A stretch of 39,707 nucleotides of DNA. Source: Alphaproteobacteria bacterium (GTDB taxonomy: Bacteria > Pseudomonadota > Alphaproteobacteria > UBA9655). The notes beneath the pieces were generated by a model. It did no database searches. It had not been told where the DNA came from and saw nothing but the letters and a program-made list of their open reading frames with translations. Where the stretch lies: contig JAIEPE010000042.1 in the NCBI GenBank assembly GCA_019749915.1, positions 1 to 39,707 of the forward strand, written 5' to 3'. The position numbers and the translations under genes were made by a program. Within the stretch, counting starts at the first letter, position 1, and every line of letters begins with the position of its first letter. Positions 1 through 39,707 of this stretch are shown here, piece by piece.

Positions 1-99
1 CCACCACCTCAGTCGCCTGCTGATGGATTTAACGCTCTGACAAGCAGTCCACCACCACCTCAGTCGCCTGCTGATGGATTTAACGCTCTGACAAGCAGT
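1..99 (+). repeat. 51-bp in-frame tandem repeat (two copies seen)
   Basis: Positions 1-48 and 49-99 are the same unit. The first copy lacks one CCA codon at the window edge. A third copy begins at 100 and diverges after three codons. The unit encodes PPPPQSPADGFNALTSS. The copies are identical over 48 bases, so the array is young or kept uniform, and copy number probably varies between strains. Confidence 0.85.
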
Positions 100-297
100 C
101 CACCACCTTCGACGCCGCAATTTGATGGATCGGGAACTAAGAGACGTACCCATCTGCCATCCTCACCACTGCGAGCTTCGACATCACAACCTCACAAATT
201 ACCTATGGGAGATACAAGCCAACCTTCGGCAACATCACAGATTCAACCTGATAGATGGACGGGGCTGAAAAATTTTTTCAGCAACCTATTAAAATAA
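1..297 (+). CDS. C-terminal end of a proline-rich repeat protein (5' end outside window)
   Basis: The frame is open from the first base to a TAA at 295-297, giving 98 residues with no start in the window, so this is the tail of a longer gene. It opens with tandem copies of a 17-residue unit, PPPPQSPADGFNALTSS. A Ser/Pro/Thr/Gln-rich stretch follows, and the protein ends in a short amphipathic segment (WTGLKNFFSNLLK). No enzymatic domain is recognisable. The composition resembles the next gene, which is also rich in Pro/Ser and also carries 51-bp in-frame repeats, so both may be surface or secreted low-complexity proteins. Function is unknown. The repeat identity and clean stop make a real coding region likely. 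Confidence 0.7.
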   Translation, partial: PPPQSPADGFNALTSSPPPPQSPADGFNALTSSPPPSTPQFDGSGTKRRTHLPSSPLRASTSQPHKLPMGDTSQPSATSQIQPDRWTGLKNFFSNLLK

Positions 298-391
298 GAA
301 AAGGAAATGTAAGGTATAAAATGAAGTGTAAAAGGGAAAATGCTCCACCCCATAAAATATTATGAGAAGTATCTGTGTTGATTAAAGAAAA

Positions 392-407
392 TTAACTTAC
401 AAGTTAA
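392..407. promoter_or_regulatory. Perfect inverted repeat upstream of the secreted repeat protein gene
   Basis: TTAACTT-AC-AAGTTAA is a 7-2-7 perfect palindrome about 125 bp before the start at 533. A dimeric regulator could bind here, but the AT-rich context makes chance possible. The rest of 298-532 is AT-rich and shows no coding region. Confidence 0.35.
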
Positions 408-458
408 ATATGTATGTGCTAAAAAAAGAGTATATCTGTTAGGTTGTAATTAAGAGAT

Positions 459-477
459 CGCATAAAAATAATATGCG
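459..477. promoter_or_regulatory. Second short inverted repeat in the same leader
   Basis: CGCATA (459-464) pairs with TATGCG (472-477) across a 7-base A/T loop, about 55 bp before the start at 533. It could be a leader hairpin or an operator half. There is no T-run after it, so it is not a terminator. Confidence 0.25.
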
Positions 478-532
478 TATTTAAGGGAAGATCAATAGAA
501 TTTCCCAAGTTTAAAGTTAAAGGAGTTATATT

Positions 533-1786
533 ATGAAAAAAGTAAGTGTTTTTACGGTGTTAACATGCTTTTTAGCGGGAACAGCGAATCTTTCCTGTTG
601 TTATGCAGGAAATCTCTTTGGAAAACCGGACGAGCCTGTTGACGATGGTCGTTCTAAAGGGATACAACCTAAGTCATCTCCGCCGGCAGGCCGAGGTGCA
701 GGTAGGGGCAGTGTGCCGGCTCAACCACCTATGTCAGCAGGACGAGGTGCAAGTAGGGGCAGTGTGCCGGCTCAATCACCTACGTCAGTAGGACAAGGTG
801 CAGGTAGAGGCGCTATACCATCTACACAGCCAAAGCCAGGTCCATATGATTCTCAGATACCTCAGTTTGAGGGTACTTTTGACGATGTTGGTGCAATCAC
901 TTCTTCTAAATCTACAGCTACTGAGATGTCAGAAGCTGAATCAGCCTTGTATGCACAATGGGTAAAAGAGGAAAGAATTCTGTCAGAAGGTGAATTAGCC
1001 TTGTATGCACAATGGGTAAAAGAGGGAAAAGTTCCGGGGATAGCTCTAATTCAACCTGCTTCTTCGCAACCAACTGTCCCCACAGCCAGCAAGCCAGTTG
1101 AGGCAGGAAGAGGTGAAGAACTATCAAGGTTAACCATGCCTTCTTCTTATGCTACTCCTTTACCATCTTTGCAACCAACTGTTTCCTCAGTGCATGGGCT
1201 AGAGGGAGGAGAAAGAGCTGAACAATTAAGTATACCTTCTTCAAGCCCTACTCCTTTACCAACCTCCTCTTCGCTAGTGCTGGAAGAGACTGAACAATTG
1301 CATACATCTTCTCCAAGTTCTTCTTCTTTCTTTAAGAATGATAATACGGTAGCTTTCTTTACTTCAAGTGGGATTACCATAGCTCAAAAGGAGAATCATA
1401 AAGTAGCAAAAGTGTCTTTGCTTTGTACTTTGATTGAGTGGAGAAGCTTTAGTGAGGCTGCAAGAAACGTTTCTATACGTAAATTATATGAACAAAAACC
1501 TGAAATAGATATTGCTCAGCTTAACAATGGAGTAAAATGGGCAAAATTTTATCTTACTAAGAGGGGTAAAGCGCAAAAAAAAGATGGTACGGCTAGTGCG
1601 TTCAGCCAGCTTATTGAAGCAAGGATGAGCCAACTTATAAAAGAGATAGAAACATCAATTTTATTAAATGAAGAGCCTTCTGTCCAAATAAGGTTTTTAC
1701 AGGATAAAGCTAATGAAAAAATTTTGTTCAGTGTTCAGAGAAATTTGGGAGAGGTAATTCTTGTAGAAATCCCAGGTCAAGAGTAG
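533..1786 (+). CDS. Secreted Pro/Ser-rich protein with two kinds of internal repeat
   Basis: This encodes 417 residues. The ATG at 533 follows a strong ribosome site (AAAGGAG at 519-525). Residues 1-25 form a signal peptide: KK, a hydrophobic stretch, then CYA|G. Residues about 48-98 are three 17-residue Gly/Arg/Pro repeats (GRGAGRGSVPAQ type). Residues 133-168 are two 18-residue repeats containing ALYAQWVKE. A long Ser/Pro/Thr linker with imperfect repeats follows to about residue 270. The last 130 residues or so look globular, charged and helical (for example SQLIEARMSQLIKEIETS). No known domain is recognised. The architecture of signal, disordered repeats and C-terminal globular part is common among exported proteins of host-associated bacteria, so a surface or effector role is an inference. 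A clear terminator follows. Confidence 0.85.
   Translation: MKKVSVFTVLTCFLAGTANLSCCYAGNLFGKPDEPVDDGRSKGIQPKSSPPAGRGAGRGSVPAQPPMSAGRGASRGSVPAQSPTSVGQGAGRGAIPSTQPKPGPYDSQIPQFEGTFDDVGAITSSKSTATEMSEAESALYAQWVKEERILSEGELALYAQWVKEGKVPGIALIQPASSQPTVPTASKPVEAGRGEELSRLTMPSSYATPLPSLQPTVSSVHGLEGGERAEQLSIPSSSPTPLPTSSSLVLEETEQLHTSSPSSSSFFKNDNTVAFFTSSGITIAQKENHKVAKVSLLCTLIEWRSFSEAARNVSIRKLYEQKPEIDIAQLNNGVKWAKFYLTKRGKAQKKDGTASAFSQLIEARMSQLIKEIETSILLNEEPSVQIRFLQDKANEKILFSVQRNLGEVILVEIPGQE
674..826 (+). repeat. Three in-frame 51-bp repeats (Gly/Arg/Pro units)
   Basis: The units are 674-724, 725-775 and 776-826. Each encodes 17 residues of the form xPxSxGRGAGRGSVPAQ. Units 1 and 2 share a long identical block around GGGGCAGTGTGCCGGCTCAA, and unit 3 has drifted. 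Confidence 0.8.
929..1036 (+). repeat. Two in-frame 54-bp repeats (ALYAQWVKE units)
   Basis: Units 929-982 and 983-1036 each encode 18 residues starting SE and containing LALYAQWVKE or SALYAQWVKE. They are nearly identical at the DNA level, which indicates a recent duplication inside the gene at 533-1786. Confidence 0.8.
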
Positions 1787-1833
1787 AAAATTCAGGTCAG
1801 GAAATTTAACCTAAACCCTCCTTTCTACTTAAG

Positions 1834-1869
1834 AGCCAGATGGACAAGTCAAACCCATCTGGCTTTTTT
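1834..1869 (+). terminator. Intrinsic terminator of the 533-1786 gene
   Basis: AGCCAGATGG (1834-1843) pairs perfectly with CCATCTGGCT (1855-1864), and TTTTT follows. It lies 48 bp after the stop codon in the right orientation. Confidence 0.9.
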
Positions 1870-1883
1870 GTATCTTTCAAGAG

Positions 1884-1921
1884 ATCCTGAGTCCCCCTCG
1901 TTTTACTCGGGGGCTCAGGAT
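1884..1921. repeat. GC-rich hairpin between genes
   Basis: ATCCTGAG (1884-1891) plus CCCCC (1893-1897) pair with GGGGG (1909-1913) and CTCAGGAT (1914-1921), with one bulged base. There is no clear T-run on either side. It lies between the terminator at 1834 and the B-type palindrome at 1959. Confidence 0.6.
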
Positions 1922-1958
1922 TATCGAGACCACTGATAATAGTGACATTTATAAAAAA

Positions 1959-2029
1959 TGTCATTCCCGCGAAGGCGGGAATCCAGATATTTCAATAAGT
2001 TATGGATCCCCGCCTTCGCGGGGATGACA
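1959..2029. repeat. B-type intergenic palindromic repeat, copy 1
   Basis: TGTCAT...ATGACA ends enclose two GC-rich arms: TTCCCGCGAAGGCGGGAA on the left and TCCCCGCCTTCGCGGGGA on the right. A related copy is at 7661-7738, and split copies flank A elements near 26745 and 32871. It could fold after transcription and stabilise or end messages on either strand. Here it sits past the 3' end of hflX. Confidence 0.85.
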
Positions 2030-2052
2030 ATTAAAAATAGTCAAATTACCCC

Positions 2053-3360
2053 TCAAACCCGGTCAAATTTTTCCTTGTTTTCTGAAGAGAGTTTGACCGT
2101 GAGGTGAGCCTTATCTTCATCATCCTTGCGGGAGACAACTTCCCCATGGGCATAAAGCCAGGCGATTTTTTTACCCTCGGAAAGGGGTAGAGAAAAGGAA
2201 TAGGGTTTATCTTGTCTTGCCAAAAAGGCGTCAACTTTCTCTAAAAGAGTTTCAATCCCTGCTCCATCCAGGGCCGAGACTACACATTGAGCGGGATTAA
2301 CAGCACGATTGGCTTGGGCAGTGAAAAACTTCAGCTGTTGGCGCGTTAAAAGATCGGTTTTGTTTAAAACCTCAATGCCATGGGCTTCATAGGCTTTCTC
2401 AAGCCCTAGCTCCTCAATGACTTTCAGGACATCTTTCTTTTGGGCTTCATTTTCTGGATGGGAGATGTCGCGGACGTGAAGGATAAGGTCTGCTTCCATG
2501 ACTTCCTCAAGGGTCGCCCGGAAGGCGGCCACGAGGAGAGTAGGGAGGTCAGAAATAAATCCCACCGTATCGGAGAGGATGATCTCGCGCCTTGAGGGCA
2601 GGGTCACCCGCCGCATGGTGGGGTCAAGGGTGGCAAAAAGAAGATTTTCTGCCATGACGTCGGCGCGGGTAAGGCGATTAAAGAGGGTGGATTTCCCAGC
2701 GTTTGTATAACCCACCAACGCCACGACAGGGTAGGGGACGCGCTTGCGGGCTTTGCGGTGGAGGCCACGGGTTTGCTGAACTTTGAGAAGCTCTTTTTTA
2801 ATGCGGATGATGCGTTCATCAATCATGCGGCGGTCAAGTTCAAGCTGGGTTTCACCAGGCCCCCCCACAAAGCTCAAGCCGCCGCGCTGGCGTTCCAAAT
2901 GGCTCCAGGAGCGGACAAGACGGCTGCGTTGATAGGTCAGGGCGGCAAGCTCGACCTGAAGGCGGCCTTCAGCTGTGCGGGCGCGGGCGCCAAAGATTTC
3001 AAGAATCAAGCCTGTTCTATCAATGACTTTGCAGTCCCAAGCCTTTTCAAGGTTGCGTTGCTGGACGGGGGAAATAGGCGCATCAATGAAGACAAGGTTG
3101 ACCTCGAGTCCTTTCAGGGGGCCTTGAAGAGCTTCCACATGACCCTTGCTGATATAAGTTGCAGGACGGATAGTGTGCTGTTTGAAAAACTCAGTGCCCT
3201 TGATATCGAGCTGAATGGCTTCGGCCAGGCCCTTGGCTTCTTCAAGGCGTGCCTCAGGATCAATAATGCGATGGGCACCTTGGACGATATAGGGGCAAAT
3301 AATGAAAACAGCCCCGGAGGACTTGCGTCCTGGGGCAGCCCAATCACTGTTTTTGGTCAC
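2053..3360 (-). CDS. hflX: GTPase HflX
   Basis: This encodes 435 residues, the normal length. HflX is a ribosome-binding GTPase that splits stalled or stressed 70S ribosomes. The HflX N-terminal domain comes first, followed by the Gly-rich linker GGLSFVGGPGETQLE (about 160-174). The GTPase domain follows with a P-loop at 217-224 (GYTNAGKS), G3 DTVG at 264-267 and G4 NKTD at 333-336. The start is GTG at 3360, because the next in-frame Met is near residue 179 and would remove the N-terminal domain. It begins 5 bp after the hfq stop, so the two genes are co-transcribed, an order conserved in proteobacteria. Confidence 0.96.
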   Translation of the reverse strand: MTKNSDWAAPGRKSSGAVFIICPYIVQGAHRIIDPEARLEEAKGLAEAIQLDIKGTEFFKQHTIRPATYISKGHVEALQGPLKGLEVNLVFIDAPISPVQQRNLEKAWDCKVIDRTGLILEIFGARARTAEGRLQVELAALTYQRSRLVRSWSHLERQRGGLSFVGGPGETQLELDRRMIDERIIRIKKELLKVQQTRGLHRKARKRVPYPVVALVGYTNAGKSTLFNRLTRADVMAENLLFATLDPTMRRVTLPSRREIILSDTVGFISDLPTLLVAAFRATLEEVMEADLILHVRDISHPENEAQKKDVLKVIEELGLEKAYEAHGIEVLNKTDLLTRQQLKFFTAQANRAVNPAQCVVSALDGAGIETLLEKVDAFLARQDKPYSFSLPLSEGKKIAWLYAHGEVVSRKDDEDKAHLTVKLSSENKEKFDRV

Positions 3361-3365
3361 AAATT

Positions 3366-3629
3366 TTAATTCTCTTCGTTTTTTGTACCGTCTTCATCTT
3401 CATCATAAAGTTTGATGGGGTCAACGGGCATGACCGTAGAAATAGCATGTTTGTACACAAGTTGGGAATGATTATCGCGCCGCAGCAAAACAGAAAAACT
3501 GTCAAACCATGTCACGATTCCTTGTAATTTCACGCCATTGACGAGAAAAAGCGTTACAGGAGCTTTTGTCTTTCTGAGTTGATTTAAAAAGATATCCTGT
3601 AAGTTATTTGGTTTTTCAGCTGCGGCCAT
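3366..3629 (-). CDS. hfq: RNA chaperone Hfq
   Basis: This encodes 87 residues. Hfq is a hexameric Sm-like protein that pairs small RNAs with mRNAs. The Sm1 region ([20 protein letters not shown]) and the Sm2 motif ([10 protein letters not shown]) are intact, as is the N-terminal [12 protein letters not shown] helix. The tail is short and acidic ([13 protein letters not shown]), as in many alphaproteobacteria. AAGGGG precedes the ATG at 3629. hflX follows after 5 bp. Confidence 0.98.
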
Positions 3630-3670
3630 GATTTTACCCCTTTTTTCTTTGTATTTTATCTCAATTAAAC

Positions 3671-3694
3671 ATTGAAAGGTTATGCGCTTTCAAT
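3671..3694. promoter_or_regulatory. Inverted repeat in the region before hfq
   Basis: ATTGAAAG (3671-3678) and CTTTCAAT (3687-3694) form a perfect 8-bp inverted repeat with an 8-base spacer, about 45 bp upstream of the hfq start. It could be an operator or a weak hairpin ending the upstream HAD transcript. No convincing -35/-10 pair was found. Confidence 0.3.
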
Positions 3695-3792
3695 TCCATT
3701 TTTGCTCTATATCTTATTAATATCAGGAGTGTCTTAAAAATTGGTTACCAACCCAAAATAAATTACACATTTAGCCAAAATTTAGGGATAGT

Positions 3793-4449
3793 TTACAGAT
3801 TTTTAATCAATTTCGCAAGGCCCATACAGTCTTTTGCGAGGATAATATCCTTTTGCTGAGAAGCTTCGCCAGTAGTGCCCACGACGACAGGAACACAGCC
3901 GCTGGCGCGTGCACAATAAACGTCCACGATGGAATCACCGACAAACCAAACATCATGGCTGGCTTGAATGGGACTGTCTTTTAAAGCTGCATGAACGGGA
4001 ATGGCGGAGGGTTTGTCTTCAGCTGTGTCGCGGGCGCCAATGATCTTATGAAAATGGTTGTCCCAACCAAGATGACTGACTTCTTTGCGGAGAAGATGGC
4101 CAACTTTATTGCTAACAACCCCTAAATAAATGCCTCGCTTTTTCAGGGTTTCAAGAAGAACGTCGGCACCCTCTAGCATTTTAAGCTCAAGCAAGTGGAG
4201 TTGAAGAACGGATTCGTAGAAAATGCGCTCACCCTCCTCATAATACTCGCCAAAAAGGTCTTTGGCCGCATCTCGCATGGAATGGTGCGGCTTGCTCCAG
4301 AATTCATCCACGGTCATCTCAGGCAACTCTAGAGAGCGCCGCGCAACGTTAATGCTGTCATAGGCAACGCGCCAGCTGTCGACGAGGGTGTTATCCCAAT
4401 CAAAAAGAATGGCCTGGGGCAATTTGCGAGGATAGGGTTCTGGAATCAT
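3793..4449 (-). CDS. HAD-family phosphatase (phosphoglycolate phosphatase-like)
   Basis: This encodes 218 residues. Motif I is FDWDNT at 16-21, with nucleophile Asp17 and general acid/base Asp19. Motif II is VVSNK, the motif III lysine is in DKPSA, and motif IV is FVGDSIVD. The residues between about 25 and 90 form an alpha-helical cap, which places it in HAD subfamily I with Gph-like enzymes. The substrate cannot be told from sequence. Phosphoglycolate, pyrophosphate or another small phosphoester are all possible. AAGGA precedes the ATG. It is the last gene of the pepA cluster, starting 9 bp after the transpeptidase-like gene. Confidence 0.9.
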   Translation of the reverse strand: MIPEPYPRKLPQAILFDWDNTLVDSWRVAYDSINVARRSLELPEMTVDEFWSKPHHSMRDAAKDLFGEYYEEGERIFYESVLQLHLLELKMLEGADVLLETLKKRGIYLGVVSNKVGHLLRKEVSHLGWDNHFHKIIGARDTAEDKPSAIPVHAALKDSPIQASHDVWFVGDSIVDVYCARASGCVPVVVGTTGEASQQKDIILAKDCMGLAKLIKNL

Positions 4450-4458
4450 TGGGTATCC

Positions 4459-4956
4459 TTAATTTTCAACAATAAGACAACTTTCAGGCGTCGCTTCTGT
4501 CAGTATCTTTAACAGATCGGGTAGGTCTAATGCAACACATCCGTCGGTTGGGGTACTTTTTGGGCGGCGAAGATGCACAAAAATAGCACTTCCTCCACCC
4601 TTAACGACTGGATCATCATTATGACCCACAACAAGGATCATATCATAAACATGATCGGTGCGCCATAAATCTTCGTGGCGGCCCTTATAAGGTTTTTGAA
4701 TATGCTTGTTGTAAGCCGGATCCGCAACATCATCGCACCAGCCATCCTGAGAGCTGAGGGGGCTTAGGGGAAGACAGGTTTTTGGAGTGATTAGGCGATC
4801 AGCGCGGTAGAAAACCTTGCGAAAAGGAAAAGTACCGATGGGTGTTGCACCGTCTCCTTCCTTTTTATCTTCCCGAATGCCTCCACGGCCCCAAGTGCAG
4901 GGGAGAAGGGTTTCCCCCCACCACAAGTGGCTGCGTTTTTTAAGGACAAGGTTCAT
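4459..4956 (-). CDS. L,D-transpeptidase (YkuD/ErfK) domain protein
   Basis: This encodes 165 residues, almost entirely one YkuD catalytic domain. The signature is complete: GDGATPIGTF near residue 34, IFVHLRR with His128, and TPTDGCVAL with nucleophile Cys140. The family cross-links peptidoglycan between L- and D-centres or attaches proteins to it. No signal peptide or membrane anchor is visible. The N-terminus MNLVLKKRSHLWWGETLLPC is not typical of export, and its short hydrophobic core leaves the export route unclear. The gene overlaps the pepA stop by 4 bp, so translation is coupled to an aminopeptidase. A role in trimming or recycling wall peptides is an inference. Confidence 0.88.
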   Translation of the reverse strand: MNLVLKKRSHLWWGETLLPCTWGRGGIREDKKEGDGATPIGTFPFRKVFYRADRLITPKTCLPLSPLSSQDGWCDDVADPAYNKHIQKPYKGRHEDLWRTDHVYDMILVVGHNDDPVVKGGGSAIFVHLRRPKSTPTDGCVALDLPDLLKILTEATPESCLIVEN

Positions 4957-6431
4957 TTCTCATAGTTGTCTGCAACCAGGCGATCCAGAAGGCGTACCCC
5001 AAAGGCTGTCGCTCCCTTGGCACAGAAAGGCAGGTCTTTTGATGCCCAGGCCACACCTGCAATATCAAGGTGAGCCCAAGGGAGTTTGTTGGTAAAGCGC
5101 TGGAGGAACTTGGCGGCTGTGATGCTGCCCGCACCTCTTCCGGTTGAGGTGTTCCTCACGTCAGCGATATCGCTATTGATGTCTTTGTCATAGGCTTCAT
5201 CCATCGGAAATTCCCACAAAAGCTCGCCCACTTTTTCCCCGGCGGCTAACAAATTTTTGCTGAGTTTTTCATCAGAAGAAAAGAGACCAGCTCTCTCGCT
5301 GCCAAGGCAAATGACCATAGCGCCCGTGAGGGTCGCAAGATCCACCATAAATTTGGGCTTGAAACGCTCTTGAGTATACCAAAGAGCATCGGCCAGCACC
5401 AGGCGGCCCTCAGCATCCGTATTGATCACTTCAATGGTCTGGCCTGACATGGATTTAACCACATCTCCAGGACGCTGAGCTGAGCCAGAGGGCATATTTT
5501 CAACAAGCCCCACAACGCCCACTACATTAGCTTTAGCCTTTCGATTGGCGAGAGCCTTCATAAGGCCAATCACCACGCCAGCGCCGGCCATATCGTATTT
5601 CATTTCTTCCATATTGGCGGAAGGTTTAATGGAAATGCCGCCCGAATCGAAGGTGACTCCTTTGCCTACAAAGGCGATGGGAGCTTCATTTTTAGCCCCA
5701 CCCTCCCACTGCATCACAACAAATTTTGGCTCATGCACACTTCCTTGAGCTACGCCAAGGAGGGCGTCCATGCCCAGTTTTTTCATTTCTTTGGTATTAA
5801 GAACTTCAACTTTGACGCCGTCCTTTTTAAGGGTTTCTGCAGCTTTAGCCAGAGTTTCAGGGATAATCACGTTACCTGGTTCAGAGACGACTGTTCGTGT
5901 AAAAAAGACGCCTTCCGCAATAGAAGACAAGGGTTCAAAATGCTTTTCCGTTGCTGCAACGTCGGGCGCCATAAAGGTGATTTTCTTGACATTGTAAAGT
6001 TCATCAGGCGTTTTTGTGGTGAAATATTTTTCAAAACGCCAGGATTTAAGAAGAGCTCCATAGGCAAGGTTAGCCACTAATTCCTCATCTTTGCAGCCTT
6101 TAAGGTCATATATCTCAACGGCTCCTTCGCCCGAAGGGGATGCAGTGAGGGCTTGGGCAATGGATCCGCCGATTTTTATAGATTGCATTTCATTCTGGTC
6201 TGAATTTTTTCCGAGGCCTATCAAGATAAATTGGGTGCCTTCGGGAGAAAACACGGATAATGATTGGTTGAGTTTTCCCTTAAAGCGTGATTTCTTAAGG
6301 GACTCGCTCAGAAGGCCCTTTAATGTTTTATCCCACTTTTGAGTCGGCTCGGGGAGTTTGTTTTCTTCATAGACACCTAAGCAAAGTACATTTGCAGCGG
6401 TTGGTTTTTGAAATGCAATTTTGACTGACAT
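4953..6431 (-). CDS. pepA: Leucyl aminopeptidase (M17)
   Basis: This encodes 492 residues, normal for PepA/LAP. It is a cytosolic two-metal aminopeptidase. The metal and substrate residues sit in GKGVTFDSGGISIKP (256-270), MKYDMAGA (about 277-284) and the family signature NTDAEGRL (337-344). The N-terminal macro-like domain (1 to about 170) is present. It is first in a three-gene unit with the L,D-transpeptidase-fold gene and the HAD phosphatase. AAGGAT lies about 12 bp before the ATG. Confidence 0.97.
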   Translation of the reverse strand: MSVKIAFQKPTAANVLCLGVYEENKLPEPTQKWDKTLKGLLSESLKKSRFKGKLNQSLSVFSPEGTQFILIGLGKNSDQNEMQSIKIGGSIAQALTASPSGEGAVEIYDLKGCKDEELVANLAYGALLKSWRFEKYFTTKTPDELYNVKKITFMAPDVAATEKHFEPLSSIAEGVFFTRTVVSEPGNVIIPETLAKAAETLKKDGVKVEVLNTKEMKKLGMDALLGVAQGSVHEPKFVVMQWEGGAKNEAPIAFVGKGVTFDSGGISIKPSANMEEMKYDMAGAGVVIGLMKALANRKAKANVVGVVGLVENMPSGSAQRPGDVVKSMSGQTIEVINTDAEGRLVLADALWYTQERFKPKFMVDLATLTGAMVICLGSERAGLFSSDEKLSKNLLAAGEKVGELLWEFPMDEAYDKDINSDIADVRNTSTGRGAGSITAAKFLQRFTNKLPWAHLDIAGVAWASKDLPFCAKGATAFGVRLLDRLVADNYEK

Positions 6432-6581
6432 GATACTTCTTATCCTTTTTCCAAAAGAGTATTAAAATCTTCCTGCAGCTCATAGTCAATGGTCCTTGAA
6501 AAATATTATGCATTTTAATATTTTCTTTAACCGAGCTCAATTATGATATAAGAACATTAATTGTTGTCATTGGAGGAGAGG

Positions 6582-7385
6582 GTGTCCCGTCACCACTTGT
6601 TTTTTATAGTTTTACTTGGAATTTGGACGAATATCTCCTTAAGCAGAGCTGAGGAGCTTCAGCCTCATCGGGCCTATTATACGATTTCCATGATAAGTCG
6701 ACCTTCCATTAAAAGTACGGTCACCGATGTGCGGGGAACCATGATGCTTGAGCTTTCTAAAACCTGTGATGGATGGGCTTCTCAGCAGGTTTCCGATATT
6801 TGGCGTTATTCAGGAGAAGACGAGGTAGAACATGTCCGGTGGGGCAATGTAACCTTTGAATCCGCAGATAGTCATTTTTTCAAGTTTAATACCTTTCGCA
6901 AAGTAGATGACGAGCTTGTAGAAGATATTCGAGGCCAAGCTACCAAAAGCACAAAAGGAATTGAAGTTAGTTATCAAAAACCGAATAAGCAGATGTTGAA
7001 GTTGCCTGAAGGTATCCTATTTCCCTTAGAATACACGCAAGGATTACTTAAAATCGCAGAGGAAGGGGAGCATATGTATCCTCATGTTGTTTTTGATGGC
7101 AGCAATACGGAAGGTCCCTCGGAAATTGATGCCTTTGTAGGGGAAAAAAAGATAATGGCCGAAAATTTAGCGACAGAAGGGACGCATCAATTTGCAGCAC
7201 AGCCCTTTTGGCCCGTTCGGTTTTCCGTTTATGGAGAGGGGGGCGGTCAGTATGAAGCTGAATATACGACAACCCAAGAACTTCTCCCCAATGGCATTAT
7301 CAAGCAATATGTGATTGATGATGGAACAATTAAAATTCGCGGCGTTCTTGATCGTGTTGAAGTTTTACCAAAAGAAGGGTGTTAG
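6582..7385 (+). CDS. EipB-family periplasmic envelope protein (DUF1849)
   Basis: This encodes 267 residues from GTG at 6582, which has GGAGGAG just upstream. An in-frame TTG at 6561 gives a longer N-terminus without a good ribosome site. From GTG, residues 1-23 form a classic signal peptide ending LSRA|EE. EipB proteins of alphaproteobacteria are periplasmic beta-spiral proteins needed for envelope integrity, and they carry two cysteines that form a disulfide. Here Cys62 (SKTCDGW) and the last residue, Cys267 (PKEGC), match that pattern. The block WRYSGEDEVEHVRWGNVTFE fits the family. It is divergent from pepA. The rpmG promoter begins just after its stop. Confidence 0.85.
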   Translation: MSRHHLFFIVLLGIWTNISLSRAEELQPHRAYYTISMISRPSIKSTVTDVRGTMMLELSKTCDGWASQQVSDIWRYSGEDEVEHVRWGNVTFESADSHFFKFNTFRKVDDELVEDIRGQATKSTKGIEVSYQKPNKQMLKLPEGILFPLEYTQGLLKIAEEGEHMYPHVVFDGSNTEGPSEIDAFVGEKKIMAENLATEGTHQFAAQPFWPVRFSVYGEGGGQYEAEYTTTQELLPNGIIKQYVIDDGTIKIRGVLDRVEVLPKEGC

Positions 7386-7388
7386 CTC

Positions 7389-7416
7389 TTGACAGAATCC
7401 AGGAAAAAAGTATTAT
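7389..7416 (+). promoter_or_regulatory. Sigma-70-like promoter for rpmG
   Basis: TTGACA at 7389-7394 is the perfect -35 consensus. After a 16-bp spacer, TATTAT at 7411-7416 is a 5/6 match to -10. The start codon is about 30 bp downstream. It begins 4 bp after the eipB-like stop. Confidence 0.8.
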
Positions 7417-7446
7417 TCTCGTAGTTTTCAATATGGATTTATAGCT

Positions 7447-7614
7447 ATGGCAAAGCAAAATACGATTTCAATTAAGATGGAAAGCACTGCAGGAACAGGT
7501 TTTTTTTATGTAAAAACCAAAAATCCGCGTAAACTTACGGAAAAATTAGTGATGCGTAAGTACGACCCAAAGGTACGTAAGCACGTTGAGTTTAAAGAAA
7601 CTAAGATTAAATAA
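7447..7614 (+). CDS. rpmG: 50S ribosomal protein L33
   Basis: This is a 55-codon gene, read [20 protein letters not shown] and onwards, ending FKETKIK. It matches L33 throughout, including FYVKTKNPR and the basic [12 protein letters not shown] segment. It lacks the two CxxC pairs of zinc-binding L33, so it is the zinc-free form usual in alphaproteobacteria. It has its own strong promoter at 7389-7416 and is followed by a palindromic repeat, suggesting a single-gene transcript. Confidence 0.96.
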
Positions 7615-7660
7615 AATATACTCATCGTATCCGAAAATACTGTGTTTAAGCGTTCTCAAT

Positions 7661-7738
7661 TGTCATTCCCGTCCTCGCGAAGGCGGGGAGCACGGGAATC
7701 TAGTTGTTTTGTGGATCCCCGCATGCGCAGGGATGACA
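7661..7738. repeat. B-type intergenic palindromic repeat, copy 2
   Basis: TGTCAT (7661-7666) and ATGACA (7733-7738) close the element. The left arm, ATTCCCGT...ACGGGAAT around GCGAAGGC, is a longer variant than at 1959. The right arm is GGATCCCCGCATGCGCAGGGATGACA. It lies 46 bp after rpmG and may serve as its 3' end structure. Confidence 0.8.
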
Positions 7739-7860
7739 CGAGCGAGAAGCCGGTGTAAGGGGGTCTTATATCAAATGAGCATAAAATAATTTAATGAATA
7801 AGTTGAGTTTTGTTTTAAAATCTTCTTCTGTCGAAGTATTCGAATGATTTAGGTGCTTTG

Positions 7861-8775
7861 ATGACTTACTTTTTATATTTCACAACGGTATTGGTATGGG
7901 GCTCGACCTGGTATGCGGTTGCTTGTCAGCTGGGGACCGTACCCATTGATATCTCTGTTTTTTACCGCTTTGCTTTAGCTGCCGTTCTTCTGTTCGCATG
8001 GTGTTTTGTGAAAAAGAGTAACATGAAATTCTCATGGAAAGATCATGTGTTATTTGTTTTTCAAGGATTTTTTCAGTTCTCTATGAATTACTTGGCAGCT
8101 TATGAGGCCGCATGTCATATCTCAAGCGGCTTAAATGCGGTTGGATTTTCCATGATTCTTGTCTTTAATATTATGAATACTGCTCTCTTTTTGGGAACGC
8201 GCCTAACAACAACAGTTTTCCTAGGAGCCTTAAGTGGGCTCTTAGGAATCATTATCATTTTCTGGCCTTCTATTATGTCCTTTGATCTATCAAATTCAGG
8301 CATTTTGGGGATTATGTTTAGCCTTTTATGTGCTGTTTTTGCATCCTTTGGTAATATGATTTCGGCCTATAACCAGAAACGAAACATTCCTGTGATGGAA
8401 AGTAATGCTTATGGCATGGGATATGGCGCCTTATGGCTTTTATTGATGATCTTCCTTTCGGGAGATATCTTCCAATTTGATATGTCTCTCGGATATATCA
8501 GCTCCCTTGTCTATCTCTCCGTTTTCGGCACTATCGTTGCTTTTTGGTGTTACCTAACCCTTTTAGGACGCATTGGAGCGTCGCGCGCAGCTTATGTGCA
8601 TGTTTTAACTCCGGTGGTAGCCTTGATGCTTTCAACTTTCTTGGAAGACTTTATGTGGGAGCTCCATATCTTTATAGGTGTAGGGCTGATTCTCCTTGGC
8701 AATGTGATTATTCTTGCGCAGAAGTCGCCAAAAATAGTCATGAAACCTGCATTGACGAAAGCTGTTTTATCTTGA
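7861..8775 (+). CDS. EamA/DMT-superfamily transporter
   Basis: This encodes 304 residues from ATG at 7861, with TAGGTG upstream; the preceding TTG would add one residue. About ten hydrophobic segments are arranged as two EamA repeats, the first starting FLYFTTVLVWGSTWYAV and the second around GIMFSLLCAVFASFGNMISA. The WGSTWY motif in helix 1 is typical. Members export amino acids or other metabolites, but the substrate cannot be read from sequence. It stands alone between the B-type repeat and the hicAB pair. Confidence 0.9.
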   Translation: MTYFLYFTTVLVWGSTWYAVACQLGTVPIDISVFYRFALAAVLLFAWCFVKKSNMKFSWKDHVLFVFQGFFQFSMNYLAAYEAACHISSGLNAVGFSMILVFNIMNTALFLGTRLTTTVFLGALSGLLGIIIIFWPSIMSFDLSNSGILGIMFSLLCAVFASFGNMISAYNQKRNIPVMESNAYGMGYGALWLLLMIFLSGDIFQFDMSLGYISSLVYLSVFGTIVAFWCYLTLLGRIGASRAAYVHVLTPVVALMLSTFLEDFMWELHIFIGVGLILLGNVIILAQKSPKIVMKPALTKAVLS

Positions 8776-8822
8776 ACGCCTGATCGGTAACTTGAAATGC
8801 TTTGTGTATAGTTCTTCCGTGC

Positions 8823-9176
8823 TTAAGAGTGGTGAATTGCTTTGCTTCCTAAGCCTTCTGCCAATAAACTAACTGTAAGAGTGTTTAAACTCACTCCTTC
8901 TCTTTTAGCCATATCAACTAGCCTATGATGGATGCTCTTGGGAGTTCTCACAACCCACTTTCCACTGAATTTTGAATCATCAGAAGGTGATGGAATAAAA
9001 TGACCAAGCTCTTGCGCTGTTTTAATCCAAGAATTAACAGCATCTTCTAAATTATGAACTGCTTCTTCAATTGTTTCTCCATCAGCCATGCACCCATTAA
9101 GATCTAAGGATTCAGCGAGGTAACCGCCCCCTTCCTCTTTAGAAAGATGACGAACTGTAAAAGGATAGTCGATCAT
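8823..9176 (-). CDS. hicB: HicB-type antitoxin
   Basis: This encodes 117 residues. The N-terminal HicB fold (residues 1 to about 60) includes GGGYLAESLDLNGCMADGET and the helix IEEAVHNLEDAVNSW. The C-terminal half (WVVRTPKSIHHRLVDMAKREG) is a ribbon-helix-helix or Arc-type DNA-binding domain. HicB neutralises HicA and usually represses its own operon. The ATG overlaps the hicA stop by 4 bp. The order hicA-hicB is the standard one. Confidence 0.92.
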   Translation of the reverse strand: MIDYPFTVRHLSKEEGGGYLAESLDLNGCMADGETIEEAVHNLEDAVNSWIKTAQELGHFIPSPSDDSKFSGKWVVRTPKSIHHRLVDMAKREGVSLNTLTVSLLAEGLGSKAIHHS

Positions 9177-9421
9177 AATATGTTCTCCTCATTTAAAGAC
9201 TCAATTAACTCAACAAACCTCTTTATATAAATTGGCTTTATTGGTTTATGAGCAGGAACGGTTAAATATAGACCATGATTAGAACTAAAAGTTACATGAC
9301 TTGTGCCAGGTTGTCTGTATTCAATGCTGTATTGCTTGGCTATAGATTTCAAGTCACTAATTTGCCAATCATTTTTTGGATTGGTTTTCATGGCTTTTAA
9401 TTTTTTATCGATCTTACTCAT
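9173..9421 (-). CDS. hicA: HicA-type mRNA interferase toxin
   Basis: This encodes 82 residues. HicA is a small dsRBD-fold ribonuclease that cleaves mRNA. The catalytic-histidine motif is GTSHVTF, followed by LYLTVPAHKPIKPIYIKRFVEL, typical of the family. The first 20 residues or so (Lys-rich) exceed the usual start, so translation may begin at an internal Met (residue 11, position 9391). Neither start has a good ribosome site. Catalytic residues look intact, so the toxin is probably active. Confidence 0.9.
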   Translation of the reverse strand: MSKIDKKLKAMKTNPKNDWQISDLKSIAKQYSIEYRQPGTSHVTFSSNHGLYLTVPAHKPIKPIYIKRFVELIESLNEENIL

Positions 9422-9426
9422 ATTTT

Positions 9427-9454
9427 ATAGTATCATATTTAGTACTGTTGTCAA
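9427..9454 (-). promoter_or_regulatory. Possible hicAB promoter and operator
   Basis: Read on the minus strand, TTGACA (9454-9449), a 16-bp spacer and TACTAT (9432-9427, 4/6 to -10) lie just upstream of the ATG at 9421. That would give an almost leaderless message. The palindrome AGTACT at 9441-9446 and two copies of ATAGTAT (9427-9433 and 9461-9467) could bind the HicB DNA-binding domain. Confidence 0.4.
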
Positions 9455-9487
9455 GAGAATATAGTATTTGCAAACATAATTCAATAT

Positions 9488-10999
9488 CTACCTAAAAGGC
9501 GGCTCGTCAAAGTTGCGTAATTTACGCGAATGAATGACTGCATCACCCTTATGAAGTTCTTCTTGTAAGATACGTATGGTTTCAATGCCAATGCGCAAGT
9601 GCTCAGAGACACTCTTTTTATAAAAAGTCTGGGCCATGCCTCTAAGTTTTAGTTCTCCATGAATAGGTTTATCGGATACGCAAAGAAGAGTACCATAGGG
9701 AATACGCATGCGAAAACCATTGGCTGAGATGGTGGCCGATTCCATATCAAGAGCGATAGCTCGGCTCTTACGAAAACGTTCCATCATTTCTTGAGAGCGT
9801 AATTCCCAATTGCGGTTATCGGTTGAAACAATTGTTCCCGTGCGCATGCGGTCTTTTAAGTTGATTCCCAACTCTCCTGTGACATTTTCCACGGCTTTTT
9901 CAAGAGCTGTTTGAATTTCTGCAATAGGGGGAACCGGAACCCAGATAGGAAGATCTTCATTCAAAACATGGTCTTCGCGCACGTAAGCATGAGCAAGAAC
10001 ATAATCTCCCAAGCGTTGGCTGCGCCGGAGACCCGCGCAATGGCCCAACATAAGCCAACAGTGAGGTCTTAAAACGGCTAGGTGGTCCGTAATTGTTTTC
10101 GCATTTGTTGGTCCAACACCAATGTTAATAAAAGTAATGCCTTGATTATCTTTTCTTTTAAGGTGATAAGCCGGCATCTGCGGAAGAGATTGCATTTCAT
10201 GAGACTTAACATGGTTACACTTATTGCGAGGGTTATGAGTAATAATGTCCCCTGGTTCGACAAACTCACAGTATTCGTCACTTTCCTCTAGAGATTGATG
10301 GGCGTATTCAATAAATTCATCGATATAGCGCTGATAATTGGTAAGGAGGATGAAGTGTTGGAAATGCCTTGCGGATGTTCCACAATAATGGTGAAGGCGT
10401 CCGACAGAAAAATCTACACGCTCTGCTGTAAAAAGAGCCAGCGGTAGAGGCTGGCCTTTGCAAACTTTAAAGGTTCCATTGACAATACTGTCATCGACGG
10501 CAGTTAGGTTAGGAAGGGCAAACTCTATCGAGCTTTGCCATAGCTTTTCTGGCTGAAAGGTTTCCGAATCCCATTCATCTACAAAAGGCAATGGAATGGG
10601 CCAATCACTTTCTCCAACCACAACGGACGTTTTATGATGGCTGATAAGAAGCTCGATTTGTTTGCGATAATAGGAATCAAAAAGATCCGGACGCGTGAGG
10701 GTGATTCCATAGGTCCCCGCCTCTAGAACCGCGCCAAAGGCTACTCGGTGATCAACGTTAAGATTCCGGCTGGAAATTTTTATGCCTAGGTAAGGATAGG
10801 TTGCCTTAGAAAGATTGGGAAACTTTGTAGGCATTTTTTTTAAGTCAGCGAGGTTTAAAAAGGCTTCACGAATAAGAGAAACATTCTTGTTATAGATTGC
10901 TGTAATACGCTCAACAGCCGCATCTGCATCCCAAAATTCTTCTAAGTCTTTAACGTTTCCATGGCCTTCAGCAAGTTCTATGGCTTTTTTCTTTGTCAT
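9488..10999 (-). CDS. amn: AMP nucleosidase
   Basis: This encodes 503 residues from ATG at 10999. A GTG at 11029 would add ten residues and overlap the upstream gene; the ATG leaves a 7-bp gap and is closer to the E. coli length. The enzyme splits AMP into adenine and ribose 5-phosphate. The N-terminal Amn domain is followed by a nucleoside-phosphorylase-like domain with WLMLGHCAGLRRSQRLGDYV and the signature AIALDMESATISANGF. It is the last gene of the HIT-rimB-rimK cluster, and whether that grouping has a shared role is unknown. Confidence 0.94.
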   Translation of the reverse strand: MTKKKAIELAEGHGNVKDLEEFWDADAAVERITAIYNKNVSLIREAFLNLADLKKMPTKFPNLSKATYPYLGIKISSRNLNVDHRVAFGAVLEAGTYGITLTRPDLFDSYYRKQIELLISHHKTSVVVGESDWPIPLPFVDEWDSETFQPEKLWQSSIEFALPNLTAVDDSIVNGTFKVCKGQPLPLALFTAERVDFSVGRLHHYCGTSARHFQHFILLTNYQRYIDEFIEYAHQSLEESDEYCEFVEPGDIITHNPRNKCNHVKSHEMQSLPQMPAYHLKRKDNQGITFINIGVGPTNAKTITDHLAVLRPHCWLMLGHCAGLRRSQRLGDYVLAHAYVREDHVLNEDLPIWVPVPPIAEIQTALEKAVENVTGELGINLKDRMRTGTIVSTDNRNWELRSQEMMERFRKSRAIALDMESATISANGFRMRIPYGTLLCVSDKPIHGELKLRGMAQTFYKKSVSEHLRIGIETIRILQEELHKGDAVIHSRKLRNFDEPPFR

Positions 11000-11006
11000 G
11001 TGGTTC

Positions 11007-11309
11007 TTATAGGCCTTTTTTATAGACACGTATCATTGATCCATCGAGGCGTTGGATGCAATCACCCTCTTTAATATTATAGGTTTGCATAAAACTAGCT
11101 GTTATTTTGTCAGCCTGTGCTTGACTGTCAACAGTTGTGCTTTCCAGTAAACCTGGTTGTTTTTTTCCGTTAACAAAACAACTTGCGATATACATCCATT
11201 TATTGTTAGGGGCAGGAGAGGTTGTTGTTGAGATGCACTCGCAATACTGATTGGCCTGAAGAGGGAAGATACTTGCTAATAAAAGAAGTATATTTAAAAA
11301 TAGTTTCAT
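11007..11309 (-). CDS. Small secreted Cys-containing protein
   Basis: This encodes 100 residues from ATG at 11309, chosen because AAAGGGAT precedes it and because it yields a clean signal peptide (MKLFLNILLLLASIFPLQA|NQ). A longer reading frame to 11348 overlaps rimK and lacks these features. The mature part has CEC, SC and DC cysteines, so disulfides are likely in the periplasm. No family is recognised. It starts 4 bp after the rimK stop and ends 7 bp before the amn ATG, so it is transcribed with them. Confidence 0.8.
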   Translation of the reverse strand: MKLFLNILLLLASIFPLQANQYCECISTTTSPAPNNKWMYIASCFVNGKKQPGLLESTTVDSQAQADKITASFMQTYNIKEGDCIQRLDGSMIRVYKKGL

Positions 11310-11313
11310 GACT

Positions 11314-12219
11314 TTATCCCTTTTGATCATTGCTCTTTTTTCCGGCATGGGTTTCTATATATTCTACTATTTTTGTGGCAACGTCTATGCCCGTTGACGT
11401 TTCAATGCCTTCAAGACCGGGAGAGGAATTCACTTCCATTACAACGGGGCCGTGATTGGTACGCAACATATCAACGCCACAGACATTGAGCCCCATTAGG
11501 CTGGCACTGCGTACAGCAACTGAGCGTTCTTCAGGGGAAATTTTTACTTTTTTGGCTGTGCCGCCGCGGTGAAGGTTTGAGCGGAACTCACCTGAAGCAC
11601 CTGTGCGCATCATGCTTGCAACAACTTTGCCCCCCACAACGATACAGCGAATGTCAGAAGCGCCAGCTTCTTTAATATATTCTTGAAGTAAAATATTCAC
11701 ATTCACCTTTCGAAAAGCTTCGATTACGCTTCGAGCAGAACTGCGAGTTTCGCCTAAAACAACACCCAAACCTTGAGTACCTTCTAAAAGCTTGATGACA
11801 AGAGGAGCGCCACCCACCATCTCAATCATGTCATCTGTATAGGCTGTAGAATGGGCAAAACCTGTCAAAGGCAGCCCAATGCCACGGCGAGCTAAAATCT
11901 GCATACATCGTAGCTTATCGCGCGAACGGCCGATGGCCACGGAATCATTTAAAGACCAAACTCCCATAATCTCCAGTTGTCTTAAGACAGCAAGGCCATA
12001 CATGGTGATAGACGCACCAATCCGAGGAATAACAGCGTCATAGCCCTTGATAGATTCCCCCTTGTATTTAATTTGAGGATTATGTGGGGCTATATTCATA
12101 TACACTTGAAGAGCGTCGATAATATCAAACTGATGTCCACGAGATGTTGCAACAGTTTGCAGACGTTGATGTGAGTATAATTTAGGATTTCGGGCCATCA
12201 TTAAAATTTTCATGTTCAT
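11314..12219 (-). CDS. rimK: RimK-type ATP-grasp ligase (S6 glutamate ligase)
   Basis: This encodes 301 residues, matching the length of E. coli RimK, which adds glutamates to the C-terminus of ribosomal protein S6. The N-terminal domain has [19 protein letters not shown]. The ATP-grasp part has [56 protein letters not shown] and the metal-site segment [16 protein letters not shown] second ATG lies at 12213. The RimB-like gene is 29 bp upstream, the pairing known from rim operons of pseudomonads. S6 lies outside this window, so the target is inferred. Confidence 0.93.
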
Positions 12220-12248
12220 AATTATCTCAAAAGAAATTTACTTTTTCG

Positions 12249-12701
12249 TTAACGAGTCTTGTGACTTAGCAGAAAAGAGTGTGCAGGGTCTACAAGAACT
12301 TCTTTTTTTAAAGCGGCACGACCAATAAGCATACGAAACCCCATTTCATCACGGTTGGCAAGTGAGAGTTGAACTAGAGTGGAATACTCCCCAATTTTAA
12401 GGCGAGTCTCAATAATAAAGCGTCTTTGCCGGTGGCCTGTAGAACTTGTAATCCAGCGATAATCCACAATAGGACTGATGCAAGTATAAATCATGATATC
12501 GTTGTCTTGAATGGGGTGAATGTCAAATTTAACATAGTCTTGCCCGCTATGCATAACGGTTGAAAGTTGGAAGGCGTGAAGACTTGATGTTTTTGCCCCT
12601 GTGTCAACTTTCACTTTAATATGATCAATACCTAATTCTGGAAGTTGTGCCCATTCACGCCAACCTACCACAAGCTTTGTTTTTTTAAGTTTAAGCTTCA
12701 T
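12249..12701 (-). CDS. rimB: RimB-like retropepsin-fold peptidase (DUF785 / 'ATP-dependent zinc protease' family)
   Basis: This encodes 150 residues. The signature VKVDTGAKTSSLHA (D33-T-G-A) is the aspartic-protease-like motif of this family. It begins after a WREWAQLPELGI strand, and a second conserved stretch is FRMLIGRAAL. In Pseudomonas, a protein of this family called RimB is encoded with RimK and acts on glutamylated S6. The link here rests on family and adjacency. It overlaps the HIT gene stop by 4 bp (ATGA). The old name 'zinc protease' is not supported by any metal motif I can see. Confidence 0.85.
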   Translation of the reverse strand: MKLKLKKTKLVVGWREWAQLPELGIDHIKVKVDTGAKTSSLHAFQLSTVMHSGQDYVKFDIHPIQDNDIMIYTCISPIVDYRWITSSTGHRQRRFIIETRLKIGEYSTLVQLSLANRDEMGFRMLIGRAALKKEVLVDPAHSFLLSHKTR

Positions 12702-13063
12702 GAATGGAGGGGGGGTATTTGATTAGAACGCCGTCCAGAAAAAATATGGACATGATAGTGGAAAACAACTTGTCCTCCTTCTTCTCCATGGCTGGAGAGA
12801 GTCCAAAAACCTTTGTCTTCTAAATTAAGGGAGGCAATGACGTTATGAATAGCTTTTGTAAAGCCTGTGATTTCAGCAGGAGAGGCTTTTTCTGAGAAAT
12901 CAAAAAAAGAAATATAGGCACCCTTTGGAATCACGAGAATATGAACAGGGGCCTTGGGAGCGATATCATGAAAGGCTAAAGCATACTCATCTTCATAAAC
13001 GACTTGAGCAGGAAGCTCTTTGCGTAAAATACGCGCAAAAATGTTGTTTTCATCGTACTTCAT
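12698..13063 (-). CDS. HIT-family nucleotide-binding protein (HinT-like)
   Basis: This encodes 121 residues. The histidine triad is HYHVHIFSGRR at 102-112 (H-x-H-x-H), and the N-terminal part DENNIFARILRKELPAQVVYEDEYALAFHDIAPKAP is typical of HinT/PKCI hydrolases, which cleave adenosine phosphoramidates. AAGGGAG precedes the ATG. It is first in a five-gene minus-strand cluster ending in AMP nucleosidase, so both ends of the unit act on adenine nucleotides. It is divergent from hslV. Confidence 0.93.
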   Translation of the reverse strand: MKYDENNIFARILRKELPAQVVYEDEYALAFHDIAPKAPVHILVIPKGAYISFFDFSEKASPAEITGFTKAIHNVIASLNLEDKGFWTLSSHGEEGGQVVFHYHVHIFSGRRSNQIPPLHS

Positions 13064-13148
13064 GGGTTCTCCCTTATCTCAAGATGACAAGTCTATCATT
13101 CTTATGTTACTTTTCTAGGAGTATTAACATATTTTAGGAAAATGGCCA

Positions 13149-13703
13149 ATGATGCAAAATGAGTCTAATTCTAATTCATGGCGTGGAACTACAATCCTTT
13201 CCGTTCGAAAAGGAAATGAAGTGGTCGTTGCCGGTGATGGCCAGGTGACAATGGGGAACTTAATCTTAAAGTCCAATGTCCGTAAGGTGCGTCGCTTAGG
13301 GAAGGGAGATGTGGTGGCTGGTTTTGCTGGCTCGACGGCCGATGCTTTGGCGCTTTTTGAGCGTTTAGAAGCCAAACTTGAACAAAATCCTCATCAACTT
13401 ATTCGCGCTTGTGTCGATTTAGCTAAGGATTGGCGCAAAGATCGCTATTTGCGCCGTTTAGAAGCCATGATGGCGGTTGTAAATTCTACCCATTCCCTTA
13501 TTCTTACGGGAACAGGGGATGTGTTAGAGCCGGAGGATGGATTAATCGGTATTGGCTCCGGTGGTCCCTATGCCTTGGCAGCAGCAAGAGCTTTGTTGGA
13601 TACAAAGGGAATGACCGCGTTGACTATTGCAGAGAAAGCGATGAATGTGGCTGCCGACTTGTGCATCTATTCAAATAAAAATATTATTATTGAATCTGTT
13701 TAA
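13149..13703 (+). CDS. hslV: ATP-dependent protease subunit HslV
   Basis: This encodes 184 residues. HslV is the threonine peptidase of the HslUV (ClpYQ) protease. Mature HslV starts at the Thr of TTILSVRKG, here Thr14 after a 13-residue propeptide ending SWRG. Such longer propeptides occur in alphaproteobacteria. [23 protein letters not shown] and the [16 protein letters not shown] block are intact. AGGA at 13137-13140 serves the ATG at 13149 or the adjacent one at 13152. hslU follows after 9 bp. Confidence 0.97.
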
Positions 13704-13712
13704 GGTTTTGAC

Positions 13713-15029
13713 ATGAAATTAGCTCACTTTACCCCTCGGGAAATCGTATCAGAATTGGACCGCTTCATTGTTGGTCAAAATGAAGCAAAACGGGCCGTTG
13801 CCATAGCTCTTCGCAATCGGTGGCGGCGCTTACAGTTGGAGGGGCAGCTGCGTGAAGAAGTTTTGCCTAAAAATATCCTTATGATTGGACCTACAGGCGT
13901 TGGAAAAACTGAAATTGCCCGCCGTCTTGCTCGTCTTGCAGATGCTCCCTTTATCAAAGTTGAAGCCACAAAATTTACGGAAGTTGGCTATGTGGGCCGT
14001 GATGTGGAACAAATGATTCGAGATTTGGTTGAGATCTCTATAAATATGACGCGCGTACGTTTGAGGACTGAGGTGCATGCAAAGGCAGAAATTCTTGCAG
14101 AAGAGCGACTTTTAGATGTCCTTGTGGGAGAAAATGCAGGGGAAGAAACCCGCCAAAAATTTAGAGAGAAGCTAAGAAAAAATCAATTAGATGACCGCGA
14201 GGTTTCTATCGAACTTCAGGATACAAGCAACTCTCAAATGCCAACTATTGATATTCCTGGCTTGCCAGGAGCTCAAATGGGCATGATCAATCTCGCAGAT
14301 ATTTTAGGGCGTTCCGGGCCGCCGCGGACCATTGAAAGGAAAGTATCCGTTAAAGAGGCCTATGGGCTTTTGATTGGAGAAGAGGGAGATAAACTCTTAG
14401 ATCAGGATAAGGTCGTAAGTGAAGCCCTCCGGAGCGTTGAAGAAAATGGGATCGTCTTTATTGATGAGATTGATAAAATTTCAGCACGTGGTGAAGCTGG
14501 CGGTCCTGATGTTAGTCGTGAGGGAGTGCAACGAGATCTTTTACCTCTTATTGAAGGTACCATGGTTTCTACAAAACATGGCACAATTAACACAGACCAT
14601 ATTTTATTTATAGCTTCAGGGGCTTTTCATACGGCAAAGCCTTCCGATCTACTGCCAGAACTTCAGGGAAGATTGCCAAATCGGGTTGAATTAAAAGCAC
14701 TCAGTGCCGATGATTTTGTCCGAATTCTTGTAGAGCCAGAAACGAACCTTATTCGTCAATATCAAGCTCTCCTTAAGACAGAAGGTGTAGAGTTGACCTT
14801 TAAAGATGATGCTATTCGGGAAATGGCTGATTTAGCAGCGCAAGTGAATCAAAATGTGGAAAATATTGGTGCGCGCCGTTTGCATACAGTTATCGAAAAA
14901 CTTTTAGAAGAAATTAGCTTTGAGGCTCCTGAAAAGCGTGGGGAGAAAGTTGTGATTACAGCTAAACATGTTCAAAGGTCTGTAGGCGATTTGGCAAAAA
15001 ATTCAGATCTTTCAAAATTTATTCTTTAA
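13713..15029 (+). CDS. hslU: HslUV protease ATPase subunit HslU
   Basis: This encodes 438 residues, normal length. HslU is the AAA+ unfoldase that feeds HslV. Walker A is GPTGVGKT (59-66), Walker B is IVFIDEIDK, the pore loop GYVGRDVE follows Walker A, and sensor/arginine-finger regions ([15 protein letters not shown]) are present. The C-terminus LSKFIL is the conserved tail that docks on HslV. It is in an operon with hslV, and a small membrane protein gene follows after 10 bp. Confidence 0.98.
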
Positions 15030-15039
15030 GGAATGACTT

Positions 15040-15351
15040 ATGGTTACTAAAAAGCATGTTGTGACGAGAAAAAAATACCCTCTGAAGTATGAAGGGAATT
15101 TAGTGATTTTTGTTCTCTCATTGATTCTTTTCTTTCCCTTAGCCATCGTCTTGGCAATGAAAAATGGGATATTTTTAAAAAATAATTCCTATTATTCCTT
15201 CTCTTATAACGGTAGTTATGGATGGCTTATTTTTTGGACCCTACTCTTTTTTCCCGTTGCTATTGTTCTTGTTGTGATTAAAGGTGTTGACCTTGTGGAA
15301 GAGAAAAGGTCAAACGCTAAACAATTACCTTCCCTAGCCAATCCTCAATGA
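15040..15351 (+). CDS. Small two-helix membrane protein
   Basis: This encodes 103 residues with a basic N-terminus (KKHVVTRKKYP). Two hydrophobic segments share a sequence: LFFPLAIVLAMKNGIF (about 35-50) and LFFPVAIVLVVIKGVDL (about 73-89). They are separated by a Tyr/Ser/Asn-rich loop. This looks like an internal duplication. No family is recognised. It starts 10 bp after hslU and is probably co-transcribed. Its last 35 bp overlap the convergent hydrolase gene. Confidence 0.72.
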   Translation: MVTKKHVVTRKKYPLKYEGNLVIFVLSLILFFPLAIVLAMKNGIFLKNNSYYSFSYNGSYGWLIFWTLLFFPVAIVLVVIKGVDLVEEKRSNAKQLPSLANPQ

Positions 15352-16195
15352 TTTGAATTTGATTGGGTGCCATAAGGGAAGGGGAGTGACCGCAGCCGGG
15401 AATTGTGACAAATTCTGCGTGGGGCTGAAAATACTTCATCTTTGTCACAACCTCGGGCTCTAAAAAGTCTGAATCTTCCCCTCGAAGAACGAGAATGGGG
15501 CATTTTATGGCCTGCCAGTAGGCTCCCAAATGAAGGTTGGAGGTAGACCGATTCAGGGTTTTTGCAATGGCTGGATCATAGGCCAGGCGAAAGTCACCCT
15601 TATCATCGCGCAGTATTCCATGTTGGGTCAGGTGATCCCAATGCTCAGGATCGGTTATGCCTAGGGGCATCAGGACGGATTGAAAGTATTTTTTCGCATC
15701 ATGGAGACTCAAGAATTTATTATCATTGCTCGCAAAAGTAAGAATTCGCTGCAGAGGAAGGCTAGGAACAATCATCCCCACATCATTGAGAATAAGACTT
15801 TTGATAGGGCTATTAGGTTGGGCTGCTAGCATCATGCCAAGGATGCCGCCCAGGCAAGTTCCCACCCAATGAATTTTTTGAACTCCAAGGCGAGCCAATA
15901 AGTTCACCATGTCATTCAGGTATTGAGAAAAAGTATAAATTTCAGGATTTCCAAGGTAATCGCTGGCCCCTGAGCCCAAAAGATCGGGGCACGCAATACG
16001 ATAGCTCTTTTCAAGAGCACGCGCCAGATAATCAAAATCCCGACAATTGCGGCTTAAAGCATGCGCACAAACAAGTACATCTTCATGAGTCGAATTCCCC
16101 CATTCTATGTAAGAAAGCTTGTGAAACCCTTGGGGGGTTAGGGTTAAAAATGATTCATAATTGGGTTCAATTTTTAAGGAAGGGAGCGCATGCAA
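15317..16195 (-). CDS. Alpha/beta-fold hydrolase with a Cys nucleophile
   Basis: This encodes 292 residues. The core follows the alpha/beta hydrolase plan: VLVCAHALSRNCRDFDYLARAL (oxyanion region), the nucleophile elbow WVGTCLGGILGM with Cys114 where Ser is normal, acid Asp241 or Asp243 (RGEDSDFL), and His270 (GCGHSPSL). The codon is TGC, so this is a true Ser-to-Cys change and not a reading ambiguity. Cys nucleophiles are known in dienelactone hydrolase. Substrate unknown. The start is TTG at 16195 with AGAGG upstream, and no early ATG exists. No signal peptide is seen. Confidence 0.88.
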   Translation of the reverse strand: MHALPSLKIEPNYESFLTLTPQGFHKLSYIEWGNSTHEDVLVCAHALSRNCRDFDYLARALEKSYRIACPDLLGSGASDYLGNPEIYTFSQYLNDMVNLLARLGVQKIHWVGTCLGGILGMMLAAQPNSPIKSLILNDVGMIVPSLPLQRILTFASNDNKFLSLHDAKKYFQSVLMPLGITDPEHWDHLTQHGILRDDKGDFRLAYDPAIAKTLNRSTSNLHLGAYWQAIKCPILVLRGEDSDFLEPEVVTKMKYFQPHAEFVTIPGCGHSPSLMAPNQIQIIEDWLGKVIV

Positions 16196-16267
16196 TGGAG
16201 CCTCTTTTCTTTTATTCTCTTAGAAAAAAGTATACACTAAAAGCCATAAAGAATAAATGGAGGTTTT

Positions 16268-17779
16268 ATGGGCGATTTGCACTCTGTGCCGGGGAGTAAC
16301 TTGACACCCCTGAGTTTGATCAAGCATCTTGAGAATAAATTATTGATTGGTGGGAAACTTATGGCCGCAAAAAGCCAGCAGTCTTTCCCCATCCATAATC
16401 CAGCCACTATGGAAGTCATTGGTCATGCAGCTGAAGCGGATGCTCAGGATGTGAATGACGCCGTTGAAATCGCGAAGAAAGCTCAAAAGGAATGGCGGCA
16501 TATGGATGCGGCCAAGCGTGGCCATTTAGTAACCCAGTGTGGTGATCTTTTGGAGGCACATCAAGATGAGCTTGCACGTCTCATGACCCTTGAAACAGGT
16601 AAAGCTTTGCGTACAGAAAGCCAAGTAGAAGCCAAAATTTTTGCGAATACCTTTCGTTTTTATGGTGGTCTTGCCTTAGAGCTGAAAGGAGAGACTATCC
16701 CCTTTAGTGATTCCATGTTAGCCGTTACTATTCGTGAGCCCTTAGGCGTTGTAGGCGCCATTATTGCTTGGAATGTTCCCCTCCTTTTGATGTCTCTCAA
16801 GGTGGCCCCTGCTCTTGTAGCTGGGAATACGGTTGTGATTAAGTCCGCTGAAGAGGCTCCCTTTGCCGTTTTAAGAGCGGCTGAGATTATGAATACTATT
16901 CTTCCTCCAGGAGTGCTTAATATGATTTCCGGCGATGGACCCACAACGGGAGAAGCTTTGGTGCGTCATCCAGATGTGGCAAAGGTCACCTTTACAGGGT
17001 CCGTTGAGACGGGAAAAAAGATTTATAAAAATTCCAGTGAAAAGTTAGTTCCTGTTACTTTGGAGTTGGGGGGGAAAAGTCCCATGATTGTGTGTGAAGA
17101 CGTTGATGTGGATAAGGTCATTGAAGGGGCCCTGACCAGTATGCGTTTTACTCGTCAAGGACAGAGTTGTACGGCCGCAAGTCGGATTTTTGTTCATGAG
17201 TCTGTTTTTGGTTCCTTTCTGGAAGGTCTGAAGGCAAAGCTCAATGAGCTTAAAATTGGTGATCCCATGGATATGGAAACGGATGTTGGTAGTGTGATTT
17301 CTCCCACTCAACACCAAAAGATTCTCACCTATGTGGATATAGGGAAAAAGACGCCTGGGGCTACGGCTCATGAGTGTTCAGCTTTACCTACAGATCCTAA
17401 GCTTTCAAAGGGCCTTTTTGTCCAGCCTGTCCTTTTCACAGGTATTCCCAATTCTCACCAGTTGAGTCAGGAAGAAATCTTTGGCCCCGTAACCGTTTTG
17501 ATTCCTTGGAAGAATTTTGATGATGTTATCAACCAGGCTAATGATTCGGACTATGGCTTAGCGGCAACTCTTTGGACAAATGATTTAAAGCGTGCGCTGC
17601 AAGGGGTTCACCGTCTTGAAGCTGGCTTTGTTCAGGTTAATCAGAATGTAGTTGTCCAGCCCGGCCTTTCCTATGGAGGCATGAAGTCTTCTGGAGTTGG
17701 TAAGGAGGCCTCCCTTGAAGCCATGCTAGAGCATTTTACCCATAAGAAAACCATTATTTTTAATATGAGTGGGGACTAG
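16268..17779 (+). CDS. NAD(P)+-dependent aldehyde dehydrogenase
   Basis: This encodes 503 residues. A near-perfect ribosome site (GGAGG) precedes the ATG at 16268. Catalytic residues are in place: Asn169 (AWNVPL), Glu266 (LELGGKSP) and Cys301 (GQSCTAAS). Cofactor segments VIKSAEEAP and FTGSVETGK fit the betaine/phenylacetaldehyde-type ALDH group, but the substrate cannot be fixed from sequence. The first 30 residues or so extend beyond the usual start, and a second ATG (MAAKSQQ, near residue 32) is a possible shorter start. It is divergent from the alpha/beta hydrolase gene. Confidence 0.93.
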   Translation: MGDLHSVPGSNLTPLSLIKHLENKLLIGGKLMAAKSQQSFPIHNPATMEVIGHAAEADAQDVNDAVEIAKKAQKEWRHMDAAKRGHLVTQCGDLLEAHQDELARLMTLETGKALRTESQVEAKIFANTFRFYGGLALELKGETIPFSDSMLAVTIREPLGVVGAIIAWNVPLLLMSLKVAPALVAGNTVVIKSAEEAPFAVLRAAEIMNTILPPGVLNMISGDGPTTGEALVRHPDVAKVTFTGSVETGKKIYKNSSEKLVPVTLELGGKSPMIVCEDVDVDKVIEGALTSMRFTRQGQSCTAASRIFVHESVFGSFLEGLKAKLNELKIGDPMDMETDVGSVISPTQHQKILTYVDIGKKTPGATAHECSALPTDPKLSKGLFVQPVLFTGIPNSHQLSQEEIFGPVTVLIPWKNFDDVINQANDSDYGLAATLWTNDLKRALQGVHRLEAGFVQVNQNVVVQPGLSYGGMKSSGVGKEASLEAMLEHFTHKKTIIFNMSGD

Positions 17780-17794
17780 AAGAGAGAAATATTC

Positions 17795-18076
17795 ATGCCC
17801 TCTTATGTGTATATCCTTGCAAGCAGAAAAAACGGTACGCTATATACCGGAGTCACATCAAATCTTATAAAGAGAGTATACGAACATAAAGAAAAAGTTT
17901 TTGGGGGATTTACAGCTGAATATAATGTCAATCTCTTGGTCTATTATGAAATGCATGAAGAAATATCTGAAGCAATTTTACGAGAAAAGCGCATAAAAAA
18001 ATGGCGGCGAGCTTGGAAGTTAGAGCTTATTGAAAAGGAAAATCCTTACTGGAAGGATTTATATGAACAATTATAG
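17795..18076 (+). CDS. GIY-YIG nuclease family protein
   Basis: This encodes 93 residues, one stand-alone GIY-YIG domain of the UPF0213/YhbQ type. YVYILASRKNGTLYTGVTSN carries the VYI...YTG version of the motif, LIKRVYEHK the catalytic Arg region, and EAILREKRIKKWRR the conserved Glu/Lys helix. Such small proteins are common in alphaproteobacteria, and their cellular role is unsettled. It starts 15 bp after the aldehyde dehydrogenase stop, with only a weak GAGAGAAA ribosome site. Confidence 0.9.
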   Translation: MPSYVYILASRKNGTLYTGVTSNLIKRVYEHKEKVFGGFTAEYNVNLLVYYEMHEEISEAILREKRIKKWRRAWKLELIEKENPYWKDLYEQL

Positions 18077-18167
18077 AGTTATTAAACTGCGTCATGTGGG
18101 GAAATGGTGGGTTATTTAAGGATCATAGTGCTCCTCACTGGATCTTCCCTCTTGTTATACATACCCA

Positions 18168-18327
18168 CGTCATCCCGGAATTTAGAAAAGCTTAGCGTTT
18201 AGCTTAGCTTTTCTTAATATCCGGGACCCAGGAATACCATGTTTCGAAACTCGCTCTAGGTCCCGGATATTAAAAAACCCTAACACTCGCAATAGCTCGT
18301 GAAGGGTTTTTAAATTCCGGGATGACG
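18168..18327. repeat. 160-bp palindromic element that can fold as a three-arm cloverleaf
   Basis: A 17-bp outer arm, CGTCATCCCGGAATTTA (18168-18184), is exactly complementary to 18311-18327. Three hairpins lie inside. The first has a 9-bp stem, 18184-18192 with 18206-18214. The second has a 14-bp perfect stem, 18215-18228 with 18259-18272, with the palindrome GTTTCGAAAC at its loop. The third has a 9-bp stem, 18273-18281 with 18303-18311. The first and third stems share end bases with the outer arm. No protein is encoded. Both sides of the element (18077-18167 and 18328-18458) show nothing recognisable. Confidence 0.88.
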
Positions 18328-18458
18328 CCAGAAGGTAGAGTACGGGTTTCCTCTTATTTTAGACGTTTGCTGTGACCTCTAACTGTCCCCATTGTTAAGC
18401 TATAAGTGGTGTGCTATAAGCTTTTTTATATTCAAATTTGGTTATAAAAGGAAAAAAT

Positions 18459-19217
18459 ATGTCTCAGAAAAGTCGCCTCTTTGCTTTGTCAAGAACGCTG
18501 GTTGCGTCTACAATATTTACCCTTGTATTCGTTTTTACAGCTTCTTCCTCTCTCAAAGCCCAAGAGGAAAATACATCTATTGTTGTTCAATTGATTGATC
18601 GAGTGGGAAATCTTGAAGAGGAGAACCGCGACTTTCGAGGCCAATTAGAAGAAGCGCGTCATGAAATTGATCAACTTACCAAGCGCATGGAAACCTTAAG
18701 CGCGGATGTGGATTATCGTTTGAATAATGCAGAAAGTGGAGGTGTGTCGAGGGAGGCACCTTCCGTGTCTCCTTCCGCGTCTGAACCGGTATCTCGGACA
18801 TCTTCATCTTCCAAGCATGAAGAAGAGCCTTCTTCTCCTTCATCTTCTAAGGACGCCTATGAAAAGGCTCGGAATTTATTGGAGCAAGGTGATTATAAAG
18901 CTGCTGAACATGCTTTTTCTTCTTTTGTAATCTCCCATCCGAAGGATGAGCAAGCGGGGGCTGCCCAATATTGGTATGGGGTTACCTTTTTTGCCCGTGG
19001 TGACTATGAAAAGGCGGCCACTGCTTTTGCCAAAGGTTATAAAAACTATCCCAAATCACCTAAGGCACCTGATATGTTGTTAAAATTGGCTAAATCTTTA
19101 GGAGAACTGGATCGTAATGCAGATGCATGTACGGCTCTGGATCAATTGACTTCTGAATACCCAAAAGCTCATAAATCCGAAGTTGTAGCCGAAAAGAAAA
19201 AGCGGAAGTGTAAGTAA
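18459..19217 (+). CDS. cpoB: Cell division coordinator CpoB (Tol-Pal protein YbgF)
   Basis: This encodes 252 residues from ATG at 18459 (AAAGGA upstream). An in-frame TTG at 18438 would only lengthen the N-terminus. A signal peptide ends SSSLKA|QE. A coiled coil follows (VGNLEEENRDFRGQLEEARHEIDQLTKRM), then a Ser/Pro/Glu linker, then TPR repeats starting DAYEKARNLLEQGDYKAAEHAF and continuing through QYWYGVTFFARGDYEKAATAF. This is the CpoB/YbgF layout; the protein links outer-membrane constriction to wall synthesis. The other tol-pal genes are not in this window. Confidence 0.93.
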   Translation: MSQKSRLFALSRTLVASTIFTLVFVFTASSSLKAQEENTSIVVQLIDRVGNLEEENRDFRGQLEEARHEIDQLTKRMETLSADVDYRLNNAESGGVSREAPSVSPSASEPVSRTSSSSKHEEEPSSPSSSKDAYEKARNLLEQGDYKAAEHAFSSFVISHPKDEQAGAAQYWYGVTFFARGDYEKAATAFAKGYKNYPKSPKAPDMLLKLAKSLGELDRNADACTALDQLTSEYPKAHKSEVVAEKKKRKCK

Positions 19218-19262
19218 CCTGAATTTCTGATTCACTCACTTCTAACGTTCCTCATAAAATGC

Positions 19263-20258
19263 TTACCTCTGTAACTTCTCCGCAACCTCAAGAGCAGCAT
19301 AGGTGAAAATAGCTGAGGCGCCGGCGCGCTTGAAGGCCATCAGGGTTTCAAAAATGATCTTATCATAATCGATCCATCCCCGTTCGCTCGCGGCCTTGAG
19401 CATGCTGTATTCGCCGCTCACTTGATAGGCAAAGATGGGCAAGGGAAAAGCTTCTTTTAAGCGGTAGATAATATCAAGATAAGGAAGTCCTGGCTTGACC
19501 ATCAGCATATCAGCGCCTTCCAGTAGATCTTGCGCTCCTTCTCGCAAGGCTTCTAGGGCGTTTGCGGGGTCCATTTGATAGGTTTTTTTATCGCCTGTAA
19601 GAACAGCGTTTGAGCCTAAAGCATCCCGAAAGGGACCATAAAAGGCAGAGGCATATTTAGCTGCATAGGACATAATCCGGACATGTTGATAGCCATTGTG
19701 ATCCAGAACTTTTCGTATGGCTCCGATACGACCATCCATCATGTCAGAGGGAGCAATAATGTCGACTCCTGCCTTTGCTTGATTAAGGGACATTTCGGAC
19801 AATATTTCAACGGTTTCATCATTGGCGACATAGCTATTGCGCAGCACGCCGTCATGACCATGGCTTGTATAAGGATCAAGAGCTACATCGACAATAAGGC
19901 CTAAGTCGGGAAGAGTTTCCTTAATCAGGCGACTGGCTTGACATACCAGGTTATTGGGATTGAGGGCTTCTTTGCCTTCCTCACATTTTAAGATAGGGTT
20001 GGTGTAGGGAAAAAGGGCAATGGCCTTGATACCTGAATCTTTAATCCGTTGGCAAAAGGGAATCAATTGATCTAACGAATGGCGATATACGCCAGGCATG
20101 GCGGCAATGTCTCGGGGGGAATCCTTATCCCGAATAAAAAGAGGGAGGATAAGGTCATTTACGGAGAGCCGGTTTTCCGCAACCAAATCGCGGCACCAGC
20201 TATCTTGGCGATTGCGCCTTAGGCGGGAGTGAGGGTATTCAGCGGTGAGTATTCTCAT
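19263..20258 (-). CDS. hemB: Delta-aminolevulinic acid dehydratase (porphobilinogen synthase)
   Basis: This encodes 331 residues from ATG at 20258 (AGGAAA upstream); a TTG two codons earlier is unlikely. It condenses two 5-aminolevulinates to porphobilinogen in haem synthesis. The Schiff-base lysines are in MSYAAKYASAFYGP (about Lys201) and MLMVKPGLPYLD (about Lys255). The metal segment reads DVALDPYTSHGHDG, with Asp where zinc enzymes have Cys, so it is the Mg/K-dependent type typical of alphaproteobacteria. It is separated from lepA by 304 bp of repeats, so it may have its own promoter. Confidence 0.97.
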   Translation of the reverse strand: MRILTAEYPHSRLRRNRQDSWCRDLVAENRLSVNDLILPLFIRDKDSPRDIAAMPGVYRHSLDQLIPFCQRIKDSGIKAIALFPYTNPILKCEEGKEALNPNNLVCQASRLIKETLPDLGLIVDVALDPYTSHGHDGVLRNSYVANDETVEILSEMSLNQAKAGVDIIAPSDMMDGRIGAIRKVLDHNGYQHVRIMSYAAKYASAFYGPFRDALGSNAVLTGDKKTYQMDPANALEALREGAQDLLEGADMLMVKPGLPYLDIIYRLKEAFPLPIFAYQVSGEYSMLKAASERGWIDYDKIIFETLMAFKRAGASAIFTYAALEVAEKLQR

Positions 20259-20326
20259 TGCCAATTTCCTTTTTTACTGTGTAAATCACATATAGCCATT
20301 TAACTTGAAGAAGCCTTGCTGAAGAA

Positions 20327-20394
20327 TGGATCCCGCGGTCAAGCCGCGAGACGTCACCCCCACACGACGCCCCGCGACTTGATCGCGGGGTCCA
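20327..20394. repeat. A-type palindromic repeat, copy 1
   Basis: TGGA...TCCA ends enclose CCCGCGGTCAAGCCGCGAG and CCCCGCGACTTGATCGCGGGG hairpins separated by GACGTCA...ACGACG. Related copies at 26783 and 32911 share the TCAAG loop and the GACG boxes. This is the one A copy that is not inside a B element. The hemB-lepA gap (20259-20562) is otherwise taken up by the C-type repeat at 20460. Confidence 0.8.
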
Positions 20395-20459
20395 GGAATA
20401 CAGTAATGTGGGCAAAAAAGGCACCTTCAAGTCCGATGAGTATAGAAAAAATAAATCTC

Positions 20460-20554
20460 CGTCATTGCGAGAAGGGTCGAAGGCCCGACGAAGCAATCCA
20501 TCTTTCCAATGAATCCATGGATTGCCGCGCCCACTGTGTGGGCTCGCAATGACG
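20460..20554. repeat. C-type palindromic repeat, copy 1
   Basis: CGTCATTGCGAG (20460-20471) and CTCGCAATGACG (20543-20554) are exact inverted ends. Inside lie GAAGCAATCCAT and ATGGATTGCCGCG. The other copy, at 33696-33789, has the same modules in reverse order, so the two copies point opposite ways. Elements of this style are scattered through many proteobacterial genomes. Confidence 0.85.
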
Positions 20555-20562
20555 GGTAACAC

Positions 20563-22365
20563 TTAATCATCACCCATTTTTAACGCCGCAAGGAAGGCGG
20601 ACTGGGGAATTTCAACGTTTCCAATCTGACGCATCCTCTTTTTACCTGCTTTTTGCTTATCCAAAAGTTTTCTTTTCCGTGAGACATCGCCTCCATAACA
20701 TTTGGCCGTCACATCCTTACGCAGGGCAGAAATGGTCTCTCGAGCGATGACCTTACCGCCTATGGCCGCTTGAATAGCAATTTTAAAGAGTTGCCGTGGG
20801 ATGAGTTCCTTTAAACGCTCGCACAAAATGCGCCCCCGTGTTTCCGCATGATCCCGATGTACAATGATGGCAAGAGCATCTACAGGCTCTGCATTGACCA
20901 AGATGGAAAGTTTCACCAAATTCCCTTCCTCGTAGCCATCCATTTGATAATCAAAACTGGCGTAGCCTCGGCTGACGGATTTTAAACGATCATAAAAATC
21001 AAAGACAACTTCATTGAGGGGAAGACGATAGACAATCATCGCTCGGTTGCCCACATAGGTGAGATCCAACTGAACCCCGCGCCGTTCGGTACACAGCGTA
21101 AGGATAGAGCCTAAATATTCATCGGGCACCATGATAGTGGCCTTAATCCAGGGCTCTTCCATTTTTGCGATTTTGACTACATCGGGCATGTCGGCAGGAT
21201 TATGCAACTCGAGCACCTCACCCTTGGTCAGGTGGATTTTATAAACGACACTAGGCGCTGTTGTGACCAAATCAAGGTTGAACTCTCGCTCAAGGCGCTC
21301 TTGGATGATTTCAAGGTGTAACAGCCCTAAAAAGCCGCAGCGGAATCCAAAGCCAAGGGCCGCTGAACTTTCCGGCTCAAACATAAAACTGGCATCATTG
21401 AGCCGCAGCTTCCCAAGGCTCTCTCGTAAATGTTCAAATTCGGCGGCATCAGCAGGAAAAAGGCCGCAGAAAACCACAGGAACACTTGGTTTAAAACCAG
21501 GCAAGGCCGCAGCGGCGGGACGCCTTTCTTCTGTGATTGTATCTCCTACATTGCAATCGCTGACGGCCTTGATGGCGGCTGTAAAAAACCCAACTTCCCC
21601 CGGATAAAGGGCAGGGAGATTTTCGCGTTTTGGGGTAAAGACACCGACCTGGTCTACGGGGTAAACCGATCCGGTTGACATCATTTTTATCTTTATTCCT
21701 GGTTTTAAAACGCCATCAATGATGCGTACGAGGATGATAACGCCCAGATAGGCATCATACCAACTATCCACCAAAAGGGCCTTTAAAGGGGCATCTTTGT
21801 CGCCCTGGGGAGGAGGAAGGCGATGGACAAGAGCTTCCAATACATCGGGGACTCCTAAACCTGTTTTTGCAGAGACAAGAAGAGCCTCGCTGGCATCAAG
21901 ACCTATCACGTCTTCAATTTGCTCCTTAACCCGGTCAGGGTCTGCGGCCGGCAGGTCTGCTTTGTTTAAGACGGGAATAATTTCATGATTGTTATCAATA
22001 GCCTGATAGACATTAGCAAGGGTTTGAGCTTCCACACCTTGGCTGGCATCCACGACCAAAAGAGAGCCCTCACAGGCTGCAAGGGACCGGCTGACCTCAT
22101 AGGCAAAGTCCACATGACCCGGCGTATCCATCAAATTAAGTTGATAGATCTCTCCATTTTTTGCCTTATAGGTCAGACGCACGGTTTGGGCTTTGATGGT
22201 AATGCCCCGTTCCCGTTCAATATCCATGCTATCAAGAACTTGCGCTTTAAGTTCACGCTCCGTAAGGCCGCCACAGAGTTGAATGAGGCGGTCCGCGAGG
22301 GTTGATTTTCCATGATCAATGTGGGCAATGATCGAGAAGTTTCGAATATGAGAGAGATCCGTCAT
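20563..22365 (-). CDS. lepA: Elongation factor 4 (LepA)
   Basis: This encodes 600 residues, the normal length. LepA is a ribosome-associated GTPase that helps initiation or back-translocation. G1 is AHIDHGKST (14-22), the switch-I block [10 protein letters not shown] lies at 51-60, G3 is DTPGH (80-84) and G4 is NKADLP (134-139). The C-terminal LepA-specific end ([24 protein letters not shown]) is complete. The ATG overlaps the pheT stop by 4 bp, indicating coupling with pheST. Confidence 0.98.
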
Positions 22366-24722
22366 TGACGTAAAGCTCCCCCCACATTTTTTTCGACAGA
22401 GGAAATAATTTTTTGAGAAATCATTTGAATTTCATTTTCCGTTAAGGTGTGGTCTTTGGGATGAATGCGTATGCGCAGAGCCAGAGACTTTTTTCCCTCT
22501 CCCATAGCAAAAACATCAAAAATAGAAAGGCTTATTTTGAGTGATGGCTCGGCCTTGACGACAGCCTTGATAAGGCTATCAGCGGCAACGTCTTGAGCGA
22601 CTACAAAAGCAAAATCCCGGTCAACCACTTGATAAGGTGATAATTCCAGCTTGGGTTTTGCCATTGTTTTTTTCTTTGGCTGGGGAAGGCGGTCAATAAA
22701 AACTTCAAAAGCTAGGGCAGGCCCTTTGACATCAAAAGCCTTCAGGACGCGGGGATGCAATTCCCCAAAATAGCCTACAACTTGGGGGCCAAATTTAAAG
22801 GTGCCTGAGCGTCCAGGGTGATACCAGCTGGGGCCACTCGCCTCAACTTGAGGGGAAAGGCCTGTGAGTTCAAAAAGGGCAAGAGCATCGGCCTTAACAT
22901 CATAAATATCAACAGGGCGCTTTTTCTCACACCACGTGTTTTGATTAAAAAGAGCACAACGCAATCCTGTTGCCATCAAGGATTGCCCTTCGGGAGTTGG
23001 GTTTGCGTATTGCGGGCCTACTTCAAAAAATGCAATGGTCTCTGCGGCTCTATTTTGATTTTGAAGGGCCGCTTTGAGTAAATTAGGTAAAAGATTCGGG
23101 CGCATCCCATTGAGATCTTGACTGAGAGGATTCATTAAAATCAGATGCTTATCAATACCTCCAAAGAGTTTTGCTTCTTGCTTAGACATAAAGGACCAGG
23201 TGATCACTTCTGTAAGGCCTTGGCTGGCAAGACGATCGCGGATGACAAAACGGCGTTCCTGAGCAGGGGCTAAGGGCTTTTGTTCAGGGCGCTCTCCATA
23301 AGGAACAGAGGGAATTTTATCATAGCCCACAATGCGCAAGATTTCTTCCACCAGGTCCGCTTCTTGGGTGATGTCGAAACGCCAAGAGGGAGGAATGACG
23401 CTGTAGCCATTTTCATCTTCAATAAGTTTAAAACCAAGACTGCGTAAAATTTTTTCAACCTCCATAGGATCAATAGCCAGCCCGCCAAGAGTTTCAAGGC
23501 GCACGGTAAAAAAGGGAATTTCCATCTCCTCATAAGGAGGCTGGCCTTCAACTAGAACCTGACTGGCTTCTCCTCCACAAATATCCAGAATCATTTGGGT
23601 AGCAGCCTCAAGACCTGGAAGAGTGGAGAGGGGATCCACGCCCCGTTCAAAACGGTGGCGGGAATCGCTGATAATATTGAGGGCACGTCCTGTGATGGAG
23701 GTGTGAATAGGATCAAAAAAAGCCGATTCCAAAAAGACCGTTTGGGTTGTCTCATCGCACCCTGTGCTTTCGCCGCCCATCACGCCTGCAAGGGAGATAA
23801 CTCCCGAGTCATCAACAATGACAGTCATCTCATTGGAAAGGGTATAGATCTTTTCATCAAGAGCTTTAAAGGTTTCTCCCTCTTTCGACAATCGAACGGA
23901 AAGATTTCCCTTAATTTTATCGGCATCAAAAACGTGAAGGGGCCGTCCCCAATCATAGGTGAAAAAGTTTGTAATATCAACGAGCGCTGAAATGGGCCGA
24001 AGACCAATAGCTCGCAGCTTTTTCTGAAGCCATTCAGGGCTCGGGCCATTTTTAAGCCCTCGTATCACCCGCCCTGTAAAATAAGGGCAGGCCTCAAGGT
24101 CAACCTTTAGGGAAAGGGGACAAGGAAATGTGCCTGAAACTTTTGCTATCTTTAAAGGCTTTAGAGTTCCAATACCGGTTGCTGCAAGATCACGGGCAAC
24201 CCCATGAACACTAAGGCAATCGCCGCGATTGGGGGTGACTTCAATTTCAATGAGAGGATCATTCAGCTCGAGCCACTCAGCATAGGATTTTCCAACGGGG
24301 GCTTTAGGGTCAACTTCAATGATGCCCTCGGAGGCCTCTTCCAAAAGAAGTTCTTCACTTGAGCACAGCATGCCAAAGCTTTCTACATCTCTCACCTTTC
24401 CCACTTTAAGGACTTGCTGAGTTGAGGGGATGATATGACCTGGGCGAGCAAGAACCGCCTTGAGTCCCTTGCGGGCATTTTTTGCCCCACAAACCACCTG
24501 AATGACTTCACTCCCCGTTTGGACTTTGCACACCTGAAGACGATCCGCATTGGGGTGCTTTTCAGCCTCGACAATTTCACAGATCGTAAAAGGTGTCAGC
24601 GCTTCTCCGGGATTTTTGATTTTATCCACCACAAGGCCAAGACTCGTCAACTTTTCTGAAATTTCCTCAAGACTTGCCTTTGTATCTAAATGTTCTTTAA
24701 GCCATGAAAGGGTAAACCGCAT
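22362..24722 (-). CDS. pheT: Phenylalanyl-tRNA synthetase beta subunit
   Basis: This encodes 786 residues from ATG at 24722 ([13 protein letters not shown]), which has an AGGT site and sits 5 bp after the pheS stop. A longer reading frame to 24770 overlaps pheS and is not needed. Domains in order are the tRNA-binding EMAP/OB domain (about 40-150), B3/B4 editing domain, B5 domain, the core with FFEVGPQY, and the C-terminal anticodon-binding FDX-ACB domain ([15 protein letters not shown] onwards). It works as an alpha2-beta2 complex with PheS. Confidence 0.98.
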
Positions 24723-24727
24723 ACTAC

Positions 24728-25753
24728 CTACTCCCTTGCTTCTGGAGCGAAACCATAATGGTTCAGCCACCTTAAATCAGATTCAAAAAAGAGGCGCAAA
24801 TCCTCAATCCCGTATTTGAGCATGGCAATGCGCTCGAGCCCCATGCCAAAGGCAAAACCTTGGTATTCTTTGGGATCGATGTCGCAATTGCGCAGCACAT
24901 TAGGGTGCACCATCCCGCATCCTAAAATTTCAAGCCAGCTGCTGCCTTTCCACCAAATGTCCACTTCGGCAGAGGGCTCGGTGAAAGGAAAATAGCCAGG
25001 GCGGAACCTAAGTTTAAGAGAGGGATCTTCAAAGAAAAGGCGGCAGAATTCTTCGAGGCAGCCCTTGAGATGACCCATGTGGGTGTGCTTATCAATCACA
25101 AGCCCTTCAATTTGATGGAACATGGGTGTGTGCGTTGCATCATAGTCGGAGCGATAGGTACGGCCCGGCGCAATAATGCGAATAGGTGGCTGGGTTTTGA
25201 GCATGGTGCGAATTTGCACAGGAGACGTATGGGTGCGCAAAACAAGGGGTTGACCCGTGGAGGAAGAGGAGGGGAGATAAAATGTATCCTGCTCCTGGCG
25301 TGCAGGATGGTCTGGCGGAAAGTTTAAAGCGGTGAAATTATAGAAATCTTCCTCGATATCCGGCCCTTCAGCCACCACAAATCCCATTTGACCAAAGATA
25401 TGAATGGCTTGATCCATGACATGGCTTAAAGGATGGATATTACCGGTCGTTCTTGGCCGTGGCGGGAGGGTAACATCCAGGGTTTCCGAAGTAAGGCGTT
25501 CTTTTAAACTGTCCTCTTCAAGGATTTCCTTGCGCTCCTCAAGGGCTGTTACGAGCACATCCTTTAAAGCATTGAGCTCAGCTCCCAAGGTGCGCCGCTC
25601 TTCAGGTGTTTTTTGCCCTAAATCTTTCATCAAAAGGGTTATATCGCCCTTTTTCCCTAGAGCCTTGACGCGCAAGTCTTCAATCCCTTGAAGGGTAGAG
25701 ATACCTTCTAAGTCCTTTAAAAAAGTACGTTTTAATTGCTCCATTTGAGTCAT
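24728..25753 (-). CDS. pheS: Phenylalanyl-tRNA synthetase alpha subunit
   Basis: This encodes 341 residues. The N-terminal coiled coil is followed by the class II catalytic core: [19 protein letters not shown] (motif 1), [27 protein letters not shown] (motif 2) and [10 protein letters not shown] (motif 3). AAGGA lies 7-8 bp before the ATG. It leads the pheS-pheT-lepA unit and is divergent from ctrA across 221 bp. The rpmI-rplT genes that often precede pheS are not adjacent here. Confidence 0.98.
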
Positions 25754-25869
25754 GGAAAATCCTTGGTTTTCAGAAACATGATTCTTTTATAGCATAACAT
25801 CTCCCCTATAAGCCAAGGGAAAACGACTCTTCTTGTTTCTTAATTTATTTTTCTCGGATCTCAAAAATT

Positions 25870-25885
25870 TTAACGGAAAATTAAC
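25870..25885. promoter_or_regulatory. CtrA-type binding box upstream of ctrA
   Basis: TTAA-CGGAAAA-TTAAC matches the full CtrA consensus TTAA-N7-TTAAC. It lies about 90 bp before the ctrA start, in the divergent pheS-ctrA spacer. Autoregulation of ctrA through such boxes is known in Caulobacter. GANTC sites, the CcrM methylation target, are at 25780-25784 and 25825-25829. Confidence 0.6.
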
Positions 25886-25974
25886 CGGATACTTGCTAAA
25901 TTTTAAGAAATAAAGCTTAATGCTCATAAGAAATTTGTATAAGAAATTGAACGACTTAACTGGGAGATAGATAC

Positions 25975-26697
25975 ATGAGAATACTATTAGTCGAAGATGA
26001 TTCCTCGACAGCAAAGGTCGTTGAATTAACTTTAAGAGCGGAAGGGTTTGTGGTCGATACGACGGATTTGGGAGAGGATGGTCTTGAGATTGGAAAACTC
26101 TATGATTATGATTTAATCATTCTTGACCTTATGCTCCCTGATATGGATGGATATGAAGTTCTAAGGCGTTTTAGGGCAGCTAACATTGCAACGCCAATTC
26201 TTATCCTCTCTGGTCTTAGTGAAATTTCCGATAAAGTAAAAGGTCTTGGCTTTGGTGCCGATGATTACCTTACCAAGCCTTTTAATAAGAATGAACTAAG
26301 TGCCCGCGTACAAGCCATTATTCGTCGTTCAAAAGGTCATGCCGAATCTATTATTCGCACAGGGCGTTTGATGGTTAATTTGCAAGCCCGTACCGTTGAA
26401 ATTGATGGACGTCCTATTCGCCTGACGGGAAAAGAATACGCGATTCTTGAGCTGTTGTCCTTGCGTAAAGGAGCTACCCTCACAAAGGAAATGTTCCTCA
26501 ATCATCTTTACGGAGGCATTGATGAACCTGAGCTAAAGATCATCGATGTCTTCGTTTGTAAGTTGCGTAAAAAACTTTGTGATGCTTTAGGCGGTGATAA
26601 TTATATTGAAACCGTTTGGGGCCGTGGTTATGTATTACGTGACTTAAATGAGCTTCAAAGCGCACCAATCTCTTCCTTAGGAAGAGTGGGAACTTAA
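25975..26697 (+). CDS. ctrA: Cell-cycle response regulator CtrA
   Basis: This encodes 240 residues, an OmpR-type regulator. The receiver domain has acidic pocket EDD (7-9), phospho-acceptor Asp51 ([10 protein letters not shown]) and Lys in LTKPF. The DNA-binding domain carries [31 protein letters not shown] and [18 protein letters not shown], nearly the Caulobacter CtrA sequence as I recall it. It controls division, polarity and replication genes in alphaproteobacteria, phosphorylated through CckA-ChpT. The C-terminal tail is not the Ala-Ala degron of Caulobacter; here it ends [14 protein letters not shown] precedes the ATG. Confidence 0.97.
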
Positions 26698-26744
26698 GCC
26701 TCAACTTGACGCTTTTTATCTTCTGTAATTTTTCACGCTTCGTA

Positions 26745-26910
26745 GTCATCGCCTCGAAGGATGGTATCTATAGAACAGCACCCTGGATCCCGCTGTCAAG
26801 CAGCGGGACGTCAAATAGGGTGAAAAAGCCATACTCACCTTGACGCCCCGCGGATTTACCGCGGGGTCTAAGAAAACGTTAAGATGGATTCACCCCTTCG
26901 CGGGGATGAC
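26745..26910. repeat. A-type repeat inside a decayed B-type repeat
   Basis: The A core spans 26783-26869: CCCGCTG-TCAAG-CAGCGGG, then CCCCGCGG-ATTTA-CCGCGGGG, with GACGTCA and TGACG boxes between. The right B half (GGATTCACCCCTTCGCGGGGATGAC) ends at 26910. A degraded left B half begins GTCATCGCCTCGAAGG at 26745, matching the intact copy at about 19 of 27 bases. It fills most of the spacer after ctrA and could act as its 3' structure. Confidence 0.7.
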
Positions 26911-26946
26911 CTCAGAGGAATTAGTTAGGTATTAGCTATTTAGAGT

Positions 26947-28293
26947 TCATAATGTAAAAGAAAAATCCTCCACAAGCATGCTTGGGACAAAAGCTCCTCC
27001 CAGGCTTCTTTCACCATAACTGAAAATCTGGGGAACTAAAACAGACTGATCTCCTAAGCCTTCCAGTGCATCACCCCAAAAATGATAAAGAGTTTCATCA
27101 AACCTCAGATCTTCAATAGGGCTGACAATTTCACCGTTTTCTACCCAAAAACATCCATATCTTGTCATTCCTGTTAAGCGTCCATGCTGGAGATCACTCC
27201 AGTTTAAATAATGGAGATTCGATATGTACAAGCCTGTCCCAAGCTTAGAAAGAGCCATTTCTTCCTTCAAATGACCAGGGTGAATTAGTGGAGAACGAGC
27301 TTGTTCTTGCTCACTCGCAGCATTGGGTTGTAAATTATATTCTTGAGCCGTACGGCGATTAATAAGGGGCGAAAGAAGCTTTCCCTTCGTAATAAGGGGT
27401 AGTCTTAAAGGGGCAATATCTCCAAATTCATTAAATCGAGGGGTTAATCCCTTGTGAAAGTTCTCCTCTAAGGAAAAAAGAGGGGATAAAGATGCCCTTC
27501 CTTCATAAAGTTTTTTAAGAGGAGAACGGCCTTGCATAAGAGCTCCCCCACTTAACCCTGACCAAGAAAGTCTACTGACAAATTCAGCTACTGCTTCGGG
27601 AGCAAAATAAGCTCTATATTTTCCAGGTGTAATTTTCTTAGGTGATTTTTCTAGTATTTTTAATTGCTTTTTTGCCTTTTCAATATGAGATGAATATTCA
27701 TGGTCTTGCCAATGAGTGCCTGCATAAATGGCTTTGATTGCTTTTTGAGAGGGGGTATAAAGAGAATAATCAAAATAAAAATTATCTGTTAAAAACCAAT
27801 GAAACTGTCCTTTTGAGTTCATATGGCTCCGTATGAGAGTGCCGGATGTAAGGAGTGCAACGAGATCATGAGAGTGGGCGGGTTTTAGGAGAGTTTCTGC
27901 AATTGTTTCTATTTCAGGTAGGCTTCCATAATGTTCCTCGTCGCTGTTTTCTCCTTGTTGAGGGAGAACAAGATAAGGGTCATCTGGCAAATATTTACAT
28001 TCTTCTCGGCAATGTTCTAAGACTTGGAGGGCTGTTTTTAAGTCAGCAGTGAGGTCTCCTGTTATTAAAAAAGTACTTTTTGTATGGCGAAGGTGTGAAA
28101 TAAAGTCCATAGTTAGATACCCCTGAATAACCTCAGAAGCTTGGCGAACTTTTGATTGATTAAATCTTATAAACAAAGAGTCTTCGCCAGAGTAAGTTAG
28201 GTTCATGTATTCATGAGCTTTAAGATTTTGGAAAAGCGCTTCGCCCAATCTTTTTAAGTTTTCTTTTTGGCGTTGATATTTTTCATTCCTCAT
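26947..28293 (-). CDS. TldD/PmbA-related protein (TldE-like partner)
   Basis: This encodes 448 residues. The TldD/PmbA fold is recognisable in the N-terminal beta-rich part and the C-terminal GLYISNLHYLNWSDLQHGRLTG and RYGCFWVENGEIVSPIEDLRF blocks. It has no HExxxH metal motif, as expected for the non-catalytic partner of TldD. It overlaps the tldD-like stop by 4 bp, so the two subunits are probably made together. TldD/E heterodimers act as metalloproteases on peptides or unfolded proteins. The native substrate here is unknown. Confidence 0.85.
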   Translation of the reverse strand: MRNEKYQRQKENLKRLGEALFQNLKAHEYMNLTYSGEDSLFIRFNQSKVRQASEVIQGYLTMDFISHLRHTKSTFLITGDLTADLKTALQVLEHCREECKYLPDDPYLVLPQQGENSDEEHYGSLPEIETIAETLLKPAHSHDLVALLTSGTLIRSHMNSKGQFHWFLTDNFYFDYSLYTPSQKAIKAIYAGTHWQDHEYSSHIEKAKKQLKILEKSPKKITPGKYRAYFAPEAVAEFVSRLSWSGLSGGALMQGRSPLKKLYEGRASLSPLFSLEENFHKGLTPRFNEFGDIAPLRLPLITKGKLLSPLINRRTAQEYNLQPNAASEQEQARSPLIHPGHLKEEMALSKLGTGLYISNLHYLNWSDLQHGRLTGMTRYGCFWVENGEIVSPIEDLRFDETLYHFWGDALEGLGDQSVLVPQIFSYGERSLGGAFVPSMLVEDFSFTL

Positions 28294-29717
28294 GCGCTTC
28301 CTCCAAAGACTTCAATATTTTCAAACAAGCACGTAGGGACGGCATGACCTACCCGAATAAGTTGATTAGGCTCTCCCTTTCCACAATAGGGGGAGCCCAA
28401 AATCTCAAAGGTTGAAGCATTCCCCACCTTCTTTAGGTTGTTCCAAAAGGGAGTTGTTATGCCACGATAGTTAGGGTTTTTGATAACTTTTGTTAGTTTG
28501 CCGTTTTCAATGAGCTGACCATATTCACAACCAAATTGAAACTTGCGGCGATAGTCATCAATGGACCAACAGGAATTAGTCGTCATATAAATGCCTTGTT
28601 CAACGCTCGCAACCATCTCTAAAAAAGAAGTCTCTCCAGGCTCAATATTAAGATTTGCCATGCGGTCAATAGGGGGGCGATTCCAAGAACTTGCACGCGT
28701 GCAGGCAACACCAGGAACTTTTGCTCTTTTTTGACTGTCTACACCTCCTAAACCTCGGACAAGAAGACCGTCTTTAATGATATACTGGCGCTGAGCTTCC
28801 AATCCTGTATCGTCAAAAGCATATGACGCAAATTCACCTGCAACTGTGGGATCAAAAGTGACATTTAAAAGAGGGGAGCCATACTGCAAGCTTCCAAAAT
28901 CAGATAAGTTTACAAAACTCCATCCTGCATAATTACGTTCATCTCCTAAAATACGGTCTAGTTCTAGAGGATGGCCAATAGATTCGTGAACTTGAAGATA
29001 AACTTGATCCGGGGCCAATATCAAGTCATAATTCCCCGTAGGACATTGCTCAGCTTTTAATAGTTCTAAGGCTTGATATCCTATTCTTTCAGCTTCTCTT
29101 TCAAGGTCTTCTTTTCTTAATAATTCGTACCCCCCTTGATGAGAAGGGATTCCGGTGCTACGCGTTTGTGTTTCTAACCCTTCTTGCGCTGTCGCACTGA
29201 GATTCGTTGTCACGAAGGACAGGTTTTGGTGTATAGCGGAGCCTGAACTGCTCACTAAATTCATTTCTTGTTCAGCGAGTATGGCTTGAGCAGTACAATT
29301 TACGATTTTATCAGAGATACTCATTTTCTGCGTTGCATCAAGAAGGAGTGTTGTAACGTCACCTGCTGTTGTTGGATTCAAGGAAAGTTGATGAACAGGC
29401 TTAAATTGACCCTTTGCTTTTAAACGGCAGCCCGTATGAAAAGGAAAAATTTTCCATGCAGATGTGTTTTTTGCCAAGAAAACAGCCCGATCACAAGCTT
29501 CTTGCAGGCCTTGGGGGCTCAGAAGGTTTGTTGCCGAGTAGGCGAACTGTCCATCCACTAAAGCCTCAATCACGCAGCCATGGTCAATTAGTGTATAGCA
29601 GTGATCAAACTTGCCGTTACGACAAATCAGATGTTTGCTTGTTTCTCTAACTTCTCTAATTCCAAGCCAGTCCGCTTGGTGACGGAGATTACCGATAAGT
29701 TTCTCTAAATTTAACAT
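28290..29717 (-). CDS. TldD-family metalloprotease
   Basis: This encodes 475 residues. The metal motif HESIGH (244-249, HExxxH type) sits in QVHESIGHPLELDRILGDER, as in TldD. The C-terminal metal and substrate region is present (SWNRPPIDRMANLNIEPGE and GQLIENGKLTKVIKNPNYRG). It is the catalytic half of the pair with the next gene. ATG at 29717 has GGAA upstream. It starts 23 bp after the glyA stop, and co-transcription is likely. It is diverged enough that I do not assign it to the canonical tldD rather than a paralogue. Confidence 0.9.
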   Translation of the reverse strand: MLNLEKLIGNLRHQADWLGIREVRETSKHLICRNGKFDHCYTLIDHGCVIEALVDGQFAYSATNLLSPQGLQEACDRAVFLAKNTSAWKIFPFHTGCRLKAKGQFKPVHQLSLNPTTAGDVTTLLLDATQKMSISDKIVNCTAQAILAEQEMNLVSSSGSAIHQNLSFVTTNLSATAQEGLETQTRSTGIPSHQGGYELLRKEDLEREAERIGYQALELLKAEQCPTGNYDLILAPDQVYLQVHESIGHPLELDRILGDERNYAGWSFVNLSDFGSLQYGSPLLNVTFDPTVAGEFASYAFDDTGLEAQRQYIIKDGLLVRGLGGVDSQKRAKVPGVACTRASSWNRPPIDRMANLNIEPGETSFLEMVASVEQGIYMTTNSCWSIDDYRRKFQFGCEYGQLIENGKLTKVIKNPNYRGITTPFWNNLKKVGNASTFEILGSPYCGKGEPNQLIRVGHAVPTCLFENIEVFGGSA

Positions 29718-29740
29718 AAGCTAATTCCAATCGCGTGTTT

Positions 29741-30997
29741 TTAAGGATAAATTGGAAATTGTTGACAAAGGGTTTCAACTTTTTCCCGAACTCTTTTCTC
29801 TTGGAATTCTCCATTTTGAAGCACATCAGCAATCCAATGGCCGATTTGTGCAAATTCCCTTTCTCCAAATCCACGAGTTGTTCCAGCCGGGGTTCCAAGA
29901 CGAATGCCCGAGGTTTGGGAGGGTGGTAGAGGATCAAAGGGAATTGCGTTTTTGTTACACGTTAAGCCTGCGCGCTCAAGAGCGGCTTCGGCGTCAGCAC
30001 CAGTGACGTTAAAGGGACGTAAGTCCACAAGAAGCAAGTGACAATCCGTTCCATGGGTGCTGATGTTCAGACCTCGTTCTATGAGTGTATCTGAAAGAAC
30101 CTGAGCGTTTTTAACAACGCTAGCGGCGTAAGTTTTAAAGGAAGGTTTTAAGGCTTCTCCAAAAGCAACAGTTTTGGCGGCAATAACGTGCATCAGAGGT
30201 CCTCCTTGAAGGCCTGGAAAAATGGCACTGTTGAGCTTTTTCCCAATGTCGGGATCATTTGCGAGAATCATGCCTCCTCGGGGACCCCGTAAGGTTTTGT
30301 GAGTGGTTGTTGTAATGACATGAGCATGGTCCACAGGGGAGGGGAAAACTCCGCCCGCAACGAGTCCAGCAAAATGGGCCATGTCCACCATCAAAAGGGC
30401 GCCCACCTCATCTGCAACCTTGCGAAAGGCTTCAAAATCAATGGTGCGAGGATAGGCAGAGCCTCCAGCGATGATGAGTTTAGGGTGATGTTCAAGAGCC
30501 TGGGCACGGACTTCGTCATAATCGATCCGGTGGGTTTCTTTATTGACGCCATAGCTGGCAATATTAAACCACTTCCCTGAGAGGTTAACCTTTGAGCCAT
30601 GGGTGAGGTGTCCCCCTGCTGCCAAAGACATCCCTAAAATGGTATCTCCTGGGTTTAAAAAAGCCAGCAAGACGGCTTGATTGGCTTGAGAGCCGGAGTG
30701 GGGCTGAACATTCGCATAAGAGCACTTGAAAAGGGCACAAGCGCGATCAATGGCGAGTTGTTCCACCTTGTCAACCCATTCGCAACCTCCGTAATAACGC
30801 TTGCCCGGATAGCCTTCGGCGTATTTGTTGGTCAGCACAGATCCTTGGGCATCAAGGACAGCTTGCGAGACAATATTTTCGGACGCAATAAGTTCAATTT
30901 GATTTTGCTCGCGCTTTAACTCGCTTCCAATGGCGGCATAAATCTCTGGATCAGCTTGAGAAAGACTTTCTATAAAAAAATTTACTGCGTTAACCAT
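29741..30997 (-). CDS. glyA: Serine hydroxymethyltransferase
   Basis: This encodes 418 residues, normal length. A PLP enzyme, it converts serine and tetrahydrofolate to glycine and methylene-THF. Active-site segments are [10 protein letters not shown] (98-106), MVDMAHFAG (203-211) and [16 protein letters not shown] with the PLP lysine near 234. GAGAGGAC lies 7-8 bp before the ATG. It heads the glyA-tldD-tldE-like unit. Confidence 0.98.
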
Positions 30998-31022
30998 TCT
31001 TAAAGTCCTCTCTTTTAAACTG

Positions 31023-31052
31023 ATCTTATGACGGAGAAGACTAACAGATCAA
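31023..31052 (-). promoter_or_regulatory. Possible glyA promoter
   Basis: On the minus strand, TTGATC (31052-31047), an 18-bp spacer and TAAGAT (31028-31023, 5/6 to -10) sit about 25 bp before the ATG. The fit is fair. Confidence 0.4.
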
Positions 31053-31079
31053 ACGTTCAAAATCTAGGGAGAGCGCGTC

Positions 31080-31406
31080 ATGGTTGAAGAAGAAATTCGC
31101 AAGAGAGTAAAAAGTTTAAAAAGTCTTTACATGGATGTGCTGTGGTACGTCTTGGGAAGTGCTATTTTTACCCTTCTCTGGTTCATCTTTGATCGCAATG
31201 AGATTTTTTGGCCAAAATACATTATGCTTGTATGGAGTATTGCCCTGTTGATTGAGATGATTCGCAAAAAAGCCATCCCTCCCCTATCCAGCTACATTTT
31301 CTTTCTTAGCCCCGAATGGGAGGAAAGAAAAGTTAAAGAAATGTTGCAACCTTATCGAGACCAGCACAAAATTAGTCTTTCTCGTGATCAAAAGAAAAAG
31401 ATTTAA
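31080..31406 (+). CDS. 2TM-domain membrane protein
   Basis: This encodes 108 residues. Basic residues precede two membrane helices: YMDVLWYVLGSAIFTLLWFIF (about 17-37) and FWPKYIMLVWSIALLIEMI (about 43-61). The FWP turn between helices and the Arg-rich N-terminus fit the small 2TM domain family, found alone or in front of histidine kinases. The rest is a charged cytosolic tail. GGGAG precedes the ATG. Its stop overlaps that of the convergent trkA by 4 bp. Function unknown. Confidence 0.8.
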   Translation: MVEEEIRKRVKSLKSLYMDVLWYVLGSAIFTLLWFIFDRNEIFWPKYIMLVWSIALLIEMIRKKAIPPLSSYIFFLSPEWEERKVKEMLQPYRDQHKISLSRDQKKKI

Positions 31407-32779
31407 AAATACTCAAGGCGTACAGAAAATAACTTTTCAAAGCGTTTGATGGCTGAGCTTGTGACAATCAAAATAATGCGATCATGAACTTTGATGAGGG
31501 TATCTTTTTTAGGCGGAAGCAGCTGTCCATCTCGAATGATGGCTCCCACTAATAGGTTCCGGGACATATTAATTTCCTCAATGGACATACCTAAAACACT
31601 GGATGTGCTGACAGCTTCGGCTTCAATGACCTCTCCAAAATTATCTCGAATAGAGTGCACGGTGCGGATGCGCCCGCGACGAACATATTGCAAAATAGTT
31701 GAAACCGTAAGGGCCTTTGGGCTGATAAGGGAGTCTATTCCCAAGGAGGTGATGAGACTTGAATAAGAAGAGCTGTTAATGAGGGCCATGGTTTGCTCAG
31801 CGCCCATTCGTTTGGCCAAAAGAGAGGAAATGATATTAACCTTGTCATCAGAGGTGACGGCGACAACCTTATTAGCAATTTTGGCATTGGCTTCCCGCAG
31901 AATTTCGCGGTCCAGAGCATCGCCTCGTAAAACAATGGTGCGTGAGAGTTGGTTCGCAACATATATGGCACGCTCTTTGTCATTTTCCACAAGCATCAAG
32001 GATATATCAGGATGATTTGCCTCAATTTCTTCTGCCAAGCATAAGCCTACATTTCCTCCCCCTAAAATGAGAAGGCGCTGGGAACGCACTTCATTAAAAC
32101 CGAAGGCTTCAATGCCATGGCTGAAATTTTTTTGAGGGAGCAAGAGGTAAACCTCATCGTCTTCCTCAAGTTGATCCGATCCGGTGGGGATAAAACCGGC
32201 GTCTCCCCTGACGATAAAAAGGACACTGAGATCAAGTTTAGGAAAGAGGTTTTCTAAAAGACGGAGAGGAGTATTGAGAATGGGGGCCTTTTCTTGGCAC
32301 CTTATTCCCACCAATTGAATCATGTTATCGGCAAAGGGAATGGCTTCAAAGGTTCCCGGAAAATCAAGGCCACGGCCAATGGCTCGAGCCACTTCAAGTT
32401 CAGGTGAGATAATAAGATCAATAGGCATATTATCCGGTTTGTAAAGATCCGTCCATTCTGGATTTAGATAGCTTTTGCTGCGCACACGAGCAATTTTAAG
32501 AGGCGCATTAAATAATGAATGGGCGATTTGGCAGGCGACCATATTGACTTCATCCGCAAAGGTTACTGCAATAATCATATCCGCATCCGCAAGCCCCGAG
32601 CGCGCCAAAACATCAGGGTGAGAGGCAAATCCAACAATGCCACGAACATCAAGGGTCGCTGAGATGTGATTAATTAGCTCTTCCGAATGATCAACAACAG
32701 TAACATCATTATCATGGGTGGAGAGGTAGCGCGCAATGCTAAAACCAACTTTCCCTGCGCCACAAATGACTACTTTCAC
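31403..32779 (-). CDS. trkA: Trk potassium uptake regulator TrkA
   Basis: This encodes 458 residues, with two tandem RCK units. The first NAD-binding motif is GAGKVG (7-12) and the second GGGNVG (240-245), each followed by a TrkA-C domain (for example IVRGDAGFIPTGSDQLEEDDEVYLL). TrkA is the cytosolic nucleotide-binding subunit that gates TrkH/TrkG potassium channels. No trkH or trkG is in this window. The start is ATG at 32779. Confidence 0.96.
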   Translation of the reverse strand: MKVVICGAGKVGFSIARYLSTHDNDVTVVDHSEELINHISATLDVRGIVGFASHPDVLARSGLADADMIIAVTFADEVNMVACQIAHSLFNAPLKIARVRSKSYLNPEWTDLYKPDNMPIDLIISPELEVARAIGRGLDFPGTFEAIPFADNMIQLVGIRCQEKAPILNTPLRLLENLFPKLDLSVLFIVRGDAGFIPTGSDQLEEDDEVYLLLPQKNFSHGIEAFGFNEVRSQRLLILGGGNVGLCLAEEIEANHPDISLMLVENDKERAIYVANQLSRTIVLRGDALDREILREANAKIANKVVAVTSDDKVNIISSLLAKRMGAEQTMALINSSSYSSLITSLGIDSLISPKALTVSTILQYVRRGRIRTVHSIRDNFGEVIEAEAVSTSSVLGMSIEEINMSRNLLVGAIIRDGQLLPPKKDTLIKVHDRIILIVTSSAIKRFEKLFSVRLEYF

Positions 32780-32870
32780 GTTGTCCCCTTATTTTTATTT
32801 CTAAGTTATACTCATTTGATATGAAAATACCTTATAGTGGCTTTTCTCCGGTGTCATCTCTTCTTACCCT

Positions 32871-33050
32871 TGTCATCTCCGCGGAGGCGGAGATCCATCT
32901 TTGCTTCCTACTGGACCCCGCTGTCAAGCAGCGGGGCGTCAATGTAGAGCGTGGTTTTTAAATCGGTTTTGACGTCCCGCGGATTTACCGCGGGATCCAG
33001 TCATTTTCTGGATCCCTGTGTTCCCCGCCTTTGCGAGGACGGGGATGACA
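32871..33050. repeat. A-type repeat inserted within a B-type repeat
   Basis: The left B half starts TGTCATCTCCGCGGAGGCGG (32871). The right B half ends CTTTGCGAGGACGGGGATGACA (33050). Between them, 32911-33000 is a complete A element with CTGGA...TCCAG ends, hairpins CCCCGCTG-TCAAG-CAGCGGGG and CCCGCGG-ATTTA-CCGCGGG, and GACG boxes. The rest of the 32780-33138 gap shows nothing I can name. Confidence 0.85.
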
Positions 33051-33138
33051 CCTAGGTGAATTTTTAGAGTCTTACTTATAAGATAACCCTTTTCTCTGTT
33101 CTTAAATTTTGTTCACGGAGCCTATTCATTTCAAAAAA

Positions 33139-33579
33139 TTATAGCTCTTTTTCCAAGTAAAGGGCAAGATCATGCTCACTTAATTTGGTGACATCCTTTG
33201 TTATTTCCGTCGTCACTTTCGAAAGGGTTTGCTTACAAAGATTTGCTCGAATGTCTCCCAAAGTTTTAGGAGGAGAGATGATGATAAGCTCATCAAATTC
33301 TGCCTTTTCATTGGCTTTTTCTAAAATTTGGCAGAGCTCTTTTGCAAAAAGTTCCTTTTGATATTGATGCCAGTCCGTACGGGGTTGGTATGCATGACGG
33401 GTGGGATTGCTGCTTTCATAAGCTCTCCCTGGTTTGTCGGGACCATGTTCACTGTCCTTTAAGTTTTCACCAACATAATCCTGGCCTTTGGCGTCATTAA
33501 GTATGGTGTGATTTTTTGAAAAGATTCGAGCTCTAGCTCCATCAGCAACCAGGACCCATATTGTTTTTTGTTTGTGCAT
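33139..33579 (-). CDS. Host attachment family protein
   Basis: This encodes 146 residues from ATG at 33579, which has GGGAG 7 bp upstream. The in-frame ATG at 33597 has no ribosome site. It matches the 'host attachment protein' family (COG5622-type), related to the baeRF/eRF1-like fold: the N-terminal WVLVADGARARIF strand-loop, a middle HGPDKPGRAYES region, and the C-terminal DELIIISPPKTLGDIRANL. The family name comes from a plant-attachment phenotype, and the biochemical role is unknown. No signal peptide is visible, so direct surface adhesion is not supported. It stands alone between two repeat-rich gaps. Confidence 0.85.
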   Translation of the reverse strand: MHKQKTIWVLVADGARARIFSKNHTILNDAKGQDYVGENLKDSEHGPDKPGRAYESSNPTRHAYQPRTDWHQYQKELFAKELCQILEKANEKAEFDELIIISPPKTLGDIRANLCKQTLSKVTTEITKDVTKLSEHDLALYLEKEL

Positions 33580-33695
33580 GTGCAGTCTCCCTATCATATG
33601 TCTATCATAATAGTATGAAGAGAAAAGATAAACATCTCGTTAATGAATAACACTTTCAAGGCTGACGTGCTTAACACCGGACAAATTTTTTTCGT

Positions 33696-33789
33696 CGTCA
33701 TTGCGAGCTCCCGAAGGGAGCGCGGCAATCCATGAATTTACTTGAAAGATGGATTGCTTCGTCGGGTCTTCGCCCCTTCTCGCAATGAC
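33696..33789. repeat. C-type palindromic repeat, copy 2
   Basis: GTCATTGCGAG (33697-33707) mirrors TCGCAATGAC at the right end. Internal modules GCGGCAATCCATG and GATGGATTGCTTCGTCGGG match copy 1 in opposite order. It fills about a third of the 33580-33881 gap, and the remainder holds nothing I recognise. Confidence 0.85.
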
Positions 33790-33881
33790 AAAAAAAACTG
33801 GTTTTCCTTGGTATATAAAAATCCGTCCGGTGGTAAGGCTGAAGTGTGAATTTCAATTAGGCGACATAAGAAGAAAGAGAG

Positions 33882-35114
33882 TTAACTCTCCATCTCTTGA
33901 AGAATTGCTGCCTTGCGGGATGTGCCCATGACTTTATTCCATACCTTTTCAAAAACCCGGCAAAGCGCCCCATTAGCCATGACGTTTGAGCTGGTGATCA
34001 AGGGATCTAAAAAGACGTTCAGAGCTAAAATAATCGCAATCATTTCCGGATTAAAGTTTAGGTAACTCTCATAAATAGGCAGCATAATAAAGATAGCACC
34101 TCCTAAAACAGCGGCCGTTGCATAGCGTGCAAGTACGAAAACGACGCTAAAACTAAGCCATGTGCCAAGGTCCGGATTGGCACCATAAAAATGCCGATAA
34201 ATAAGGAAACATAAAAACGCTTGAGCAATGCAATCCCCAATCTGTTGAATGTTGGTCGTGGCCGGAATAATCCCTTGAGCCAGCTTGGGATCTTTAAGAT
34301 TCTTTGCAGCTCCTTGAATAGTCCAGGGCATGGTGGAAAGGCTGCAGCCCGAGGTTAGAGCAATGCCACCCGCAGGAAGAAGATTTCTAATGTTTCCTAT
34401 GATCTTGTGTAAAGACAGGCCCGCCCCGAGGGTAAAGAGAAACAGAAGGTAGACAAAAATAAAAGCGATGAGCCACAAGACTAAAAGTGAATAATGAGCG
34501 AAAACATGGGTAAGCAGGTTTGTTTGATACATTTGTACAGCAAATCCCAGGATAAAGAGGGGGATTAACCGGGCAAAAACGCGGGTAAGAATCCACTCCA
34601 TAATGGTTTTTCCTTGAGAAATCAGTTGACTAAGGCCTGCCGTTGGTTTAAGCGCGTTAAAACATCCCAATACAAGGCCTGCAATAGCGCCCTTTTCTGC
34701 CGACCACCAAGCCGGCTTTATAGCAGGAAGGCGCCAGAGAGCCGTGAACTCACCAGAGAGGTCTGTCGCGCCGAAGGAGGGCAACATTTCAGCAGCAAAA
34801 CTGGCACATCCATAGGCATACCAAACGCTCATAAAGTTAGAACATGCCTCAAAGAGCAAGAGGGCCAGGATAAATAAGGGGGCTTTTTTTTCAAAAGACT
34901 GCACCGCATACGCAATAAAAAAGCCAACCGTAATGGGCATCACCCAAATCAGCATGTCCTTAATAAATAAGCTGAGAGTATAAAAAAATTGATGCACGGG
35001 CCCTGGCAATAAGTTAGCAAGTAAAAGATAAGCCCCTAAGACAAAAAAGACTTGGAAGCTGCGATGTTTAAGGAGAGTTGTGAGAGGTGAGACTGATTTC
35101 ATATTTTTTTCCAT
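33882..35114 (-). CDS. SDF-family (DAACS) cation:dicarboxylate/amino-acid symporter, divergent
   Basis: This encodes 410 residues from ATG at 35114; ATG at 35102 (MKSVSPL) is equally possible, and a longer frame to 35195 adds a hydrophilic N-terminus. About eight hydrophobic helices are present. The three re-entrant/substrate regions of the family can be aligned but are altered: TSGCSLSTMPWTIQGAAKN (HP1), PATTNIQQIGDCIAQAF in place of the NMDGT motif (TM7), and LDPLITSSNVMANGALC (TM8). The Na+ and substrate residues of GltPh are therefore not conserved, so the ligand may differ from aspartate or C4-dicarboxylates. Whether it is Na+-coupled is open. Confidence 0.85.
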   Translation of the reverse strand: MEKNMKSVSPLTTLLKHRSFQVFFVLGAYLLLANLLPGPVHQFFYTLSLFIKDMLIWVMPITVGFFIAYAVQSFEKKAPLFILALLLFEACSNFMSVWYAYGCASFAAEMLPSFGATDLSGEFTALWRLPAIKPAWWSAEKGAIAGLVLGCFNALKPTAGLSQLISQGKTIMEWILTRVFARLIPLFILGFAVQMYQTNLLTHVFAHYSLLVLWLIAFIFVYLLFLFTLGAGLSLHKIIGNIRNLLPAGGIALTSGCSLSTMPWTIQGAAKNLKDPKLAQGIIPATTNIQQIGDCIAQAFLCFLIYRHFYGANPDLGTWLSFSVVFVLARYATAAVLGGAIFIMLPIYESYLNFNPEMIAIILALNVFLDPLITSSNVMANGALCRVFEKVWNKVMGTSRKAAILQEMES

Positions 35115-35212
35115 TTTTATTTGAAATTGCTCCGTTCTTTGTTCATAGCAAATTTTTAAATCATTGGGAATGAAAAAATGAAAAAAAAGCTTCATGGAAA
35201 TTTATACTGTGT

Positions 35213-35929
35213 TTATCTCTCTTTTTTCTCCACATCTGGAGGAAGTGCCACAGCCTTAACTTCGTCTGGATTAAGGGTGCCCAGTTCATAGGGGCCATAG
35301 TGGGTGCGAATCAAGCGGTTGACAGGCCAGCCGAGGTGTTCAAAAATCCGGCGAATCTCACGATTTTTGCCCTCCTTAAGGCTGACCAAAAGCCAAGCAT
35401 TATCACCTTGTTGGCGTTCCAGAGTTGCAGTAATAGAACCATAATGAATGCCCTCAACAGTGATGCCCTTTTTGAGAGTTTTAAGGGTTTGTGGATCAAC
35501 GCGGCCATGGACGCGTACTCGGTAGGTACGCACCCAGCCTGTGGAGGGAAGCTCCAGATGACGAGCCAGCTCTCCGTCATTTGTTAGCAAGATCAACCCT
35601 TCGCTGTTGAGATCAAGGCGCCCTACAGAAATAACCCGTGGGAGGTTTTTGGGGAGTGTCTCAAAGAGGGTAGGTCGCCCTAATTCATCCTTGTGAGAAG
35701 TCACGAGTCCTTTGGGTTTATAGTAAAGCCAGAGGCGGGAAGGGGTTTTTTGAGGGAGCGGTTTTCCGTCTACTACAATGTGATTTTCAGAGGTGACACA
35801 AAAGGCGGGCGAATCCAAAACAGCTCCATCCACAGAAACGCGTCCCTCGTGGATCCAGGTTTCTGCTTCTCGCCGGGAACAAAGTCCTGCACGGGCCATG
35901 ACCTTAGCGATGCGCTCGCCCTTATTCAC
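35213..35929 (-). CDS. rluB: 23S rRNA pseudouridine synthase, RluB/RsuA family
   Basis: This encodes 238 residues. An N-terminal S4 RNA-binding domain (RIAKVMARAGLCSRREAE) precedes the catalytic domain with GRLDLNSEGLILLTNDGELA, where Asp106 is the nucleophile, and the C-terminal KEGKNREIRRIFEHLGWPV motif. This pattern fits RluB/RluE/RsuA enzymes; RluB is most likely by length, but the target uridine cannot be proved from sequence. The start overlaps the upstream amidotransferase stop by 8 bp. Confidence 0.92.
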   Translation of the reverse strand: MNKGERIAKVMARAGLCSRREAETWIHEGRVSVDGAVLDSPAFCVTSENHIVVDGKPLPQKTPSRLWLYYKPKGLVTSHKDELGRPTLFETLPKNLPRVISVGRLDLNSEGLILLTNDGELARHLELPSTGWVRTYRVRVHGRVDPQTLKTLKKGITVEGIHYGSITATLERQQGDNAWLLVSLKEGKNREIRRIFEHLGWPVNRLIRTHYGPYELGTLNPDEVKAVALPPDVEKKER

Positions 35930-36641
35930 GGCAGGCTTGGATAAAGGCTTTAAAAATTTTACTTGATTGAGAACAGTCTAAGAAACATTCAGGATGCCAT
36001 TGGAGACCAAGGCAGAAACGATGGTGAGGTGATTCAAAGCCTTCAATAATCCCATCCGGGGCTATCGCATTAAGAATTGCTGTAGGGGCAAGGTCTTTTA
36101 CGGCTTGATGGTGGACGCTGTTGACGTCAAGTTCTTCTGTGTTAAGGATTCCGTGCAGTAATGTTTGAGGTGTAATTTTTACTTTATGACACGGTTGATG
36201 GGGATTTTCATCCTGGACATGACTTAAGGCCTCGGGGACTTCATCAGGAATATGTTGAATTAGCGTGCCTCCTAAGGCCACATTTATAAGCTGCTCTCCT
36301 CCACAAATACCAAAGACGGGTATATTTTTTTCAAGAGCTCGTTTTGCAATTGCCATTTCAAAATGGGTGCGCTTGGGCTTGAGAATGGTTTTAGGATGAA
36401 GAGTTGTTTCTCCGTAGAACTTAGGGTCAACGTCATGTCCTCCTCCGGTAATCAGAAGTCCTTGAATCCTGGACAGAAAGTCATCGACCAGGTCCAGCTC
36501 ATGAGTCAGAGGAAAGGGCACGCCGCCTGCGTGCTGAATGCTTGAACAATAGTTGTCGCGCAAGGCATACCAAGGATAATTAGAGTATCCGCCTGGATCG
36601 CGAGAGTCAAATGTAATTCCAATGAGAGGTTTTTGTGTCAT
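35922..36641 (-). CDS. Class I glutamine amidotransferase-like peptidase (C26, gamma-glutamyl hydrolase type)
   Basis: This encodes 239 residues from ATG at 36641 (AGGA upstream); a TTG two codons earlier is less likely. The triad is Cys in FGICGGEQL (about Cys113) and His-x-Glu in QWHPE. The loop GGGHDVDPKFYGE matches PuuD/C26 enzymes, which hydrolyse gamma-glutamyl amides such as gamma-glutamyl-GABA. The usual GICRGxQ is GICGGEQ here. No polyamine genes are nearby, so the substrate is uncertain. It is divergent from lysK. Confidence 0.9.
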   Translation of the reverse strand: MTQKPLIGITFDSRDPGGYSNYPWYALRDNYCSSIQHAGGVPFPLTHELDLVDDFLSRIQGLLITGGGHDVDPKFYGETTLHPKTILKPKRTHFEMAIAKRALEKNIPVFGICGGEQLINVALGGTLIQHIPDEVPEALSHVQDENPHQPCHKVKITPQTLLHGILNTEELDVNSVHHQAVKDLAPTAILNAIAPDGIIEGFESPHHRFCLGLQWHPECFLDCSQSSKIFKAFIQACRE

Positions 36642-36740
36642 GATCAAAGTCCTAAAAAAACAATTTTTGCATTATAAACACTTTATTTCCCATTTAAAAT
36701 GGGTAAAGTGAGAAAAATTAAGTTAGTTAAAAGGTTAAAA

Positions 36741-38309
36741 ATGGAAAACACATGTATACTTGCCCAAACGTCAATGGCATGGCCTTTTGAAGAAGCTCGG
36801 AAAATTCTTGACCGCATTCAGGGAAAAATACCTGAGAAGGGCTTTGTTTTATTTGAGACCGGTTATGGCCCATCAGGGCTTCCTCATATCGGAACTTTTG
36901 GAGAAGTTGCGCGTACTACCATGGTTCGTCAAGCCTTTTCCTTGCTCTCTGATATTCCCACAAAACTGTATGCAGTTTCCGATGATATGGACGGCTTGCG
37001 GAAGGTGCCAGATAATATTCCCAATGGAGAGATGGTGCGGGAACATTTAGGCAAGCCCTTAACCCAGATTCCTGATCCCTTTGGTACTCATCAGAGTTTT
37101 GGTCATCATAACAATGCTCGCCTCCGTGCCTTTTTAGATACTTTTGGATTTGAATATGAATTTGTAAGTGCGTCTGAATGTTACACGTCGGGGCGCTTTG
37201 ATCCCATGCTTCTTTCCGTTTTGGCCCATTATGAGGCCATTATCAGCGTTATTTTACCTACGTTGGGCCCAGAGCGGCGAGCTACCTACAGCCCTTTCCT
37301 TCCTGTGTGCGCGGAAACGAGGCGCGTTCTTCAAGTGCCTGTGGTAGAGCGGGATGAAAAAGCGGGCACAATTGTTTATAAGCGAGAAGATGGAAAACTC
37401 GTTGAAACGAAAGTTACAGGCGGCCATTGCAAGCTGCAGTGGAAGGCAGATTGGGGCATGCGTTGGGCAGCCTTTGATGTGGATTATGAAATGTCCGGAA
37501 AGGACCTGATTGATTCTGTCAAATTGTCGAGCCAAATTTGCCGCATTTTGGGGCATAAGCCCCCTGAAGGCTTTAACTTTGAGCTTTTCTTGGATGCAGA
37601 TGGTACGAAGATTTCCAAGTCCAAAGGCAATGGGCTCTCCATGGAGGAATGGCTCCAATATGCGCCTGAGGAAAGTCTTGCTTACTTTATGTATCAATCG
37701 CCCCGGAAGGCCAAGCGCCTTTATTTTGATGTGATTCCCCGGGCTGTGGATGAGTATTTGAGTTTTCTTGAAAAATTTCCTGAACAACCTTTGGATCAAA
37801 AATTGGGCAACCCCGTTTGGCATGTGCATAATGGAAAGCCTCCTCAGGAAGAGCTGCCTTTAACTTTTGGAATCCTCCTAAACCTTGCGAGTGTCACCAA
37901 TACGGAAGATAAAAAAGTTTTGTGGGGCTTTATCAGTCGCTATGCAAAAGGAGCTACTCCTGAATCTATGCCCATGGTGGATCATTTGGTGGGGTACGCT
38001 ATCGCGTATTATCGTGATTTTGTGAAGCCCCATAAGCATTACCGGATGCCGACGGTCGAGGAGCGTAAGGCTCTTGAAGATTTGGCTCTTGCCTTAAAGA
38101 ACGTTGAACCGACTCCAGAGGCTATTCAAGAACAAGTCTTTGAAGTGGGAAAGCGTCACAATTACACTAATTTGCGGGACTGGTTTAAGGCTCTTTATCA
38201 GATTTTACTGGGTCAGGATGAAGGGCCAAGGATGGGCTCTTTCATTGCCCTTTATGGCATTCAAGAGACGATTCAGCTTATTGAAGACGCATTGAAGAAG
38301 AATGAATGA
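36741..38309 (+). CDS. lysK: Lysyl-tRNA synthetase, class I
   Basis: This encodes 522 residues from ATG at 36741, with AAAAGG just upstream; a longer frame from 36699 lacks a ribosome site. The Rossmann signatures are HIGT (49-52) in [13 protein letters not shown] and KISKS (290-294) in [14 protein letters not shown]. The C-terminal helical anticodon-binding part is complete. This is the archaeal-type class I enzyme, also found in many alphaproteobacteria and spirochaetes, unrelated to class II LysS. Its last 8 bp overlap the DUF983 gene. Confidence 0.97.
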
Positions 38310-38658
38310 CGGTTCCCATATTTCTTGGCCCCAGGCCCTTTGGCGAGGCGGGAGGCGTCGGTGCCCTCGATGTGGTGAGGGGCGCATGTTTCAAGGGTAT
38401 TTAACGCCGCATCAAAAATGTTCCCATTGTGAACTTAATTTTGAAACTTTAAATGCCGACGATGGACCAGCGTATATTGCTATGGGGCTGGTGTGCCTTT
38501 TTGTGGTTCCCTTCTTTTTTATTGCTCAAGTTCTTTATGAACCGCCTTTTTGGTTGGCGCTTGTCATCAGTCTTCCCCTGACCTTGGGAATTATTTTGGG
38601 GCTGTTGCCCCTAGTTAAGGGAGCTTTTATGGGCGCCTTATGGAAGAGTCGTACCTGA
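38302..38658 (+). CDS. DUF983 family membrane protein
   Basis: This encodes 118 residues. The family pattern is complete: [11 protein letters not shown] and a second CSHC pair (a probable zinc knuckle, about residues 21-42), then [22 protein letters not shown], then two membrane helices. DUF983 proteins are common in alphaproteobacteria, often near cytochrome oxidase genes, but not here. The molecular role is unknown. It overlaps lysK by 8 bp and the convergent trhO by 21 bp. Confidence 0.88.
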
Positions 38659-39564
38659 CTTCATTTGAGCGCCAATATGCTTTTTACCCCGGGCATGTGC
38701 CAGATCTTCTTGCCGTTGACGGGCTCGTGCGGCCTCTTTTTTTTCGGGGGAGAGGAGATGCGAACAACGGGGACAGGAAACCCCGCGCTCATAAAGGGGA
38801 GAAAGGGTATCCTCTTTCGTCATGGGATAGCGGCAGCCATAGCAAGTGTCATAATGGCCCAGGGCAAGGCCATGGGCGACAGCAACCCGTCCATCAAAGA
38901 CAAAACATTCACCTTCCCACAAGCTTTTTTCCTGAGGGACAGTTTCTAAATATTTTAAAATGCCGCCCTTGAGATGATATACCTCTTCAAACCCTTGAGA
39001 GAGCATATAGGCCGAGGCTTTCTCACACCGAATGCCACCGGTGCAAAACATGGCTACCTTGCGGTGTTTTGTTTTATCAATCTTTTTCACATAATCGGGA
39101 AATTGAGTAAATGAGTGGGTTTCAGGATTGAGAGCCCCTTTGAAAGTGCCAATCTCCACCTCATAATCATTGCGGGTATCGAGAAGTAATACTTCCGGAT
39201 TCGAGATAAGGTCATTCCATTTGTCTGCGTCTACGTAAGTGCCAACGGCCTGTGTGGGATCAATGCCGGGAACCCCCAGAGTCACAATTTCTTTCTTCAG
39301 GCGCACCTTCATGCGATGAAAGGGCATTTTTTCCGCAAAGGATTCTTTGTATTCAAGGTTGTCAAAGCGGGTTTCAAGGAAATCTTTCAACGCATCAATA
39401 CTGGCTCTGGATCCTGCAACTGTCCCATTAATTCCTTCCTTGGCCAAAAGAAGAGTGCCCTTAATGTCATGCTGATCGCACAACTTTTTCAGGCACGGCT
39501 GTAGCTCCTTATAATCAGGCAGCGGCATAAATTGATAAAGGGCAGCAACAATAATTTTATTCAT
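38638..39564 (-). CDS. trhO: tRNA uridine(34) hydroxylase TrhO (rhodanese-related)
   Basis: This encodes 308 residues. TrhO/YceA makes 5-hydroxyuridine at tRNA position 34 using oxygen. The N-terminal acylphosphatase-like part has [17 protein letters not shown]. The rhodanese domain has [19 protein letters not shown] and the loop [12 protein letters not shown] with Cys174 and Cys180. The C-terminal cysteine cluster CYGCRYPM...CPRC is also typical. It is convergent with the DUF983 gene. Upstream lies the putative insertion-sequence end. Confidence 0.94.
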
Positions 39565-39636
39565 GGGCGTAAAATAAAAGATATTTCCTTAAGATGCAAG
39601 GCTTTCGTTCACAATAAGTCGGTTGCTTGGTGTGTC

Positions 39637-39687
39637 AATAGCACTTTAAAATGTCCGAACTAAATAGCACAAGGATTGTCCGAATTA
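39637..39687. repeat. Tandem 25-26 bp motifs, possible insertion-sequence end
   Basis: AATAGCAC-TTTAAAATGTCCGAACTA (39637-39662) and AATAGCAC-AAGGATTGTCCGAATTA (39663-39687) are imperfect direct repeats preceded by TGTGTC. Repeated terminal motifs of this sort occur at ends of some IS elements, such as the IS21 group. An ATG at 39696 after GAGG stays open through the last base (MRAS), as expected for a transposase start. The element itself lies outside the window, so this is a guess. The rest of 39565-39707 shows nothing else. Confidence 0.4.
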
Positions 39688-39707
39688 GAGGTCTCATGAG
39701 GGCGTCG

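Follow-up and report, generated by a model that had tools for sequence, protein, structure and literature searches.

A 160-bp palindrome composed of two inverted CGTC-type repeats and its association with stand-alone GIY-YIG nuclease genes

CGTC REPs were described by Di Nocera, De Gregorio and Rocco in 2013, and include RPE-4 and RPE-6 of Rickettsia as well as dRS3 of Neisseria, which is the CGTC-1 REP (PMC3733652). They carry the tag CGTC (or TGTC/CCTC), are prevalent in Alphaproteobacteria and occur mostly as inverted dimers with spacers of 20-100 bp, and the four described families have stems of 8-9 bp and loops of 4-5 nt (PMC3733652). No dedicated enzyme was reported for them and their mover was left open, no transposase gene being flanked by them (PMC3733652).

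The window, a 39,707 nt contig of an alphaproteobacterial genome [GenBank accession JAIEPE010000042.1], includes a 160-bp palindrome made up of two units that share with CGTC REPs the CGTC head, an AT at the start of the stem, an unpaired CCA-type tail and an arrangement mostly as inverted dimers. The units of the window differ in having a longer stem, an internal loop, a T.T mismatch and a variable arm. A further difference from the published CGTC REPs is the GIY-YIG gene found here between repeats. As the tag, tail and dimer features agree but the stem and loop sizes do not, the units represent a long-armed variant outside the four described families.

The arrangement also resembles REPINs and the RAYT-associated GTAG REPs, which likewise consist of dispersed inverted pairs of tagged imperfect hairpins and have a gene-bearing form framed by repeats, but the tag is different, the nuclease family is unrelated and there is no Y1 transposase in two copy-rich genomes. 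The nearest biochemical precedent is Ssn of Neisseria, reportedly described in Nat Commun in 2025 as a GIY-YIG site-specific single-strand nuclease that acts on dispersed NTS repeats and has a role in DNA uptake. Like the system considered here, Ssn is a single-domain GIY-YIG protein paired with a dispersed repeat, and long-armed dimers, an empty site and a relation between residues and bases are not known to have been described for it. If the Ssn repeat is dRS3, the pairing of nuclease and repeat is already known, and what the present analysis adds is the element architecture, the long-armed dimers, the empty site and the residue-base relation. Among the papers searched, none joined GIY-YIG with REP terms.

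Anatomy of the palindrome and its conserved pairing

The features of the region, in coordinates of the window, are as follows.

17779-18378, plus strand: 600-bp insert between an aldehyde dehydrogenase (ALDH) gene and cpoB/ybgF, delimited by the empty site in three congeners.
17795-18076, plus strand: stand-alone GIY-YIG nuclease gene (93 aa), assigned from Pfam GIY-YIG (E 1.4e-15), conservation and an AlphaFold model.
18168-18327, no strand assigned: cloverleaf, an inverted dimer of two long-armed CGTC-type units with CGTC heads outward and CCA/CTA tails inward.
18168-18230, plus strand: Unit A, with a CGTC head, stem ATCCCGGAATTTAG..CTTAATATCCGGGA, apical arm GAAAAGC..GCTTTTC and tail CCCA.
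18231-18256, no strand assigned: dimer spacer with a 10-bp palindrome, delimited from the sequence and by comparison with gene-bearing elements.
18257-18327, minus strand: Unit B, an inverted version of the Unit A repeat with a different apical arm, AAACCC..GGGTTT.

The palindrome is located ∼90 bp 3′ of the GIY-YIG gene and upstream of the cpoB/ybgF-type gene. Its closing stem, CGTCATCCCGGAATTTA / TAAATTCCGGGATGACG, is a perfect 17 bp and encloses three hairpins, the middle one with a 15-bp stem, TTAATATCCGGGACC / GGTCCCGGATATTAA, and a loop that holds the 10-bp palindrome GTTTCGAAAC. As single-stranded DNA the region has a minimum free energy of -53.4 kcal/mol, compared with -17.0 +/- 3.1 in 200 dinucleotide shuffles (z = -11.9), none of which was as good. 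The sequence and this DNA fold bear out the 17-bp stem, three hairpins and middle-loop palindrome described in the first-pass annotation. A structured RNA, also suggested there, is unsupported, as the palindrome has no Rfam match at gathering thresholds.

Each unit is 58-81 nt long and forms 17 pairs with an internal loop and a variable apical arm. The 5′ side of the stem reads ATCCCGG[A/G]-A-TT-T-AG and the 3′ side CT-T-AA-TA-[T/C]CCGGGA, followed by a CCA/CTA tail. Unit A shows the conserved A/TA internal loop and T.T mismatch. A T-A pair of the stem is present in 24 of 25 units, with U-G in the other, and the preceding A faces C in many units. Both ends of the element in the window read CGTC outward, while copies in one congener (G011) read TGTC. 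The position of the dimer spacer is that in which gene-bearing elements carry the GIY-YIG gene.

The two units are inverted copies of each other with their tails inward, and each of the two long stems of the cloverleaf is divided between them. Two separate hairpins and a cloverleaf are therefore alternative folds of one sequence. In an alignment of 25 distinct units, the 17-pair helix within the unit is paired in 95.5% of cells, a figure that favours the helix as the structure was written from these same sequences, and 11 pairs show two-sided changes, which are the stronger evidence for the unit helix. The covariation score was 0.434 against 0.159 +/- 0.017 in shuffles (0 of 500 as high), and slid controls were all far lower. 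Across 17 dimers, Watson-Crick pairing is found in 327 of 340 positions within units but 291 of 340 between units, i.e. in the cloverleaf, and at the most variable stem position, position 6, in 33 of 34 against 13 of 34. It is thus the unit hairpin, rather than the closing stem, that selection has maintained. Since compensatory changes preserve pairing inside each unit, the 17-bp closing stem is a by-product of symmetry, and it is perfect in the window because both units there are of the A-T subtype. The cloverleaf was accordingly rejected as the selected structure. It may nevertheless form, as the computed energy favours the whole-element fold over two hairpins in all 17 elements.

Copies and empty sites in the genus

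The first-pass annotation had proposed searching the genome and its relatives for further copies, and this search was productive. The source genome (G000) has a second full copy on contig C63 that is 94% identical across arms 2 and 3, with an unrelated arm 1 (GCCCTGTCCCTGCGAAAGCAGGGAAACAGGGC where the window has GAAAAGCTTAGCGTTTAGCTTAGCTTTTC). Arms are exchanged like modules, as arm 1 is between these two copies. Among 17 genomes of the family, copy numbers were taken as BLAST matches, which overstate copies as a palindrome matches on both strands; there were 38 in G008, 27 in G006 and 15 in G011, and none in several congeners. Full dimers (17 in total) were extracted from these three genomes and the source genome. 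Hybrid copies, in which a short GTCATTCCCGCGAAAGCGGGGACCCAGG-type unit is the partner of a long one, also occur (L034, L045, L047, L056). Given other copies and compensatory changes, the one-off palindrome that the annotation had considered is ruled out.

In G008, ∼10-20 bp outside the CGTC heads, AAATTATAAAAACTT ... ACGGTGGGGAGTAGAAAAA, are common to several copies (L043, L049, L046, L039), and the moving unit may therefore exceed the palindrome. A nested insertion is seen in the same genome, where a short CGTC-type inverted dimer lies within the apparent arm of a long CCCGG unit (L100:1829-2086). Five loci of G011 (L040, L044, L048, L051, L057) contain a larger repeated element that has GCGCACTAGTGTCCGGGGAAA / TTTCCCCGGACACTAGTGCGC as its inverted ends and encloses a cloverleaf or one unit; this element in turn interrupts the loop of a short CGTC repeat hairpin. 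As several G011 copies are inside a different element, they may have spread as passengers, and part of the spread is then by other means.

Cloverleaf-type units are also found near a capsid gene at three different positions, in the source genome (L019:2632-2794, contig C63), in G006 (contig C118) and in G011 (contig C244). Nearly every genome of the family has this conserved capsid gene, which probably belongs to a gene transfer agent. Searches of viral contigs with the capsid protein found only distant relatives (37-49%), useless for an empty site.

A clean empty site, also sought at the suggestion of the first-pass annotation, was found for the copy in the window. In three congeners (G009, G010 and G014), the ALDH stop codon directly abuts the cpoB leader (GGGGTCTAACTGCCCC in G009). 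Besides the GIY-YIG gene and the cloverleaf, the insert holds a further 51 bp, and both edges are CTA (17776-17778 and 18379-18381), a possible 3-bp target duplication. The gene and cloverleaf, absent from these three genomes, would have arrived either in one insertion or in successive insertions. The dimer has clear inverted ends, but these are not the edges of the insert, which have only CTA in common; edges that are not CGTC heads do not fit simple transposition of unit ends.

Other candidate sites were less clear. The second copy in the source genome was rejected as a clean empty site because relatives hold another gene region there, indicating replacement rather than simple insertion. At two further loci of this genome, L022 and L023, also rejected as the sites are not clean, the body of a recombination-promoting-nuclease-like gene, which G014 has (L353), is replaced by a GIY-YIG gene and its GTCATTGCGAG units. 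This composite occurs twice in the source genome, 95.8% identical over 597 bp.

GIY-YIG nuclease genes and flanking repeats

The predicted nuclease of the window is a single domain with intact catalytic residues, and Y6, Y17, R27 and E64 are conserved in the family. The AlphaFold model has a pLDDT of 95.7, the nearest solved folds are UPF0213 and Slx1, and there is no NCBIfam family for the protein. Two other small GIY-YIG genes of the source genome lie between inverted units in the order GTCAT-stem-ATCCAG, gene, CTGGAT-stem-ATGAC, and the GIY-YIG genes of the genus mostly lie between inverted units of this GTCAT-stem-ATCCAG design (15 of 22 by the scoring rule). The gene in the window has no unit on its 5′ side, and no GIY-YIG gene directly between two CCCGGAATTTAG units was found in the genus.

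The association extends over many phyla. Protein similarity was the sole criterion for choosing loci, which leaves their flanks unselected. When the 300 bp before each GIY-YIG gene was compared with the 300 bp after it, the inverted match across the gene was above the 99th percentile of shifted controls in 54 of 76 named loci, with medians of 46 for a locus's own pair, 22 when the before and after segments were swapped between loci and 19 for shifted segments. A strict unit finder was applied to 210 stand-alone GIY-YIG loci, not all of them independent because those from the genus and class comprise related sequences and a few sites entered the set twice. It detected units on both sides of 99, on one side of 53 and on neither side of 58. 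On control regions it returned single units in 37 of 397 and both-sided units in 1 of 187. The left and right units of a locus tend to match. By association, then, a stand-alone GIY-YIG gene flanked by repeats of this kind constitutes the gene-bearing form.

Similarity between proteins correlates with similarity between their units (68 loci; Mantel rho 0.48, permutation maximum 0.28, p 0.0005). Because a gene is passed on with its flanks, the correlation is partly shared descent, and co-inheritance alone could give it. Among 141 clusters, residues 69 and 71 associate with the sixth stem base (p6): E69 occurs with G in 13 of 13, and N71 with C in 40 of 44. At protein identities of 0.6-0.8, p6 is shared by 0.81 of the pairs that have the same residues at both positions, as against 0.24 of the pairs that differ at both. 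At identities of 0.5-0.8 the difference in p6 sharing is 0.40, compared with 0.01 +/- 0.05 (maximum 0.27) when 150 pairs of variable residues were drawn at random, in a test that is not fully independent since residues 69-71 were first chosen by eye from part of the data. The AlphaFold model places these residues at the turn between helices 57-69 and 72-82. The covariation is indirect support for a predicted site-specific cleavage of single-stranded repeat DNA.

The protein of the window has K69-W70-R71. The K69/R71 class goes with p6 C in 10 cases and G in 4, including the window itself, and the sequence of the turn is thus compatible with the G of the cloverleaf unit yet does not predict it. 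A single-residue rule in which K69 corresponds to base C would have excluded the nuclease of the window as partner of the cloverleaf, but both C and G occur with K69/R71 in the larger set, so that the nuclease may be this partner. At other loci (L387, L149), genes for R-W-R-type proteins are bordered by long CCCGG units that have a GGGACCCA end.

Proposed system and alternatives

The sequences above show the anatomy of the dimers, their dispersal, the covariation within units, the insertion together with the gene and the nesting of GIY-YIG genes between units. On this basis we give a probability of about 60% to the proposal that single-domain GIY-YIG nucleases target CGTC REPs and that the repeats probably spread with them, the cloverleaf being the gene-free form. 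The 160-bp palindrome is, from its sequence, the gene-free version of an element that consists of two inverted CGTC-type palindromic repeats, and the gene-bearing version, by association, has such repeats around a stand-alone GIY-YIG nuclease gene. We infer that the protein recognises and cuts the unit, most likely as a hairpin in single-stranded DNA, and that the cutting drives spread. Residue-base covariation and the model point to recognition through the K69-W70-R71 turn between two nuclease helices. By nicking at units, the nuclease could help the dimer, alone or together with the gene, to be copied or inserted elsewhere, much as in homing or REPIN-type systems. We know of no strand-joining chemistry for the GIY-YIG domain, and host repair or recombination would therefore be needed. 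The unit hairpin would be the recognised and conserved object, and the cloverleaf fold a consequence of two near-identical inverted units. GIY-YIG genes of this kind usually lie between matching repeats in bacteria at large, and the enzyme may thus be the partner, long missing, through which CGTC repeats spread.

A less probable but plausible reading is that GIY-YIG nucleases target the repeats to control uptake or recombination of single-stranded DNA, as with Neisseria Ssn and its repeats, and that the repeats themselves have spread through ordinary recombination or other elements. This reading likewise predicts the association, the matching units and the covarying residues, and members of the genus carry GTA-like capsid genes with cloverleaf-type units near them in three genomes. 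Control of uptake alone leaves unexplained why an inverted pair of units frames the gene in the layout of the dispersed dimers, and why the 600-bp empty site covers both gene and cloverleaf. A passive RNA element or bidirectional terminator that multiplied through chance duplication would fail to account for GIY-YIG nesting across phyla and for residue-base covariation. That explanation has no Rfam family to draw on and is considered very unlikely, despite the position of the palindrome between two co-directional genes and arms with A-rich 5′ and T-rich 3′ sides that look terminator-like.

The first-pass annotation had also raised a binding site for a junction-resolving protein. The lower computed energy of the whole-element fold and the presence of Slx1, a nuclease of branched DNA, among the nearest folds would suit a four-way junction conserved as a site for a junction-binding or resolving protein. 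However, the between-unit stems are not conserved, the between-unit pairing of column 11 being broken in most dimers where within-unit pairing is kept, and hybrid dimers of a long and a short unit cannot fold as a cloverleaf. A junction site is considered very unlikely. The annotation's other proposal, a mobile element with a repeat-specific transposase, is supported as far as a mobile element and a repeat-specific enzyme are concerned, given the dispersed copies, the clean empty site and the GIY-YIG nesting. A RAYT or IS200-type Y1 transposase acting as on GTAG REPs and REPINs is the least likely of the alternatives. The layout, an inverted pair of tagged hairpins with a mismatch, does resemble REPINs, and Y1_Tnp genes are present in the source genome. 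Against this, the tag is CGTC and not GTAG, CGTC repeats do not flank transposase genes according to Di Nocera et al. (PMC3733652), and Y1_Tnp matches are absent from G011 and from G008, which is 100% complete and has the most repeat matches. A Y1/RAYT mover was rejected on the last ground.

With a nuclease gene that CGTC REPs flank in many phyla, units that match from left to right and covariation with the protein, the question of what moves these repeats becomes directly testable. If the preferred reading, in which GIY-YIG nucleases target and spread the repeats, is true, it would provide a non-HUH, GIY-YIG-based route for the spread of short palindromic repeats and a natural catalogue of nuclease/target pairs that differ in sequence preference. 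The broader proposition, that CGTC REPs, a large class of bacterial repeats, and single-domain GIY-YIG nucleases form a bacteria-wide mobile system with gene-bearing elements, gene-free dimers and a specificity readable from residues 69/71 to the stem, is put forward more tentatively, at somewhat less than even odds.

Further short inverted CGTC-type pairs are present in the window at 1960-2028, 7662-7737, 32872-33049 and about 20460-20555, the last being of the GTCATTGCGAG kind.
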